Positions 1-64,000 of a DNA stretch of 64,000 nucleotides are shown here, in pieces. A model generated the notes under the pieces. It was not told where the DNA came from, did not search any database, and saw only the letters and a program-made list of their open reading frames with translations. Origin of the DNA: Devosia lacusdianchii (lineage in GTDB: Bacteria > Pseudomonadota > Alphaproteobacteria > Rhizobiales > Devosiaceae); NCBI RefSeq assembly GCF_022429625.1, contig NZ_CP092483.1, positions 310,001-374,000 of the forward strand, read 5' to 3'. Positions within the stretch are counted from its first letter, which is position 1. Each line of letters begins with the position of its first letter. A program made the position numbers and the translations under genes.

Positions 1-1279
1 TGTCGCCTTCGCCCTCGGTGTGCCCGAGCGGCAGGTAGGCGCCATTGCCGGGCTGGGTGGCGAAGGAGAGGCCGACGAGATCGGCGGTCTGATTGTCGAG
101 CCCGGTGCTCTCTGCATCGGTGGCGACAAGGCCTTCGCGATAGGCGGCGTCGATCCAGCGCTGCAGATGCTCGGCGTCGCGGATGATTTCGTAGCGCTCG
201 GGCGTCCACGGGATGGCCTTGGTGGCCTCATGCATGGCGGCGGCATGCAGCACCACCGGTGAACCGGCACGGCCCTCGGCCTCCTGGCGCGCGGCACGGG
301 CTTCGGCGCGGGCTTCGTTGTTGAAGCCGACGGGGGCGACGGGCGCCACGGCCAGTTCCGGATCGGGTGCCCAGGCATCCGGGTCGGCGCCGATCAGGTT
401 GGCGAGGCGCTTGGTGATGGTGGCGAACTCCATCGCCTTGAGGAAGGGGAAGAGCTTGCCCGGCTCGATCGGCTGGCGGGCCAGTGCCCCGAGGTCGAGC
501 TCGACCGGCACGTCCTGCGCGAGGGTTACGAGGCGCTTGGAAATGCGCGCCAGGTCGGCATTGGCGATGAGCTTTTCGCGCCGGGCATTTTGCTTGATCT
601 CGCCGGCATGCTCGAGCAGGTTTTCGATATTGCCGTACTGGTTGATCAGCTCGGCCGCCGTCTTGACGCCGATGCCGGGGACGCCCGGCACGTTGTCGAC
701 GCTGTCGCCGCACAAAGCCTGCACGTCGATGACCTTGTCGGGCGTAACGCCGAACTTGTTGAACACCTCGTCGACGCCGATCCAGCGCAGCGGCGGTTGC
801 CCGGGGCGGGGGATGGTATCGAGCAGGCGGATCGAGCCATCCGGCTGCACCATCTGCATAAGGTCCTTGTCGGAGGAGACAATGGTCGCCTTGCCACCGG
901 CCTTGCGGGCCATGGCGGCATAAGTGGCGATGATGTCGTCGGCCTCCCAGCCCTCCATTTCGATGGAGGGGATATTGTAGGCGCGGGTGGCGGCGCGGGT
1001 GAGCGGAAATTGCGGCACCAGTTCGGGCGGCGCCGGCGGACGCTGCGCCTTGTACTCGGCGAAGAAATCGTCGCGGAAGGTCTTGCCCTTGGCGTCGAAG
1101 ATGACGGCCATGTGGGTCGGCTCATCCTCGCCCTTGAGATCCTCCATCAGCTTCCACAGCATGTTGCAGAAGCCCTGGACACAGCCCACGGGCAGGCCAT
1201 CCGACTTGCGATTGAGCGGGGGCAGGGCATGGAAGGCGCGGAAAATATAGCCCGAGCCGTCGACGAGCAGCAGATGCAT
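1..1279 (-). CDS. polA: DNA polymerase I, N-terminal part (partial at window edge)
   Basis: DNA polymerase I fills gaps and removes RNA primers in replication and repair. The minus-strand reading opens with MHLLLVDGSGYIFRAFHA, the classical start of the 5'-3' exonuclease domain. It continues through VIFDAKGKTFR, a GWEADDIIAT metal-site motif, SSDKDLMQ and GDSVDNVPGVPGIG (helix-hairpin-helix), all typical of PolA. Near the window edge the 3'-5' exonuclease domain begins with TDAESTGL, which keeps the Asp-x-Glu pair used for proofreading, so this polymerase probably edits. About 426 residues are visible; the rest of the proofreading domain and the polymerase domain lie outside. The ATG at 1279 fits the family start. 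The gene is divergent from the KaiC-like gene. Confidence 0.96.
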   Translation of the reverse strand, partial: MHLLLVDGSGYIFRAFHALPPLNRKSDGLPVGCVQGFCNMLWKLMEDLKGEDEPTHMAVIFDAKGKTFRDDFFAEYKAQRPPAPPELVPQFPLTRAATRAYNIPSIEMEGWEADDIIATYAAMARKAGGKATIVSSDKDLMQMVQPDGSIRLLDTIPRPGQPPLRWIGVDEVFNKFGVTPDKVIDVQALCGDSVDNVPGVPGIGVKTAAELINQYGNIENLLEHAGEIKQNARREKLIANADLARISKRLVTLAQDVPVELDLGALARQPIEPGKLFPFLKAMEFATITKRLANLIGADPDAWAPDPELAVAPVAPVGFNNEARAEARAARQEAEGRAGSPVVLHAAAMHEATKAIPWTPERYEIIRDAEHLQRWIDAAYREGLVATDAESTGLDNQTADLVGLSFATQPGNGAYLPLGHTEGEGD

Positions 1280-1430
1280 GAAACCGATTCCATTGGATGC
1301 GAGGCGTGACTTTAGGGGAGTTTTGCCGCAGCAAAAAGGCCTGTGCGAAGGGGAACCAGCATCGTCAATCACGCGTTGGCGAGAATTGGGGCGGAAAGGC
1401 CCCACTTTGAGAGAATCGGTAGAAAGCGTC

Positions 1431-2963
1431 ATGTCCGACATAGCTGAAGACAATAAAGCCAGGCTCGGCGTTGCCGGCCTAGACAATATCCTCGTGGGTG
1501 GATTGGCTCGCGGACACCTCTACCTGCTCGAGGGCAGCCCCGGTACCGGCAAGACGACGATCGCCCTGCAATTCCTGCTCGAAGGCCACGCCTGCGGCGA
1601 AAAGGGGCTCTATGTCACCCTGTCGGAAACCGAGGAAGAACTGCGGCTGACCGCCAATTCGCATGATTGGGAAATCGACGCCAAGTTCAACATTTTCGAA
1701 CTGGCGCCGCCCGAAAGCCTGCTCGACAGCGAGCAGCAGCAATCGCTGCTCTACTCGTCTGATCTTGAGCTGGGCGAGGCGACCAAGGCGATGTTCGAGG
1801 CGGTAGAGCGGATAAAGCCCGACCGGATCGTGCTCGACAGCTTGTCCGAAATCCGGCTTCTGGCCCAGAGCTCGCTCCGCTATCGGCGGCAGATCTTATT
1901 GCTCAAGCACTATTTCGCCCGCAATGGCGCAACTGTGCTCATGCTCGACGACCTCACCAGCGACGCCAATGACAAGACGGTTCATTCGGTCGCGCATGGC
2001 GTGATGCGCCTCGAGGAGCTAGCGCCGACCTATGGCGCGGAACGTCGCCGCCTGCGGGTGATCAAGTATCGCGGCCAAGCCTATCGCGGCGGCTATCACG
2101 ATTTTACCATCAAGCGCGGCGGCGTCGACGTGTTTCCACGGCTGGTGGCCAGCGAGCATCGCACCAAGTTCGATCGCTCGGCGCTCACGAGCAACATAGT
2201 CGAGCTCGATGCCCTGCTCGGAGGCGGTTTGGAGCGCGGCTCCAGTGCGTTGGTGCTCGGGCCGGCGGGCTCCGGCAAGTCGCTGTTGACGCTGCACTTT
2301 GCGCGGGCGGCGGTGGAGCGCGGCGAGAAGGCCGCCCTGTTCATTTTCGATGAGGAACTGGGCCTGCTTTTCACCCGCGCCAAGGCCATGGGCATCGACC
2401 TGGAGGCGCTGCAGGATGGCGGCAACCTGCTGATCGAGCAATTGGATGCGGCCGAACTGTCGCCCGGCGAATTCGCCCATCGTGTGCGGCGAAAGGTCGA
2501 CGCGGCGCAGGTCAAGACCGTCGTTATCGACAGCCTCAACGGCTACCAGGCGGCCATGCCGGAAGAGCAGGCGCTGTTGCTGCACATGCATGAACTGCTG
2601 CAATATCTTAACCGCCAGGGCGCCACGACCTTCGTGACAGTCGCTCAGCATGGGCTGGTCGGGGATATGAAGTCGCCCGTGGATATCACTTACCTGGCGG
2701 ACACAGTGGTCCTGCTCCGCTATTTCGAGGCGGCCGGCCGGGTGCGCCGCGCCATCTCGGTGATCAAGAAGCGTTCGGGCAGCCACGAGGACACCATTCG
2801 CGAATATCGCATCGGACGCACCGGCATTTCCATCGGTAAGCCGCTGGAAGATTTCCAGGGTGTATTGCGCGGCGTTCCCACCTATACAGGCTCGAGCAGT
2901 CCTCTGCTGGAGTCCGAAGCGGATGCGCGCTTCGGCCCTGTCGTTGGAGACGATCGGGTGTGA
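1431..2963 (+). CDS. KaiC-like double-domain ATPase
   Basis: A 510-residue protein with two RecA/KaiC-type ATPase domains. The first has Walker A GSPGTGKTT at residues 35-43 and the pair of acidic residues in SETEEE. The second has GPAGSGKS at 277-284 and the catalytic-type FDEE. The C-terminal segment (VKxxRGSxHxxxIREY-like, here IKKRSGSHEDTIREY) matches KaiC. At the position of the KaiC dual phosphosite (Ser431/Thr432 in cyanobacteria) my alignment by eye gives Thr420-Tyr421. The reading frame is open back to 1278, but family alignment favours ATG 1431. No KaiA or KaiB is nearby. It overlaps the downstream kinase gene by 4 nt (GTGA), so the two are probably co-translated and act together. 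The role is likely signalling or timing of unknown output. Family assignment is strong; function is inference. Confidence 0.9.
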   Translation: MSDIAEDNKARLGVAGLDNILVGGLARGHLYLLEGSPGTGKTTIALQFLLEGHACGEKGLYVTLSETEEELRLTANSHDWEIDAKFNIFELAPPESLLDSEQQQSLLYSSDLELGEATKAMFEAVERIKPDRIVLDSLSEIRLLAQSSLRYRRQILLLKHYFARNGATVLMLDDLTSDANDKTVHSVAHGVMRLEELAPTYGAERRRLRVIKYRGQAYRGGYHDFTIKRGGVDVFPRLVASEHRTKFDRSALTSNIVELDALLGGGLERGSSALVLGPAGSGKSLLTLHFARAAVERGEKAALFIFDEELGLLFTRAKAMGIDLEALQDGGNLLIEQLDAAELSPGEFAHRVRRKVDAAQVKTVVIDSLNGYQAAMPEEQALLLHMHELLQYLNRQGATTFVTVAQHGLVGDMKSPVDITYLADTVVLLRYFEAAGRVRRAISVIKKRSGSHEDTIREYRIGRTGISIGKPLEDFQGVLRGVPTYTGSSSPLLESEADARFGPVVGDDRV

Positions 2964-5317
2964 TCAATTCGGAACGCGCTCTGATCCTCGCGCCGAAGGG
3001 GCGGGACGGCCTGGTTGCCGCCTCGTTGCTGGCTGGCGTCGGGCGGCAGGCCGACGTGGTCGACACAATCGGTCAGCTGATCGATGGGCTTGAAGCGGGT
3101 GCCGGCCTCGCCATCATCACCGGCGAGGCGCTGCAATATGCCGACCTGACCGGCCTGCGGAGCTGGATCGAGCAGCAGCCTCCCTGGTCGGACTTTCCGT
3201 TCGTGATCCTCAGCCAGCGCGGCGGCGGTGCTGATCAGAGCCAGCTGATCCTGCAATTGCAGGCTGTGCTCGGTAACGTCATCGTTCTGGAACGGCCATT
3301 CCACCCCTCGGCGTTGCTGAATGCCGTGGAAAACGCCCTGCGCGGCAGGCGGCGCCAATATGAGGCGCGGCGCAATCTCGAGCATATGCGCGAGGGCGAG
3401 CAACGGCTGCAGACGGCGCTGCTAGCTGGACGCATGGGCTCGTGGGAACTCGACCTTGTCGAGTTGACGCTTGATGGTTCGGACCAGCTCAAGGCCTGTT
3501 TTGGGCGGCGTCCGGATGAGACGCTGCTCTTCGCCGATATGATCGAAGCCGTTGTACTATCCGACCAGCGGCGGGTGCAGCGCGCCTTTGACGACGCCAT
3601 GAAAGGCGCCGACCTGGTGCTTGAATATCGGGTGCACTGGCCCGATGGCTCCGAGCATTGGGTCGATGCGCGCGCCCGCGTGCTGGTCGATCGCTTGGGC
3701 CGGCCGAAGACACTGGTGGGCGTGATCTCCGATATCACCGCCCGCAAGGCGGTCGAGGCCGAACGTGAAAAGCTGCTCGAAGCGGTGGCTGCCGAACGGC
3801 AACGCACCCAGCAGGCTTTGCGCGGCGAACGCGCGCTGTCCGGCCTGTTGCTGACCAGCGTGCCGGCCGGCATCGTGGCTTACGACAGCGAACTCCGGGT
3901 GACCATCTGGAACCCTGTCATGGAGCGCATTTTCGGCCTGCCGGCCCCGGCCGTGATCGGTCGATCGCTGGCACGCATCATCGGCGATGGCCAGGCGGAG
4001 GTCATCGAACACCGCCTGCGCGATGCGCTAGCCGGGATTTCGGGGCCCATCGAGGAGATCGAACTGACTACGCTGGCCAGTGGCCAAGTGGTGCTGGAAA
4101 GCCAGCACGCCCCGCTGCGTGGCGGCGACGGCGAGATCGTCGGTGGCGCAGCATTCTTCCGAGAAATGACGGAGCGTCGCCGCGCCGAGGAACAATTGCG
4201 GCAGGCCCAGAAGATGGAAACCATCGGCCAGCTAACCGGCGGGGTGGCGCATGACTTCAATAACCTGCTCGCCGCCATCCAGGGCAATCTTGAGCTGCTG
4301 CGCAAGCGCCTGCCCGACGATCCGCAGATCCGCCGCTTCATCGATGGCGCGCTGCAGGGCGCTCAACGGGGCGCGTCGTTGACGTCGCGCCTACTGGCCT
4401 TTGCGCGGCGGCAGGACCTTAAGCCCGAGCCTACAGACCTCAGCCAACTGCTGGAAGGCATGCGGGGATTGATGGAGCGCTCGATCGGGCCGCTGATCGC
4501 CGTCGAATATGACCTCGCCCCCGACCTGCCTCCCGCCAGGGTCGACGCCAACCAGCTCGAACTGGCCATTCTCAACCTCGCCGTCAACGCGCGCGACGCC
4601 ATGCCCGATGGTGGGCGGCTGTCCTTCTCGCTCGGTCAATACGAGGCGCCGCCAGGCGTCCTGTCGCCAGGCCGATACCTGCGCCTATCCGTTGCCGATA
4701 CGGGCACAGGAATGGATGCGGAGACGCTCAAGAGCGCAATTGAGCCATTTTTCTCGACTAAGGAACTTGGCAAGGGGACAGGCCTTGGGCTGTCCATGGT
4801 GCACGGGCTTGCGGTTCAGCTGGGCGGCGCACTGCAGCTCAACAGTCAATTGGGTGAGGGAACGCGCGCCGACTTATGGCTGCCGATCTCGTCCGCACCC
4901 GTCAGGGAAGTTCAGGAAATGGAACCCGAACAAGCCATTACTCCCGCCGCCTCGGTGATCCTGGTCGTGGACGACGATGCGCTCATCAATATGAGCACTG
5001 TCGACATGGTGCAGGATCTGGGCCACACCGCGCTCGAGGCCTATTCCGGTAAGGAGGCGCTAGAAATTCTCGGCAGTGGGCGCCAGATCGACGCCTTGAT
5101 CACTGACTATGCCATGCCTGGCATGACCGGCGTGGAACTGGCCAACCGCGCGCGCGAATTGCATCCGGACCTGCCGATCCTGCTGGCTACCGGCTATGCC
5201 GACTTGCCCAGTGGCACCACCACCGACCTGCCGCGCCTCGCCAAGCCCTATCAGCAATCGGACCTGGCGGCGCAGGTTTCGCGGTTGCTGGCTGGACGCA
5301 CCGCCGCATCGTCCTAG
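2960..5317 (+). CDS. Hybrid sensor histidine kinase with PAS domains and C-terminal receiver
   Basis: A 785-residue cytoplasmic kinase with no membrane segment. Residues 1-130 resemble a receiver fold but lack a clear phospho-acceptor motif. Two PAS-like regions follow (about 150-265, ending GVISDITARK, and about 290-410, ending FFREMTERRR). Then come a HisKA dimerisation domain with phospho-accepting His431 (VAHDFNN), a HATPase domain with N box NLAVNARDAM, G1 DTGTGM and G2 GKGTGLGLS, and a receiver domain with VVDDDA, Asp716 in TDYAMP and the Lys of LAKPY. Start is GTG 2960, overlapping the KaiC-like stop. In this layout the KaiC-like protein may report to, or be regulated by, the kinase. 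The N-terminal pseudo-receiver recalls clock-input kinases such as SasA/CikA only by analogy. Confidence 0.92.
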   Translation: MINSERALILAPKGRDGLVAASLLAGVGRQADVVDTIGQLIDGLEAGAGLAIITGEALQYADLTGLRSWIEQQPPWSDFPFVILSQRGGGADQSQLILQLQAVLGNVIVLERPFHPSALLNAVENALRGRRRQYEARRNLEHMREGEQRLQTALLAGRMGSWELDLVELTLDGSDQLKACFGRRPDETLLFADMIEAVVLSDQRRVQRAFDDAMKGADLVLEYRVHWPDGSEHWVDARARVLVDRLGRPKTLVGVISDITARKAVEAEREKLLEAVAAERQRTQQALRGERALSGLLLTSVPAGIVAYDSELRVTIWNPVMERIFGLPAPAVIGRSLARIIGDGQAEVIEHRLRDALAGISGPIEEIELTTLASGQVVLESQHAPLRGGDGEIVGGAAFFREMTERRRAEEQLRQAQKMETIGQLTGGVAHDFNNLLAAIQGNLELLRKRLPDDPQIRRFIDGALQGAQRGASLTSRLLAFARRQDLKPEPTDLSQLLEGMRGLMERSIGPLIAVEYDLAPDLPPARVDANQLELAILNLAVNARDAMPDGGRLSFSLGQYEAPPGVLSPGRYLRLSVADTGTGMDAETLKSAIEPFFSTKELGKGTGLGLSMVHGLAVQLGGALQLNSQLGEGTRADLWLPISSAPVREVQEMEPEQAITPAASVILVVDDDALINMSTVDMVQDLGHTALEAYSGKEALEILGSGRQIDALITDYAMPGMTGVELANRARELHPDLPILLATGYADLPSGTTTDLPRLAKPYQQSDLAAQVSRLLAGRTAASS

Positions 5318-5379
5318 GTCTCCCGTCGCCTTCACCAGTTGACAAAATCGCCGGCAAAAGGCCTTGTCTGGAGCCGCTT

Positions 5380-5397
5380 GGCGCGCCCTAACGCGCC
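5380..5397 (+). terminator. Short GC hairpin after the kinase gene
   Basis: GGCGCG (5380-5385) pairs with CGCGCC (5392-5397) around a CCCTAA loop, 62 nt after the kinase stop. There is no T-run, so it is a weak terminator candidate. Confidence 0.3.
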
Positions 5398-5437
5398 GAG
5401 CTGACCGTTGGAATTTCAGAAAAAGGCGACGTCGAAA

Positions 5438-5872
5438 ATGACCAAAGCTGTCGTATGCGGACTGCTCACCCTCATGCTGCTCGCGGGCCAACCCGCTTTT
5501 GCCGCTCAGAATGTCGGCTTCGGCGACGACGCCGGCGAATATTCCAATGATGGGGAATGCGACGATCCGCGCTTTGAAGGCGCCGGCATGACCGCGACCG
5601 CGCTGCTGAGCGACGACGTGCTGCATGACGCCACCGACTGCAAGGCCGCTTTCGATGCGGGTCAGCTGACCCTGCGTGGCGTTGGCGATGATGGCACCGT
5701 CGATTTCGGCGACGACAATGGCGAATACTCCAACGACGGCGAATGCGATGACATGCGCTTCACCGGCTCGGGCATGACCGCGACGGCGCTGATCCAGGAC
5801 GACATCATGCATGATGCGACCGACTGCAAGTCGGCCTACGATGCCGGCAAGATCAAGCTGCGCCTGAAGTAA
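5438..5872 (+). CDS. Small secreted protein with two tandem acidic Cys repeats
   Basis: A 144-residue protein. It starts with a signal peptide (MTKAVVCGLLTLMLLAG..., probable cleavage after AFA). The mature part is almost entirely two copies of a roughly 58-residue unit: FGDD-x-GEYSNDGECDD-x-RF, a Gly-Met-Thr-Ala-Thr-Ala-Leu segment, then a short acidic stretch, HDATDCK and (A/Y)DAG. Each unit has exactly two cysteines, suggesting one disulfide per repeat, and many Asp/Glu that could bind calcium. The same EYxNDGECDDPRF-type motif occurs in other alphaproteobacterial secreted proteins, but I know no assigned function. A TTG 30 nt upstream is also in frame. ATG 5438 is chosen because it starts a canonical signal peptide. 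The gene stands alone and converges on the lytic transglycosylase gene. Confidence 0.85.
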   Translation: MTKAVVCGLLTLMLLAGQPAFAAQNVGFGDDAGEYSNDGECDDPRFEGAGMTATALLSDDVLHDATDCKAAFDAGQLTLRGVGDDGTVDFGDDNGEYSNDGECDDMRFTGSGMTATALIQDDIMHDATDCKSAYDAGKIKLRLK

Positions 5873-5886
5873 GTTCTGTTGAGTGC

Positions 5887-5908
5887 GCCCGTCGCCAATG
5901 CGGCGGGC
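5887..5908. terminator. Hairpin between convergent genes
   Basis: GCCCGTCGC (5887-5895) and GCGGCGGGC (5900-5908) pair with one G-T wobble around a CAAT loop. The hairpin sits between the stops of the repeat protein and the transglycosylase, so it could serve both strands. Confidence 0.6.
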
Positions 5909-5915
5909 GGCTTAA

Positions 5916-6482
5916 CTAGCGCAGGCCCGCCGCCTCGAGCAGGCCGGCCCGCTTGGCGTCGTAATAATAGCCGCGCGCATAAAAACGTACCGCCTGGTCC
6001 GGATTGCCCTTGGCGGTCATGTAGGCACCCGCGAGATAACGGACGGCGTAGCGCAGGTTGGTTTCCGCATCGAGCAGGCCCGTGGGTGTGCCCTGGTAAC
6101 CCATGCCGCTCGCCGTGGCGTGGCTGATCTGCATCAAGCCATAATAGGGTCCGTTGCGGGCAGCGGCATTATAGTTGCTCTCGCGCACGATGACGCGGCG
6201 CACCAGGCTTTCCGGCACATTGTATTGCTGGGAATAGTGGGCGATGAGCCCATCGAGCGAGCTATCGGCATATCCGAGCGCCGAGGGCGCAGCAGGAACC
6301 GCCGTGGCATCGGGCACGTGCCCCGCCGGGGTCGAGGGCGCTGCGAAATTGGCGAGGGCCGCGGTGGCCGGGCCAGGCGCGGGCTTGAGCGAGCTCAACG
6401 AGCAGCCTGAAACCACCAGAGCCAGCATGACCGCTGCGCCAAGTGCCGCCCCGGTCCTGCCCGTCGTCATTGTCGTGTTCAT
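5916..6482 (-). CDS. Lipoprotein lytic transglycosylase (SLT family)
   Basis: A 188-residue protein. The signal sequence ends in a lipobox VSGC, so the protein is probably lipid-anchored and periplasmic. After a Pro/Ala-rich linker (residues 30-70) comes a compact SLT domain: VPESLVRRVIVRESNYN with the catalytic Glu in RES, then YYGLMQIS, and ETNLRYAVRYLAGAY, all standard for soluble lytic transglycosylases. It would cleave peptidoglycan between MurNAc and GlcNAc with formation of 1,6-anhydroMurNAc. It is short and has no accessory binding domain, and it is transcribed away from the channel gene. No secretion genes are next to it, so a general wall-remodelling role is more likely than a dedicated type III or IV secretion role. 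Confidence 0.9.
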   Translation of the reverse strand: MNTTMTTGRTGAALGAAVMLALVVSGCSLSSLKPAPGPATAALANFAAPSTPAGHVPDATAVPAAPSALGYADSSLDGLIAHYSQQYNVPESLVRRVIVRESNYNAAARNGPYYGLMQISHATASGMGYQGTPTGLLDAETNLRYAVRYLAGAYMTAKGNPDQAVRFYARGYYYDAKRAGLLEAAGLR

Positions 6483-6651
6483 GCAGCCACTCTAGCCGAT
6501 TTCGCTGTTCTGCGCGATAGGGTGCAATCGGGGCAACTTGATGGCAATTGCATGGCGTCGCCTGTGGGCCGCGCCGATTCTGCGTTGCCTTCGCCCTGCG
6601 CTCGGCTAACAATCGCGCCCAAAGGGCCCTGGGGACGGGCCGGGGAACCCA

Positions 6652-8556
6652 ATGAACCAGCGACATTCCTGGGGCGAACGCCTGCGCTATGAGTTCGACA
6701 AATCCATGTCGGCCGGGCCGATCGCGCTGATCGGCTGGTTGGCGGTCCTGTCGCTGATCGTGATCATTTTCGCCGGTGCGGTGATTGCGCTGTTGCGGAT
6801 CACCCCGGAGGGTGGGGAGGCACTCGGCTTCGTCGAGGCCATGTGGGCCTCGCTGATGCGCACGCTCGATGCCGGGACCATGGGCGGCGATGCCGGTTGG
6901 GCCTTCCGCATTGTCATGCTGGCAGTGACCATTGGCGGCATCTTCATCGTCTCGACGCTGATCGGCGTGCTCTCGTCCGGCATCGAAGCCAAGCTCGATG
7001 AGCTGCGCAAGGGGCGCAGCACAGTGCTGGAAGAAGACCACACCATCATCCTCAACTGGAGTCCGTCCATTTTCGACATCATCGCTGAACTGGTGGTGGC
7101 CAACAAAAGCCGGCGTCGCCCGCGCATCGTGGTCATGGCCGACCGTGACAAGGTGGCGATGGAAGACGAAATTGCCGCCAAGGTGCGCCAACTGGGCAAT
7201 ACCCGCGTTATTTGCCGCAGCGGCGACCCGACCGACCTCTACGATCTCTCCCTGGTCTCGCCACAGCAGGCGCGTTCCATCATCGTGCTATCGCCCGAGC
7301 ATGAGGGCGGCCCGGCGACCGACGCCGACAGCCAGGTGATCAAGACCATCCTCGCGCTGGTCAACGATCCGCGCCGCCGCGCCGCGCCCTATCGCATTGC
7401 CGCCGAGATCCGTGACGCGGCCAGCGCCGAGGTCGCCCGCGTGGTCGGCGGCGCCGAGGCGCAACTGGTGTTGGCCGACGATCTCATCGCCCGCATCGTC
7501 GTTCATTCGAGCCGCCAGTCAGGTCTCTCGGCGGTCTATTCCGAGCTGCTGGATTTCGACGGCTGCGAAATCTATACCACCGCGCAACCCGGCCTCACGG
7601 GCAACACCTTCGGCGACGCCCTGATGGCCTATGAAAGCTCGACGCTGATCGGCCTGGTCTCGCCAGACGGGCAGGTAGTCCTCAACCCGCCGATGGAGAC
7701 CCTGATCGAGGAGGGCTGCAAAGCCATCATCATCGCCGAGGACGACGCGGCCATCCGCATCGTCACCGCGGGCATCAGCATGGACCTGGACGCGATCAGC
7801 GCGCCGCGGCCGCGCAGCCCGACGCCCGAGCGCGTCCTGCTGCTCGGCTGGAACCGCCGCGCGCCGATCATCGCCTACGAGCTCAGCCGCTATGTCGCCC
7901 CCGGCTCGGTGCTGACCATCGCCGCCGACACCCCCGATCTCGACGCCGCCGTGGCTGGCCTCGCCATCGCCAGCAGCAATCTGACGGTGGAATATGGCCG
8001 CATCGACACCACCAGCCGCAGCGATCTCGAAGCGCTCGACATCCCCGCCTATGACCATGTGCTGGTGCTTGGCTATTCCGACCTTCTCGGCGCCCAGCCC
8101 ACCGACACCCGCACGCTGGTGACCCTGCTGCATCTGCGTAAGATCGCCGAAGCTGCTGGCGTGCATGTCAAGGTGGTCAGCGAGATGGTGGATGTCCGCA
8201 ATCGCGAACTGGCCGAGGTCACGCGCGCCGACGATTTCGTCGTCAGCAACAAGCTGGTCAGCCTGATGCTGGCCCAGGCCTCGGAGAATGAGAACCTCGC
8301 AGCCATCTTCGAGGACCTGCTCGACGAGGAAGGCTCGGAAATCTACATGCGCCCCACCGAGGACTATGTGATCCCCGGCGTGCCGGTCAATTTCTATACG
8401 GTAACCGAGGCCGCGCGTGCCCGTGGCGAAGTCGCCATCGGTTATCACCGCCTCCGCGGGCCCGACGGCCTCAACGGCATCGTCGTCAATCCATCCAAAA
8501 CCGCAATCATCACCTACGGCGTCGGCGACCGGCTGATCGTGCTGGCGCGGGACTAG
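6652..8556 (+). CDS. CASTOR/POLLUX-type ion channel with RCK-like domains
   Basis: A 634-residue protein with two N-terminal membrane segments (about residues 23-50 and 80-110). Between them is a pore-like stretch containing LDAGTMGGD, which lines up with the ADAGNH filter of plant CASTOR/POLLUX (DMI1) channels. The rest is cytoplasmic: two Rossmann-like RCK/TrkA-N regions (TIILNWSPSIFDII... and RVLLLGWNRRAPIIAYEL), the conserved mid-region with SVIVLSPE-type sequence, and the family's typical C-terminal half. Plant homologues are nuclear-envelope cation channels needed for symbiosis. The bacterial members are generally uncharacterised and are presumed to conduct K+ or Ca2+ under ligand control. 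ATG 6652 was taken. It stands as a single transcription unit. Confidence 0.88.
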   Translation: MNQRHSWGERLRYEFDKSMSAGPIALIGWLAVLSLIVIIFAGAVIALLRITPEGGEALGFVEAMWASLMRTLDAGTMGGDAGWAFRIVMLAVTIGGIFIVSTLIGVLSSGIEAKLDELRKGRSTVLEEDHTIILNWSPSIFDIIAELVVANKSRRRPRIVVMADRDKVAMEDEIAAKVRQLGNTRVICRSGDPTDLYDLSLVSPQQARSIIVLSPEHEGGPATDADSQVIKTILALVNDPRRRAAPYRIAAEIRDAASAEVARVVGGAEAQLVLADDLIARIVVHSSRQSGLSAVYSELLDFDGCEIYTTAQPGLTGNTFGDALMAYESSTLIGLVSPDGQVVLNPPMETLIEEGCKAIIIAEDDAAIRIVTAGISMDLDAISAPRPRSPTPERVLLLGWNRRAPIIAYELSRYVAPGSVLTIAADTPDLDAAVAGLAIASSNLTVEYGRIDTTSRSDLEALDIPAYDHVLVLGYSDLLGAQPTDTRTLVTLLHLRKIAEAAGVHVKVVSEMVDVRNRELAEVTRADDFVVSNKLVSLMLAQASENENLAAIFEDLLDEEGSEIYMRPTEDYVIPGVPVNFYTVTEAARARGEVAIGYHRLRGPDGLNGIVVNPSKTAIITYGVGDRLIVLARD

Positions 8557-9124
8557 GAGCGGAGTGGCGCCGCTGGCATGGAGCGTGGTCTGCGGGACAG
8601 ATTGTCGGCAGGAAGGCGCTGCAGGCGACGCAGTCGATGCGGAAGAGGCTGAGTTGGGGCGGGGCGCCGGTGAGGGCTTGCGGAGCGAGCGTGACGCGGC
8701 AAGCGTTGAGTGATCTGGCTGGACGGCTCGACCCGGAAGTGCGGCTCGCTGGGGCGTGCCTGCCTGGCAGATTCGTCGGGAAAGACCAGGAGAAAGCAAA
8801 GATCACGGGTATCAACACCGCACCTTCACGATCGCGGGTGTCGAAAACAACTTAGAGGGGTCTTGGTTGGCAGGCATCGGGTGCCCATAGAGGACGGTAC
8901 GGCCAGCGTTTCGCGTGACCTCGCTGAACAGGTCGTTGGTTTGGAAGGTCCCGGATGAGACGGCACGGCAAGCATCGAGCGTGATTCAGCGGGCTGGCTC
9001 GGGCGGGGAGAGTATCTACGGCGCCCGACACCCGCGAAAACTTCTGCCAAGGCCAGTTGCGCGGATCACCCGCTTTGGTTAGTTTGCGCCCTGTTCAGCC
9101 GGGGCCCGCCCCCGCCTTACGGAT
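8557..9124. other. Gene-less stretch upstream of tRNA-Arg
   Basis: 568 bases with no convincing protein. Short frames here lack ribosome sites and family resemblance. Three loosely similar segments (about 8695-8731, 8893-8936, 8960-9002) share a pattern of CGGCAAGC, GAGTGAT or GCGTGA, and GGCTCG, and may be decayed copies of one another. Confidence 0.4.
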
Positions 9125-9201
<77 letters not shown>

Positions 9202-9925
9202 AATCTTTCTTTTGTTTTCAACCTGGAGAATGGCTGCCGCCTACTTGGGTGACGCCGGGCGCGATAAATTGCAACCATTGCTACCTGCCGATGTCCATAG
9301 GTTAGCGCGCCTCGGCGTCGAATCTGAAGGGCAACCGGTGGTTTTCTCCCTTGGTGGTCGCGCTCACTATCAGATCCGCGCAAGTCGTGATCGGAAAGCA
9401 GATTTTCGGACACGTGAGCCGCGGCTTCCTCGCCCGCTCCCGAGATCGTGGTAGGAGCAAGCCGCTAGAGCGAGACCGCTACCGACCAGCGCTCGATCCC
9501 GCGATTACCGCATCTTTGAGAAGTCGGCGCAGTTGATCTCTCACGTTGCTTAGGCTACGGGCGCATATAGCAGCTGGCCGCGGCTGCATTGGACGCGCTG
9601 GAGTGGTTGATCGAGAACGCGTACATGTAAGAGCCGAACTCTCTTTAACTTTCAGCTACTGCGCCGCACCAACGCGCGGTGAGCCCGGCGCCCCGGTAAC
9701 TTAGTCCTCCGTAAACCCTACCCTTCGCAGCCAGCTCCAAAATGCGTGGTAGTAAGATTGAGTTCATAAAGCGATCGACGGCGAACTTGCCATAAGCCGG
9801 ACGGAACGGGGGGCAGGGGGCTGGTGGTCCATTGATGTGTGGGGAACTGAATTGCTGTTGGGTACCTAATATACCAGCATGGCGTGTGCTTGATCGCGGG
9901 GAATGACGGCCAAGAGGATAGATAC
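9202..9925. other. Gene-less stretch downstream of tRNA-Arg
   Basis: 724 bases with no supportable gene, integrase fragment or insertion-sequence end that I can recognise. I did not see a second copy of the tRNA 3' end here that would mark an attachment site. Confidence 0.5.
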
Positions 9926-10405
9926 ATGACGGAATTAGAATCGCACGCTCCGCGTGCCTCGAAAACTATTGATGAGGTCGCTGTCGGTGATCGGATCGAT
10001 GTACATTATGTCATTACCGACGATGACCTGAGGAAATTCGCAGAACTATCCGGCGACTATAATCCGGTGCACTTCGATGATGAATATGCGAGTCGTAGTA
10101 TTTTCGGACAGCGTATTGCTCACGGGCTCATTTCACTCGCTAAGTTTTCGGGTATTTTTGGGATGGATCTGCCGGGCTTGGGGACGCTGTGGGACAGCCA
10201 AGAAGTCAAGTTTCTTGCCCCAGTGTTCCTCGATACTCCTTACACTGCGGTAGCACTAGTTCATAGCGTCGAGAGCAAGCGGGTCTTTGTTGACACCTGG
10301 GTTGAAGATGCACAGGGTAATCGGGTGATCGAAGGACGTGGTTGCGTCATTCCCATTACAGAACGCCAGCGAAAGCGTGTTGCTGATTGGATCATATCAG
10401 CATAG
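9926..10405 (+). CDS. MaoC-family (R)-specific enoyl-CoA hydratase-like protein
   Basis: A 159-residue hot-dog-fold protein. It carries the hydratase-2 signature with the catalytic Asp and His: SGDYNPVHFDDEYA followed by FGQRIAHGLISLAKFSG. Family members such as PhaJ hydrate trans-2-enoyl-CoA to (R)-3-hydroxyacyl-CoA, and this length is typical for single-domain members. ATG 9926 is preceded by AGAGGATAG. An in-frame upstream ATG (9884) lacks such a site. The gene stands isolated between two roughly 600-700-base gene-less stretches and is visibly less GC-rich than its neighbours, suggesting horizontal transfer. An acyl supply role for the adjacent polysaccharide locus is possible but speculative. 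Confidence 0.88.
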   Translation: MTELESHAPRASKTIDEVAVGDRIDVHYVITDDDLRKFAELSGDYNPVHFDDEYASRSIFGQRIAHGLISLAKFSGIFGMDLPGLGTLWDSQEVKFLAPVFLDTPYTAVALVHSVESKRVFVDTWVEDAQGNRVIEGRGCVIPITERQRKRVADWIISA

Positions 10406-11001
10406 GGCAGCGCGGTAGTTGTTGGTAAATGCTCCTTAACAAGTCTAAATGGACGGATAAGTGGAGCGGTTGCGTGCCTGCAACCCGCGTTTTGTCGTGT
10501 CCATTAATGCCGAGCGCGTCTTTAGGCGGTGGGAATGTGGCTACGGCGGATATTTTGGATGTTGGCGCGGACTAGTCATTGTCGGATATGCACCAGCATA
10601 ACTCCACGCTGGCGTCGCAATGACGCGCCGCAGTAAAGAGGAAATCGACTGTCAACGGTCGATAATCTTGTCGAGGTCCGAATAGTGGCGGGTAATGGTG
10701 GTCAACTTTGTCAAAGGGCTAGAATTCTATGGACCAATGCGCCATCGGCTCTGAACAAGACACGCTTCCAGTTCACTTCGTTGCCGTCTCATACTTCAGT
10801 GTGTCTTTGATATCCAGCGCTGGCGCTAGCGTGCCAGTCTGCGGCGGCACCTGGAGGGGCAGCGCAGGCCCGGCAAGGCCTGTCGAAGCATGTGTAGATA
10901 AATGGGTGGTCGACTTAGCCTGAATGCCCACGGCGAGTCGTGACTATCAATTCAACTGAACTAGGAAGGGCGTTCATGCTAGGCAATGCGTCCCACGCAA
11001 G
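10406..11001. other. Gene-less stretch before the polysaccharide locus
   Basis: 596 bases without a supportable gene. The one short frame (10729-10923) has no ribosome site or recognisable domain. It presumably holds the promoter of the 11002 gene; I could not assign clear -35/-10 boxes. Confidence 0.4.
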
Positions 11002-12723
11002 GTGAACAGTCGCTTCATGATTCCTAGTATCGCCTATCCACTGCCGCTGGGCTGGCCCGACTTCACCCCGCTGTTTTTTTCGGCCCTGCTGCTAAGTCTA
11101 CTCGTTGCGGTCTTGGCATTGCGGCAGGTCTTGGTTAATCCATGGCGGCTGGTCCGTCCGGCGTTGCTTTTTGCCGGACTCTTTAATCTTCTGTTTCAGT
11201 GGCCATCGGTCGTATTCGCAAGCGCTTTTGCGGCCGATTTGCCCAATGTCGTTCTATTCTATGCCGCCATTCATTTAACGCCGCTCCTGCTGATTGGCTG
11301 GGTTTTTGTTTCCCCACGACTTGATGTGACGAATGGGGGCGTAGGCGGGGCAACATTCACACCTTGGCACTTTGTCATTCCCATCGTCGTGCTCGGCACC
11401 GCAGCAGGACTGTTTCTAGCGCGGATGCCGTTTGACTGCACGGCGCTGTTTGCAATGCTGGCAGATCCAGCCATGACGATGCTTGCGCGTGAGTTCACGA
11501 TCAAGTTCGCCAATTCAACGTTGGCGACCACTTCCTATGGCGCGCTGGTCAATACGGCTGCACCGATCGTGGTTGCGCTGGCATTGTGGCAGATGATGCA
11601 GGCTGTTCGGCAGCGCAGGCCGGTTCGGTGTGCAATGTGGCTCGTGCTGATCGTGATTGCAGCGGGCCTTGTCCTGATCGGCGGCGCCAAGGGCAATTTG
11701 GTGCCCAGTTTCATCGTAGCCTTTGCTGCAGTGCTTGGCTGGAGCAATTCGCTTCGCTCCCGTGCTTTGGCGGCCTGTGGCCTGGCTGTGGCTCTGGTGA
11801 GCTGTTTGGTGATAGTGGAATTGGCTAGGGAAAGGCCCTCGGGCGGCAATGGCGTCGCGTACGACTTTCCGATGTGTACCGTGCGCCTGAACACCTGTGC
11901 CGGGAGCATGGATCTCGTCGCCTCTCTCCAGCGCGACGAAGCTCTAGGATTATCAAGGCAGCAGATAACCGACCTTTCCCGACGGCTGGCGCTGCTTTGC
12001 CGCACCGACGCTGCCGCCTCCGATGCGAAGGGCGACGCACGTGTCATGGTGGCGAGCCTGGGCGGCGCCGACCCCTGGCAAAATCTGGTGTCGGCGGATG
12101 ACCTGCGTGATCGACAGCGCTATCTGGCCGTTGCACAAGTGGACGGAGCAACCGTCGCATTGTCGATCCAATATGGCCCGATGACCGAGCGTATCTTGCC
12201 CTATATCGGCAGCATCGGTTATCGAGCTCTTGTCGTGCCTATCCAAGCGGCAGCCTGGCATTATCTTTATGTGGCCGAACATGGCGCGCCAGGTCTAATG
12301 GCACTGCCAATTGGCCGACGCCTGATGGGTGGAGAGGTGATCAATATGCCCCAACTGGTATATCAGGCTTACGGATCGATCTATTCGGGCGGCGATGTCA
12401 CCAGTACCAGCACCGCTCCAACCGGATTCGCGCTAGCCTATCCCGCGTATCTGGGCGTGCCCGGCGTGGCATTGGTAGTCGGATTGCTGGTGTCGTTCGA
12501 TGCCGTTTTCATGATGCTGGCAAAACAGCTTGGGCGGCCGGCTCTGCCGCTAGCTGGTGGACTGGCAGCAGTCTCTACGATGAATTTCCTGCTGTCGGAC
12601 TTTCTCACCAGCTTGGGGTCGCATGGTGGCCTCGCAGCAGTCGCAATCATTGGGATGTTTGCGCTTGTGGAGAGGTTAGTGACCAGCAGGGGCGGCGGAG
12701 GGCTGCGTGGTAAAGGGGGATAG
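11002..12723 (+). CDS. Polytopic membrane protein of the polysaccharide locus (candidate polymerase)
   Basis: A 573-residue protein with about ten to twelve hydrophobic segments. Between them is a large non-membrane loop (around residues 280-400) that includes a Cys pair (MCTVRLNTCAG). Residue composition and layout (many TM helices plus one big periplasmic loop) resemble O-antigen/exopolysaccharide polymerases, but I do not recognise a specific family motif. It starts at GTG 11002 or, five codons later, ATG 11017; both share the upstream AAGG. It precedes a GT-C glycosyltransferase on the same strand with a 67-nt gap, so the two may be co-transcribed. A Wzy-like role is inference from position and topology only. 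Confidence 0.6.
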   Translation: MNSRFMIPSIAYPLPLGWPDFTPLFFSALLLSLLVAVLALRQVLVNPWRLVRPALLFAGLFNLLFQWPSVVFASAFAADLPNVVLFYAAIHLTPLLLIGWVFVSPRLDVTNGGVGGATFTPWHFVIPIVVLGTAAGLFLARMPFDCTALFAMLADPAMTMLAREFTIKFANSTLATTSYGALVNTAAPIVVALALWQMMQAVRQRRPVRCAMWLVLIVIAAGLVLIGGAKGNLVPSFIVAFAAVLGWSNSLRSRALAACGLAVALVSCLVIVELARERPSGGNGVAYDFPMCTVRLNTCAGSMDLVASLQRDEALGLSRQQITDLSRRLALLCRTDAAASDAKGDARVMVASLGGADPWQNLVSADDLRDRQRYLAVAQVDGATVALSIQYGPMTERILPYIGSIGYRALVVPIQAAAWHYLYVAEHGAPGLMALPIGRRLMGGEVINMPQLVYQAYGSIYSGGDVTSTSTAPTGFALAYPAYLGVPGVALVVGLLVSFDAVFMMLAKQLGRPALPLAGGLAAVSTMNFLLSDFLTSLGSHGGLAAVAIIGMFALVERLVTSRGGGGLRGKGG

Positions 12724-12790
12724 CTCGATCTAGCAGACTGAGGGCCCCTCCCAGAATAGAGCCCCGCAACACAGGACAAGAAATACGAAA

Positions 12791-15268
12791 ATGCCGATAA
12801 CGTCGTCACCGAGCTGGGCCATGTTTGCCGGTCTGGTCTTGGTCTCCAGTTTCAGCGGCATATCGCTGGCACGGATGGTGCGCTGGCAGGTCCGTGCGGT
12901 TGCGGCAGGCGTCGTCATCGGCTTCGGGTTGTGCCTGGCTCCGTTCCTGGCGGGATTGGCAGCTGTGGTAGTCCTGACGGTGCTACCAGGAGCATCGATA
13001 GAGAACCACATTGGTTTCGCCTATGCCATTGTGGCCCTTCTTGGCCTACTTGCCATTCCCGCCTGGAAAAGGCAGGAGGCAATTGTGGTGCAAGACCGGT
13101 GGGTCGGTTCATGGTTGATCCTGGTCCTTGTCGGCGCATGGGCGCTCTCGCTGATTGGCTATTCGACCAATCTACCCCTGTTCGAAAACGATTCCCTGGA
13201 ATATGCGACGTATGCTCGCCTCCTGCTCGAGACGCGGTCCATATTGACCTATCCGGCGCTCGATCCGTCGATCGGCAATATCGGATTCTACCATCCGATT
13301 ACTCACCCACCGCTCTACCCCGCCTTTATCTATCTGTCTGCCGCGCTCGAGGGGACGGCTGATACGCCCGGCATCATGCGGTTGATAACCGTATGGTTTG
13401 CCCTGGCAGGGGTAGTGCTGGTTATGACGCTGGGCCGGATGCGATCGGCCGTCGCTGGGGCGGCTGCGGCACTGGTGCTGATTTCGACGCCCTTGTTCTA
13501 CCTGGGGGCAGGCGCCTCGTTGATCGATGCGCTGCCAGCCGCCGGCGTGGCGCTGATGCTCGCAGTGCTTGGTGCCAGCGAAGGTGGCGCGTTGAGCCGC
13601 GGTGTGCTGGTGGGCTGCGCACTGGGTTGTTCGCTCTGGACACATTCACAAGCGATTCTGCTGGTGCCGATAGCCATTGTCGTTCTCATGCTGCAATTTG
13701 GGACCAGTCGCTGGAAGCAAGGGGTCTTGTCTTCTGTTGCGGCCGCGTTGGTTTGCGGCGCCCTGGCTGTGTGGCCCTATATTCGCAACGTGATGCTGTT
13801 CGGTTCACCGATCAGCGACAACCCTCTCATATTCAGTCTGCCCAATCTCGCCTGGGATGACTATTTCAGTATCGCACGCGGGATCGACAGCCCCATGGCG
13901 GTCGTCCAATATGGAATCCTCAAAGGCTGGTTCTCGCCACTCTCATTCGGACTGTCATTTTGGCTGATGACCGGTGGGCTGATCGCAACGCTGGCGGGTC
14001 TAGAAAGAGCAGGGTTTCGGCGCGTCTTGGCCGAGGGTGCTGGGGCGGTCGATACCGGCCAGAACATCCTCCTGACCAGTCTTTATGTTGTCGCCATCTA
14101 CCTCGCGGGCGTGACGTTGTCCTCGCTGGCAGGCATGGACATCATGATCAAGAATGATCGCTATCTTCTCATCATCCTGCCGCCTGTCGCATTGTTGGGC
14201 GGTGAGTGCTTCCGGGTCTTGCTGAGCTGGCTTTTTGGACAGCTGACGTCGTCCAGGCGGTGGGCTCGCGAAATTTCGGCCATGATTCTGTTTGCGCTTA
14301 CATGCGTGCTGACCGTCAATTACCTCTTGTTTGGTCTTTATCTGCCCTGGAGTCGCTTTGGGAGCTACGGGGTGCCTGCCGGCTCGCAGCAGCCAAGCGG
14401 CGAGAGCCAGGAGCGCAGGTTGCTCGCGGCAAACCCCAACACCCAGGCCATGCTCTGGCTGGAGGCGTTCACGCCTGCCGACACCGTTGTGCTCGCTATG
14501 CGGCCCGCCGACATGTACTATAGTGGACGCCGTATGTTGAGCTTCGTGGACCCTGAACTGGTGCCGTTCTACAAGGCGATATCCGCGGACGAGGCAGCGG
14601 CGGAGCTACGGCGGCTCGGTGTCAGCTACATTCAGGCGCCAGACTACTATATTCCCACGATGTACAACTCGCAGCTTCAAAGCCTCTTGGCAGCGCCAGA
14701 CTTGGCGACGTTGGTGTTTGATGACCAGGGCGTGCAGCTTTATCGCCTGACCGACAGCGAAAAGCTGGTCGTATCGACAGTCGACTTGTCGCCTGATACG
14801 CGGCAATGGTATTCCGCGCCGCAGGCCATACTCCTAGGCCGACATCTCTCGGCGGCAGTCGTGGATGAAAGGCCCCTCCCTGCTGGAGGCGCCTCCAGCA
14901 TGGCCATGCCCCTGGGCATTCTAAACAGGGACGTGACGACGGTCTTGTCGCTTGGTCATGGCCTGGCTTATCGCGAGAGTTACGACGACTTGCCGACCTT
15001 GGAAGCCGATGCCGAATACCGACTGAGTATGTGGTTCTCCGGCCGCGGCTATGTCAGGGTATTTGTCTATCAGGTGCCCGAGAATTCGTCTGGGAACGCA
15101 CGGCCATATCGACTGGGTGAATTCGTGCTATCGGATACGAAACCCGATTTCAGTTTTGAGCGCCGGTTTCTGGCATCTCCAACAAGTGGGCGTCTGGGGA
15201 TCGAGGTCCAGCACGTCGGCAATTCCACGCTGACCTTGACCGAGGCCTCACTGGAACAGTTGGAGTGA
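12791..15268 (+). CDS. GT-C (GT39/ArnT-like) membrane glycosyltransferase
   Basis: An 825-residue protein with about a dozen N-terminal TM helices and a C-terminal extracytoplasmic region of about 300 residues. The first loop carries FENDSLEYATYARLLLE, an acidic motif like the catalytic Asp loop of PMT/ArnT enzymes, followed by THPPLYPAFIYL. Such enzymes move a sugar from a polyprenyl-phosphate carrier onto an acceptor on the outer side of the inner membrane. It is clearly homologous along most of its length to the 810-residue protein at 30209-32641: both share NVxLFGxPISDNP, LAWDxYFxIxRGxDS, YGxLKGWF and the C-terminal PADSVVFSLKPSDMYY-like stretch. ATG 12791 follows AGGACAAG. The gene ends shortly before the convergent deacetylase gene. 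Confidence 0.8.
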   Translation: MPITSSPSWAMFAGLVLVSSFSGISLARMVRWQVRAVAAGVVIGFGLCLAPFLAGLAAVVVLTVLPGASIENHIGFAYAIVALLGLLAIPAWKRQEAIVVQDRWVGSWLILVLVGAWALSLIGYSTNLPLFENDSLEYATYARLLLETRSILTYPALDPSIGNIGFYHPITHPPLYPAFIYLSAALEGTADTPGIMRLITVWFALAGVVLVMTLGRMRSAVAGAAAALVLISTPLFYLGAGASLIDALPAAGVALMLAVLGASEGGALSRGVLVGCALGCSLWTHSQAILLVPIAIVVLMLQFGTSRWKQGVLSSVAAALVCGALAVWPYIRNVMLFGSPISDNPLIFSLPNLAWDDYFSIARGIDSPMAVVQYGILKGWFSPLSFGLSFWLMTGGLIATLAGLERAGFRRVLAEGAGAVDTGQNILLTSLYVVAIYLAGVTLSSLAGMDIMIKNDRYLLIILPPVALLGGECFRVLLSWLFGQLTSSRRWAREISAMILFALTCVLTVNYLLFGLYLPWSRFGSYGVPAGSQQPSGESQERRLLAANPNTQAMLWLEAFTPADTVVLAMRPADMYYSGRRMLSFVDPELVPFYKAISADEAAAELRRLGVSYIQAPDYYIPTMYNSQLQSLLAAPDLATLVFDDQGVQLYRLTDSEKLVVSTVDLSPDTRQWYSAPQAILLGRHLSAAVVDERPLPAGGASSMAMPLGILNRDVTTVLSLGHGLAYRESYDDLPTLEADAEYRLSMWFSGRGYVRVFVYQVPENSSGNARPYRLGEFVLSDTKPDFSFERRFLASPTSGRLGIEVQHVGNSTLTLTEASLEQLE

Positions 15269-15294
15269 CGGCAGAGCGCGCAGGATATACGTAT

Positions 15295-16080
15295 CTATCG
15301 CGCATGCTTTCGTTCCGGGCGCCTGACCAATCTGAGAAGGCGCTTTACCCCATTGGCAGCGGTATCGATCGCAAATTGGCGGGACCAGTTCCAACCCGGC
15401 TCGTTCCAGCGTTCTGGATGCACATTGATCTGTATCAGCTGGGCCCGCCTGCTACGCAAATAGGCACATACGTCATCGGAAGATTGAACCGAGGCTTCCC
15501 ATTTCGCGTCACCGAGGTAGTCGCGCAAATTAGATTTTGACTGGCCGAAAGTGCGCCCACTGTCAGTGAAGAAAATATAATTCGCATAGTCGAAGGATAA
15601 CACGCCATCGATTACATCATACTGGGCGAAATCAACATGATCCCAGAGGGTCATGTTGTTTTCCCGGGATAGCGGACTTCCATGCATCACGATCGATTGG
15701 ATGGGGGCGATTTGCCTGAGCCGAGCGAGGTTTGTCTCAAACAGTTCGATGGCCCTTGCTGCATTGCCGCCCGCAAGGGACCAATCTTCGTAGTGATAGC
15801 CGATTTCGTGACCAAGGTTGGCGATGGCCTCGATCTTGGCGACATCGAAGGCGGATCCGACGACTCGAAAATAGTAGGTACTGCGAATGCCGAGGCCGTG
15901 CTCGATTAGGGCCATGTTCAGCGCATTTTCGGGCCGACGATCGACGTCATGCCGAACCATGACCCCACTGCTGGACCCTTGCTGTAATTTCACATACCAC
16001 TCGTGAAGGGGATGGATATCATAGCCGGCTTCGATAGCCGATTGCATGATGTCGGTGTATTTTCTTGGCGTGAAGTCCAA
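15295..16080 (-). CDS. Polysaccharide deacetylase-like protein (NodB-type fold)
   Basis: A 261-residue protein. It shows the metal-dependent deacetylase pattern: VMVRHDVDRRPENAL (Asp pair of motif 1), GHEIGYHYEDW (the His motif), IVMHGSPLS, and the late NVHPERW histidine. Members remove N- or O-acetyl groups from sugars, and here the acceptor would be a locus-specific amino sugar. The start appears to be TTG 16080, preceded by GACGAGG and 27 nt after the upstream acyltransferase stop; an ATG is available only further in. No signal peptide is seen, so it would act in the cytoplasm on a precursor. It is the last gene of a three-gene minus-strand unit. Confidence 0.75.
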   Translation of the reverse strand: MDFTPRKYTDIMQSAIEAGYDIHPLHEWYVKLQQGSSSGVMVRHDVDRRPENALNMALIEHGLGIRSTYYFRVVGSAFDVAKIEAIANLGHEIGYHYEDWSLAGGNAARAIELFETNLARLRQIAPIQSIVMHGSPLSRENNMTLWDHVDFAQYDVIDGVLSFDYANYIFFTDSGRTFGQSKSNLRDYLGDAKWEASVQSSDDVCAYLRSRRAQLIQINVHPERWNEPGWNWSRQFAIDTAANGVKRLLRLVRRPERKHAR

Positions 16081-16107
16081 GTCAGCCTCGTCTTGGAATG
16101 GTTTCGA

Positions 16108-17217
16108 TCAATGCAGGTTTTGTCCGGCGGGGTCGCGCAGTGTCCGCAGTCCAAAACGGCGGCAAAATTCTTCAAAATCATCGGTGACCGCGGACCCTTT
16201 CCGCGAGCGAACCCTGCTTTCTATGTCGAGCCAGCACCTGTCAGCGGCGGACAATTCAGAACGTTGTTGTGCCCTCAATGCCACCAGGGAAACCATTAGG
16301 TCGAAGTCGGAATTGCCTCTGATTGCCGAGGCGAAATCATCTGCCACCCAAACAAAGATGATGCGGTGCAGTCTTCTCGACTTGTCAGTGATGGTCATCC
16401 ACCGAGGATATTGCTCCCGGTCGATCTCGGCATGGAGGCCATGGTGTCTGCACCAGTCGGCATAGTCGACTATCAGCTTCTTAAGCAGGTCGGCTTTGAA
16501 CTTGGGTGTTGCCTCTCGACGGAAGGAATAATCCTCCCTGGTCGCCTTGGCAGGATTACCCACCGCAAGCGCGCCCGCGGCGATGCGGCCAGACACGCAT
16601 GCATCGGCGCTGACAATCGCCCCGTGTCCCACTTTTGACCCAGCCAATACCGTGACACGCCATGCTATCCAAGCTTCATCCTCAATGGTGATGGGTGCGA
16701 AGCGAACTGGGTTTCCGTCGAAGCCGTTGGGCCAGAGGCCGTGAGTGAAGAATAGGCAATGTCCACCTATACCAACATCGTTACCAATCGTTACAGGCTC
16801 GGAAGTATTGATGAACGACCATTCCATCAGGATGCAGTTACTGCCCATGTGCAATGCTGAGCGCGGCGTTTGCATGCCTCCCACGACAACTTGATTGTTG
16901 ATGCGGGTTGCTTCGCCAATCGTCATAACGGCCGTAATCAGGACGCTCATCATGCCAATTTGGACACGATCCGAGAGCACAATCTCCCGCCCTACAATTA
17001 TGGACAACAGCCCTATCTTGACGTCGTCTCCGATAGTTACATCTTGGCCGACAACGACTGAACCAAAAGCAAACTTGACATTTCTACCAATTTTGTAGCC
17101 GCGGCGCGAATATGTCCACTGCTTGAGACGACTTGGCATCCAGCCAAACAGAACTAGCTCTCGAAGGGGCAGTTTCTCGACTCGGGTCAGCATGCAATCG
17201 CTCCGTTTGTCAGACAT
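16108..17217 (-). CDS. Left-handed beta-helix acyltransferase with C-terminal extension
   Basis: A 369-residue protein. Residues about 40-230 are hexapeptide repeats (VTIGDDVKIG, VTIGNDVGIGG, APITIEDEAWIAW, VGHGAIVSADACVSG, ALAVGNPAK), the trimeric acetyl/acyl-CoA transferase fold. A roughly 135-residue C-terminal extension (from about residue 235) is Arg/Trp-rich, probably helical, and not part of the repeat fold; I do not recognise it. ATG 17217 has an excellent AGGAG ribosome site. It lies 75 nt after the PglF-like gene and just before the deacetylase gene. O- or N-acylation of a surface sugar is the likely role. Confidence 0.78.
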   Translation of the reverse strand: MSDKRSDCMLTRVEKLPLRELVLFGWMPSRLKQWTYSRRGYKIGRNVKFAFGSVVVGQDVTIGDDVKIGLLSIIVGREIVLSDRVQIGMMSVLITAVMTIGEATRINNQVVVGGMQTPRSALHMGSNCILMEWSFINTSEPVTIGNDVGIGGHCLFFTHGLWPNGFDGNPVRFAPITIEDEAWIAWRVTVLAGSKVGHGAIVSADACVSGRIAAGALAVGNPAKATREDYSFRREATPKFKADLLKKLIVDYADWCRHHGLHAEIDREQYPRWMTITDKSRRLHRIIFVWVADDFASAIRGNSDFDLMVSLVALRAQQRSELSAADRCWLDIESRVRSRKGSAVTDDFEEFCRRFGLRTLRDPAGQNLH

Positions 17218-17292
17218 GCTCTCCTATTGGCGTGAATGTCTGGGATCAAGCGGTAAGTCTGCACAATTTCCTGTTGTCTGGATGAGGCGAGA

Positions 17293-19158
17293 CTATTCCG
17301 TTTTGATCACCCCAAACAGGACCGAGCGTACGTCCTCTTCGCTCCGGCGTGCTAGGGCGTCGCCCAGCGTCGTCAGGTGTTGTTGCATGTTCAGGTCGGC
17401 CGGATGGATGCTAGCCCGCTTGATCTTGGAGTGGCGTGTGGGCTCGGCTGCCAGATCATCATAAAACAGTTCTTCAAACAGCTTTTCCCCAGGGCGTGAG
17501 CCGACCGTTACGATCTCAATGTCCCCATCTCGGCCAGTAGAAGTTTTGAGGCGCAGGCCTGATAGGAAGACCATGTTTTCGGCAAGGTCCCGAATACGGA
17601 CCGGTTCGCCCATGTCGAGCAGGAATGTGTCGCCCCCTTCAGAAAGTGCGCCAGCCTGAACGATAAGCTCGGCGGCTTCGTGAATGGACATAAAGTAGCG
17701 CGTCATGCGGTCATCGGTGAGGGTAATTGGTCCGCCCTTGGCGATCTGCTCCTTAAACAGGGGCACGACAGAACCGTTGGAGCCCAAGACATTGCCGAAG
17801 CGAACCGAGCAGAAACTCTGTCCAGTTTGTTCCGCCCGGGCCTTTTGGGAGTAGTCGTAGACGATTAACTCGGCCCAGCGCTTGGTAGCGCCCATAACGT
17901 TTGTTGGGCGCACCGCCTTATCAGAAGAGATTAGAACAAAACTCCTGACACCTGCTTCAAAGGCGACCTGGGCTAAGGTCTGGGTGCCGAACACATTGTT
18001 TCGCGCCCCTTCAAGAACGTTCCTTTCAAGGAGGGGAACGTGCTTATGCGCCGCGGCGTGAAATATGACGTCAGCGCGATAATGCGTGACAGCCTCGCGG
18101 ACCCTGGGCTCGTCGGTGATTGAGCCAAGGACTGGAACAATCCGTGTATTTCCGTCGCCAAGTTCGCGAGCGATCTGGTAAAGTGCAAATTCGTTCGCTT
18201 CGAGCAGAACAAGAGACGCGGGCGACCACTTGACGATCAGACGGCAGAGCTCCGAACCGATCGAGCCGCCGGCCCCTGTTACCAAGATGTTGCGCCCCTC
18301 GATCATGACGCGGAGTAGCGCAGGCTCGGGCGGCACTTCGGACCTTCCAAGCAACTCATCCAGGTCGATGTCACGCACCTGGCTGCCAGCCAGTTGACCG
18401 TTCACCCAGTCGAGCAGGGGGGGGACAGTTCGTATCGTCACGTGGGGGCGACTGATTCGCGCGACGATCTCCATGCGTCGGCTCATCGATAGCGATGGTA
18501 TCGCTATGATGATCTCGCGGATATCAAGTTGCGCGATCAGTTCATCCAGCTCAAGGGGCGAATGCACTGGTATGCCGGCGATTACGCGACCTTGTAAGTT
18601 GGGATTGTCGTCGAGAAAGCCCACGATAGTCGAGACGGACTGGCCAGCCAGTGCCCCCGCAAGTTTGACACCAGCATCACCGGAGCCGTAGATCAGCAAG
18701 GCGCGCTCAGGTTTGCCGCGGGTTCCGGCAGGTGAGGCGAGATAGCGCACCAGCAAGCGGGCACCAATCACCAGAATCACGCTAAGGGCCCAATAGAGTA
18801 GCGGCACTGAACGGGGCACGCCGCGCTGGCCCGACATTTCGGTGAGGAAAGCCAGGACCACCCAGCATAGGACCGAGATGGTCAGGGCCTGCAGCAGTTG
18901 CAGCAATGCCTTGTCGGACATGTAGCGCAGCACCGTGCGGTAGCCGCCCATCCACCAGAAAATTCCGAGGGCCATGGCGGGTGCTAATAACAGGAGACCG
19001 AGTTGCTCGAATGTCGATGGTGGTGTCCAGCGACCATACCTCAGCGCATAGCTGGCCCAAAGTGCGAAGGACAAGGCGGCAAGATCGAAACTTACCATTA
19101 CGGCGATCTTGATGCGCCGCGATAGGCGACCAACACGACGCCACAGGTCCATCCTCAT
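17293..19158 (-). CDS. Membrane-bound nucleotide-sugar 4,6-dehydratase (PglF/WbpM/CapD family)
   Basis: About 621 residues. The N-terminal roughly 150 residues hold four or five TM helices, followed by a first Rossmann domain (LLIYGSGDAGVKLAG) and then the catalytic SDR domain with GAGGSIGSELCR. The active-site stretch SSDKAVRPTNVMGATKR carries the Asp/Lys arrangement that replaces Tyr-x-x-x-Lys in this family. The enzyme converts UDP-GlcNAc to the UDP-4-keto-6-deoxy sugar, the first step to bacillosamine- or QuiNAc-type sugars. The PglE-, PglD- and PglC-like genes at 27807-30212 would take the product further. ATG 19158 (or the ATG two codons on) is preferred over the longer frame because it follows AAAAGAGA. 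It is divergent from the wbpA-like gene. Confidence 0.9.
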   Translation of the reverse strand: MRMDLWRRVGRLSRRIKIAVMVSFDLAALSFALWASYALRYGRWTPPSTFEQLGLLLLAPAMALGIFWWMGGYRTVLRYMSDKALLQLLQALTISVLCWVVLAFLTEMSGQRGVPRSVPLLYWALSVILVIGARLLVRYLASPAGTRGKPERALLIYGSGDAGVKLAGALAGQSVSTIVGFLDDNPNLQGRVIAGIPVHSPLELDELIAQLDIREIIIAIPSLSMSRRMEIVARISRPHVTIRTVPPLLDWVNGQLAGSQVRDIDLDELLGRSEVPPEPALLRVMIEGRNILVTGAGGSIGSELCRLIVKWSPASLVLLEANEFALYQIARELGDGNTRIVPVLGSITDEPRVREAVTHYRADVIFHAAAHKHVPLLERNVLEGARNNVFGTQTLAQVAFEAGVRSFVLISSDKAVRPTNVMGATKRWAELIVYDYSQKARAEQTGQSFCSVRFGNVLGSNGSVVPLFKEQIAKGGPITLTDDRMTRYFMSIHEAAELIVQAGALSEGGDTFLLDMGEPVRIRDLAENMVFLSGLRLKTSTGRDGDIEIVTVGSRPGEKLFEELFYDDLAAEPTRHSKIKRASIHPADLNMQQHLTTLGDALARRSEEDVRSVLFGVIKTE

Positions 19159-19364
19159 CTGAATCTCTTTTCTGACGCTGGCATACCGGTGATCGAGATC
19201 GCACGGATAATGCAACTGGGGGGGGCGGGCAACTCAGATGCATTTTGCTCACAGTTCAGCAGCGAGTTCACGGACCAGTTGGATGAGTTCGCGGGGGACT
19301 CTTGTGCTTTGGAGGCACAATCATTAATGCACCTCAATCTCATCGAATCCCACGGGGCCAAGAA
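19159..19364. promoter_or_regulatory. Divergent promoter region between pglF-like and wbpA-like genes
   Basis: 206 bases separate the two divergent starts and must carry both promoters. I cannot assign -35/-10 boxes with confidence. Confidence 0.45.
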
Positions 19365-20708
19365 ATGGATTTTGCCGATAACGGGAAACGCGGGGCCAAG
19401 GTCGAAACAGATCTGCTCGACCGTCTCACAGCGAAGTCCTCCAAGATCGGTATTTACGGTCTGGGCTATGTCGGTCTTCCGCTCGCGATCCGTTTCAGCG
19501 AAGTCGGTTTCAAGGTAGTCGGATTCGACGTGGATACCGAAAAGGTTCGGCGTCTGGATGCCGGCGAAAGCTATATCGAGCATATCAGCGCGGCCAGCAT
19601 TGCCGGAGCGGTGCAGGCGGGTTTTGAGGCGACCACCGATATATCCCGTTCGAGCGAGGTCGATGCGCTGATCATCTGCGTCCCGACGCCGCTCAACAAG
19701 AATCGCGAACCCGATATGAGTTTCGTGATCTCGACCCTCGACGCCATCGGTCCCTATATCCGCGCCGGGCAGGTGATTTCGCTCGAAAGCACGACCTATC
19801 CGGGGACGACGGAAGAAGAGATCGTGCCGCGTATCGAAGCGCGGGGTTTCGCTGTCGGCCAGGACGTTTTTGCCGTCTATTCGCCGGAGCGCGAGGATCC
19901 TGGCAATGCACAATTCTCCACACGGTCAATACCCAAGGTCTGCGGGGGCCATACCGCGTCGTGCCTTGCCGTAGGGGTAGCGCTATACACCGGCGTCATC
20001 GACCGCGTGGTGCCCGTCAGTTCCACCAAGGCCGCGGAGCTGACCAAGCTGCTCGAAAACATTCACCGCGCCGTGAATATCGGTCTGGTCAATGAGATGA
20101 AGGTCGTTGCCGATCACATGGGCCTGGACATTCATGAGATCATCCGCGCGGCGGCTACCAAGCCTTTCGGCTTCGTGCCCTATTATCCGGGGCCGGGGCT
20201 GGGTGGCCACTGTATCCCGATCGACCCATTCTACCTAACCTGGAAAGCCCGCGAATATGGGGTCAACACCCGCTTCATCGAATTGGCAGGCGAGATCAAC
20301 TCAGCAATGCCGGACTATGTCATTTCCAAGCTGAACCAGGCGTTGAACCAGCGCAAGAAGTCCGTCAATGGCAGTACCGTGCTGGTGCTGGGCATCGCCT
20401 ACAAGAAAAATGTCGATGACATGCGCGAGTCGCCGTCCGTCGTGCTGATGGAGAAGTTGCAGGACTTGGGGGCTACCGTTGCCTACTCCGATCCCCATGT
20501 GCCAGTATTCCCCAAGTTGCGGGACCATGCGCACTTTGACTTGTCCAGCGTTGCGCTGACGCCTGAGTCGATCGCCGGTTTTGATTGTGTCCTGCTGGCC
20601 ACCGATCACGACGATGTCGACTATGACATGCTGCGTGAGCACGCTCGCCTCGTCATTGATACCCGCGGTCGCTACCAGGCGCCGGCCCACAACATAACCA
20701 AGGCCTGA
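19365..20708 (+). CDS. wbpA: UDP-N-acetylglucosamine 6-dehydrogenase (WbpA-like)
   Basis: A 447-residue UDP-sugar dehydrogenase. It has the NAD-binding [13 protein letters not shown], the CVPTPL loop, [11 protein letters not shown], the central [20 protein letters not shown] helix, and the catalytic Cys in GGHCIPIDP. The C-terminal domain has [18 protein letters not shown]. It oxidises C6 of UDP-GlcNAc to the uronic acid. The next three genes match WbpB, WbpD and WbpE in order, so this starts a 2,3-diacetamido-2,3-dideoxyglucuronate pathway as in the Pseudomonas aeruginosa O5 locus. The frame is open to 19302, but ATG 19365 fits the family N-terminus better. The next gene starts 1 nt after its stop. 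Confidence 0.92.
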
Positions 20709-20709
20709 C

Positions 20710-21771
20710 ATGCAGCAGTTTGCCCCGCCGATTGTGGGCCGGAAAATCAAGCTCGCCGTCGTCGGATGCGGCCGCATCGCCGAGAATCACCTGGCAGCGA
20801 TTGCCAAGCACTCCGATCGAGCCGAAGTGGTCGATGTTTGCGACATTGTCGAGGATCGTGCAGGAGCGGCCGCCAATGCCGCCGGCGCAAAACCGTGGAC
20901 CAGCCTGTCGGCGATGCTTGAGCACACCACGGCCGATGCAGTGGTGCTCACCACGCCTAGCGGCTTGCATGCGAACCAGGCAATCGAGGTCGCGCAAAGC
21001 GGGCGTCATGTCATCACTGAAAAGCCGATGGCGACGCGATGGCATGACGGATTGCGCATGGTTCGCTCATGCGACGGGGCGGGCGTTCGCCTGTTCGTCG
21101 TCAAGCAGAACCGGCGCAATGCGACGCTGCAATTGCTCAAACGCGCCGTCGACCAAAAGCGTTTTGGCCGCATCTATATGGTCAACATCAACGTGTTCTG
21201 GACGCGTCCACAGGACTACTACGACAGCGCGTCCTGGCGCGGCACTTGGGAGTTTGACGGCGGCGCTTTCATGAACCAGGCGAGCCATTATGTGGACCTT
21301 CTCGACTGGCTGATCGGCCCGATCGAAAGCCTGCATGCCTACACGGCCACGCTGGCACGCAATATCGAAGTGGAAGATACAGGTGTGGTTTCGGTCAAAT
21401 GGCGCTCGGGCGCGCTTGGTTCGATGAACGTGACCATGCTGACTTATCCAAAAAATCTGGAAGGCAGCATCACCATCATCGGCGAAAAGGGCACGGTCCG
21501 TGTCGGCGGCGTCGCGGTCAACCAGATCGAGCAGTGGCAGTTTGCCGAACCCCACGTCGACGATGCGCTGGTGCAAAGTTCCAGCTACGAAACCACCTCG
21601 GTCTATGGTTTCGGCCATCCGCTCTACTACGACAATGTCATCAACGTCCTGAGCGGCAAGGCCGAGCCTGAAACGGACGGCCGTGAAGGGCTGAAGTCGC
21701 TTGAAGTGCTGATCGCAACCTATCTGTCGGCGCGCGATGGTAGGCGGGTCAACCTGCCATTGGACTATTGA
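20710..21771 (+). CDS. wbpB: UDP-GlcNAcA 3-dehydrogenase (WbpB-like, Gfo/Idh/MocA family)
   Basis: A 353-residue oxidoreductase with N-terminal Rossmann motif [11 protein letters not shown] and the family signature TEKPMATR. It has a C-terminal alpha/beta domain ([21 protein letters not shown] with the conserved His) and a glycine-rich [10 protein letters not shown] stretch. In the WbpA-B-D-E pathway it oxidises C3 of UDP-GlcNAcA to the 3-keto sugar, with its NAD regenerated using 2-oxoglutarate in coupling with WbpE. It starts 1 nt after wbpA and ends in a TGATG junction with wbpD, so it is tightly operonic. Specificity is assigned from gene order; the fold alone would fit many sugar dehydrogenases. 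Confidence 0.88.
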
Positions 21772-22331
21772 TGTCTGTAACGATCCACGAGACTGCCATC
21801 ATAGATGACGGTGCGCAGGTGGGTGATGGTAGCCGCATTTGGCACTGGACGCATGTGTGCGGCCAGGCGGTGATCGGCAAGGGATGTTCGCTAGGGCAAA
21901 ATGTGTTTGTCGGCAACGACGTGCAGATCGGCGACAACGTCAAGATACAGAACAATGTCTCGGTCTATGATGCCGTGCTTATTGAAGACGACGTATTCTG
22001 CGGTCCGAGCATGGTTTTCACCAATGTCTACAATCCGCGCTCGGCGATCAATCGCAAATCGGAATACCGGCGGACTGTGGTGCGCAAGGGGGCCACTCTG
22101 GGCGCCAACTGCACCATTGTCTGCGGAGTCACAGTCGGCACATATGCGTTTGTGGGCGCCGGTGCTGTCGTCAATCGCGACGTTCCAGACTATGCCCTTA
22201 TGGTCGGCGTGCCGGCCCGGCGCATCGGATGGATGTGTGAGACCGGCACGCAACTGCATGGTCTGGGCAAGGTGACCAGCGAAGCTGGCATTACCTACGA
22301 AATCACCAAGGACAGCTGTACGCGATTATGA
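21771..22331 (+). CDS. wbpD: UDP-3-amino sugar N-acetyltransferase (WbpD-like)
   Basis: A 186-residue left-handed beta-helix protein. Its hexapeptide repeats ([52 protein letters not shown]) and the [15 protein letters not shown] segment are typical of WbpD and similar nucleotide-sugar N-acetyltransferases. It would acetylate the C3 amino group made by WbpE. The ATG at 21771 overlaps the wbpB stop (TGATG); the TTG codon just before it is less likely. Its stop overlaps the next start by 4 nt (ATGA). Confidence 0.88.
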
Positions 22332-23437
22332 CCGACAAAATCGAGTTTATCGACCTCAAGAGTCAGTACGCCGCCCTGCGCGATAATGTGAACGCGCGAA
22401 TCCAGGCCGTGCTGGACCATGGCCAGTATATCATGGGTCCAGAGGTTGCCGAGCTTGAGAAAAAGCTCGCGGCATATGCCGGCGTAAGCCATTGCATCAC
22501 GGTGTCATCGGGCACAGAGGCCCTGCTAATCTCGCTGATGGCCCTGGGCATTGGCCCAGGGGACGAGGTCATCACCTCACCGTTTACCTTCGCAGCAACG
22601 GCCGAAGTTATCGCGCTTGTCGGTGCTACCCCTGTGTTCGTCGATGTTGAGCCCGACACCTGCAATATTGACATACGGTTGGTCGAGCAGGCGATCACGG
22701 AGCGGACCAAGGCGATCATGCCGGTTTCGCTCTATGGCCAGGTTGCCGATATGGACGAGCTTAACTCCCTGGCGACAGAGCATGGCCTCGTCGTTATCGA
22801 AGACGCGGCTCAAAGCTTTGGCGCGAGCTATCGCGACCGGCGCAGTTGCGGGGTCAGCCAGATTGGCTGTGCCAGCTTCTTTCCGAGCAAGCCGTTGGGC
22901 TGCTATGGCGACGGCGGTGCGATCTTCAGCAATGATGACGTGTTTGCAGAGGCCTCGCGGGAAATCCGCGTGCATGGCCAAGAGAGGCGTTACTATCACA
23001 CAAGGATCGGTGTTGGCGGGCGCATGGACACGATCCAGTGCGCCGTGGTGCTGGCCAAACTGGAACGCTTCGATTGGGAAATCGAGCAGCGCCTGCTTGC
23101 CGGGCAGCGCTATTTCGACATGCTGGCCGGCAACAACAATGTGTCGCTGCCTGTGGTGCGCAGCGATCGCAATTGCGTGTGGGCGCAGTTCACGGTTCAG
23201 GTGGATGGTCGCGAAGCGGTCATCGAGGCGCTCAAGGCGGCAGGGGTGCCAACCGCGGTTCACTATCCCATCCCGCTCCACTGGCAGCCGGCATACAAGG
23301 ATATGTGCCGAATTTCCGGGACACTTGCCCATGCCGAACAGGTCGCACAACGCGTGATGAGCCTGCCGATGCACCCCTATATTTCCGAAGCAACGCAACG
23401 CCGAGTCGTGGGTGCCCTGATCGCAGCGGTACGCTAG
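22328..23437 (+). CDS. wbpE: UDP-3-keto sugar aminotransferase (WbpE-like, DegT/DnrJ/EryC1/StrS)
   Basis: A 369-residue PLP enzyme. It opens with [15 protein letters not shown], as WbpE does, and has [22 protein letters not shown], the [10 protein letters not shown] motif with the cofactor Asp, and the Schiff-base Lys in [16 protein letters not shown]. It transfers an amino group from glutamate to C3 of the 3-keto uronic acid. ATGA overlap with wbpD. It is followed after 28 nt by a glycosyltransferase with its own AAGGAAGG ribosome site. Confidence 0.92.
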
Positions 23438-23465
23438 CAATCACCTCCACAAGGAAGGAACTACC

Positions 23466-24461
23466 ATGTACCGGGACCGCTCCATCAGCGTTGTCGTGCC
23501 TGCCTTTAACGAAGAGACGCAGATCAACATGGTCATCGACACGATGCCCGCCTTCGTTGATCACATCGTCATCGTGAACGACAAGTCCAAGGACCGCACC
23601 TCGGAAGTGGTGCGTGCCAATTCGGCATTTGGCGCCGGCCGGATCGTGCTGATCGAGCATGAGACGAACCAGGGCGTGGGCGGTGCCATCGCAACGGGAT
23701 ACAAGTGGAGCCGGGACAACAATATCGACATTGCCGTAGTCATGGCTGGCGATGCCCAGATGAACCCGGATGACCTACCCGGTCTGCTTGATCCGGTGGT
23801 GGAAGACCGTGCTGACTATACAAAGGGCAATCGGCTGGTCACAGGCGAAGCCTTCAAGAAGATTCCCAAAATACGCTTCTTCGGCAATTCCGCACTCTCG
23901 CTCCTGACCAAGATCGCGTCGGGCTATTGGCACGTGGCCGATTCCCAGACAGGCTACACCGCCATCAACTCGGTGGCGCTGCATGCCATCGACTGGGACA
24001 AGATGTATAAGCGCTATGGCCAGCCCAATGACGTGCTAGTCAAGCTCAACGTCGCCGAGATGCGTGTTGTCGATGTGCCGGTCGAGCCGGTTTACAATGT
24101 CGGCGAGAAATCGGGCATCAAGGTTCGCAAGGTCATTTTCACGATCGGCTCGCTTCTGGTTCGCCTGTTTTTCTGGCGGCTCAAGGAGAAGTACATCATT
24201 CGGAATTTTCATCCGCTGGTGTTCTTCTACGCTTTTGGCATGTTCAGCTTTCTGGTCAGCATGCTATTCCTGATCCGCATTGTCTGGGCCTGGAGCGCAA
24301 CCGGCGTAGCACCCGAAATCTCGATACTGGGCTGGTTGTTCTCGTTCTCGATCTTCTTCAATTCCACATTCTTTGCGATGTGGTTCGACTACGAGGCCAA
24401 CAAACATCTCAATCCGCCGCTTGCCAGCCGTGACATCAAACGCATCATTGAGAAGCACTAG
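23466..24461 (+). CDS. Glycosyltransferase family 2 with two C-terminal membrane helices
   Basis: A 331-residue protein. The GT-A fold has SVVVPAFNEETQI, IVNDKSKDRTSE, the NQGVGGAIATGY segment and the metal-binding-type MAGDAQMNPDD. Two TM helices lie near residues 245-275 and 280-305. This matches the DPM1-like group that transfers sugar to polyprenyl phosphate or to a lipid-linked acceptor on the cytoplasmic side. RBS AAGGAAGG precedes ATG 23466. It lies between the sugar biosynthesis genes and the flippase, so it probably adds a locus-specific residue or makes a lipid-phosphate sugar for the GT-C enzymes. Confidence 0.85.
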   Translation: MYRDRSISVVVPAFNEETQINMVIDTMPAFVDHIVIVNDKSKDRTSEVVRANSAFGAGRIVLIEHETNQGVGGAIATGYKWSRDNNIDIAVVMAGDAQMNPDDLPGLLDPVVEDRADYTKGNRLVTGEAFKKIPKIRFFGNSALSLLTKIASGYWHVADSQTGYTAINSVALHAIDWDKMYKRYGQPNDVLVKLNVAEMRVVDVPVEPVYNVGEKSGIKVRKVIFTIGSLLVRLFFWRLKEKYIIRNFHPLVFFYAFGMFSFLVSMLFLIRIVWAWSATGVAPEISILGWLFSFSIFFNSTFFAMWFDYEANKHLNPPLASRDIKRIIEKH

Positions 24462-24470
24462 CAGGGATAG

Positions 24471-25754
24471 ATGCTGGTGACGGAGGCAAAGCTTACCCGC
24501 GACATTGCCTGGACGATGGGCAGTTTCGTCATCCTGGCCGCCAGCGGAATACTGATCAACATCGTCGTCGCCTATCTGCGCGGTGCCGAAGCGCTCGGGA
24601 TCTTTAACCAGGCCTATTCGGTCTACATCATCGCCTCCCAGATCGCGGCCTTCGGGATACATTATTCCGTCCTGCGCTCGGCCGCCTACCATGAAAGAGA
24701 GCCGCAGCTGCAGGGGCGCATCCTGTTGTCGGGTGCCATTCCGGCGCTGGTCGCCGGCATTTTGCTGGCGGCGGTCGTCGTGATGGCCGAACCTGTCTTT
24801 GCTAGCCTGTTCAGCGCACCCACCGCACGCGCCATCAGCTTTGCCGGTTTTGGGCTTGCTCTCTTTCCGCTCAACAAGGTGCTGATCGGCTTCCTCAATG
24901 GCCTGCGGCACATGAAGGCTTTCGCCATATTCCAGGCCATGCGCTATATTCTGGTGGCAGCGACCGCGACAGTGGTAGCCGCAAGCGCGCTGGCGTTCGA
25001 ATATGCCTCATTCTGCTTTCTCATAGCTGAAGCCACCACTGTGGCGGCGGCGCTGCTCTATATCGTCGCCAATCGCTTGGCGCCGAAACCTGCGATTGAT
25101 CCGGCCTGGATAGGCAAGCACGCCGTGTTTGGCGGAAAATCGCTTTTTGCGGGCATGTTCGGCGAGATCAATACGCGCGTCGATGTTCTGATGCTCGGCC
25201 TCTTCCTCGATGACACTGCAGTCGGCATCTACAGCTTCGCAGCCATGCTGATGGATGGGCTCTATCATCTGCTGGCCATGGTGCGGGTCAACTTCAACCC
25301 ATATCTGGTGGCCGCGACGCGGGATCGTGACTGGCCGCCGGCCCAGGACCTCCTGCGGCGTTCCCAGCGCCTGGCGCCACTCGTCATGGGAGTGCTTTGT
25401 CTGGCTGTCGTGCTTTTCTACTGGATCGTGACCGGCTATATCGTTCCGGAGCGCGGCTTGCAGGCCGGATTGCCGACCCTGATTATCCTGCTCCTCTCGC
25501 TGACGCTGGTGTCGTGCTACGTTCCGTTCGACAACCTGTTGCTCACCGGGGGATATCCGGGTTTCCAGACGCTGCAGCAGTTTTTTGCGGTTGCGACCAA
25601 CGTGCTCCTGAACGTTGTCCTCATACCGGTCATGGGCATTGCTGGCGCGGCCGTGGGGACCGGGCTAAGCTATGTTGCGTCGGTCATCGTCCTCATTATG
25701 CTCTCTCGGCGGTTCTTCGGCTGGAACATGCTGACCAACAAGGTGAATTCATAG
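24471..25754 (+). CDS. Wzx-type lipid-linked oligosaccharide flippase
   Basis: A 427-residue membrane protein with about twelve hydrophobic helices evenly spread and no large soluble domain. It shows the features of the polysaccharide transporter/MOP superfamily: an early AWTMGSFVILAASGILINIVVAY helix, a central GGKSLFAGMFGEINTRVDVLMLG segment and FDNLLLTGGYPG in the second half. It would move the polyprenyl-linked repeat unit across the inner membrane. It begins 9 nt after the GT2 stop and its stop codon directly abuts the start of the amidotransferase fusion. Confidence 0.85.
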   Translation: MLVTEAKLTRDIAWTMGSFVILAASGILINIVVAYLRGAEALGIFNQAYSVYIIASQIAAFGIHYSVLRSAAYHEREPQLQGRILLSGAIPALVAGILLAAVVVMAEPVFASLFSAPTARAISFAGFGLALFPLNKVLIGFLNGLRHMKAFAIFQAMRYILVAATATVVAASALAFEYASFCFLIAEATTVAAALLYIVANRLAPKPAIDPAWIGKHAVFGGKSLFAGMFGEINTRVDVLMLGLFLDDTAVGIYSFAAMLMDGLYHLLAMVRVNFNPYLVAATRDRDWPPAQDLLRRSQRLAPLVMGVLCLAVVLFYWIVTGYIVPERGLQAGLPTLIILLLSLTLVSCYVPFDNLLLTGGYPGFQTLQQFFAVATNVLLNVVLIPVMGIAGAAVGTGLSYVASVIVLIMLSRRFFGWNMLTNKVNS

Positions 25755-27791
25755 ATGTGCGGCATTTTCGGTATTCTCCTCAAGCCCGGCGCCCAGGTGA
25801 CCTCTGCCGATGCGCGTCAATGGCTGGAAGACCTTTACAAACTGTCGGAAAGCCGCGGCAAGGAGTCTGCCGGGCTGCATATCTCGGCGCCTGCCAACGG
25901 AACCGCGATGACATTGAAAGGCGCATTGCCGGCCACGGAGTTCATCAGGACCGCTCAGTTCCATACCGGCTATACCGAGGCGGCCGGACCAGCTTTCGCG
26001 GCCAACAGTAACACTGGCGCACCCTTGGCGCTGGTGGCCCATTCCCGCCTCGTTACCAATGGTGCGGCCGAACGCCCGGAAAACAATCAGCCAGTGCGAT
26101 ATGGCGATGTCACCATGGTGCACAATGGCATTATCGTCAATGTCGACAATCTCTGGTCGACCCATGCTGACCTGCAGCGCACTGCCGAGGTCGATACCCA
26201 GGTGATGGCGGCCCTGATCGCCTCGCGCGTTCAGGCCGGCGCGACCGCAACCCAAGCGACGCAGGCCGCCTTCCAGGAGATCTCGGGCGCCGCCTCGATC
26301 GCCTGGACGGCGCAGTGTTCAAACCTCGTCGTGATCGCCACCAATACGGGCGACATCTACTATGCGATCGACTCGGAGCGGGGCACACTGACCTTTGCGT
26401 CGGAACGCTACATTCTCAAGACGGCGCTACATGAGCGCGGGTCGGCCGCAGTGATCGAATGGCTCACGGCGGGGTCCGGCCTGGAGATTGACCTGGAGAC
26501 GCTCTCGGCCGGCCGGTTCGACTTGCATGAGGTTGGTATCGACATGCGCAATGTCGGCCGGATCGTCCCAGCTGAGGGTGCCGGCTATCGCGAAATCCAC
26601 ATAGGGGAACTGGCTAGGCCGGCGGCAGCGCCGCAACTCGCAGACGAAAAGCTGATCCGCTATGACGAAGCCCGCATCGGGCAGTTGAAGCGTTGCAGCA
26701 AATGCATTTTGCCAGAAACCTTCCCTTTCATTGCGTTTGATGAGCAGGGCGTATGCAACTACTGCCACGGCTACAAAACCAAGTATAAGGGTCTGGACGC
26801 GCACAAGACCAAGGCGAACTTCATTGCGTCACTGGAAAAGTACCGCCGCAATGACGGGAATCCCAGCGTGATCGTCCCTTTCAGCGGCGGGCGCGACAGC
26901 AGCTTCGGTCTGCACCTGATCAAGAAAGAGTTCAACCTCAATCCGATCACCTTCACCTATGACTGGGGCATGGTGACGGACTTGGCGCGGCGCAATATTG
27001 CGCGGATCTGCGGCCAGTTAGGCGTCCAAAATATACTCGTCTCGGCCGATATAAGGGCCAAGCGCGCCAACATCCGCAAGAACGTGTCGGCTTGGTTGAA
27101 GCAGCCCGATCTCGGCATGGTTCCCTTGTTCATGGCCGGCGACAAGCACTTCTTCGCTGTCCTCAATCAGCTCAAGCGGCAGACGGGCGTTTCTCTCAAC
27201 ATCTGGAGCGCCAATCCGCTGGAGAATACCGACTTCAAGTCTGGCTTTTGTGGAGTGGCTCCGGATTTCGGAAAGTCGCGACTGGACTATCTTTCGTCCA
27301 CTCGCAAGGCAATGCTGGCGATGTATTATGCGTCCCGTTTCACGACCAACCCACGCTACATAAACTCATCTCTCGCTGATACCTTCGGTGCCTTCCTCTC
27401 GTATTATTTCGAGCCTCGCGGGGACTTCTATAATTTGTTCGATGGCGTTGCATGGAACGAACAGGAGGTCGATGGCGTGCTGCTGGATGAGTATGACTGG
27501 GAATTGTCGCCCGACTCCCCGAGCACCTGGCGCATCGGCGATGGTACCGCCCCCTTCTACAACTACATCTACATGACGGCGAAGGGCTTTACGGAATTCG
27601 ACACATTCCGCAGCAACCAGATTCGTGAGGGCATGATCACCCGCGAAGAGGCTTTGCAGCGGGTCCTGGTCGAAAATCGTCCGCGCGTTCCGTCGTTGAA
27701 ATGGTATCTTGAGACGGTCGGGCTGGATTTCAATTCGACCATTACCAAGGTCAATTCCCTTGATACCATGGGCTTGCACAAGGCCGCCTAG
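25755..27791 (+). CDS. Fusion of class II glutamine amidotransferase and WbpG-like sugar amidotransferase
   Basis: A 678-residue two-part enzyme. It begins MCGIFGI; Cys2 is the N-terminal nucleophile of class II glutaminases (as in AsnB, GlmS). This domain reaches about residue 290 (VAHSRLVTNG, MVHNGIIVN, EVDTQVM). The second part matches N-acetyl sugar amidotransferases (WbpG/PseA): a four-Cys zinc-type site (Cys314, 317, 334, 337) around LPETFPFIAFDEQGVCN, then PP-loop SGGRDSS at 377-383. WbpG proteins normally receive ammonia from separate HisH- and HisF-like partners, absent here. The likely reaction is ATP- and Gln-dependent conversion of an acetamido to an acetamidino group, or amidation of the uronate, on the WbpABDE product. 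It is the last gene of the operon and ends at a strong hairpin. Confidence 0.88.
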   Translation: MCGIFGILLKPGAQVTSADARQWLEDLYKLSESRGKESAGLHISAPANGTAMTLKGALPATEFIRTAQFHTGYTEAAGPAFAANSNTGAPLALVAHSRLVTNGAAERPENNQPVRYGDVTMVHNGIIVNVDNLWSTHADLQRTAEVDTQVMAALIASRVQAGATATQATQAAFQEISGAASIAWTAQCSNLVVIATNTGDIYYAIDSERGTLTFASERYILKTALHERGSAAVIEWLTAGSGLEIDLETLSAGRFDLHEVGIDMRNVGRIVPAEGAGYREIHIGELARPAAAPQLADEKLIRYDEARIGQLKRCSKCILPETFPFIAFDEQGVCNYCHGYKTKYKGLDAHKTKANFIASLEKYRRNDGNPSVIVPFSGGRDSSFGLHLIKKEFNLNPITFTYDWGMVTDLARRNIARICGQLGVQNILVSADIRAKRANIRKNVSAWLKQPDLGMVPLFMAGDKHFFAVLNQLKRQTGVSLNIWSANPLENTDFKSGFCGVAPDFGKSRLDYLSSTRKAMLAMYYASRFTTNPRYINSSLADTFGAFLSYYFEPRGDFYNLFDGVAWNEQEVDGVLLDEYDWELSPDSPSTWRIGDGTAPFYNYIYMTAKGFTEFDTFRSNQIREGMITREEALQRVLVENRPRVPSLKWYLETVGLDFNSTITKVNSLDTMGLHKAA

Positions 27792-27796
27792 GTTTG

Positions 27797-27819
27797 AAGG
27801 CCGGCGTCACGCCGGCCTT
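27797..27819. terminator. Bidirectional terminator hairpin
   Basis: A perfect 10-bp inverted repeat, AAGGCCGGCG (27797-27806) and CGCCGGCCTT (27810-27819), with a TCA loop and flanking T/A runs. It sits between convergent operons, overlapping the last codons of the PglE-like gene. Confidence 0.85.
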
Positions 27820-28994
27820 TCGCCAAAGGCCTGGTTCAAAACGGTCTCGATGGCGAGACAGGTTCGCGCAATGTCGTCGTCAGTGAGCGTGGGGTGAACG
27901 AGGAAGCAAAGTGCGGTTTCGCCGAGCCGCCTCGCTATCGGCAAGCGCTGGGTGGGGCGCCAGAGTGTGTTGTCAAATGCCTTTTCCAGGTAGACCTCGG
28001 AACATGAGCCCTGGAAGCAGGGGATGCCCATCCCTGAAATCTCGGCGATGATCCTGTCGCGGCTCCAGCCTGTGCGAAGCTGGTTCGGATCAACAAAGCC
28101 GTAGATGCGGTAACGCGCATCGAGTGTATCAGGCGCTTCGGGCGATACACGAACGGCATCGTACTGGCCGAGGCTTGCGGCGATCATGGCAGCGTTCTGT
28201 CGCCGCCGCGTCGTCCAGTCCGCCATTTTGTCGAGCTGCACGAGACCGATCGCGGCCTGCATTTCGAGCATCCGCCAATTAGTCCCAAAGCTCTCGTGCA
28301 GCCAGCGAAAGCCGGCGGGGTGCTGACGAGTGTAAACCGCATCCCAATCCTTGCCGTGATCCTTGTAGGACCACATGGTTCGCCACAGCGCGGCGTTATT
28401 GGTCGTCACCATCCCGCCCTCGCCGCCGGTCGTCATGATCTTGTCCTGGCAGAAGGACCATGCCCCGATGTGTCCGATAGTGCCAACCCGCTTTCCACGG
28501 TAGACGGCGCCGTGGGCCTGCGCACAGTCTTCGATGACTGCAAATCCGCGTTCAGCCGAGAGCTCCATGATGGGATCCATGTCGCAGGGTGTACCGCCCA
28601 GGTGCACGCAGATGACGGCTCTTGTGCGCTCGCTCAGGACTGCACGAATGGTTGCGGCCGAAAGGCCCTGCGTATGCTCGTCTACATCGGCAAATACCGG
28701 AGTGGCGCCGGCATTGACCACAGTCGATACCGACGCGATGAAGGTGCGTGGTGTGACGATGACTTCGTCACCCGGCCCGATACCCAGCGCCTTGAGGGCT
28801 ACGTCCAGAGCTAAGGTGCCGTTTGCCAGAGCCACGGCGTGATCAGCGCCCGCCCATTGGGCAAAAGCCTCCTCGAAGCGTCTGGTCACATCTCCCGTCC
28901 AATAATTGACCCGGCCTGATCGGAGCGTCGCCGTGACCGCGCTGATTTCCTCGTCCGAATAGGACGGCCATGGGGCCATTGTGGTATTGAGCAT
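27807..28994 (-). CDS. UDP-4-keto sugar aminotransferase (PglE-like, DegT family)
   Basis: A 395-residue PLP enzyme with [21 protein letters not shown] and IEDCAQAHGA. The Schiff-base Lys is in SFCQDKIMTTGGEGG, the form seen in UDP-4-amino-4,6-dideoxy-GlcNAc transaminases (PglE/PseC-like group). It would aminate C4 of the PglF-like dehydratase product. The PglD-like gene lies 1 nt upstream and the PglC-like gene before that, reproducing the PglE-D-C order of diacetamido-bacillosamine loci. The exact stereochemistry cannot be read from sequence. It is the last gene of its operon. Confidence 0.88.
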   Translation of the reverse strand: MLNTTMAPWPSYSDEEISAVTATLRSGRVNYWTGDVTRRFEEAFAQWAGADHAVALANGTLALDVALKALGIGPGDEVIVTPRTFIASVSTVVNAGATPVFADVDEHTQGLSAATIRAVLSERTRAVICVHLGGTPCDMDPIMELSAERGFAVIEDCAQAHGAVYRGKRVGTIGHIGAWSFCQDKIMTTGGEGGMVTTNNAALWRTMWSYKDHGKDWDAVYTRQHPAGFRWLHESFGTNWRMLEMQAAIGLVQLDKMADWTTRRRQNAAMIAASLGQYDAVRVSPEAPDTLDARYRIYGFVDPNQLRTGWSRDRIIAEISGMGIPCFQGSCSEVYLEKAFDNTLWRPTQRLPIARRLGETALCFLVHPTLTDDDIARTCLAIETVLNQAFGERPA

Positions 28995-28995
28995 G

Positions 28996-29619
28996 TCAGT
29001 TCTCTTTTCGGGGCCGTGCCGGATTGCCCATAACCGTTATGTTCGCTCCCACGGATCGGGCAACAAGGCTGCCAGCGCCGACAATTGCGCCTGCGCCGAT
29101 ACTGATGCTGGGTATGACGGTTGCGCCTGCCCCAATCCATACGAGGTCCGCGATCGATACATTGCCGCAGAGCCGGGCTCCGGGGGAAATGTGAACCCCT
29201 GCGCCAAGAAGACAATCATGATCGACCGATGCAGCAGTATTTATGATTGCGGCGCAGCCAATCCTGACACCGGTCATGACAACGGCCTGAGGCATGACGA
29301 CAGAGCCCGGACCTATTGAGGCATAGGCGCTGATCGTTGCCGAGGGGTGGGCCAGTGTGGCCGGCTTCCCGCCGGCCTCTATGAGCTTCCGTGTCAGGCA
29401 GAGGCGCTTGGTGTTATCGCCGATGGCGATAATCGCTCCTTCAAAGTGGCTGGCCTCCGCCATAAACTGTGCCGTCCCGCCGACCACTGTCCAATCGAGA
29501 ACAACCGTATTTGGTGCCACCGCGTCATCGAAAAGGTAGGCACGCCACCCCAATTGCGTCGCCACATCGGCAATGACCCTGCCATGGCCGCCGGCACCAA
29601 GAATTGCGAGCGACTTCAT
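28996..29619 (-). CDS. UDP-4-amino sugar N-acetyltransferase (PglD/NeuD-like)
   Basis: A 207-residue protein. The N-terminal nucleotide-sugar-binding Rossmann half opens MKSLAILGAGGHGRVIADV, as in PglD, and the second half is hexapeptide repeats (ASIGPGSVVMPQAV, VDHDCLLGAGVHISPGA) with the conserved NTAASVDHDC His. It acetylates the C4 amino group before priming. The frame is open further upstream, but ATG 29619 overlaps the PglC-like stop by 4 nt (ATGA) and begins exactly at the family start. Confidence 0.9.
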   Translation of the reverse strand: MKSLAILGAGGHGRVIADVATQLGWRAYLFDDAVAPNTVVLDWTVVGGTAQFMAEASHFEGAIIAIGDNTKRLCLTRKLIEAGGKPATLAHPSATISAYASIGPGSVVMPQAVVMTGVRIGCAAIINTAASVDHDCLLGAGVHISPGARLCGNVSIADLVWIGAGATVIPSISIGAGAIVGAGSLVARSVGANITVMGNPARPRKEN

Positions 29620-30212
29620 CGCGATCCTCTGAAAGGCTCTGCCGATGCATTGTCGGCGGACGTAATGCCCTCGCGGCGAACGACCTTCGCCACCGTTCGC
29701 CACAAGATCTTCAAGTCGAGCAGAAATGTCCTGTTGTCGACGTACCAGACATCAAGTGCGAATTTCTGCTCCCAGTCGATTGCGTTACGGCCACTAACTT
29801 GAGCCCATCCAGTTATCCCTGGCCTCACCTCATGCCGGCGTGCCTGTTCAGGCGTATAGAGTGGCAAGTATTCCATCAGTAGCGGCCGGGGACCGACCAG
29901 GCTCATCTCCCCACGGATTACGTTCCAGAGCTCGGGCAGTTCATCAAGGCTGCTGGAGCGCAGGAGCTTGCCGAAGCGCGTCAACCGCTCACTATCGGGC
30001 AGCAAGTGGCCGTCGGCGCCACGCTGGCTGCTCATGCTGCGAAACTTGTTCATTGTAAACGGTTTACCATGCAGGCCCGGTCGGACCTGTCGGAAAAGCA
30101 CTGGACTTCCCAATTTGCAACGCACCAGGAGGGCCAGCGCGAGAAGCGGAAAGCTGAGAGCAACGAGCAACGCAGCGCTTACGATAGTGTCGAACGTACG
30201 TTTTATCATCAT
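29616..30212 (-). CDS. Priming phosphoglycosyl transferase (PglC-like, bacterial sugar transferase)
   Basis: A 198-residue monotopic membrane enzyme. It opens with a basic residue run and one re-entrant helix (RTFDTIVSAALLVALSFPLLALALLV), followed by GSPVLFRQVRPG, MNKFRSM, the catalytic Asp-Glu in SSLDELPELWNVI, GEMSLVGPRPL and the late VRPGITGWAQVSGRN. It transfers the sugar phosphate from the UDP sugar to undecaprenyl phosphate, starting the repeat unit. Compact size matches PglC rather than the long WbaP type. ATGA overlaps on both sides tie it to the GT-C and PglD-like genes. Confidence 0.93.
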   Translation of the reverse strand: MMIKRTFDTIVSAALLVALSFPLLALALLVRCKLGSPVLFRQVRPGLHGKPFTMNKFRSMSSQRGADGHLLPDSERLTRFGKLLRSSSLDELPELWNVIRGEMSLVGPRPLLMEYLPLYTPEQARRHEVRPGITGWAQVSGRNAIDWEQKFALDVWYVDNRTFLLDLKILWRTVAKVVRREGITSADNASAEPFRGSR

Positions 30213-32641
30213 GGATCGCGCTCATCCGTGCGATAGAGCGTGACGCTAGCGCTGTCTACCGTCAGGCTCGACAAGCCCTGTTGTTGCAACACGATCGTCA
30301 CCGATGCAGTATTGTCATCCAAAAGCAGGCGACGGGCATAGTGCTTGGCTGGATAAGTCGCACTGAGTTCGAAGGTGCCGAGAGGCACGGCATCCATAGC
30401 GCCGTTTTCCCGGTAGAGGTGGGCCGTCAAACTCATCAGGCCGCGACCGTGCACGTCCAGATCGATTCCAATCTCGGAGGCCCCTGTCGCCGCAATTGCG
30501 CCTGCGGCCAGATCAGGGGCTCCGGTCTGCACGGCCGTCAGCAGGCTTCGCTGGAAAAGACCAAAGGGTGATGTCGCCTCCGACGTATTACCCTCCCAAA
30601 CGCCAAGCTCGGATGACTCTAGCGCCGAAAGCCGCTTGCGTCCTCCAAGCTCAAAGAGTGCTTGTCGGCCCCACTGTATGGCCCCGGGCGTAATGTCGAT
30701 GTCTTCGGCCAGGGCAGCAGGGCTTGCAGCAAGCTGGTAAATCTGCCCTCCGCCATTGGACACCAGCAGCGTCGTCACTCGGCGGTCGCGTAGAATATCG
30801 GCCAGGACGCTGTTGTAGAGTGGCGGTAGCCCATAGGAAGGAACATGAATATAGTCGATGCCTAGATTGCCTAAGACGCCAGCGCCGTCGGTCACCGTGT
30901 CAGCTTCATAGAGCGGCACCAGACGGGGATCGAGATAGCCGATCTGGCGACGGTGCGCGTAATACATGTCGGAGGGCTTGAGGCTGAACACCACTGAATC
31001 GGCCGGGGTCTGGTTCCGCAGATAGTCCGTCAGCTGATAGTCGGGAAGTTGGGAAAGGGTCGTACTGAAATCCTGTCCGACCGTACCAAGCGAGAGACCA
31101 TTCTTGACGAGGCTATAATGGAAAAACAGCGCTCCTTGGGCGGCGAGGACGAACGCCAGAAGCGTTGCGGCAATATTGGCGAGTATCTTGCCACCGAAAA
31201 ACTTGGAAAGCCCCTGCGTAGCGGCAAAAAACCCGAAAGCACAGAGAACCGCGATCAAGCCCTGAATGGAGAGCAGGTAACGTTCGTTCTTGACCATAAG
31301 GTCGATGCCTAGCAGTACCGAAACAACAACGCCGCCATAGTAGGTCACGAGGACCCCGAGCAGGACTAGCAGAAGGCCGGGCGCCGCTGCTAGCGTGCGC
31401 GATCCGTTCAGTGCCGCACGGACCAGTCCTGTTCGGATCGCCAGCAGGCAGGCTGCCGCACCGATGGCCATGCCCCAAAACGAGAAGCCAAAAGCCTCGA
31501 GGGCGAACCAGCCTTTGAGAACGCCGTATTGCAGTGTGGCCACGGCAGAATCCAAGCCGCGATTGATAATGAAATACTCGTCCCATGCCAGGCTCGGCAA
31601 GGCGAAGACAGCTGGGTTGTCGCTGATAGGGGCGCCGAATAGGAGCACATTGCGGACGTAGTGGGCGCCGCCGGCGAGAAGGGCAATCAGAATGGCAACT
31701 GCCAATTCTGCAAGCCAGTGCCGGTAGTTGCGCACACCGTGAATGAGGACTATGCCGACAATCGCCAGGGGAATGAAGACGATCGCCAGCGAATGGGTCC
31801 AAAGGCCCAGCGCTAGTACCAACCCAATGGCTGTGCCGCGCGACTTCGTGCCGCCTCCCATCATGACGATTGTGGCCAGCAGCAAGACAAAGGCCGAGAT
31901 CGGCAATGCGTCGAGAAGCGCCGACACGGCGCCGAGGAAAAACAGCGGTGTGGAAAGGAAGACGATGGCTGCCGCAAGAGCGACCTTGCGACCAAGCGGC
32001 CTCGCCAATGCGAACACCATCAAACTGCCCGATAGCGCAAACCATGGGGAGATCAGCCTCATCAAACCGGGCTTATCGGCATTACCCTGCATCACATCGG
32101 TAAGAAAGATGAGCGCTACGTAAAGGGGCGGGTGCGTCCAGGGACCGAAATAACCGTCGGAATTGGCTTGCGGGTCGAGGACAGGATAGTTGCCGATCGA
32201 GTTGTGCTCGTAGATGACACGAGCCGCTGAGGCATATTCAAGCGCATCGTTCTGGCTCAAAGGCACCAAAACCGCCAATGCGAGCATGATCAGCGCAAGC
32301 AGTAGCCAGACAGCCAGCAAAGCCCAGTCGCCCCATTCAAGGAGCTCGCCTGGATTGCCTTTGCTGGTCGGACGACGCGGCTTCAGCAGCAACGGCAAAC
32401 TGACGAGAACGCCCGCCATGGCCAGTTGCAGCAGGCGATGCTGCCCTGCGGCAAAGGTCAGAGCGAAGATCGACGCCATCCCGAGCAGAAATGGCGCGGT
32501 GGCAATGCCGAAGGCGAAAACGAGCACGGACGGGCTATCCTCTCGCCACGGCAGGGAGGCCGCAATCCGCAGTGAGCTGACAATGCTGAGAACGATCAGA
32601 AGGGCAAAAAGCGATAGGCCGCTCAGTCCTGTCTCGATCAT
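30209..32641 (-). CDS. GT-C (GT39/ArnT-like) membrane glycosyltransferase, paralogue of 12791-15268
   Basis: An 810-residue protein with about twelve TM helices and a roughly 300-residue C-terminal extracytoplasmic part. The first loop has LSQNDALEYASAARVIYE (acidic catalytic-type motif) followed by THPPLYVALIFL. Shared features with the 825-residue protein on the other side of the locus are listed there, so the pair arose by duplication. It probably uses a polyprenyl-phosphate sugar on the periplasmic face. ATG 32641 is preceded by AAAGG. The stop overlaps the PglC-like start (ATGA), so an operon of GT-C, PglC, PglD and PglE is clear. Confidence 0.82.
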   Translation of the reverse strand: MIETGLSGLSLFALLIVLSIVSSLRIAASLPWREDSPSVLVFAFGIATAPFLLGMASIFALTFAAGQHRLLQLAMAGVLVSLPLLLKPRRPTSKGNPGELLEWGDWALLAVWLLLALIMLALAVLVPLSQNDALEYASAARVIYEHNSIGNYPVLDPQANSDGYFGPWTHPPLYVALIFLTDVMQGNADKPGLMRLISPWFALSGSLMVFALARPLGRKVALAAAIVFLSTPLFFLGAVSALLDALPISAFVLLLATIVMMGGGTKSRGTAIGLVLALGLWTHSLAIVFIPLAIVGIVLIHGVRNYRHWLAELAVAILIALLAGGAHYVRNVLLFGAPISDNPAVFALPSLAWDEYFIINRGLDSAVATLQYGVLKGWFALEAFGFSFWGMAIGAAACLLAIRTGLVRAALNGSRTLAAAPGLLLVLLGVLVTYYGGVVVSVLLGIDLMVKNERYLLSIQGLIAVLCAFGFFAATQGLSKFFGGKILANIAATLLAFVLAAQGALFFHYSLVKNGLSLGTVGQDFSTTLSQLPDYQLTDYLRNQTPADSVVFSLKPSDMYYAHRRQIGYLDPRLVPLYEADTVTDGAGVLGNLGIDYIHVPSYGLPPLYNSVLADILRDRRVTTLLVSNGGGQIYQLAASPAALAEDIDITPGAIQWGRQALFELGGRKRLSALESSELGVWEGNTSEATSPFGLFQRSLLTAVQTGAPDLAAGAIAATGASEIGIDLDVHGRGLMSLTAHLYRENGAMDAVPLGTFELSATYPAKHYARRLLLDDNTASVTIVLQQQGLSSLTVDSASVTLYRTDERDP

Positions 32642-32943
32642 TCAACATCGCCTTTCTTGCTATCGAGCCGCTGTGCGAGCCCTATATCAGCCGAGCATGG
32701 GCGGCAAGGGACTGCCGAGCCCCAGGGCGCTGCTTTGTTGCTATAGGCAACCGCTGCCCCTACGCTGGTTCAAGCGCGACCTGCGTGGTCCGGTGGGTGG
32801 TAGCAGGAATACGACGGCCCAGCTGGACACCTCTCGCAGCGACACCGAACATCACTCCTTAGTGCCCCGCTAGCCGTCCCTGCCCGACTAGGCCTAGGAC
32901 CACACCCAGAATAGCGGTTCTGGGCCAAGGCGGGCAGTTACGA
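32642..32943. other. Intergenic stretch between two minus-strand operons
   Basis: 302 bases between the WbqC-like stop and the GT-C start. They hold a hairpin at 32905-32924 and presumably the promoter of the GT-C/PglC/PglD/PglE operon. No gene was supported. Confidence 0.5.
32905..32924 (-). terminator. Hairpin after the WbqC-like gene
   Basis: CCCAGAA (32905-32911) and TTCTGGG (32918-32924) pair perfectly around TAGCGG, 20 nt after the WbqC-like stop. An outer TGCCCG/CGGGCA pair (32881-32886, 32931-32936) could extend it. There is no clear T-run. Confidence 0.5.
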
Positions 32944-33645
32944 CTAGCGCGATGAATGGGCAAGGGCCGGCAGGTGGCGATAAGCGTCTGGACCGCAATT
33001 CAGCAGCAAATCAACGATCGATACGGCATTCAGAAAGTCGCCGTGCAACTGCGGATACGGCATGAGATCGTCGTACGAGAACCATTCGGTAGTCACGCCG
33101 CCGCGCTTGAGCACCTCGACGTCGAGATAGTCTTTCGCCGCAGGACCGCTCACATATGTGTAACAGCCCACAGACCGGCAGATGTCCAGCAACCGCTGGG
33201 ACCGCTCGGTGGAACTGTACAGGCCCGTGGCAATACGCGTTTCGGTCGCAATATTCAGAAACGTACAGATATGCCGGATAAAGGCCAAGTTGCTTGAGGA
33301 TAGATTGCTTTCGGGACTCTGGAAGAGCGGTTTTAGGATGGGTTCGATCGTTTCAAAGTGCCGAGCCTTGCGATAACTCTCCGAGATCCTGTTCCAGTGA
33401 TCGCGCCCCCAGTCTGTATCCTCGATCTCGATCTGATTGATGGTGCGTTTTATGCGACTCTTCTTGGGTACCGGAATGGTCAGCCAACGGAGTCCCTGAG
33501 CGGTCTTGATCACGTTGCGATTGCGCCAATCCTGATTGGTGAACTGCACATCGTCGAGAAACACGAATACGTCGACAGACGCGATAAGGTCGAAGTAGCC
33601 TCGCCAGGGAATATAAGCCGATTGGAGTATGGCGACTTTGCTCAT
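32944..33645 (-). CDS. WbqC-family protein
   Basis: A 233-residue protein with the WbqC family signature at its start (VAILQSAYIPWRGYFDLI followed by FLDDVQFTNQDWRNRN). It also has the ERSQRLLDICRSVG and YVSGPAAKDYLD segments. WbqC proteins occur in O-antigen loci and often neighbour dTDP-amino-sugar genes, and their exact activity is not established. Here it ends an operon containing rmlA, rmlB and a dTDP-sugar transaminase, consistent with a role in modifying that amino sugar. ATG 33645 overlaps the upstream stop by 4 nt. Confidence 0.88.
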   Translation of the reverse strand: MSKVAILQSAYIPWRGYFDLIASVDVFVFLDDVQFTNQDWRNRNVIKTAQGLRWLTIPVPKKSRIKRTINQIEIEDTDWGRDHWNRISESYRKARHFETIEPILKPLFQSPESNLSSSNLAFIRHICTFLNIATETRIATGLYSSTERSQRLLDICRSVGCYTYVSGPAAKDYLDVEVLKRGGVTTEWFSYDDLMPYPQLHGDFLNAVSIVDLLLNCGPDAYRHLPALAHSSR

Positions 33646-35447
33646 CTTGCTACCGGCAGCATAGCTTCGGTCGCCATTGACGTTTTCGGCGCATAGAGCG
33701 TTGCGTCGTGATCGATATAGTCTATCGGCACGGTGACCAGCTCTGCGTAGTCATCTGGAAAGTGAAGGCCGCGCTTGTTTAGCAGATCGATCGGAAACGA
33801 GGCAGCGTAGTCGGCCGAATACAATATCCAGGCCCGCTGCAGGAGATCTGGTTCGATCTGGTCCAACGTCAGCTCGAAAACTGCCTCCGATCCCGGATAA
33901 CCACTGAGCAGCCAAGGGGTCCGGGGCAGTTTTGCCCCAAGTTGATAACTTGCCATCGGCGCGCGTCCCGTCAGATCCAGCAATAGCGGTGGGTCTACCA
34001 AATCCCGGATCAACGGGCGTGCCTGAGCGAGGCCATCGTAGAATTGCGCTAACTGCGGTGAAACGAGCATTTGTTCGTCATGTGGACCAACGCTAGCGAG
34101 TACATTCATGGAATTGATCGGTCCACCAAGCCGATATGGGAAGCGCTCGATGTTTGTCATCGCGACCAACTGGCTGGCCAGAACGAGCGACAGCGCTAGC
34201 GGCGCCAAAGTCAACAGGGTTAGCCGTCGTGCCGCGTAGAGGTCGACACCGAGCGCGACAAATCCAAACCCGTACAGAGCCGGAAAGTGGTTCGACCAGA
34301 AATTACCTGTGCCATAAGTGTGGGCGATGATTGCCGCTATCATGAGCAGCACGATTAATAATGCCTTGCGTGTCCGGCCCGAGCCAGAAGCGCGTGCCGC
34401 GGTCAGGGCGCTTATAAACATAAGGCAGAGCAGCAAGTTCAGCAGAGCGATCAATGCGCTTTCGTCTGCCCCGTCTCTCAAATTAACCCAGATGCCAACT
34501 AAAAAAATGACACCCATGGCCACACTGGCGGCACCCTTGGCGACGACGTGCCCCGCGTTCCTGAGGCTCCAGATCAGCGCGCCGAACAATCCCGCCAATG
34601 GAAGCCAAGCCCAACCCAAAAGGTGCGTACTCTCGACGACGTGACTGACATAGACCGCCATGGACGTCCAAACGTTCAGTTGGGGTGTCGTGATCAGCAT
34701 CCCGGCGTTATAGCCATTTGATATCGTCTTGAACGTCCGGATTGGGTCGAAGCCGACAAGACCCAGTGCCGCGACGCCAATGAATAATCCGAGCATCGCA
34801 GCTACTGCAGCCGCCAGGAAAAGCCTCCAATGCAGCCGGCTCCTGACCGAAACGAGATACACTACGACCATGACCGGCCCCAGAACTGCGCCACTGGTCG
34901 GCTTTACCAGCCCTACTGCGGCCACGATGAGGCCGATGACGAAGGCTGCAACGAGTACGGAAAAGCCTTGCTTAGCTCGCGTGGTCAGCCTGATCATCCA
35001 GAGCAAGGTGGCAATACCGAGGGCGATCAGACTCATTTCCATAGAGTTATAGGACGGGTCCGGCAACCAGTTGACCAAATAGGAGAGTGATCCGGTTGCC
35101 GCTAACAGGCAGAACGTCACAAATCGGAGGGTGCCAGCCCCATTGGTGTTGAGAGCATAAGCGCTCGATACTGCAAGCGTGGCAAAGCTGACCTGGGTCA
35201 GTACTAGGAGGAGGTACCGGTTGCCCATTATCGTGTCAAAGGGCGAGATCAGGTTCCAGACGGGGCCAAACAGGGTCGATTGCGAATGGATGTCACCGCT
35301 CTGATGTACGCTGAGCATATAGTAGGCGGTGTCAGACAGCTCTGCGCCCACGTTGGCAATAGATATTACAAACCAGTTCGACCCCAGCCATGAGATCGCC
35401 ACGAGCAAAAAGATCGCAAAGTCAACGGCGGTATTCCTATCAGTCAC
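33642..35447 (-). CDS. Polytopic membrane protein, possible GT-C glycosyltransferase or polymerase
   Basis: About 601 residues with ten or more hydrophobic helices in the first two-thirds and a soluble C-terminal region of about 170 residues. An early loop contains VGAELSDTAYYMLSVHQSGDIH, with an acidic residue where GT-C enzymes place a catalytic Asp. No diagnostic motif was recognised. The frame runs back to 35510, overlapping rmlB by 56 nt. GTG 35447, 7 nt after the rmlB stop, is a tidier start but has no strong ribosome site. It could be the second polymerase candidate of the locus. Confidence 0.6.
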   Translation of the reverse strand: MTDRNTAVDFAIFLLVAISWLGSNWFVISIANVGAELSDTAYYMLSVHQSGDIHSQSTLFGPVWNLISPFDTIMGNRYLLLVLTQVSFATLAVSSAYALNTNGAGTLRFVTFCLLAATGSLSYLVNWLPDPSYNSMEMSLIALGIATLLWMIRLTTRAKQGFSVLVAAFVIGLIVAAVGLVKPTSGAVLGPVMVVVYLVSVRSRLHWRLFLAAAVAAMLGLFIGVAALGLVGFDPIRTFKTISNGYNAGMLITTPQLNVWTSMAVYVSHVVESTHLLGWAWLPLAGLFGALIWSLRNAGHVVAKGAASVAMGVIFLVGIWVNLRDGADESALIALLNLLLCLMFISALTAARASGSGRTRKALLIVLLMIAAIIAHTYGTGNFWSNHFPALYGFGFVALGVDLYAARRLTLLTLAPLALSLVLASQLVAMTNIERFPYRLGGPINSMNVLASVGPHDEQMLVSPQLAQFYDGLAQARPLIRDLVDPPLLLDLTGRAPMASYQLGAKLPRTPWLLSGYPGSEAVFELTLDQIEPDLLQRAWILYSADYAASFPIDLLNKRGLHFPDDYAELVTVPIDYIDHDATLYAPKTSMATEAMLPVAR

Positions 35448-35454
35448 CTCAATA

Positions 35455-36492
35455 TCAATCGGTTTTGGCCACTTTTGACCACCACCAGACGTTGGCGAGA
35501 TACCACCCAACGGTTGCGGTCAAACCCGAGGCGAAGTCATGGCGCGGGGACCAGCCGAGTTCGGTAATGGCCTTGGTGGCGTCGACCGCGTAACGAAAAT
35601 CGTGTCCCGGCCTATCCGAAACAAAGCTCATCAAGTCCAGGTAGCTGCCTTCTGCGTGCGGGGCCTTTTGGTCGAGCAACACGCAGATTGTGCGCACGAC
35701 GTCGAGATTGGAGTGCTCGTTATTGCCGCCGATATTATAGCGCTCTCCCGGTCGGCCCCAGGACATGACCAGTTCAAGCGCTGCGACATGATCGTCGACA
35801 TGCAGCCAGTCGCGGATGTTGGACCCGTTGCCGTAGATCGGCAGCGGCCGACGCTGTAAGGCCGTGACGATCATGCGTGGGATCAGCTTCTCAATGTTCT
35901 GATAGGCCCCGTAATTGTTTGAACAGTTCGATAGTACCACTGGTAGCCCGAACGTACGAAACCATGACATCACCATAAAGTCGCTTGCCGCCTTTGATGC
36001 CGCATAGGGCGACGAGGGCTGATATCGGGTCTGTTCAGTGAACGGAGTTCCCTCGATCGGGAGATCGCCGTAGACTTCATCGGTCGAGACATGGTGAAAT
36101 CTAAAATCGTCCGGTTTTCCGCGCTTGGTCCAGTAGTCGAGCGCCTCGTCGAGCAAGGCAACAGTGCCGACGACGTTAGTCTGGATGAAAACCGATGCAT
36201 CGTTGATCGACCGGTCGACGTGGCTTTCCGCCGCCAGGTGCAGCACCACGTCGGGTGCAAAACGATCAAACACGTCGCGGAGCGCCCGTCGATCGCAGAT
36301 GTCGAGCTGGGCGAACTGATAATTCGGACTATCTACGACGGGTGCCAGGCTATCGAGATTAGCCGCATAGGTCAGTTTGTCGACGTTGCAGACCTGATGG
36401 CCTCGAGCAATAAAATGCCGGCAGACGGCAGATCCAATAAAGCCGGCGCCGCCAGTTACCAGCACCCGCCGTGAAACTGGAGTCATGGTCAT
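35455..36492 (-). CDS. rmlB: dTDP-glucose 4,6-dehydratase
   Basis: A 345-residue extended SDR enzyme with NAD motif VLVTGGAGFIGSAV and HLAAESHVDRSI. The catalytic Thr/Asp/Glu and Tyr/Lys region is HVSTDEVYGDL and YAASKAASD, then SNCSNNYGAYQ and the substrate-binding LIPRMI and GNGSNIRDWLHVDDH. It makes dTDP-4-keto-6-deoxyglucose from the RmlA product. No rmlC or rmlD is seen, so rhamnose is not the endpoint. The adjacent transaminase (overlap 4 nt) points to a dTDP-4-amino-4,6-dideoxyhexose. Confidence 0.95.
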   Translation of the reverse strand: MTMTPVSRRVLVTGGAGFIGSAVCRHFIARGHQVCNVDKLTYAANLDSLAPVVDSPNYQFAQLDICDRRALRDVFDRFAPDVVLHLAAESHVDRSINDASVFIQTNVVGTVALLDEALDYWTKRGKPDDFRFHHVSTDEVYGDLPIEGTPFTEQTRYQPSSPYAASKAASDFMVMSWFRTFGLPVVLSNCSNNYGAYQNIEKLIPRMIVTALQRRPLPIYGNGSNIRDWLHVDDHVAALELVMSWGRPGERYNIGGNNEHSNLDVVRTICVLLDQKAPHAEGSYLDLMSFVSDRPGHDFRYAVDATKAITELGWSPRHDFASGLTATVGWYLANVWWWSKVAKTD

Positions 36493-37634
36493 GACGCCAT
36501 ATCGCGCAGGACGTCGATAGCTGCAGCCGCGACGCGCTCCACGTCCTTGATCGTCATGTCAAAGTGCATGGGGAAGCGGACAAGGCGGGCAGCCGTAGTC
36601 TCTGTCATGGGGCATCCATCGGGCGCACGCCCAAATTTCAGGCCAGCCGGGGAAGAGTGCAGGGGGACATAGTGGAACGTGCATTGAATGCCGACACTCT
36701 TCATTGCCGAGAGGAATCCGGCACGCTTCCCAGCGTCGGGCAACAGCACGTAAAACAGGTGCCCGTTATGCGTTGCGCTCCGGTCGGGCAGGGGCTGCAA
36801 GGTAGCGCCGAACCTCAGCGCGGGCTGGAGCGCAGCATGATAGGCATCCCACAATTCGATCCGTTTTGCTGTAATGCGGTCAACCGCATTGAGCTGCTCA
36901 AGCAGATAGGCTGCAATCAACTCGGAAGGAAGGTAGGATGAACCGACATCGACCCAGGTGTATTTATCGGTCAGGCCCTGGAGAAATTTCTGCCGGTTGG
37001 TACCTTTCTCGCGTAGTATCACCGCACGTTCAACCAGTGCGGGATCGTTGACGATCAGCGCGCCGCCTTCCCCCGAGACAATGTTCTTGGTCTCGTGAAA
37101 ACTGATTGTGGCTAGGCTCGAATGCGTGCCGGCGGGCTTGCCACGATAGGTAGAGCCGAGCGATTGGGCGGCATCTTCCACAAGGGCAATGCTACGGCGG
37201 TTCGCTATTGCCTGCAGCTTTTCCATGTCCGGTGGCAGCCCAGCGTAATGCACGGCGAAAATGGCCTTGGTCGCCGTTGTGATCAGCTGTTCGACGCGAT
37301 CCACATCCATGTTCATGGTCTTCGGGTCGACATCGACGAAGACGGGCGTGGCGCCGCGTAGGACCACGGCATTGGCCGTGGACGAAAAGGTGAACGACGG
37401 CATGATCACCTCGTCGCCCGACTGCAGATCGAGCAACAGGGCAGCCATTTCCAGGGCTGCGGTACAGGAATGAGTGAGCAAAGCGCGGGCACAGCCCAGT
37501 CTTGCTTCGAGCCACTGTTCGCACAGGGCCGTATAGCGACCGTCGCCACTGAGTTTGCGGCGGCGAATGGCGTCCTCGATCGCGCCGATTTCCGAACCGA
37601 GAACTGGCGGCGTGGTAAACCTCAGATCATTCAC
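36489..37634 (-). CDS. dTDP-4-keto-6-deoxyhexose transaminase (WecE/FdtB-like, DegT family)
   Basis: A 381-residue PLP enzyme with RFTTPPVLGSEI near the N-terminus, as in WecE/RffA. It has THSCTAALEMAALLLDLQSGDEVIMPSF, VEDAAQSLGSTY, and the Schiff-base Lys in SFHETKNIVSGEGGA. WecE makes dTDP-Fuc4N from dTDP-4-keto-6-deoxyglucose, which fits the rmlA and rmlB neighbours. GTG 37634 is preceded by GGAG and overlaps the rmlA stop by 8 nt. The longer frame to 37736 adds an Arg-rich segment encoded inside rmlA and is unlikely. 3-amino (FdtB-like) chemistry is a less likely alternative. Confidence 0.87.
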   Translation of the reverse strand: MNDLRFTTPPVLGSEIGAIEDAIRRRKLSGDGRYTALCEQWLEARLGCARALLTHSCTAALEMAALLLDLQSGDEVIMPSFTFSSTANAVVLRGATPVFVDVDPKTMNMDVDRVEQLITTATKAIFAVHYAGLPPDMEKLQAIANRRSIALVEDAAQSLGSTYRGKPAGTHSSLATISFHETKNIVSGEGGALIVNDPALVERAVILREKGTNRQKFLQGLTDKYTWVDVGSSYLPSELIAAYLLEQLNAVDRITAKRIELWDAYHAALQPALRFGATLQPLPDRSATHNGHLFYVLLPDAGKRAGFLSAMKSVGIQCTFHYVPLHSSPAGLKFGRAPDGCPMTETTAARLVRFPMHFDMTIKDVERVAAAAIDVLRDMAS

Positions 37635-38532
37635 CGTGCTGCTCCTGCTGGACCAGCAGTTGCAACGATTCCCCATAGGAGGAGGCGCGCTGCGCATGCG
37701 CCAGCGCAGCCAGTTGCTCAAGCGGAATAAGGCCATTGCGATAGGCCAGCTCCTCGGGCGAGCAAACCAGCATTCCCTGCCGGTCCTGTAACGTCTTCAC
37801 GAAATCGGCTGCCTGATGGAGGCTTTCATGCGTACCGGCATCTAGCCAGGCGAAACCGCGATGCAGCGTTTCTGCCCCAAGTTCACCATTGGCGAGGTAC
37901 CGTTCGAGTACCGAGATGATTTCCAGTTCGCCACGAACGGATGGCTGGACCGCATCGGCAAAGTCGCATGCCCTGTGATCCAGGAAGTAAAGGCCGGTGA
38001 CCGCCCAGCGCGACCGCGGTTCGGCGGGCTTTTCGACAAGGCTCAGCGGGCGGTTGTCGGCGTCGAGTTCAACAATGCCGAAGCGCTGGGGATCCCGCAC
38101 CAGGCTTGCGAAGATGGTGGCGCCGTCACCGCGGGATGCGCGATTGAGGAGGGCCTGCAGCCCGTGCCCGAAGAAGATATTGTCGCCCAGGATCAGAACA
38201 CTGGGCGCCCCATCGAGAAACCGCCGACCAATGCGATAGGCATCGGCGATACCTCGTGGCTCGTCCTGCTCTGCATAACTGAACTGCATGCCCCATTGCG
38301 AGCCATCACCAAGCAGTCGGCGGAACGCGCCCTGGTCCTCGGGCGTGGTGATGAACAATACCTCACGAACGCCCGCCATCATGAGCGTGGCCAGCGGGTA
38401 ATAGATCAGGGGCTTGTCAAAGATCGGCAACAATTGCTTGGAGACGCCGGTCGTCAGCGGCAGGAGCCGACTGCCCGTTCCCCCCGCTAGCACAATCCCG
38501 CGCCGGCGATGTGTTCTTTCGCGCTGGTCCAA
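37627..38532 (-). CDS. rmlA: Glucose-1-phosphate thymidylyltransferase
   Basis: A 301-residue enzyme. It has the nucleotidyltransferase signature GIVLAGGTGSRLLPLT, VSKQLLPIFDKPLIYYPL, the GDNIFFGHG motif with catalytic Asp, VEKPAEPRS and the WLDAGTHESL segment, full length for RmlA. It activates glucose-1-phosphate with dTTP, the entry to dTDP sugars. The start appears to be TTG 38532, 3 nt after the upstream methyltransferase stop. No closer ATG leaves the N-terminal strand intact. Confidence 0.95.
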   Translation of the reverse strand: MDQRERTHRRRGIVLAGGTGSRLLPLTTGVSKQLLPIFDKPLIYYPLATLMMAGVREVLFITTPEDQGAFRRLLGDGSQWGMQFSYAEQDEPRGIADAYRIGRRFLDGAPSVLILGDNIFFGHGLQALLNRASRGDGATIFASLVRDPQRFGIVELDADNRPLSLVEKPAEPRSRWAVTGLYFLDHRACDFADAVQPSVRGELEIISVLERYLANGELGAETLHRGFAWLDAGTHESLHQAADFVKTLQDRQGMLVCSPEELAYRNGLIPLEQLAALAHAQRASSYGESLQLLVQQEQHGE

Positions 38533-38535
38533 GGC

Positions 38536-39150
38536 TCAGGCATTCCTGTTGACGGTGAAACAATGCGTATAAGGAATCCAGGCCTTGTGCACAATCTGGA
38601 CCCGGCTGCTCGAGAAACGGCCCTGCACCAGATCGCGGTAGCCGGCCTCGTCGCGCACATTGCGGCCCCGGTCTCGCTCGATAAGAAGCCGCGCCACGGG
38701 ATTTTGGCCGGGGACCAGGCATGGATCGACCGTCACAAGCCTGCCACCCGGCTTGAGCGCGAGCCCGATCAAGTCGAGCAAGCCGTGCGCCTCGCCGTCA
38801 TCGAGATGATGGAGGACGCCCGACAGCAGGGCGATGTCGGCCTTGGGCAGGATTTCCAGGTCGGATCGCTCAAAGAACTTGCAGAAGAACTGGCCTCGCG
38901 AGCCGTACTTCCGCTTAGCCTGGTCAATGTACTCCGGGCTAATATCGAAGCCCCAATATTGAACCTGGGGCAGATAATCCAGCACGTCGGCCGGACCGCA
39001 GCCGATATCGAGGACGATGTCACCGGCCTTTGCCTGCACATAGCCGTCAGTAATCTTGCGCCAGCCTGACCGCGCGCCCATTAGGTTCTGGAAGAGCGTA
39101 TAGATTGCGGGCGACGAGAGGATCGAGCGCACGCCGTCGGTAATCTGCAT
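38536..39150 (-). CDS. SAM-dependent methyltransferase
   Basis: A 204-residue class I methyltransferase with motif I VLDIGCGPADVLDYLP, acidic loop FDISPEYID, a post-motif region LLSGVLHHLDDGEAH and LKPGGRLVTVDP. The fold is clear but the substrate is not. It lies 3 nt from both neighbours (another methyltransferase and rmlA). An O-methylation of the repeat unit or a chain-terminating methylation is plausible. Confidence 0.85.
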   Translation of the reverse strand: MQITDGVRSILSSPAIYTLFQNLMGARSGWRKITDGYVQAKAGDIVLDIGCGPADVLDYLPQVQYWGFDISPEYIDQAKRKYGSRGQFFCKFFERSDLEILPKADIALLSGVLHHLDDGEAHGLLDLIGLALKPGGRLVTVDPCLVPGQNPVARLLIERDRGRNVRDEAGYRDLVQGRFSSSRVQIVHKAWIPYTHCFTVNRNA

Positions 39151-39153
39151 GGG

Positions 39154-40038
39154 TCAACTCGCCTGGCCGGGCCGGTAGATTATCGTGCAGTCAATCAGCG
39201 GCAAAGCCCCTGCCGGCAGCAGCGTGGCCAGGCGATGAAGCCGAGAGGCGATGATGAACTTGGCGAGCCTCACCATCCATGGCGCCCGGCGGCGCGCAAA
39301 TGCCCGATCTGTCGTCACGCGCTCAACGCTGTCCGGTGTCATGGTCTTGCCGAAATGGACGCTGATGCCGCTGATCGTCGAGCAGATGCGCTTGACGTCG
39401 CCGACCGTGATCCAGTTCAACGATGCCCAGATAGCCGCGGGTTGTTCCACGCGTGCCGAACCGAAGATTTGCCTGTTAAGCGCGCGTTCCGTCATCGCCT
39501 TAGAAAACAGTGTCGGCAGGTTGAAATGCGGTTCGTAGGGGAAAGCGTAGTTAGGGCAGGTGAACCGGTAAAAACCGTTTGGCTTCAGTGAGAGTATCAC
39601 CCTCCGAAGCGCCTCATCGACATTGGCCACATGCTCCATCACGTTGATGGAAAAGGCGGTGTCGAACTCGTTTCTGGCGTTGAGATCCTCGATGCAACAG
39701 GGCAACAGACGGATGGCGATGGACTGGCTTTCGGCATGCTCCAGCACGAGCTTTTGAAGGATGGCAAAACTCGAAAAGCCGTCGCTGATTGGTTCGACCA
39801 CCGTCACCTGATACCCTTGGCGCGCCAACTGGCAACTGATCAGCGTCAGCCCACCGCCGACTTCGAGGATATGCGCATCGCGCGACAACTCCGACAGACT
39901 GGGTCGCAGCCATCCATATCCGAACAGGGCCTCATTGGCGAAAAGGTCGAACATCTCGGAAAGCTCGGGATGTCGCGCCGCAACGATGCCCCGGATTTCG
40001 GCGACCCAGCCGTCGAAGTTGTCCGGTGCGCTAGGCAT
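39154..40038 (-). CDS. SAM-dependent methyltransferase
   Basis: A 294-residue class I methyltransferase with SAM-binding ILEVGGGLTLISCQLARQG, VVEPISDGF, then FSINVMEHVANVDEALRRV and LKPNGFYRFTCPNY. A C-terminal region of about 100 residues, ending with a hydrophobic stretch, may touch the membrane. The preferred start is ATG 40038, overlapping the SMR-type gene by 8 nt. An in-frame start at 40065 would overlap more. Substrate unknown; position implies surface glycan. Confidence 0.82.
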   Translation of the reverse strand: MPSAPDNFDGWVAEIRGIVAARHPELSEMFDLFANEALFGYGWLRPSLSELSRDAHILEVGGGLTLISCQLARQGYQVTVVEPISDGFSSFAILQKLVLEHAESQSIAIRLLPCCIEDLNARNEFDTAFSINVMEHVANVDEALRRVILSLKPNGFYRFTCPNYAFPYEPHFNLPTLFSKAMTERALNRQIFGSARVEQPAAIWASLNWITVGDVKRICSTISGISVHFGKTMTPDSVERVTTDRAFARRRAPWMVRLAKFIIASRLHRLATLLPAGALPLIDCTIIYRPGQAS

Positions 40039-40399
40039 TGGCGGCAATGATGACGCCGACGGCAATGAGCGCGATCGCCAGCAGTTTCTGCGGGTTGAGC
40101 GACTCCTGGAAGAGCACCGCCCCGCCCAAGGCCACGATGGCGGTGATCAGCCCGATATAGACCGGAAAGGCCAGGGATATCTCGTATCGCTCGACGACGA
40201 ACACCCAGGCCAGCGAGGCGAGGAAAGACGAGGCGTAAGCTGAAACGATCAAAGGGTCCGAGAGATAGACGACAAGCTTGCTGACAATACCACGGCCGTC
40301 GCCGAGGGCCGTCGCCATAATGCCCACGCGCCACTTGGTCATGAGCTGGCCATAGACGACGAGCAAAACGGTTGGCGCAATGGCAAGCAGCAGCTTCAT
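40031..40399 (-). CDS. Small multidrug resistance/EmrE-like four-helix membrane protein
   Basis: A 122-residue protein of four TM helices with the DMT/SMR pattern (LAIAPTVLLVVYGQLMTKW, then SSFLASLAWVFVVERYEISLAFPVYIG and GAVLFQESLNPQKLLAIALIAVGV). In polysaccharide loci, proteins of this type (ArnE/ArnF-like) are thought to flip polyprenyl-phosphate-linked monosaccharides. Together with the ArnC-like GT2 at the head of this operon and the GT-C enzymes in the locus, that role is likely here. It lacks an early Glu typical of drug-exporting EmrE, which also argues against drug efflux. Confidence 0.78.
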   Translation of the reverse strand: MKLLLAIAPTVLLVVYGQLMTKWRVGIMATALGDGRGIVSKLVVYLSDPLIVSAYASSFLASLAWVFVVERYEISLAFPVYIGLITAIVALGGAVLFQESLNPQKLLAIALIAVGVIIAANA

Positions 40400-40411
40400 C
40401 GCTGGTTCGCC

Positions 40412-41845
40412 CTATGCCTTGGCATGGCCATACCGATACATGTCCAGCATCTCAGGCGGGATGCCCCAGTCTCGGGCCCCGACCTGATCGTGCAGCCGTT
40501 CGACATTGTCGCGGAACTGCTGAGCCAGCTGTTCGGGCATCCGGTTGGTCGCCGGCTCGAAGCCGTGCTGGTAGGCCGCGCTGATCTGGTGGCGCACGGC
40601 TTTATCAACGGCCTGTTGGCGCGTAAGAGTCCGCAGCGGCTCGCGATCCGGCCTAAACCAGCTATAGCGATCTTCAACAGCGCCACTCGTCATCAGCCTT
40701 GAGACGAGCACCGAGATCAGCGGAGCCAGATGGAAACCGTCGCGTTTGGTGCCGGTGGCGATGAACAGGTTTGAAATTTCTGTGGGGCCGAGCAGGGGAT
40801 AGGTATCCTGGCTGGTCGGGCGTGCGCCGACATTTACTCGGATCAGTTCGGCGCGATAATAGTCGGCATTGATCTGCCGCATCGCGCTGTTGAGCAGGCC
40901 CTCGACACTGGTGAGGCGCCCATGCAGGTGCAAGGTAGGCGCAATAAAGTTGCTCGCCCCGATGAGCACGCGATCATTGTCCTGATCCCGTCCATGAAAA
41001 TAGGGCGCGGCATAGACGCCACAGGCAAGACCGCGGTTGGGCGTCCTGACCACCTTGCTGAGCGGAGCGTCGGGGCTGCGGATCTCGATACTTGTGCCAA
41101 TGCCGTAGAATACCCGCTGGACCTGCAGGTCCAGATTGCTTCTGTCGAGCACATCCCAGCTGGTCGCACCTGTGGCAAGCAGAAACTGATCGCCGGAAAG
41201 CACCGTTCCATCATCAAGATGGGCACAGGCAATGCCACCTGCATTGGCCTCGAGCCGCACAACACTGGCGTCCACGAACTGCACGCGTCCGGATAATTCG
41301 AGGGCCCGTTCCAACGCCGCAAGCACCAGGCGGGGATTGTACCAGCCTTCGTTTTCTATGTAGAGCGCGCGCGTCGCGCGATAGCGCTGGTGCGGTTTGT
41401 AGTTGGGGATGTCGCCAGGCGCGACAAGCTGGTGCGCCTCGCCGAAATCCACAAGAGCATCGCGAATCGCGTCGAAATTGGCGTCGTCCAGATCATCTGC
41501 TGCGGTATTGTTGATGATGAACGTACCGAGCTCGCCGCCGCCGGATGGCCCGCCGCCGATGTCGAAGTCGATACTGGAAGCCGCGATCAGGTCCTTTTCG
41601 AACTGTGGCCAGAGCTTGGTCGCCTCGCGGCTGATCTCGAACCGGAACCTGTCCACTGCATGTTCAAGCCCGCCTACCTCGATCTCGGCGAAGGAATTGA
41701 GCATCGCCGCGGCGGCGAGCGTGGCTGCGCCGGGGCGGCTTTTCTTGCCCACGATGACGATCGTATCGTCGCTTGCGGCGGTCCTGCAGAGCCCAAAAGC
41801 CGCCGAAAGGCCGACAATGCCGTTTCCAAGCAGGATGCGCTTCAT
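40412..41845 (-). CDS. FAD-dependent oxidoreductase (DAO family)
   Basis: A 477-residue protein. The N-terminal dinucleotide motif is ILLGNGIVGLSAAFGL; later come LLATGATSWDVLD and a C-terminal FAD segment, LFIATGTKRDGFHLAPLIS. This is the pattern of D-amino-acid oxidase/glycine oxidase-type flavoproteins, which oxidise secondary or primary amines. It is unusual in a surface-glycan operon. It may act on an amino-sugar or amino-acid substituent, or a sugar alcohol. It sits 12 nt upstream of the SMR-type gene and 35 nt downstream of the TylF-like gene. Confidence 0.8.
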   Translation of the reverse strand: MKRILLGNGIVGLSAAFGLCRTAASDDTIVIVGKKSRPGAATLAAAAMLNSFAEIEVGGLEHAVDRFRFEISREATKLWPQFEKDLIAASSIDFDIGGGPSGGGELGTFIINNTAADDLDDANFDAIRDALVDFGEAHQLVAPGDIPNYKPHQRYRATRALYIENEGWYNPRLVLAALERALELSGRVQFVDASVVRLEANAGGIACAHLDDGTVLSGDQFLLATGATSWDVLDRSNLDLQVQRVFYGIGTSIEIRSPDAPLSKVVRTPNRGLACGVYAAPYFHGRDQDNDRVLIGASNFIAPTLHLHGRLTSVEGLLNSAMRQINADYYRAELIRVNVGARPTSQDTYPLLGPTEISNLFIATGTKRDGFHLAPLISVLVSRLMTSGAVEDRYSWFRPDREPLRTLTRQQAVDKAVRHQISAAYQHGFEPATNRMPEQLAQQFRDNVERLHDQVGARDWGIPPEMLDMYRYGHAKA

Positions 41846-41880
41846 TGGGAGAACCTGTTCGAGATTGGAAAGGCGGACGA

Positions 41881-42651
41881 CTACGGCTTAATGAGGTAGC
41901 ACAGACCAGGATACGTCGCGCAACGTTTCACCTGATGCCCGAGCCGCGGCAGGATGGTCTCAGCATAGACCATTGCCTCGGCGGGAATGGCGCTGCGGGT
42001 CAGCTGCCAGAAGGCAACAATCCCGCCGGGGACGACCCTGGGCCAAACCGCCTCGAACGCTTCGAGCGAAGGTTGATAAGCGTTGACATCGAAGAAGGCG
42101 AGCGAGACGAATTCGCCGGCATTGTCCTCGAAAAACTGGGGAATTGTCTGGCGGCAGTCGCCCTTAATGACGCGATGTTTGCCGAAATTGTGGCCCATGG
42201 CGTTGGACCGCTCGTGCAATTGCAGCAGCTCGCTCAGATAATCCGCGTATTCGGTTCCACCCACACCATAAGTGCCATCACGATGCAGCTCGGTTGCCTT
42301 GTCCTTGTCTGAAAAGCCAACATAGCCCTCGAAGGTATCGAAGCAGACGATGCGCCGATTGAGGTGCAGGGGTTCGTAGATGGCGCGCAGATTTTCGCAG
42401 ACGACCGCAGTTTGTCCCCTCCATGTTCCAATGTCGAGGATGGCGCCTGGCAGGTCGAGGATCTGGACATAGATGTCACGAATGGCAAGCAGTCGTGCCA
42501 GCAGCGAACCGCGCAGGAACAGCCCCAGCGAGCGTTCCTTTTCGTCGTCAGTCGCCGGATAGGTGTTCAGCCGCTGGAAGATTTCCTTCCGGACATCCAG
42601 GCTTTCGGACGAGGAGTAGCTGATAACCGTGGATTCGTGCTTTTGTGGCAT
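41881..42651 (-). CDS. TylF/MycF-type O-methyltransferase
   Basis: A 256-residue protein with ILDIGTWRGQTAVVCENL, CFDTFEGYVGFSD, VIKGDCRQTIPQFF, and the metal/acidic segment LAFFDVNAYQPSLEAFEAVWPRV, matching the macrocin O-methyltransferase family acting on sugar hydroxyls. These enzymes are Mg-dependent and methylate deoxysugar O-positions. It starts 3 nt after the ArnC-like gene stop. Together with the two other methyltransferases it indicates a multiply methylated product. Confidence 0.82.
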   Translation of the reverse strand: MPQKHESTVISYSSSESLDVRKEIFQRLNTYPATDDEKERSLGLFLRGSLLARLLAIRDIYVQILDLPGAILDIGTWRGQTAVVCENLRAIYEPLHLNRRIVCFDTFEGYVGFSDKDKATELHRDGTYGVGGTEYADYLSELLQLHERSNAMGHNFGKHRVIKGDCRQTIPQFFEDNAGEFVSLAFFDVNAYQPSLEAFEAVWPRVVPGGIVAFWQLTRSAIPAEAMVYAETILPRLGHQVKRCATYPGLCYLIKP

Positions 42652-42654
42652 CGA

Positions 42655-43653
42655 TTACTTTTCTGACGTATCGGGCGAGGCGCCATACCGCATCTTTACA
42701 AGATAGAGCGGCCGATTCTGTGTTTCGGCGAAGATGCGTGCGACATATAGGCCAACCACGCCTATGCTGCCAAGCTGAACGCCAAACGCAATCAGGCCGA
42801 TGGCGGATAAAGCCGCAAACCCGGGCAGGAAATCGCTCCCGAACAGCTGCGCGAAAATGACGTAGAACCCGAGCAGCAGCCCCGCAACACTGAGGAAAAA
42901 CCCGAGGCTTGCGATCAAGGTCAGCGGCCGGTTGGAAAAATACAGCAGCCCTTCCAGCCCCAGCTTCAGGCGGGACCAGAAATTGTAGGACGATTTCCCG
43001 TCGGCACGCACGTGGTGTTGTATCGGGATATATTGTTGTTCAAAGCCCAGCCATTGATCCAGACCCTGCGGAAAGCGTGACCGTTCCGTCAAAAGGTTAT
43101 AGGCGTCGACGAACCGTCGGCTCATGGCCCGCAGCGGCGACGTATTCTGTGGGGATGGCAAACCTGTCAGGAACTGGAACAGCCAGTAGTAAATCTTGGA
43201 CGTAATCCGGTTGATCCAGGGACTTTCCCGCACCGAATAGACGCCGATGACCAAATCGCTGGCATCCTTGCGCATGGCCTCTATGAAGCGCGGCATGTCG
43301 GCAGGTTGGTCCTGCATGTCGACATTCATGCGAAAAACGATGCTACCTGATGCTTCGCGCAAACCGCAGGCTATCGCGATGTGCTGACCGAAATTGCGGG
43401 ACATATCGACGACCCTTACGAACGCGTATTGGCGTGTCAGCTCCGTGAGCACGCTGATGGAGTCGTTTTCGCTGCCGTCATTGACGAAAATAATCTCAAC
43501 GAGATGGCCGATCTGGTCGCTGTTGAGGTAGCCGCCGAACACGCGCTGGATTTCGGCGCAGAAGGCAGGCGCTAGCCTTCCGTCATTGTAAATCGGCACG
43601 ACCACCGAAATTTTGATTCCTAGTTCGCCCAGTACGTCTTTACCTGTGAGCAT
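42655..43653 (-). CDS. Polyprenyl-phosphate glycosyltransferase (ArnC/GtrB-like GT2)
   Basis: A 332-residue protein. The GT-A domain has ISVVVPIYNDGRLA, FVNDGSENDSISVL, SRNFGQHIAIACGL, and the metal motif MNVDMQDQPADMP. Two C-terminal TM helices (about residues 240-310) match GtrB/ArnC/DPM1 proteins, which make undecaprenyl-phosphate sugars. ATG 43653 is preferred (TTG 43659 is possible). It is the first gene of an eleven-gene minus-strand operon. Its product would feed the GT-C enzymes after flipping by the SMR-type protein. Confidence 0.88.
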   Translation of the reverse strand: MLTGKDVLGELGIKISVVVPIYNDGRLAPAFCAEIQRVFGGYLNSDQIGHLVEIIFVNDGSENDSISVLTELTRQYAFVRVVDMSRNFGQHIAIACGLREASGSIVFRMNVDMQDQPADMPRFIEAMRKDASDLVIGVYSVRESPWINRITSKIYYWLFQFLTGLPSPQNTSPLRAMSRRFVDAYNLLTERSRFPQGLDQWLGFEQQYIPIQHHVRADGKSSYNFWSRLKLGLEGLLYFSNRPLTLIASLGFFLSVAGLLLGFYVIFAQLFGSDFLPGFAALSAIGLIAFGVQLGSIGVVGLYVARIFAETQNRPLYLVKMRYGASPDTSEK

Positions 43654-44097
43654 ACTCAACCAACTAAACTAGCCAAGTTGCCTCGCTTGTGAGGTGCACA
43701 ACTCGTAACCACGACGGGTATCATCGTTGATCACTACAACCCGAGCATGCGCTCGTCAGCGACACCGTTCTTGGTGCAATATCTGATGTTACTCCAAAAA
43801 TCCATCATCTAATGGGCTTTGGGCGTCGTGGAGAGTACATCCTTGCATCCTGGCGAATTCAACGAGAGCGTGGGCGCCGCGCTGGTACCTTTGTGGCACC
43901 GTCTGCACACAAGGAGCATCAAGCCTACGCTGTGTGGCGCATCTCTCTTGAGCCTTGGTGCGGACGTCGCGGTCCGGTGATCAGCCCGCACTGGATCAAA
44001 GCCACAACTGCCCTAAGGATTTTGCTCGGGTTGACGACCATCAATGCGCGCGACCCTGTTCTCGCCAGACTGACCGCAAATCTGTGCGGAGGGGCAA
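43654..44097. promoter_or_regulatory. Divergent intergenic region
   Basis: About 440 bases between the divergent ArnC-like and Sel1-repeat genes. It must contain promoters for both. No gene or clear box was identified; GGAGGGG at the right end is the ribosome site for 44098. Confidence 0.5.
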
Positions 44098-47000
44098 ATG
44101 GGCTTGCGGTTGGCCGTGGTCGTTGCGGTGGGACTTGGGCTTGGGGTGTCGGCCTATGGGCAAACTGGAGCGCACGAATGTGCGCCGGCCGATCGCGTCT
44201 GCGTCATGGATCAGCTTGATGACGCAGCAAGCGCTGGCGACGTTGTCGCCAAGATAAACCTCGCCCGGATGTTCCTCGAAGAACCGGAACAGCCGGCAAG
44301 CTGGCGTCGCGCTGCGGTGTTGCTGCAGCAGGCTGCGGCAACAGGCGATGCTTGGTCGACCAATATTCTGGCTGGGCTCTATCGCCAGGGCATTGGCGTT
44401 CCCGAAGACGGCCGCAAGGTCCTGTCTCTGCTGGTGCCACTAGCCGCCGAGGGGAGCACGGCGGCGCTGGCAGGCCTGGGCGATCTTTTCGCCAACGGCG
44501 CGGGAACGGTGAGGCCCGACAAACAGCGCGCCGCGCGGTACTATGCGAGGGCAGCTGCCGGTGGCGATGCGCATGGAAAATACCGGCTCGCCTTGATGCT
44601 GCTCGATGGTTCGGGCGTTCCCGTCGATATTCCCAGGGCGGTTGATCTGCTCGACGAGCTTGCCGCGGCCGGCGACCCATGGGTGTTGATCCAGTTGGGC
44701 GATGTATTCGCCAGCGGCAAGGCCAAGCCTGCCAATCGGGCCATCGACTATTTCGACAGGGCGGCCGAAGCCGGCAATTCGGCTGCCATGGTGCGGCTGG
44801 CCCAGATTTATCAATCGGGCATCGGGACCGTGGCCCCCGATTCAGCCAAGGCGACCGATCTGCTGGAGCGGGCGGCGGCCTTGAATGACGTGGGAGCACA
44901 GGTATTGCTGGCCCAGGCGCTGTTGGCCGGCGGCGAGCCGGGCGCTGCGGCAAGGGCCGTCTACCTGCTCGAGACCGCCGCCGCCAAGGGCGAGGTCTTG
45001 CCGGTGGCGGTGCTGGCCAGTCTCTATGCCAAGGGAGGAGGCGGTGTTCCGGTCAACGGACCCCGCGCCGTGGCACTGCTGCAACCCTTTGCTGATGGCG
45101 GACATGCCGCGGCGCTGGTGGGACTGGGCGATATCTATGCCAAGGGTTCCGGCACAGTCGCGGTCGACTTGCCGCGTGCTCGCGCGCTGTTCGAGCAGGC
45201 CGCTGAAACTGGCGATCTAGCGGCGATGAACCGCCTGGGCTTTATGCTGGTGCTGGGGCAGGGCGGGGCAGCTGATGCGGCGCGTGGCCTTGATCTGCTC
45301 GATCAAGTCATGGCGGGCGGCGATACCTGGGCCATGCTGCAACTCGCCGATCTCTATGCGGAGGGTGCTACCCTGCCGCTGGATGGAGCTAAGGCGCTGC
45401 AGTACTACGCGCGTGCCGCCGAACGCGGCAATGCCGCGGGCCTGACCCGCATCGGTCTGCTCTATCAGCGCGGCTTGGCCCATATCGCTACCGATCCGGC
45501 GGCTGCACTCGACTATTTCGAGCGCGCCGCCGCAGCGGGCGATGGCGGCGGGCGCATCTACCTGGCCTTGATGCTGCTCGAGCGGGCGTCCGCAGGCGAC
45601 ATGGCTCGCGCCGTGCAATTGCTTGACGCAGCCGCAATGGCCGGCGACGCCTGGGCCACGACAATCCTGGCCGACCTGTTGATACGCGGCGACAGGATCG
45701 ATGCGGATGGGCCGCGCGCTCTGGCCCTGCTCGAGCCGCTTGCCGAAAAGGGCAATGCAGCGGCGCTCGCCAGCCTGGGCAATCTTTACGCGACCGGCGT
45801 CGGCGCCATTGCCGCCGATACGGTAAGGGCGGCTGGATACTTCGAGGCTGCGGCGGCGCTGGATGACTATGGTGCCAAGAGCCGGTTCGGCCTGATGCTG
45901 CTCAAGGGAGAGGGGGTGAAGGCCGACCCGGCGCGTGGCCTGGCGCTACTCCAGAACGTGGCCAGCATCGGCGATGGTTGGGCCAAGATACAGTTGGGAG
46001 ATGTTCTGGCTTCCGGCGAGACTGTGCCTCTTGATGCCGATGCTGCCCTTGCAGCCTATCAGGGCGCGCGCGATGCCGGCCTGGCAGCCGGCGCTATCAA
46101 GCTAGGAAACTTGTATCTGACGGGTAAGGGCGCCATCGCCCCTGATCCGACCCGTGCGGCCGCCTACTTCGCGGAGGCAGCCGATAGCGGCGAGAGCGTC
46201 GGCCAGGTCAACCTGGCCTTGCTGTTGCTCGATGGCAAGGGCGTCACGCAGGACGTGAACCAGGCCGTTGGTCTGCTCAGGCGAGCGGCTGGAGCAGGTG
46301 ATGCCTGGGCCAATGGCACATTGGGCGGACTCTACGCCGACGGCCGCCACCTTCCACCCGACTACGACAATGCCCGCTTGTTCTCGGTTGCCGCTGCCAA
46401 AGCCGGCGACTCCGGTGCGATGCTGCGTCTGGGCATCTTGCTGGCGACCGGTCCCCTGGCCCAGGACCACCGGGCGGAGGGCATGGACCTGGTCGATGCA
46501 GCAGTCGTGGCGCAGGTGCCGAACGCCGTGGTCGAACGGGCCCGGCTGCATCTGATGGGGCTGGCCGGACCCGACGGCGGTCCCATGGCGGAGAGCGCAC
46601 TGCTGGCCGAACTGGATGACGGCAATCCGGCGGCGCTCCGCCTGCTGCTGCAGCTTTATCGTGCCGGCGGACCGGGCCTCAAGGCGCGCCCGGCGCAAGC
46701 GCAGTCGCTGCTCGATGCGAACTCCGCCCTGCTTGCGCCTGAGGCCGTGGCCTTCGAGACGATCGCCCTGCGGGCACTGCCGCCGGCCACTGAGCAGTCT
46801 CTGGCGGACATCGGGGCGGCACTCGGTGGCATTGCCAGCACGGACCTATCGCAGACCGTCCAGATGCTCTTTTGGGGCAACAAGAACGCGTATGTTTTCG
46901 CGCTGCAGCGCGGCCTGCGCGATGCCGGACTTTATGATGGTCCGCTTAACGGATACCTCGGTCAGGCGACAATCTCCGCCATCAACCGTGTCTGCCGCCA

Positions 47001-47106
47001 GCTCGACGCTGAAGCGACCTGCGCGGCGGGGCCACTGACCCCCGACGTGGCAATCCTGCTCGGCAACTATCTCGCCAGCCAGTCCAAGCCGCTGCAACAC
47101 TCCTAG
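44098..47106 (+). CDS. Large Sel1-like repeat protein with C-terminal peptidoglycan-binding-like domain
   Basis: A 1002-residue protein with a signal peptide (cleavage probably after SAYG). From about residue 40 to 890 it is a continuous solenoid of about two dozen 36-residue Sel1-like repeats (A-x-x-G-(D/N)-x-x-A-x-x-x-L-x-x-L-Y-x-x-G). The repeats form a higher-order unit of three with distinct signatures: LALMLLxGxGV, GDxWAxxxLGDxxAxG and GxxAAxxxLGxLYxxGxGxIAxD. The C-terminal part (NAYVFALQRGLRDAGLYDGPLNG) resembles a PG_binding_1 domain. Sel1-repeat proteins such as AlgK scaffold exopolysaccharide export machinery, and the place beside the glycan locus fits. Start supported by GGAGGGG. 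Confidence 0.88.
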   Translation: MGLRLAVVVAVGLGLGVSAYGQTGAHECAPADRVCVMDQLDDAASAGDVVAKINLARMFLEEPEQPASWRRAAVLLQQAAATGDAWSTNILAGLYRQGIGVPEDGRKVLSLLVPLAAEGSTAALAGLGDLFANGAGTVRPDKQRAARYYARAAAGGDAHGKYRLALMLLDGSGVPVDIPRAVDLLDELAAAGDPWVLIQLGDVFASGKAKPANRAIDYFDRAAEAGNSAAMVRLAQIYQSGIGTVAPDSAKATDLLERAAALNDVGAQVLLAQALLAGGEPGAAARAVYLLETAAAKGEVLPVAVLASLYAKGGGGVPVNGPRAVALLQPFADGGHAAALVGLGDIYAKGSGTVAVDLPRARALFEQAAETGDLAAMNRLGFMLVLGQGGAADAARGLDLLDQVMAGGDTWAMLQLADLYAEGATLPLDGAKALQYYARAAERGNAAGLTRIGLLYQRGLAHIATDPAAALDYFERAAAAGDGGGRIYLALMLLERASAGDMARAVQLLDAAAMAGDAWATTILADLLIRGDRIDADGPRALALLEPLAEKGNAAALASLGNLYATGVGAIAADTVRAAGYFEAAAALDDYGAKSRFGLMLLKGEGVKADPARGLALLQNVASIGDGWAKIQLGDVLASGETVPLDADAALAAYQGARDAGLAAGAIKLGNLYLTGKGAIAPDPTRAAAYFAEAADSGESVGQVNLALLLLDGKGVTQDVNQAVGLLRRAAGAGDAWANGTLGGLYADGRHLPPDYDNARLFSVAAAKAGDSGAMLRLGILLATGPLAQDHRAEGMDLVDAAVVAQVPNAVVERARLHLMGLAGPDGGPMAESALLAELDDGNPAALRLLLQLYRAGGPGLKARPAQAQSLLDANSALLAPEAVAFETIALRALPPATEQSLADIGAALGGIASTDLSQTVQMLFWGNKNAYVFALQRGLRDAGLYDGPLNGYLGQATISAINRVCRQLDAEATCAAGPLTPDVAILLGNYLASQSKPLQHS

Positions 47107-47211
47107 GCTGGTCGGCGCGAAGGCATGGCATCCCGGCGCTAGATCGGGCAGGTTGGCGGAAAGATCGGCCCACGGGCCGGTGCCGACCTGTCCGATACCG
47201 GGGATTAGACC

Positions 47212-48201
47212 ATGAGTTTTCGTGCGTTGCTGACTGAACGCGATGACGCCGGTTTGGTGTCGTCGCGCGTGCAGGCGATCGACGAGGCGGCGCTGCCCGA
47301 GGGCGACGTCGTAGTCGACGTCGCCTGGGCTGGTTTCAACTACAAGGATGGGTTGTGCCTCACCGGCGGTGGCGCGTTGGTGCGCAACTATCCGCATGTG
47401 GCGGGTGTCGATTTTTCGGGCACGGTTCGCTCCAGCAGCGATCCGCGCTATCGCGAAGGGCAGTCTGTGGTGCTGACCGGCTGGCGGGTCGGGGAAATCC
47501 ACTGGGGCGGCTTCGCGCAGCGCGCCCGGGTCAAGGCGGACTGGCTGGTGCCTCTCCCGGATGGGCTCACGCTACGAGACGCAATGGTGCTGGGTACGGC
47601 CGGCTTGACCGCGATGCTGGCGATCGAGCGGCTGGAAGCGGCTGGCCTCAAGCCTGAAGATGGCGATGTGCTGGTGACCGGTGGTTCGGGCGGCGTGGGT
47701 TCGCTGGCGATTTCGTTATTGGGCCGGCTCGGTTACGCCGTGACGGCCTTGTCCGGACGCCCCGAGCATGAGGCTGGCCTGCGCGCTTTGGGGGCGTCCG
47801 GATTTCTCCGGCGCGACGACTTTCTTGCCGAAGCGGCCAAGCCGCTGGAAAGCGCCCGCTGGGCGGCGGCAATCGACAATGTCGGCGGCGCCATACTGGG
47901 CCGATTGTTGAAACAGGTCCGCTATGGCGGGGTCGTGGCGAGCGTCGGCAATGCCGGCGGTATCGCACTCGAAACCAACGTCCTGCCCTTCATCCTGCGC
48001 GCCGTGACGCTTATCGGTATCGACAGCGTCATGCAGCCGACACCGGTGCGCGTCGCTGCGTGGCAACGGCTTGCGGGTCTGTTCGACTCCGCCAGCTATG
48101 CCCGCCATGTCGAAGAGGTGCGGCTGGAGGATTTGCCCGATGCCGCCAAGCGCATTCTGTCCGGCCAGGTGCACGGGCGCGTGCTGGTGCGGCCGGATTG
48201 A
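47212..48201 (+). CDS. acuI: NADPH-dependent acryloyl-CoA reductase-type MDR oxidoreductase (AcuI/YhdH)
   Basis: A 329-residue zinc-independent medium-chain dehydrogenase with MSFRALLTERD, NYKDGLCLTG, the PHVAGVDFSGTV loop, nucleotide motif VTGGSGGVGSLAISLL and LSGRPEHEAGLRALGAS. These match AcuI/YhdH, which reduces acryloyl-CoA to propionyl-CoA and protects against that toxic electrophile. ATG 47212 follows GGGGATTAG. The gene ends at a bidirectional terminator hairpin. It is monocistronic. Confidence 0.88.
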   Translation: MSFRALLTERDDAGLVSSRVQAIDEAALPEGDVVVDVAWAGFNYKDGLCLTGGGALVRNYPHVAGVDFSGTVRSSSDPRYREGQSVVLTGWRVGEIHWGGFAQRARVKADWLVPLPDGLTLRDAMVLGTAGLTAMLAIERLEAAGLKPEDGDVLVTGGSGGVGSLAISLLGRLGYAVTALSGRPEHEAGLRALGASGFLRRDDFLAEAAKPLESARWAAAIDNVGGAILGRLLKQVRYGGVVASVGNAGGIALETNVLPFILRAVTLIGIDSVMQPTPVRVAAWQRLAGLFDSASYARHVEEVRLEDLPDAAKRILSGQVHGRVLVRPD

Positions 48202-48202
48202 T

Positions 48203-48224
48203 AGAGCGGACTTACGTCCGCTCT
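48203..48224. terminator. Bidirectional terminator hairpin
   Basis: A perfect 9-bp inverted repeat, AGAGCGGAC (48203-48211) and GTCCGCTCT (48216-48224), with a TTAC loop. It is placed between two convergent genes and overlaps the last codons of the minus-strand gene. Confidence 0.8.
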
Positions 48225-48508
48225 TCGATGGTGTTGTGGCGGGCACGAGGCGTCATCGCCTTGCGCTGGCGCTTGCGCGGGAACGGATAGTCCGGGCTGC
48301 GATAGAGCCAGGGCAGTTCGTCATTGGAATAGATCCGGTCGCCGATCTGCAGCCGGGCGCCGTGCAGGCTGACCGGGGCGGCTTCTTCGAAAGCGAAGCG
48401 GATGGCTTGGGCGACCGTGCGGAACGACTTGGGGCCCTGTTCGGCAGCAACCTGCCAGTCGCTGCCGAGATAAAGCTCGGCGCGAGCGTTGAAATCGATA
48501 AATGTCAT
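48212..48508 (-). CDS. Small conserved-type hypothetical protein
   Basis: A 98-residue protein I do not recognise by family. It begins MTFIDFNARAELYLGSDW, has a central FRTVAQAIRFAFEEAAP helix and LHGARLQIGDRIYSNDEL, and ends in a very basic tail (PRKRQRKAMTPRAR). It has no signal peptide or membrane helix. The strand-helix-strand look and basic tail could suit a nucleic-acid-associated protein, but that is a guess. Coding character is supported by its orderly composition, the flanking terminator and the lack of any overlapping gene. Confidence 0.65.
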   Translation of the reverse strand: MTFIDFNARAELYLGSDWQVAAEQGPKSFRTVAQAIRFAFEEAAPVSLHGARLQIGDRIYSNDELPWLYRSPDYPFPRKRQRKAMTPRARHNTIEERT

Positions 48509-48623
48509 TGAGTTCTCATCGGTCCTGCCCTTTAGGCTTGGACCCTTCTTTTGTTATGGCCTCGACCGCTGTGCGGGAGGCAGGGCCGGGTGCGCGCAAC
48601 GCACGCCCGGCCCGAATTGTGGT

Positions 48624-48836
48624 TTAGAGCAGCGTCAGGTTTGTCGCCGAGAGCTTGCCGTCGCGGCCAGTCTCGAGTTCGTAGGTGACCTTGTCGCCTT
48701 CATAGAGGCCAGCGAGGCCCGAACGCTCGACGGCGGAAATGTGGACGAATGCGTCCTTGTCGCCGCCTTCTGGCGAGATGAAGCCGAAGCCCTTGGTTGC
48801 GTTGAAGAATTTAACGGTGCCGTTGATCGAGGCCAT
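48624..48836 (-). CDS. Cold-shock domain protein (CspA family)
   Basis: A 70-residue single OB-fold RNA chaperone. It has NGTVKFFNATKGFGFI (RNP1) and DAFVHISAVERSG (RNP2), with the expected aromatic residues, and ends LSATNLTLL. ATG 48836 begins MASINGTVKF, the standard start; the longer frame is leader sequence. It is a single gene with about 280 bases of upstream non-coding DNA, as expected for a regulated leader. Confidence 0.96.
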   Translation of the reverse strand: MASINGTVKFFNATKGFGFISPEGGDKDAFVHISAVERSGLAGLYEGDKVTYELETGRDGKLSATNLTLL

Positions 48837-49120
48837 GATTGTAGTCCTTGGTTTTGGAACGCCGGCCAAATGGCAGGGCGTCGCTCCCAGCCAGCAACAT
48901 GCCGGTCGGGTCTAACACGCTCGCAAAAATCAGGAAGAGGCCAAAATCCGGCGAACCGGGGTTATGACAGCTATCTTGAGCTGAAACGTATGGCCAACAT
49001 ATAGACTGTGATCGCGGTGATATCAAGGCAGGGTGCAAAACCGGCCAGGGAACCGCCCGGCGCAACCGTCCGTTGACGCAGCACGGCCCTGCCAGACGCA
49101 GGTCTCAAGCAAAGCGTCAG

Positions 49121-49966
49121 ATGAACCAGAGTCCATTCCTCATACGTCCGACAGCGGGCGAATTGCAGGCACCCGTCCGCGCCGATGCGCTGTGGTCCGT
49201 CGAGCGCGGTGCCTCGCCGATCGTCGGCACGGCGATCCACAACGGTCATGGCCTGCGTGACGAGGTAGCAGCCGCCATGGCGCTCGACGACGCGCAACGC
49301 CTGCGCGAGGAAGACCCATTCACCGAATATGTCATCCGCGACGTGCCCAATCGTGTCGTCTTCCACCGCTCGCGTTTCGAGATCGACCTCAACCGCGCCA
49401 GCGACGGCGCCGTCTATCTGCGCCCCGATCAGGCCTGGGGCCTCGACGTCTGGGCAACAAATCCGGTCGAGGACTTGGTAGGTCGATCGCTGGCCATTCA
49501 CGATGCCTATTACGCCATGCTGGGCCAGATGCTCGCAGGTCTGGCCGCGGAGCACGGGCGCTTCGTGCTGCTCGACATACACAGCTACAATCACCGCCGC
49601 GCCGGTCCTGACGCCCAGCCAACGCCTGAGGCGGAGGCGCCGCAGGTCAATATCGGTACATTCTCAATGGATCGGGCGCGCTGGGCGCATGTGCTCGACC
49701 CGTTCATGGAGAGCCTGCGCGGTTTTTCCTTCCGCGGACGATACATGGATGTGCGCGAGAACGTCGCCTTCGAGGGGCGCGGCGAGCAGACGCGCTTCGT
49801 GCACGCCAATTTTCCCAAGACCGGCTGCGCCATCGCCATCGAGTTCAAGAAGTTCTTTATGGACGAGTGGACAGGCGAGCCGGATGTGGAGGCGTTGACG
49901 GCCATGCGTTCCATGATCACTGCGTCGCTGCCGGTGCTCCTCACGAGCCTTGAGGGTGGCGCATGA
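49121..49966 (+). CDS. N-formylglutamate amidohydrolase-family protein
   Basis: A 281-residue protein of the HutG-type family with VGTAIHNGHGLRDEV (His ligand region), DVPNRVVFHRSRFEIDLNR and LLDIHSYNHRRAG, the metal-binding and catalytic segments of N-formylglutamate deformylases. It also has FPKTGCAIAIEFKKFFMDEWTG. No hut genes are nearby. Instead it is joined by an ATGA overlap to a QEGLA-motif metallopeptidase, followed by an ATP-grasp ligase. In that setting it may hydrolyse an N-acyl- or peptidyl-glutamate rather than take part in histidine degradation. ATG 49121 is chosen on family alignment; no strong ribosome site is visible. Confidence 0.85.
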   Translation: MNQSPFLIRPTAGELQAPVRADALWSVERGASPIVGTAIHNGHGLRDEVAAAMALDDAQRLREEDPFTEYVIRDVPNRVVFHRSRFEIDLNRASDGAVYLRPDQAWGLDVWATNPVEDLVGRSLAIHDAYYAMLGQMLAGLAAEHGRFVLLDIHSYNHRRAGPDAQPTPEAEAPQVNIGTFSMDRARWAHVLDPFMESLRGFSFRGRYMDVRENVAFEGRGEQTRFVHANFPKTGCAIAIEFKKFFMDEWTGEPDVEALTAMRSMITASLPVLLTSLEGGA

Positions 49967-51816
49967 GCGCGCCTGACGCCAAGCTGCTCGAGGAGTTCGC
50001 CGCCGCCTTGGCGGCGGGGGAGCCGATCCGCCGTGATTTCGGCAGCGGCGAGCGCCTGCATATCGATCGGCCATTGCCCTTCCTCGTCGTGCATGTCGGG
50101 CGCCGCAAGGAGCCGGCGGCGCGAGACGTCGTGAGTGCCAATTCGTCGTATCTGCTGGCCCGCAATCTGGGAACCGCAGCGGCCATCGTGAAGCTGGTGG
50201 CCGAAGCCATGACCGAGCGCTTCGGCGCCTTCGTCATGCTCGATATCGGCGAACTGGAGCGCGACCGGCTCGCCAGCGACGCGGCCTATCTGCCACCCTT
50301 CGAGATGAGCGTCTCGGCCAGCGATGACAGCGCCGCGCAGACTGCTCGGCTGGCTTTCGTGGCCGCCGCCGAGCAGGCACAGACCAAGTTTCGCGTGCCG
50401 CAGATCGCCCGCCCCAAAGTGGCCGACGATCCGGCTGCCAAACTGGCGCGGCTCCTGCCCAAGCTGCCATCGCTGACACTACGCTTCGCGCCGATCTACC
50501 GGGTGCCGGAATCGGACGCCGTCTATCCCGAACTGCGTGAACGGCTGGTCGCTAACATCGTCGATGCAGGCCTGCAGGCGGTAGCGGCCTTTGCCGGTTC
50601 GACCAAGAGTCTGGCGGTCTCAACGCATCGCGCCCTCGGCCGCAAGGCCTTCGTCGATGCCGTCAGTCGTGCCGACCGCGCCATCGACGACGTGGCGCAA
50701 TCCTTCGATTTCCTGCTCGCTGTGACCCCGATCAACGCCCAGGCGGCATGGGAAGAGTTCAAGGCGACGAGTTTCGAGAAGCCGCCACGCTTTCTCTATC
50801 GGCCGCTGACCATCGACGTGGCGCGTCAGAAGCGGGCGCTGTTTTCGGTGGCGATCGAGCATTTCGAGGACCCTGTGCTGACCACGCTCTACCGCGAGAA
50901 GCAGCAGGAACTCGATCTGCAGCTGTCGCTGCTGGCGGCGCGCGAGATGCCGCGCTTCGTCGAGATCGGGCGCGCGCTCTATGGTCCGGTCGAGCCGAGC
51001 CTGCTTGCCATGGCCCGGTCTATCCTCGATGAGACCAAGCCCGGTCGCGGCAAGCGGACCGGCGAGGGCGACGATGCGGATGTGCGCTTCGTCGAGCGTC
51101 GCGCCAAGGCGATGATCAAGGCGTATGCGGGCAGCGATGACGGCTTTTCGGCCAGCGTCGAACTGCGCGACGACCTGCCATCGGGCATGATGGTCTCGGG
51201 CGGGCGGCTGCTGATCGCGCGCAGTACCACCATGGCGCGCGGCCGGGTCGAGGCGCTGCTCAGCCACGAGGTGGGCGTGCATCTGCTGACCTATTTCAAT
51301 GGTTCGGCGCAGGGCCTGCGGCTGTTTCGCTCAGGCCTTGCCGGCTATGAGGGAGTGCAGGAAGGACTGGCGGTGCTGGCCGAATACCTGGTCGGCGGCA
51401 TGACGGTTGGCCGGCTTCGGCTGATAGCGGCGCGTGTCGTCGCCTGCTCCGACATGCTTGGTGGGGCGAGCTTCCCCGATTGCTACCGCATGCTGGTTCG
51501 TGAGCTGGGCTTTGCCGAAAGCACAGCGTTCAACCTCGCCCTGCGCGTCTATCGCGGCGGCGGTCTCGCCAAGGACGCGGTCTATCTGCGCGGGCTACTC
51601 GAGGTGCTGGCACACCTGCAGGCCGGCGGTTCGCTCGATCCATTCTGGATGGGCAAGATCGCCGCCGCTCATTTCGGCGTCATGCAGGAACTGAGCACGC
51701 GCGGCCTGCTGAAGGCGCCGCGGCTCATGCCGCAATTTCTGTCCCACGATCAGGCAGCGGAGCGTCTCAAGGCCGCCCGCGCCGGCATTTCACCCGTCCA
51801 GATGACGGAAAACTAG
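49963..51816 (+). CDS. QEGLA-motif metallopeptidase (DUF1704/MATCAP-like)
   Basis: A 617-residue protein. The zincin core has His435-Glu436 and His440 (SHEVGVHLLTYFNG) and Glu467 in the name-giving QEGLAVLAEYL. This matches the DUF1704 family, whose eukaryotic members (MATCAP) are carboxypeptidases removing C-terminal Tyr from tubulin. Bacterial members are often labelled flavohemoglobin-expression-modulating, without a known reaction. The N-terminal roughly 250 residues are an additional helical region. It overlaps the upstream amidohydrolase by 4 nt and is 9 nt from the ligase gene. The most economical inference is a carboxypeptidase trimming a Glu-type residue or tag; the substrate is unknown. 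Confidence 0.87.
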   Translation: MSAPDAKLLEEFAAALAAGEPIRRDFGSGERLHIDRPLPFLVVHVGRRKEPAARDVVSANSSYLLARNLGTAAAIVKLVAEAMTERFGAFVMLDIGELERDRLASDAAYLPPFEMSVSASDDSAAQTARLAFVAAAEQAQTKFRVPQIARPKVADDPAAKLARLLPKLPSLTLRFAPIYRVPESDAVYPELRERLVANIVDAGLQAVAAFAGSTKSLAVSTHRALGRKAFVDAVSRADRAIDDVAQSFDFLLAVTPINAQAAWEEFKATSFEKPPRFLYRPLTIDVARQKRALFSVAIEHFEDPVLTTLYREKQQELDLQLSLLAAREMPRFVEIGRALYGPVEPSLLAMARSILDETKPGRGKRTGEGDDADVRFVERRAKAMIKAYAGSDDGFSASVELRDDLPSGMMVSGGRLLIARSTTMARGRVEALLSHEVGVHLLTYFNGSAQGLRLFRSGLAGYEGVQEGLAVLAEYLVGGMTVGRLRLIAARVVACSDMLGGASFPDCYRMLVRELGFAESTAFNLALRVYRGGGLAKDAVYLRGLLEVLAHLQAGGSLDPFWMGKIAAAHFGVMQELSTRGLLKAPRLMPQFLSHDQAAERLKAARAGISPVQMTEN

Positions 51817-51825
51817 GAAAATCCC

Positions 51826-52872
51826 ATGCGTATCGGGTTCTTCGTCAACGCCATTGAAAACGAAACTGCCAATTACTCCACCACGCACCTGGCGCTGGCG
51901 GCGCTCATGCGGGGTCACGACATCTGCTACCTGACGCCAGGCGACTTCGTGCTGCGGCCCGATGATAGCCTGGCGGTGCGAGCGCTGACGCTGCCGGCGT
52001 CCAACTACAAGAAGGCCGAGACCCTGTTCAAGGATTTGCAGGGCGACGCAACGACGGTCGAAACCATGAATGTTACCGAGATCGATGTGTTGCTGTTGCG
52101 CAATGATCCGTCCGAGGACGCGGCCGATCGGCCCTGGGCGGCCCATGTCGGCGCGGTATTCGGGCGTCTGGCCGCCGAGCGCGGCGTCATCGTGCTCAAC
52201 GACCCCGATGGGTTGGCCCAGGCACAGAACAAGCTCTATTTCCAGGATTTTCCGGCCTCGGTGCGGCCGGAAACCCTGATCTCCAAGAGCATCGAGGAAA
52301 TCCAGGGCTTCATCGAGAGCCAGAAGAAAGGCGTGATCCTCAAACCCCTCCAGGGCTCGGGCGGCAAGAACGTGTTCAAGATCGGCTCGCCCAAGGATTC
52401 GAACCTCAACCAGATCTTCGAGGCGGTGAGCGGCGAGGGCTATCTGATCGCTCAGGGCTTCATGCCTGAGGCAGCGGAGGGCGATGTGCGTTTCTTCCTG
52501 ATGAATGGGCTGCCGCTACAGCGCGACGGCAAGTACGCCGCATTCCGTCGCGCGCCGGCCAAGGGCGAAATCCGCTCCAACATTCATGCCGGTGGCAGCC
52601 CCGAGGCGATCGAAGTGACACCGACCATGCTCAAGATCGCCGAGACGGTGCGGCCCAAGCTCATCCAGGATGGCATGTTCCTCGTCGGGCTCGATATCGT
52701 CGGCGACAAGCTGCTCGAGATCAACGTGTTTACCCCCGGCGGGCTCAACAATCTCTCGCAGATGTACAAGACCGATTTCACGCAAACGGTCATCGAGGCG
52801 CTGGAGCAGAAGATTGTCATCCGCGACGGCTATCTGGGCCGCATCAGCAATCGGCAACTGGCGACGCTCTAG
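51826..52872 (+). CDS. GshB-like ATP-grasp ligase
   Basis: A 348-residue ATP-grasp enzyme with an N-terminal substrate domain (MRIGFFVNAIENETANYST). The ATP-binding domain has VILKPLQGSGGKNVFKI, the YLIAQGFMPEAAEGDVRFF segment and metal-site LVGLDIVGDKLLEINVFTPGGL. This is the pattern of prokaryotic glutathione synthetase. Two things argue for a different substrate: NVFTPGGL replaces the usual NVTSPT, and the partners are an amidohydrolase and a peptidase. It starts 9 nt after the peptidase stop, with GGAAA nearby, and closes a three-gene unit. True GshB is the alternative. Confidence 0.87.
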   Translation: MRIGFFVNAIENETANYSTTHLALAALMRGHDICYLTPGDFVLRPDDSLAVRALTLPASNYKKAETLFKDLQGDATTVETMNVTEIDVLLLRNDPSEDAADRPWAAHVGAVFGRLAAERGVIVLNDPDGLAQAQNKLYFQDFPASVRPETLISKSIEEIQGFIESQKKGVILKPLQGSGGKNVFKIGSPKDSNLNQIFEAVSGEGYLIAQGFMPEAAEGDVRFFLMNGLPLQRDGKYAAFRRAPAKGEIRSNIHAGGSPEAIEVTPTMLKIAETVRPKLIQDGMFLVGLDIVGDKLLEINVFTPGGLNNLSQMYKTDFTQTVIEALEQKIVIRDGYLGRISNRQLATL

Positions 52873-53870
52873 CCCCGGCGTGGAATTTCGCCGGTGCTGC
52901 GGCCCCAGCGTACGACGCAGTCGAACACCCGCTGCACCGGCGGCTCGCTCGGACCTCGCTCGATGATGTCGGCCAATGCCGCGCTCACCTCGCCGGGCGG
53001 CGGCATGATGGTGGTGATGGAATGACTGTCCCAGCCCGCCACGGCCACCCCGTCATGACCGACGATGGCAAGGTCCCCGGGCACGTTGATGCCGAGGAGG
53101 GCGGCCGCATCCTTGACGCCGATCGCCATCAGGTCATTGGCGCAGACCAGCACATCGGGCCGCATGCGCCGCAACAGGAGCGCGGCTTCCTTGTAGCCTG
53201 AATCGTAGGAGTAGTCGCCGTGCTCGACGATATCGAAAGCGAGGCCATGCGCTTTGAGCGCGGTTGCGAACCAGCCCATGCGCTGTTTGTCGATGTGGCT
53301 CGAAGCCCGCCCTGAAAGATAGACGAAGTGCCGACGCCCCTGCGCCACCAGATGATCGACGATCTCAGCCGTTGCGGCACCGGCGTCGAGCCGCACATCC
53401 GATACGGCGCGACCATCGAGCGGCTCCGATGACGCGACGACCAGCTCCGCTGAGCGGAAGATGTCGACGGCGTCGTCGATCGATACCGCGTCCGAACAGA
53501 GCACCACATGATCGACCTGATAGGTCGAGGCGATGCGCATGAGCTGGCTGCGATCTTCGTGATTGGCGCAGCAGAGCAGCAGCGGCATGCGCTCGCGGGC
53601 CTGCAGGTGGTGAATGAGCTGGTCAAGCCCTTCGCCTTCGGCCGGGTTGGCAACGGTGTTCACCACCAAGGCCACAAGACGCGATTGGCTGTTGTTGAGC
53701 GAGCGGGCCATGGCATTGGGCCGGAAGCCATGCTCGTCGGCGAGCGCCAGGATGCGCTCGCGTGTCTTGGGCTTGATGCTGGAGTCAGCCGAGAAGGCGC
53801 GCGAGATGGTGGCCGAGGAGACGCCGGCGAGCTTGGCCAGTTCTACCGATGTCAGCCCTTTGCGTCGCAC
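52869..53870 (-). CDS. LacI-family transcriptional repressor
   Basis: A 333-residue protein. The helix-turn-helix and hinge (SVELAKLAGVSSATISRAFS, RPNAMARSLNNSQS) is followed by a periplasmic-binding-like sugar domain ending VVRWGRSTGEIPRR. GTG 53870 follows AAGAGG and avoids overlap with the upstream oxidoreductase gene; a TTG start at 53909 is the alternative. It lies 25 nt downstream of the oxidoreductase gene on the same strand. Two matching operator-like sites occur in the divergent promoter region at 54904-55095, so it probably regulates both directions and itself. Confidence 0.92.
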   Translation of the reverse strand: MRRKGLTSVELAKLAGVSSATISRAFSADSSIKPKTRERILALADEHGFRPNAMARSLNNSQSRLVALVVNTVANPAEGEGLDQLIHHLQARERMPLLLCCANHEDRSQLMRIASTYQVDHVVLCSDAVSIDDAVDIFRSAELVVASSEPLDGRAVSDVRLDAGAATAEIVDHLVAQGRRHFVYLSGRASSHIDKQRMGWFATALKAHGLAFDIVEHGDYSYDSGYKEAALLLRRMRPDVLVCANDLMAIGVKDAAALLGINVPGDLAIVGHDGVAVAGWDSHSITTIMPPPGEVSAALADIIERGPSEPPVQRVFDCVVRWGRSTGEIPRRG

Positions 53871-53895
53871 GAGTGCTGCCTCTTCTGCCCCACGA

Positions 53896-54903
53896 TCAGG
53901 ACGCCGCAACCTCTATCGCAATTGGTTCGCCATCGCGAGAGGCCGATGCCTTGATCGCGTCCCACAGCCGGGCAAAGCGCAGGCCATTGGCGACGGTCGA
54001 CGGGTTGGCCAGCCTGCCGTCGCGAACCGCTTGGAACGTGTGCATCGGCGTGTCGCGGATTTCCATCTCTTCGCGCGGCTCGGCAACCCCCTCGATCATC
54101 ACCTCGCGCCACTTGCCCCAGGCATCGATGCGCACGATCGCCTTGGAATAAAAGACGGTGATGGCCGAAGCGCAGCCCGGAGGGCCTTCACCGGCGGCGT
54201 TGAAGGTCACGAGAGCCCCGTTGCTGAGACGGGCGGCAACGGCGGTCACGAGGTCAACCTTGAGGCCGCGATTGTTGGCGAAAGCGGAGAGGCGTTCGAA
54301 TTCGGCATCGGCGAGCACGCAGACAGTGTTCATCATGTGGGCGCCGGTGTCGAACATAAAGCCGCCACCCGAAATTTCGGGCTGCTGCTTCCACTGCCCG
54401 GCATATTGCTTGGCCCAGCCTTCCCAGATCGAGGCGTTGACGGTGACGAGGTCGCCGAAATCGCCGCGGCGAGCGCGTTCCTTGGTATCGTGGACAAGCG
54501 GGGACAGGCCACCCTGGAAGGCGATGACAATGGTCCGCCCCGTGCGTTTCTCGGCTTCGGCGAGCGCCAGCGCTTCATCGACGGTGGTCACCATCGGCTT
54601 TTCCAGCAGCAGGTCATAGCCCGCTTCGATCACGGCCAAAGCGTTGGCGCCGTGGAAGACATGGGGGGTCGACACATAGACCGCGTCCATCTGTCCCTGC
54701 ATCGCCTTCAGCATGGCATCGGCGTCAGGATACTCGGCCGGCCGCGCCGCGCCGGCGGCTTCGCAGGTGTCGCCGAACCGCTGCCGCGAGACGATGCTGA
54801 CTTCGGCCGAGGCGACGATCCTGACGTCGTCCATGGCTGCCCAGCCCTTGGCGTAATCCGCCGCCTTGAGGCCGGCCCCGATGACTCCCAGTCGCAAAAC
54901 CAT
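53896..54903 (-). CDS. Gfo/Idh/MocA-family sugar oxidoreductase
   Basis: A 335-residue protein with N-terminal VIGAGLKAADYAKGW (Rossmann), STPHVFHGANALAVIEAG, the LLEKPMVTT signature and a C-terminal domain with SGGGFMFDTGAHMMN. It oxidises or reduces a sugar or polyol with NAD(P). It is divergent from a ThuA-like gene, a partnership frequent in sugar catabolic loci of this class. The LacI-type gene that follows regulates the unit by inference. Confidence 0.88.
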   Translation of the reverse strand: MVLRLGVIGAGLKAADYAKGWAAMDDVRIVASAEVSIVSRQRFGDTCEAAGAARPAEYPDADAMLKAMQGQMDAVYVSTPHVFHGANALAVIEAGYDLLLEKPMVTTVDEALALAEAEKRTGRTIVIAFQGGLSPLVHDTKERARRGDFGDLVTVNASIWEGWAKQYAGQWKQQPEISGGGFMFDTGAHMMNTVCVLADAEFERLSAFANNRGLKVDLVTAVAARLSNGALVTFNAAGEGPPGCASAITVFYSKAIVRIDAWGKWREVMIEGVAEPREEMEIRDTPMHTFQAVRDGRLANPSTVANGLRFARLWDAIKASASRDGEPIAIEVAAS

Positions 54904-54926
54904 GCTGATCTCCTCCGATTTGCGGC

Positions 54927-54939
54927 AACGTGTACATCA
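54927..54939. promoter_or_regulatory. LacI-type operator copy 1
   Basis: AACGTGTACATCA, identical over 13 bp to the copy at 55025-55037 and in the same orientation. It lies 24-36 nt upstream of the minus-strand oxidoreductase start. The right half (TGTACA) is well kept and the left half is degenerate. Confidence 0.65.
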
Positions 54940-55020
54940 CGGAATAATACGTCGCAAACGCGAAAACGACGGTCAGGCAAAAAGATCCGGAACCAATGCG
55001 ACTGCATCTTGTCGAAAAAA

Positions 55021-55034
55021 TGTAAACGTGTACA
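55021..55034. promoter_or_regulatory. LacI-type operator copy 2
   Basis: TGTAAACGTGTACA is a 14-bp near-perfect palindrome with a central CG, as LacI/GalR repressors prefer. It lies 62 nt upstream of the ThuA-like start, about 98 bp from copy 1, a spacing that could allow looping. Confidence 0.75.
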
Positions 55035-55095
55035 TCATAGCGCCGCTAATCAGTCGGCCGCCATTTAAGCTGATCGCCTTGCTAGGAGACGGAGC

Positions 55096-55824
55096 GTGAC
55101 TATTCGCCTGACCATCTGGAACGAAGGCCGCCACGAGAAGAATGATCCCCCGGTGGCCAGGATCTATCCCGATGGAATGGACGGCGCCATAGCCGCCGGC
55201 CTTAGGGATCGTGACTTCACCATCGAGCGGCGCTCAATAGACGACCCGGAACAGGGCCTGACCCAGGAACTGCTCGATCGTACCGACGTGCTGACCTGGT
55301 GGGGGCACGTGGCCCATGACGAGGTCAGAGACGAGATCATCGACCGGGTGCAGCAGCGGGTCCTCGCCGGCATGGGCCTTGTGGTGCTGCATTCGGGCCA
55401 CCACTCCAAGATGTTCCGCCGCATGATGGGCACCAATTGCAACCTGGCCTGGCGCGAACTGCCCGAGGGCGATCTCGAGCGCGTCTGGGTCACCAATCCC
55501 AATCACCCGATCGCCGAGGGCCTGCCGCCTTTCTTCGAGATTCCGCAATCCGAAATGTATGGCGAGCCCTTCGACATTCCGGCCGCTGACGAGATCATCT
55601 TCATGAGCTGGTACAGGGGCGGCGAAGTGTTCCGCTCAGGCCTCACCTTCTATCGCGGGCTGGGCCGCATCTTCTACTTCTCGCCCGGGCACGAGACGTT
55701 TCCGATCTATCACAACCCGATGGTGCACACGGTCATCGGCAATGGCATCGAGTGGGCGATGCGGCCCCATAGCGGGGCGCGCAAGCTGGACAACTGGCAC
55801 CGAAAGGAGCCGATCCACCGCTAG
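55096..55824 (+). CDS. ThuA-like protein (glutamine amidotransferase-like fold)
   Basis: A 242-residue protein with the ThuA family features: IRLTIWNEGRHE at the start, DVLTWWGHVAHDEV, GLVVLHSGHHSKMF, NPNHPIAEGLP and FYFSPGHETFP. ThuA proteins are linked to uptake and modification of trehalose and related disaccharides; the reaction is not settled. GTG 55096 follows TAGGAGACGG. It is divergent from the Gfo/Idh gene and under the same operators. The stop shares a CTAG with the convergent CDF gene. Confidence 0.9.
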   Translation: MTIRLTIWNEGRHEKNDPPVARIYPDGMDGAIAAGLRDRDFTIERRSIDDPEQGLTQELLDRTDVLTWWGHVAHDEVRDEIIDRVQQRVLAGMGLVVLHSGHHSKMFRRMMGTNCNLAWRELPEGDLERVWVTNPNHPIAEGLPPFFEIPQSEMYGEPFDIPAADEIIFMSWYRGGEVFRSGLTFYRGLGRIFYFSPGHETFPIYHNPMVHTVIGNGIEWAMRPHSGARKLDNWHRKEPIHR

Positions 55825-56882
55825 GGAATGGCCTCGGGAGCCATGGCGCAGTTCGGTCCACCATCGTTCCACACAATCTCGATGGTCGAATGGGAGATAC
55901 TGTAATCGGCCATCAGCGCAGCCTTGACCGCCTGTGTCACCGCGCCGGCATCGGCGCCGGGCGATAGCGCGATCTCGAGCGTCGCCACCGGCTTGCCCGA
56001 GGTGATCGACCATACGTGCACATGTCCGACCGCCTTGAGGCCGGGCACCTTGGCGACCAGTGCCTTGCTCAAATCCTCGATGATGACGTTACCCGGCGTG
56101 CCTTCCATCAGGATGTGCAGTGAGCCGCGGAACAGGCGCCAGGCAGCGCGCAGGATCAGCACCGAGACCAGTACCGATAGGATCGGGTCGATTGGCATCC
56201 ACCCGGTCAGCCAGATGACGATGGCGGCGGTGATGGCGGCGACTGATCCCAGCAGGTCGCCCATGACATGGAGCAAGGCACCCCGAATATTGACATGCTC
56301 CTTGTCGCCTCGCGACAGGATCAGGAAGACGGCGATATTGACCAGCAGACCCAGCACCGCGACGATGAACATCGGGCCGGCCAACACCTCCGATGGGTTG
56401 AACAGGCGCTGGGCCGCCTCATAGATGATCCAGCCGGCTACCAGGAACAGGGTGACCGCATTGATCAGGCCGGCGACCACTTCGAGCCGCATATAGCCAA
56501 ACGTACGCTGACCATCCGAAGCGCGCCGGCCGAAGCGGAAGGCGGCCCAGGATAGCAGCAGAGCGGCCGCATCGGTGAACATGTGGCCGGCGTCGGCGAT
56601 AAGGGCCAGTGAACCCGAGAGCACCCCGCCCACCACTTCGGCGCCCATGAAGCCCGCAGTCAGCAAGAAGCCGATCAGCACCAACTTCTCATTGCTGGCG
56701 CTGACCTTGGGGGCATGGCTGTGGTCGTGGCCGGAATGGTCGTGGTCGCTGTGATCGTCGTGCTTGTGACCGGGCTCGGCATGATCGTGCCCTGAATGGT
56801 CGTGATCATGCTCTTCATGCTCGTGCCCCGCATGGTCATTGCCATGGGCCAGGCTGCTTTGGTCCCTGCTACCGGTCGCCAC
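55821..56882 (-). CDS. Cation diffusion facilitator (zinc exporter) with His-rich N-terminus
   Basis: A 353-residue CDF transporter. The first 57 residues hold about twenty His in HDH/HEH/HSGHDH patterns, a cytoplasmic metal buffer or sensor. Six TM helices follow with the metal site ALIADAGHMFTDAAAL (His-x-x-x-Asp of helix 2) and LLHVMGDLLGSVAA (helix 5). The C-terminal domain has VHVWSITSGKPVATLEI. This is the CzcD/ZitB zinc/cadmium/cobalt type, driven by proton antiport. GTG 56882 follows GGATGGAG. Downstream of an ArsR gene with an operator between them, so it is expected to be induced by Zn, Co or Cd. Confidence 0.93.
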   Translation of the reverse strand: MATGSRDQSSLAHGNDHAGHEHEEHDHDHSGHDHAEPGHKHDDHSDHDHSGHDHSHAPKVSASNEKLVLIGFLLTAGFMGAEVVGGVLSGSLALIADAGHMFTDAAALLLSWAAFRFGRRASDGQRTFGYMRLEVVAGLINAVTLFLVAGWIIYEAAQRLFNPSEVLAGPMFIVAVLGLLVNIAVFLILSRGDKEHVNIRGALLHVMGDLLGSVAAITAAIVIWLTGWMPIDPILSVLVSVLILRAAWRLFRGSLHILMEGTPGNVIIEDLSKALVAKVPGLKAVGHVHVWSITSGKPVATLEIALSPGADAGAVTQAVKAALMADYSISHSTIEIVWNDGGPNCAMAPEAIP

Positions 56883-56905
56883 AATCGTACTCCATCCATA
56901 TCACC

Positions 56906-56929
56906 TTCATATGAATACATGTTCATATG
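56906..56929. promoter_or_regulatory. ArsR/SmtB-type operator
   Basis: CATATGAA (56908-56915) and TTCATATG (56922-56929) form a perfect inverted repeat around TACATG. The left arm itself also lies in a TTCATATGAA palindrome (56906-56915). It resembles the ATATGAA-N-TTCATAT operators of zinc-sensing ArsR proteins and lies 24-47 nt upstream of the CDF start. Confidence 0.75.
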
Positions 56930-56965
56930 TTGAATTTCAAGCCTTATGGAGTGGTCGTCGTGCGG

Positions 56966-57280
56966 TCACGTGTCGCTGTCGTCGCTACGGCCCTCCATGG
57001 CGTGCTCGATCATGTCTGCAAGCATGCGGGCGATGTGCTCGTCCGCTGCTTCGTAAAACACCTGTTTGTTGCGCCGCGTTCCCCGCACCAGCCGCGCGGC
57101 CCGCAGCAGACGCAGATGGTGGCTGACAAGCGACGGCGAGGCGGCAACGGCCTTGGCGATATCGCCGACGGCGATCGGTTCGGACAGGCAGGCCAGCAGC
57201 ACGCGCAGGCGGGTGGGGTCGCCCAGCAGGCGATAGGTCTCGGCGATGACGGCGATCTGGGCGTCGCTGGGAAGGGTCAC
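56966..57280 (-). CDS. ArsR/SmtB-family metal-responsive repressor
   Basis: A 104-residue winged-helix protein: TYRLLGDPTRLRVLLACL, VGDIAKAVAASPSLVSHHLRLLRAARLV (recognition helix) and the wing GTRRNKQVFYEAA. No ELCVCDL Cys motif is present. The C-terminal helix DEHIARMLADMIEHAME lines up with the alpha-5 zinc site of CzrA/SmtB, keeping Asp, His and His with the fourth ligand replaced by Glu. It should therefore sense Zn(II) or Co(II). GTG 57280 starts the frame. The operator lies after this gene and before the exporter gene. Confidence 0.92.
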   Translation of the reverse strand: MTLPSDAQIAVIAETYRLLGDPTRLRVLLACLSEPIAVGDIAKAVAASPSLVSHHLRLLRAARLVRGTRRNKQVFYEAADEHIARMLADMIEHAMEGRSDDSDT

Positions 57281-57345
57281 GTGCTGTCTCTCAGGGCTTG
57301 CTGGCTCAAGAGGTAGGCCGCTTCGACACGGCGCGCCAGCCCCGC

Positions 57346-59223
<1,878 letters not shown>

Positions 59224-59305
59224 ACCAGCATGATAGCGGTGGGCGAAGGAGGGGGGAAGTTACTGAGTCGTAAGGATTGGCCGAGGTGTATCCAGCTTCC
59301 TACGG

Positions 59306-59388
59306 CGCTTCCCGCGGACTTGATCCGGGGGTCTCTGGCCACTTGTGCCGCGCTGAGGGCGACCCGCGGATCAAGTCCGCGGGCAGCG
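59306..59388. repeat. Long inverted repeat, possible mobile palindromic element
   Basis: Arm 59306-59333 and arm 59361-59388 are near-complementary: the first arm carries CCCGCGGACTTGATCCG and the second CGGATCAAGTCCGCGGG, with few mismatches and a 27-base loop. It sits between two minus-strand genes. It may act as a transcript-end hairpin for the aldo/keto reductase but resembles the short dispersed CGCGGACTTGATCCG repeats known between genes in alphaproteobacteria. Confidence 0.75.
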
Positions 59389-59411
59389 ATTGTGGGTAGG
59401 GTGAATCGCAG

Positions 59412-60401
59412 CTAGTACCGCTCGAAGGCCTTGGGCTTGTTGCCCATGATGGCTTCGATCTTCTCGATGACGTCGGGCGTCAGCTTGGCCTTGGACTTGA
59501 GAGCCGACAGATTGTCCTCGAGCTGGGCCTTCTTGGACGCGCCCAGGATGACCGTCGAGACATGCGGGTTGGCGAGGCACCAGAGCAAAGCCAGGTGGTG
59601 CACTGGCAGGCCGATCTCCTTGGCCAGTTTGGCGAGCTGGGCGATCTTTTCGAGCTTGGCCTTGCCGGCTTCGCTGGTCCATTCCTTCTTGAGCCACTCG
59701 TAGCCCGGCAGGTTCATGCGGCTGTCGGCTGGAATGCCGTCATTATACTTGCCGGTCAGGGCGCCGGAAGCCAGGGGCGACCAGATCGTGGTGCCCAGAC
59801 CCATGAGGTCATAGAGCGGCAGATAGTCGTGCTCGACCTTTTCGCGGACGAACAGGTTGTATTGCGGCTGCTCCATCTGCGGGCCGATGAGGTTGTTGGC
59901 CCGCGCGAAGGCCCAGGCCTCGGTGAGCTGCTGGGCGTTCCACTCGGACGTGCCCCAATACAGCACCTTGCCCTGGGTGATGAGGTTGTGCATCGCCCAG
60001 ACGGTTTCCTCGATCGGAGTATCGATGTCGGGGCGGTGGCAGAAGTAGAGATCGAGATAGTCGACCTGCAGCCGCTTGAGCGCGGCATGCGCCGCTTCGG
60101 TGACGTGCTTGCGCGACAGGCCCTTCTGCGTCGGCTTGGTGCCGCCCCAGAAGACCTTGGAGGAGACGGCGTAGCTGTCGCGGCTCCAGGCGAGCTTCTT
60201 GAGCGCAGCGCCCATCAGGGCTTCCGATTCGCCTGCCTCGTAGCCTTCGGCATTGTCGAAGAAATTGACGCCCTCGTCATAGGCCAGGCCCATCAGCGCC
60301 ATGGCTTCCTTTTCGTCCACCTGTTTGGAGAAGGTGACCCAGCTTCCGAGCGACAGCTCGCTGACCTTGAGGCCAGATTTGCCCAAGCGACGATATTCCA
60401 T
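59412..60401 (-). CDS. Aldo/keto reductase (potassium-channel beta-subunit-like group)
   Basis: A 329-residue TIM-barrel oxidoreductase: MEYRRLGKSGLKVSELSLGSW at the start, catalytic Asp and Tyr in NFFDNAEGYEAGESE, Lys in AVSSKVFWGG, His in LYFCHRPDID and the NADPH-binding VILGASKKAQLEDN. It is related to the YghZ/Kv-beta subgroup, which reduces aldehydes such as methylglyoxal; the substrate is not assigned. ATG 60401 is preferred to the longer frame. Confidence 0.92.
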   Translation of the reverse strand: MEYRRLGKSGLKVSELSLGSWVTFSKQVDEKEAMALMGLAYDEGVNFFDNAEGYEAGESEALMGAALKKLAWSRDSYAVSSKVFWGGTKPTQKGLSRKHVTEAAHAALKRLQVDYLDLYFCHRPDIDTPIEETVWAMHNLITQGKVLYWGTSEWNAQQLTEAWAFARANNLIGPQMEQPQYNLFVREKVEHDYLPLYDLMGLGTTIWSPLASGALTGKYNDGIPADSRMNLPGYEWLKKEWTSEAGKAKLEKIAQLAKLAKEIGLPVHHLALLWCLANPHVSTVILGASKKAQLEDNLSALKSKAKLTPDVIEKIEAIMGNKPKAFERY

Positions 60402-60572
60402 GATCGTGTCCCTGATTTTTTGCGGCTCCGCGACCGCCCTCATCTATCGGCAGGCGCCGATGGAGATAACGCTAATACGTCTTGTCCGGGTGTCTGTAAA
60501 GCCAGGCGCCGAGCGTCATTGAACCAGGCGTCGGCTGCGGCGTTGCAACCATAGATGCGAAAGGAAGCCAAT

Positions 60573-60947
60573 ATGCTCAAGGACAAGGATTCAGCGCCGA
60601 TCGTCGCTGTGAAGGATCTGGCGCGGGCCCGCGACTTCTATGCCAACAAGCTCGGCCTGGAACTGGTCAGGGGTGACGACAACGTCTTGGAGTTCAAGAC
60701 CGGCAAGACCACGCTGGCGGTTTATGTCTCAGACTACGCCGGCACCAACAAGGCCAATGCCGTCGTGTGGGACGGCGCCAGCGACATCGAGGCCATCGTC
60801 GCGGACCTGGCTTCGCGGGGCGTGACGTTCGAGCATTATCCCGACATGGGGATGGCCTATAAGGACGGCATCCATTCCAGCGGCGAGTTCAAGGCCGTCT
60901 GGCTCAAGGATCCTGATGGCAACATCCTGCATATCAACAGCATGTAG
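60573..60947 (+). CDS. VOC-superfamily (glyoxalase-like) protein
   Basis: A 124-residue protein with two beta-alpha-beta-beta-beta modules: VKDLARARDFYANKLGLEL and LEFKTGKTTLAVYV in the first; GMAYKDGIHSSGEFKAVWLKDPDGNILHI in the second. That is the standard glyoxalase/bleomycin-resistance/dioxygenase arrangement. No specific reaction can be read. ATG 60573 follows AAGGAAG. It converges on the HAD gene. Confidence 0.9.
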   Translation: MLKDKDSAPIVAVKDLARARDFYANKLGLELVRGDDNVLEFKTGKTTLAVYVSDYAGTNKANAVVWDGASDIEAIVADLASRGVTFEHYPDMGMAYKDGIHSSGEFKAVWLKDPDGNILHINSM

Positions 60948-60955
60948 CTGGGCGG

Positions 60956-61660
60956 CTACGGCCGCTCGCGCAGGAATTTCGCCAGGTCGTCCGTGATGTG
61001 ATGTACATGCGGGCCGGCGGCCCGGCCCAGTTCCCACGCCTCGACCTGCTCATGCGCGAAATCGGCGCTGGCGACGACCTGCACCGTCGACATGCCAACG
61101 TCATGAGGCACGACCAGATTCTTTTCCAGATCGTCGAACATCACCGCGCGGGTCGGGTCGATGCCGTGGAGAGCGAAAAAGCCGTCATAGGCTTCTCGGT
61201 GCGGCTTGGGCACGTAGGTCATGGCGCGGATATCGTGCACATGCTCGAAAAGGTCCGCGCCGCCAAGGCGCGCCAGCACTGCGCGGGCATGGCCGGTATC
61301 GCCATTGGTGAGGATGAACTTGCGGCCGGGCAGGGCACGTATGGCGTCAACCAGGTCTGGATGGGCATCGACGGGCGAATAATCGATAGCATGCACGGTG
61401 TTGAGGAAGTGGTCGGGGTCGACCTCGTGCTGGTGCATCAAACCGTTCAGCGTGGTGCCGAAGTCGCGATAATAGGTCTTCTGCAGATCGCGGGCCGCCT
61501 GGAACTCGAGCTTGGTCAGGTCCATCACATAATTGGTGATCCTGAGATCGATCTGGGCGAACAGATTGCAGGTGCGCGGGTAGAGGGTGTTGTCGAGATC
61601 GAACACCCAATCGGTGATGTGGCTGAGGCTGCGGACGGCAGGCGGCGAGAGATCGTTCAT
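60956..61660 (-). CDS. HAD-superfamily pyrimidine 5'-nucleotidase-like protein
   Basis: A 234-residue HAD hydrolase: WVFDLDNTLYP (nucleophile Asp), FILTNGDTGHARAVL (Thr/Asn motif II), Lys in YVPKPHREAYDGF and acid motif VMFDDLEKN. The arrangement and the RITNYVMDLTKLE cap follow the SDT1/PHM8 type, which dephosphorylates pyrimidine nucleotides. ATG 61660 is preferred (a start six codons earlier is possible). It is a single gene, separated from the next minus-strand gene by a strong hairpin. Confidence 0.9.
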   Translation of the reverse strand: MNDLSPPAVRSLSHITDWVFDLDNTLYPRTCNLFAQIDLRITNYVMDLTKLEFQAARDLQKTYYRDFGTTLNGLMHQHEVDPDHFLNTVHAIDYSPVDAHPDLVDAIRALPGRKFILTNGDTGHARAVLARLGGADLFEHVHDIRAMTYVPKPHREAYDGFFALHGIDPTRAVMFDDLEKNLVVPHDVGMSTVQVVASADFAHEQVEAWELGRAAGPHVHHITDDLAKFLRERP

Positions 61661-61706
61661 CGCCCCATCATGCCTCAAAAGGTTGAAGGTTTCATCTAAC
61701 GAGTGC

Positions 61707-61730
61707 GGGAACGGCGCGAACGCCGTTCCC
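61707..61730 (-). terminator. Terminator of the secreted hypothetical gene (UUCG-loop hairpin)
   Basis: GGGAACGGCG (61707-61716) and CGCCGTTCCC (61721-61730) form a perfect 10-bp stem. On the minus strand the loop is TTCG, the very stable tetraloop. It lies 8 nt after the stop of the 61739-62998 gene. Confidence 0.85.
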
Positions 61731-61738
61731 TGATAATG

Positions 61739-62998
61739 TTACTCAGCGGCGGTATTGGCTTCCACTGCCAGGCCCAGCGCCGTGATCAAGCCAGCCGGGT
61801 TGGCCGCGGCGGCCATCAGCACCAGCAGCGAGGTGGGCGAGGGCGGGGCAACCTTGACTTCGAGGCTCTGCGGGTCGTCCAGGAATTCAGACACCGGCGG
61901 CACGACGACGTCGTTGAGCGCCGGAACGCCGGACTGGGCGATCATTGCCGGCAGGCTGGCCTTGAGGCCCTCCACGAACCCGGCGCGGTCGGTACCGGAC
62001 TGGGCCGCGAAGAAGTCGAGCAGCTTGCCGGCCAGCGAGGCGTCGTCATAGCGCACATTGGCGCCGACGATGGAGACGCCCTGCATGATGGCCATGCCCT
62101 GCATCATCTGCGCCTGGGCCTGTTCCTCGGTCAGCTCGCCCGAGGTACCGGCGGACTCCGCCATGGCCGCCTGCATGGCGTAGATCTGATCGAGCACATC
62201 GGGGGTGAGGCCGGTGACCTCGCCGGTGATATTGAGCGCGGCAACATCGGCAAAGTCGAACAGGAACTCACTGACCGTCAGGTGCCCATCGGCCATCGAC
62301 CAGCTCATGTCCTGGGTGATGTCGCCGGAGATGGAGGTTAGGCCAAGCGCCTCGATGACAGCGCCAGCCGAGGGGTCCTCTTCGCTGACGGTCGAGAGAT
62401 CGACCGAAATACCATTGATCGACAGGACCGAGGTCAGGTCGACGAGGTCGCTGCTGCCCTGCTCGGGATTGAAGGTGCTGCTGGCTTCCATCGATTCGAG
62501 CGCGATGACTTCCTGGCCGTCGCGGGTGATCGAGAGAGCGCCGGTGCTGAAGGACTGCCAAAGCTGCAGGATCGCGACAGCCGGTACGGTCTCGCCGCCC
62601 GGAACGTAGAGACCGTCGACGCGGACGTCGGACAGGGTGACGTGGCCGGCCGGCTCCGCGGCAAAATCGGTATCGACATCGGGAATGGTGACCGAAGCGG
62701 CCTTGTAACCACCGTCAGGCAGCTCGGTGACGCCTGAGAAGGTGATCTCGGTGTCGAAGGTCATCGGCTCCATATCCGCTTCGGGAGCACCGATCAGGGC
62801 AACGGTCACGCCGTCGACGGTGATGGTGTCGCCATCAAGGGTCGCCGCACCGAATTTGAAGTCGTAGCCGATGGTCTTGTAGACTTCGGCAACGCGATCG
62901 ACGAAGGCCTGGGCTTCCAGAGCGCTGGCAGACTGGATCGCGCCGACCGTTGCGGTCGTGGCCAGCAGCATCATCACGGCAGTCTTGGTGGTCCTCAT
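61739..62998 (-). CDS. Secreted hypothetical protein
   Basis: A 419-residue protein with a signal peptide (MRTTKTAVMMLLATTATVGA, cleavage probably near SASA-LEA). The mature protein is acidic and Ala/Asp/Gly-rich, with many alternating beta-like stretches (DGDTITVDGVTVAL, GGYKAASVTIPDVDTDF) and a Gln/Met-rich helical region (TEEQAQAQMMQGMAIMQG), ending in a hydrophobic Ala-rich segment (SPTSLLVLMAAAANPAGLITALGLAVE). I do not recognise the family. ATG 62998 follows GGAGATGACG; the longer frame has no such site. It is the only gene between two hairpins. Confidence 0.8.
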   Translation of the reverse strand: MRTTKTAVMMLLATTATVGAIQSASALEAQAFVDRVAEVYKTIGYDFKFGAATLDGDTITVDGVTVALIGAPEADMEPMTFDTEITFSGVTELPDGGYKAASVTIPDVDTDFAAEPAGHVTLSDVRVDGLYVPGGETVPAVAILQLWQSFSTGALSITRDGQEVIALESMEASSTFNPEQGSSDLVDLTSVLSINGISVDLSTVSEEDPSAGAVIEALGLTSISGDITQDMSWSMADGHLTVSEFLFDFADVAALNITGEVTGLTPDVLDQIYAMQAAMAESAGTSGELTEEQAQAQMMQGMAIMQGVSIVGANVRYDDASLAGKLLDFFAAQSGTDRAGFVEGLKASLPAMIAQSGVPALNDVVVPPVSEFLDDPQSLEVKVAPPSPTSLLVLMAAAANPAGLITALGLAVEANTAAE

Positions 62999-63154
62999 CG
63001 TCATCTCCGGCATATTGTTGTTTGATTGTCGGGGCAGGGCGTTCCACAAGTAGAACGGGGGCGTGCCGTGGCAGATGGCCCCTTGAGCGTTGAATTGCAA
63101 TAGATTCTGGCCACAAATTGGCTCGTTCGATTTATTGTCGGTTTATTGCATCAT

Positions 63155-63181
63155 AACGTCGGCAACAGTGTTGTGACGGTT
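63155..63181 (-). terminator. Imperfect hairpin after ilvA
   Basis: AACGTC (63155-63160) and GACGGTT (63175-63181) pair with one bulge, enclosing an inner CAACA/TGTTG stem. It lies 5 nt after the ilvA stop. No T-run, so weak. Confidence 0.3.
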
Positions 63182-63185
63182 CCTA

Positions 63186-64000
63186 TCAGGCGCTGCGGTC
63201 GTGATCGAGAAACTGCCGATAGGCCGGGTTGGCGGTCTCATCCCAATAGGGGAAACCCACCGCATCGATATGGGCGATGAAATCGGCACGTGTCGCTTGC
63301 GGCACCTGCACACCGACCAGCACCCGTCCGTAATCGGCGCCGTGGTTGCGGTAATGGAACAGCGAGATGTTCCATTCGTCATTGAGCCCTTCGAGGAATT
63401 TGAGCAGGGCGCCCGGGCGCTCGGGGAACTGGAAGCGGTAGACCACTTCGTCGGTCAGGTCGTTCACCCGCCCGCCCACCATGTAGCGCACATGGAGCTT
63501 GGCCACTTCGTTGTCGGTGAGGTCGATGACCTTGAGGCCATGGTCCTGCAGCAGCGAGATGATTTCATGCTTCTCGGCGTCACCGCGCGTCAGCTTGACG
63601 CCGACGAAAATCTTGGCCGTTGCGCCATGGGCAAAGCGATAGTTGAACTCGGTGATCGAGCGCTGTCCCAGGAGGCGGATGAAGGCCCGATAGCTGCCTG
63701 GCCTTTCGGGAATTTCGACCGCCAGCAGTGCCTCGGCCCGCTCGCCGATCTCGGCGCGCTCGGCCACATAGCGCAACCGGTCGAAATTGACATTGGCGCC
63801 CGAATTGATGGCGATCAGCGCGCCCGCAGGCGCTTCGCCCCGCTCCACCTGCCGGCGCAGGCCAGCCAGCGCCAGTGCGCCAGCAGGCTCCGCGATGGCG
63901 CGCATATCATCGAAGATGTCCTTGATCGCAGCGCAGATTTCGTCGGCGGTGACAGTGACGATGTCGTCGAGCAGTTCGCGGCAGATACGGAAGGTTTCGA
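63186..64000 (-). CDS. ilvA: Threonine ammonia-lyase, C-terminal part (partial at window edge)
   Basis: The minus-strand gene enters from the window edge with ETFRICRELLDDIVTVTADEI, then AIAEPAGALALAG and LIAINSGANVNFDRLRYVAER, the end of the PLP-dependent catalytic domain. About 190 residues follow as two ACT-like regulatory domains (ERPGSYRAFIRLLG, EKHEIISLLQ; ERPGALLKFLEGL, NISLFHYRNHG). This long, two-ACT form is the biosynthetic enzyme that deaminates threonine to 2-oxobutanoate for isoleucine and is feedback-inhibited by isoleucine. The start lies outside the window. Confidence 0.96.
   Translation of the reverse strand, partial: ETFRICRELLDDIVTVTADEICAAIKDIFDDMRAIAEPAGALALAGLRRQVERGEAPAGALIAINSGANVNFDRLRYVAERAEIGERAEALLAVEIPERPGSYRAFIRLLGQRSITEFNYRFAHGATAKIFVGVKLTRGDAEKHEIISLLQDHGLKVIDLTDNEVAKLHVRYMVGGRVNDLTDEVVYRFQFPERPGALLKFLEGLNDEWNISLFHYRNHGADYGRVLVGVQVPQATRADFIAHIDAVGFPYWDETANPAYRQFLDHDRSA

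Follow-up and report, generated by a model that had tools for sequence, protein, structure and literature searches.

A linked amidohydrolase, QEGLA peptidase and GshB-like ligase unit in Devosia, probably belonging to a stress regulon

Three plus-strand genes at positions 49121-52872 of the window, the 64,000-nucleotide stretch of Devosia lacusdianchii DNA analyzed here, form a real unit whose adjacency goes beyond chance. We tentatively propose, with a probability of roughly 45%, that they act as one module, induced by stress, for building a short glutamyl peptide and trimming it back. The first gene, FG (49121..49966, +), encodes a 281-residue FGase-family zinc amidohydrolase and starts at an ATG within a longer TTG open reading frame (ORF). 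It overlaps by 4 nt with QE (49963..51816, +, ATG start), which encodes a 617-residue metallopeptidase of the QEGLA/MATCAP type whose N-terminal domain is a degenerate FGase. After a spacing of 9 nt follows GS (51826..52872, +, ATG start), a GshB-derived ATP-grasp ligase of 348 residues in the PRK12458 subfamily (NF009110). The overlap and gap agree with those described in the sequence-only reading, as does its statement that no histidine-utilisation or glutathione genes are adjacent: by Pfam, there was no hut or gsh gene among the seven flanking ORFs tested, which encode a Sel1-repeat protein, a zinc-dehydrogenase-like protein, a cold-shock protein, a LacI regulator, a Gfo/Idh/MocA oxidoreductase, ThuA and a 98-residue product without a family.

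Conserved adjacency had been suggested earlier as a check on the unit, and FG and GS adjoin QE, in the order FG-QE-GS, in all 68 Rhizobiales-type loci, which were picked via QE alone (L037 and L068 gave matches in pieces only, with apparent frame breaks). Across 136 Devosiaceae genomes, QE is present in 25 and GS in the identical 25 (hypergeometric 7.5e-28, a value that ignores shared ancestry), and the two are adjacent and in order with FG in 25/25 carriers. Among 299 Pseudomonadota genomes, PRK12458 scores above its cut-off at 10 places in eight genomes, after which the scores drop from 461 to 241 bits; a QEGLA gene adjoins nine of these places and the remaining one lies at a contig edge. 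Several loci depart from this pattern, and we counted them against the module. GS was not found within ~6 kb in 24 of 32 QEGLA loci from other Pseudomonadota, one genome (G341) has an orphan FG, FG was not found near QE-GS in L128, and the Ensifer plasmid loci L142-L144 contain GS with no FG or QE within 8 kb.

A four-gene operon was rejected, as the best additional cluster occurs in 14/68 loci, a result that points to a diffusible or universal substrate. The ORF picking used in this search recovered GS in 55/68 and FG in 49/68 loci, one cluster each; a gene shared by most loci would be expected to show, and one restricted to a few need not. No carrier, target, transporter or catabolic gene conserved beside the unit was found in the 68 loci. 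The lack of a carrier or target travelling with the unit counts against a reading in which GS attaches one residue or a short peptide to the C-terminus of one or more proteins, QE takes it off again and FG recycles the released glutamyl piece. So do the patchy distribution of the unit in Devosiaceae, unlike that of a housekeeping modification, and the retention in GS of the GshB-type N-domain (PF02951), for which the known substrate is a dipeptide. We consider protein modification unlikely, even with the following points in its favor. In genus g100, RloA/RloB/RloC-like genes lie downstream of GS in four of six GS loci (L125, L126, L132 and L168), with Rlo remnants in L128 and none in L127, and in L115 a RimK gene is divergent to a short QEGLA gene. 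RimK-QEGLA linkage as a rule was rejected, since it was seen only in L115; in L109, from the same genus, the GS profile had no match in the fetched stretch. RimK, also an ATP-grasp ligase, reportedly attaches glutamate to a ribosomal protein and is partnered by the protease RimB, and Rlo has been linked to hypo-osmotic stress (PMC12239564). The RimK-RimB and RloA-RloB-RloC operons resemble our unit in coupling an ATP-grasp ligase to peptidases, but here the ligase is GshB-type, a MATCAP zincin takes the place of a retropepsin, there is an additional FGase and the unit contains no 7TM protein. The sequence-only reading, a write/erase/recycle set and the source of this tag idea, is supported in part.

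GS has the fold of GshB (E 1.6e-37 against 1gsa) and scores 466 bits against NF009110/PRK12458 (cut-off 408). In a comparison of GS and GshB sets, 51 columns are at least 90% conserved in both and 42 of these carry the same residue, including K136, K173, D220, R222, R242, D290, E298 and N300, which we take to be ATP, Mg or substrate binding residues. The difference lies in the loop after the conserved and presumably Mg-binding Asn, where GS residues 300-306 (NVFTPGG; 52723..52743, +) replace the NVTSPT of GshB. In related ATP-grasp ligases, this loop presumably binds the amino acid to be added. The position equivalent to E. coli 288 is Gly in 30/30 GS sequences and Thr in 20/20 canonical GshB sequences, so the SPT-type loop is absent from GS, and Thr285 of GshB is replaced by Phe or Leu. 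The window GS also falls below the cut-offs of both glutathione synthetase models (199.5 bits against 299 for TIGR01380 and 216.8 against 272 for PRK05246), and it is linked to QEGLA rather than to gshA. The Photobacterium GS passes PRK05246 (291.7 against 272) and misses TIGR01380 (244 against 299). At three of the nine columns that separate GS from GshB, the three ligases of the Photobacterium/G243 type have the residue of GshB.

These likenesses bear on whether GS could be a stress-induced second synthetase of glutathione or a homologue, with FG and QE turning over or remodeling glutathione-type peptides. We regard this as doubtful. The shared conserved columns, the PRK05246 score of the Photobacterium enzyme and the stress induction described below are consistent with it, and in G006 gshA is present with GS as the sole GshB-like match, which allows plain glutathione synthesis; G109 and G173 look the same, in genomes that are 82% and 65% complete. 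Against it stand the sub-threshold scores of the window GS, the Thr288 to Gly change and the canonical GshB and GshA that both the host genome and G243 have in addition to GS. Furthermore, G014, from the same genus as G006, has gshA with no GshB-like match at all, so that gshA has no need of GS in that genome, and we know of no step for an FGase in glutathione metabolism. The host genome itself has gshA and gshB separate from GS, and we therefore rejected GS as its sole glutathione synthetase; such a role, with normal kinetics, was one of two findings that the sequence-only reading had named as fatal to its proposal. G006, the PRK05246 score of the Photobacterium GS and the three GshB-like columns were also counted against the peptide-building module.

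QE scores 370 bits against TIGR02421 (cut-off 338.65) and 311 bits against PF08014 (MATCAP). The name of the QEGLA family derives only from an indirect effect on flavohemoglobin expression. The MATCAP-type zincin domain spans residues 251-617 (50713..51813, +) and has the HExxxH motif, the downstream Glu and the zincin fold of MATCAP/TMCP enzymes. The metal-binding motif at residues 435-440 (51265..51282, +) and Glu467 of the QEGLA motif (51361..51363, +), a probable third metal ligand, are where the sequence-only reading had placed them; H435, E436, H440 and Glu467 are invariant in a 61-sequence alignment (A1). Human MATCAP relatives reportedly remove C-terminal residues from proteins (PMC10499314), which also favors the protein-modification reading. 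QE differs from the tubulin carboxypeptidase MATCAP/TMCP1 in being bacterial, with a degenerate FGase N-domain, a ligase partner and an activity that is predicted. In that N-domain (residues 27-214; 50041..50604, +), neither the metal-binding His of DIHSYN nor the Glu of EFKKFF is retained, and the dead domain probably serves to dock FG or substrate. An FGase-QEGLA fusion occurs beside the same ligase type in Photobacterium and one other genome; the loci in which the fusion adjoins GS are L116, L150 and L151. Pfam detected the FGase-MATCAP fusion in both proteins tested and in 117 of the best 120 of 807 matches, and the His of the DxHxYN motif is retained in 115 of those best 120. A Vibrio fusion (L146) has no GS alongside and has lost the motif His, a loss that we counted against the module.

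FG scores 91 bits against PF05013 (cut-off 28.9), and its AF2 model (pLDDT 90.7) has the FGase 2q7s as its top PDB match (TM 0.69). We put forward H40 (49238-49240, +), H154 (49580-49582, +) and E241 (49841-49843, +), all invariant in alignment A2, as candidate metal ligands and base, by analogy with an M14-like fold. FG shares family and fold with the N-formylglutamate amidohydrolase HutG but scores far below the cut-off of TIGR02017 (28.4 bits against 278.75), and two further FGases in the genome score higher; with no hut gene among the seven neighbors tested either, a role in histidine utilization was rejected. In L124, an AstE/AspA-type deacylase (PF24827) takes the FGase's place and overlaps the QEGLA gene. 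This, together with the fused occurrence of the two hydrolases, could point to a degradative cassette, with FG and QE scavenging N-acyl-glutamyl peptides and GS serving as a minor ligase for salvage. We find this very improbable, as the linkage of GS is strict, the surroundings have no conserved transporter or catabolic gene and the ligase is the more strongly induced of the two Photobacterium damselae genes considered next.

The unit probably belongs to a stress regulon. Upstream of FG lies GGAAC-N17-CGTT (49049..49074, +), a putative promoter for sigma-EcfG, the general stress response sigma factor, of the form GGAAC-N16/17-CGTT. A motif of this type is conserved in Devosiaceae, being found upstream of FG in the window and in 24/24 other regions from the family (antisense, 0/24), and NepR is present. 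For comparison, a Rhizobium etli study gives the EcfG1 motif as GGAAC-N16-CGTT (PMC3892343). Among 68 other Rhizobiales-type loci, the motif is in sense orientation in 14, including 7/7 Devosia, and on the opposite strand in 12, of which 11 are nearly one Agrobacterium-group sequence. We therefore rejected a general EcfG promoter across Rhizobiales, and the patchiness outside Devosiaceae was counted against the module. In P. damselae under low salt, A0J47_RS17020 ('GshB') is up 38.4-fold and A0J47_RS17025 (QEGLA) 27.5-fold (PMC10308900). From their consecutive numbering, we infer that the pair is an FG-QE-GS type unit; a P. damselae QEGLA protein (P0142) is a 660-residue fusion. Both the EcfG-type motif ahead of FG and the link to these low-salt-induced genes are new here.

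For the proposed glutamyl peptide module, we hypothesize that GS, a glutathione synthetase descendant with its ATP/Mg chemistry kept, would extend a glutamyl acceptor by one amino acid at its C-terminus. C-terminal residues would be taken off by QE, as by its human relatives, and the N-acyl or glutamyl amide left over would be hydrolyzed by FG. The two hydrolases may work as one enzyme, because many bacteria have them fused into one polypeptide, and in alphaproteobacterial QE the retained dead FGase domain would dock FG or substrate. A ligase and two co-expressed hydrolases would cycle futilely unless bonds or times differ, which speaks against the module. More speculatively, and in our view with the odds against it, the unit could be an unrecognized stress-adaptation system extending from Devosia to Photobacterium, in which a GshB descendant reversibly extends a glutamyl molecule and a two-headed FGase-carboxypeptidase reverses this; the strong low-salt induction would then suggest that the system tunes the pool of an osmotically or redox-active peptide. 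The fusion would have split in alphaproteobacteria, with the leftover FGase domain becoming the dead docking partner of the live one.

These results provide the bacterial QEGLA family with conserved partners, a probable regulon and chemistry that can be tested. The label 'glutathione synthetase' for the PRK12458 form may be a misnomer, because a top low-salt gene of P. damselae, read as glutathione synthesis in that report, is numbered beside a QEGLA gene. If the product were found, it might prove to be a stress peptide of a new kind, or it might reveal the bacterial equivalent of tubulin-tail editing.

The three-gene layout stated in the sequence-only reading is borne out by the sequence. Curated cut-offs place the products of the unit (49121-52872, + strand) in the FGase family of zinc amidohydrolases (FG), the QEGLA/MATCAP metallopeptidases (QE) and the GshB-like ATP-grasp ligases of PRK12458 (GS). 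An identity of FG with HutG was ruled out by the HutG equivalog model (28.4 bits against a cut-off of 278.75). The host genome, 4.36 Mb on one contig, encodes two more FGases, each scoring above FG, as well as gshA (PF04107, 279 bits) and a canonical gshB (PF02955, 249 bits); the GS of the window missed both glutathione-synthase equivalog models.

Adjacency in relatives, the check proposed in that first reading, held in close relatives. A genome scan with QE only, which reaches close relatives only, gave 68 loci (Rhizobiales-type records, one a MAG labelled Rhodobacteraceae), and FG, QE and GS stood together in this order in all 68. Clustering of neighbouring genes over these loci, which regained GS in 55/68 and FG in 49/68 as a single cluster each, found no fourth gene shared by most loci, the best other cluster reaching at most 14/68. 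Pairwise protein distances of the three correlate at 0.84 to 0.90 (69 loci, window included), which may reflect joint inheritance or species descent. In Devosiaceae the unit is patchy and nearly all-or-none: among 136 genomes, QE (E ≤ 1e-40) and GS (E ≤ 1e-100) occur in an identical set of 25, and FG (E ≤ 1e-60) in the same 25 plus one, G341. There the orphan FG gene (L152:3346-4305) retains an EcfG-type promoter motif, and QE and GS were not found in the 10-kb stretch fetched from an unbroken contig.

Among 299 Pseudomonadota genomes, the QEGLA model TIGR02421 matched 34 places in 29 genomes; 32 of the 33 outside the host genome were fetched together with as much as 6 kb of flanking sequence, leaving out a contig-edge fragment. 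GS adjoins QE in 8/32 and was not found within these flanks in the other 24, mostly shorter QEGLA ORFs. FG is near or fused in five of the eight QE-GS loci, its distance being 1.4 kb in L123 and 2 kb in L127; its side is lost at a contig end in two of the remaining three, and in L128 it was not found in the fetched stretch. Conversely, eight genomes hold 10 places where PRK12458 scored above cut-off (461-488 bits; next match, 241), and QEGLA adjoins nine of these, the tenth beginning at base 48 of its contig. Solo GS genes exist on Ensifer plasmids (L142, L143, L144), where profile searches found neither FG nor QE within 8 kb; the same search recovers all three genes in L145 and L148. These solo PRK12458-type genes, at position 8001, lie among CsbD, PRC-barrel and ferritin-like genes in L142 and near LigD in L143; an EcfG-type motif precedes the gene in L143 and L144, though not in L142.

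Several neighbourhoods vary. An AstE/AspA-type deacylase gene (PF24827) overlaps the QEGLA gene in L124:5956-8908, where FGase would stand, and L115:3043-5617 pairs a short QEGLA gene with a divergent RimK gene. An HdfR-type LysR regulator and MaoP (DUF413) adjoin the unit in Photobacterium (L150:2628-7107, by family search; L151:4510-9004, by eye) and, by annotation, QEGLA alone on a Vibrio plasmid (L146:2802-6260), whose FGase-QEGLA fusion (L146:4269-6260) has the DxHxYN His replaced by Tyr and lacks a neighbouring GS. RloA/RloB/RloC-like genes (a retropepsin/7TM/ATP-grasp set) follow the unit in 4/6 GS loci of one genus, g100, called by Pfam and NCBIfam in L126 and L168, where the RloA and RloB models score below their own cut-offs, and by eye in L125 and L132; L128 holds remnants and L127 none. 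The P. aeruginosa Rlo operon is reported to control hypo-osmotic tolerance (PMC12239564).

We compared 30 GS proteins, including window, solo and Photobacterium types, with 20 canonical GshB (18 top-ranked Pseudomonadota matches, the host's own and E. coli). Of 51 columns at least 90% conserved in both sets, 42 share a residue and 9 differ. Position 288 (E. coli numbering) switches cleanly from Thr (20/20 GshB) to Gly (30/30 GS), and Thr at 285 is replaced by Phe (27) or Leu (3); in related ATP-grasp ligases, the loop carrying both contacts the incoming amino acid. Three Photobacterium/G243-type ligases, encoded beside FGase-QEGLA fusions, retain the GshB residue at 3/9 differing columns. Photobacterium GS also passes PRK05246, and in G006 (99% complete), which has gshA, GS is the sole GshB-like match; both count against a new GS substrate. 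G014, from the same genus and equally complete, has a gshA-type gene (PF04107) and lacks both GS and GshB, which counts for one. We regard an alternative glutathione system as doubtful.

An EcfG-type motif, GGAAC-N17-CGTT (49049-49074), lies 46 bases upstream of the FG ATG and agrees with the R. etli EcfG1 motif (PMC3892343); the host genome encodes NepR. The motif precedes FG in sense orientation in 24/24 upstream regions from other Devosiaceae (antisense, 0/24), covering all FG genomes but G359 (partial FG match) and counting in the G341 orphan. Spacers are unlike between most of these genomes and identical in some. In the 69-locus set, 15 loci have the motif in sense, where locus density would predict 1.3, and 12 have it in antisense; the 24-region and 68-locus counts are not independent, since some spacers are identical and several genomes apparently belong to both sets. 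Upstream of FG, eleven Agrobacterium-group loci (L030, L033, L038, L039, L041, L046, L051, L052, L054, L062, L066) share a near-identical motif that runs on the opposite strand and faces a divergent gene. Low salt raised Photobacterium damselae A0J47_RS17020 ('GshB') 38.4-fold and A0J47_RS17025 (QEGLA) 27.5-fold (PMC10308900). From the consecutive locus tags and the 660-aa fusion protein P0142 of this species, we infer that the two tags denote GS and the FGase-QEGLA fusion. We think a protein tag unlikely; the best fit, at a probability of roughly 0.45, pairs a stress-induced ligase with a two-headed hydrolase, both of which would act on one small glutamyl peptide.
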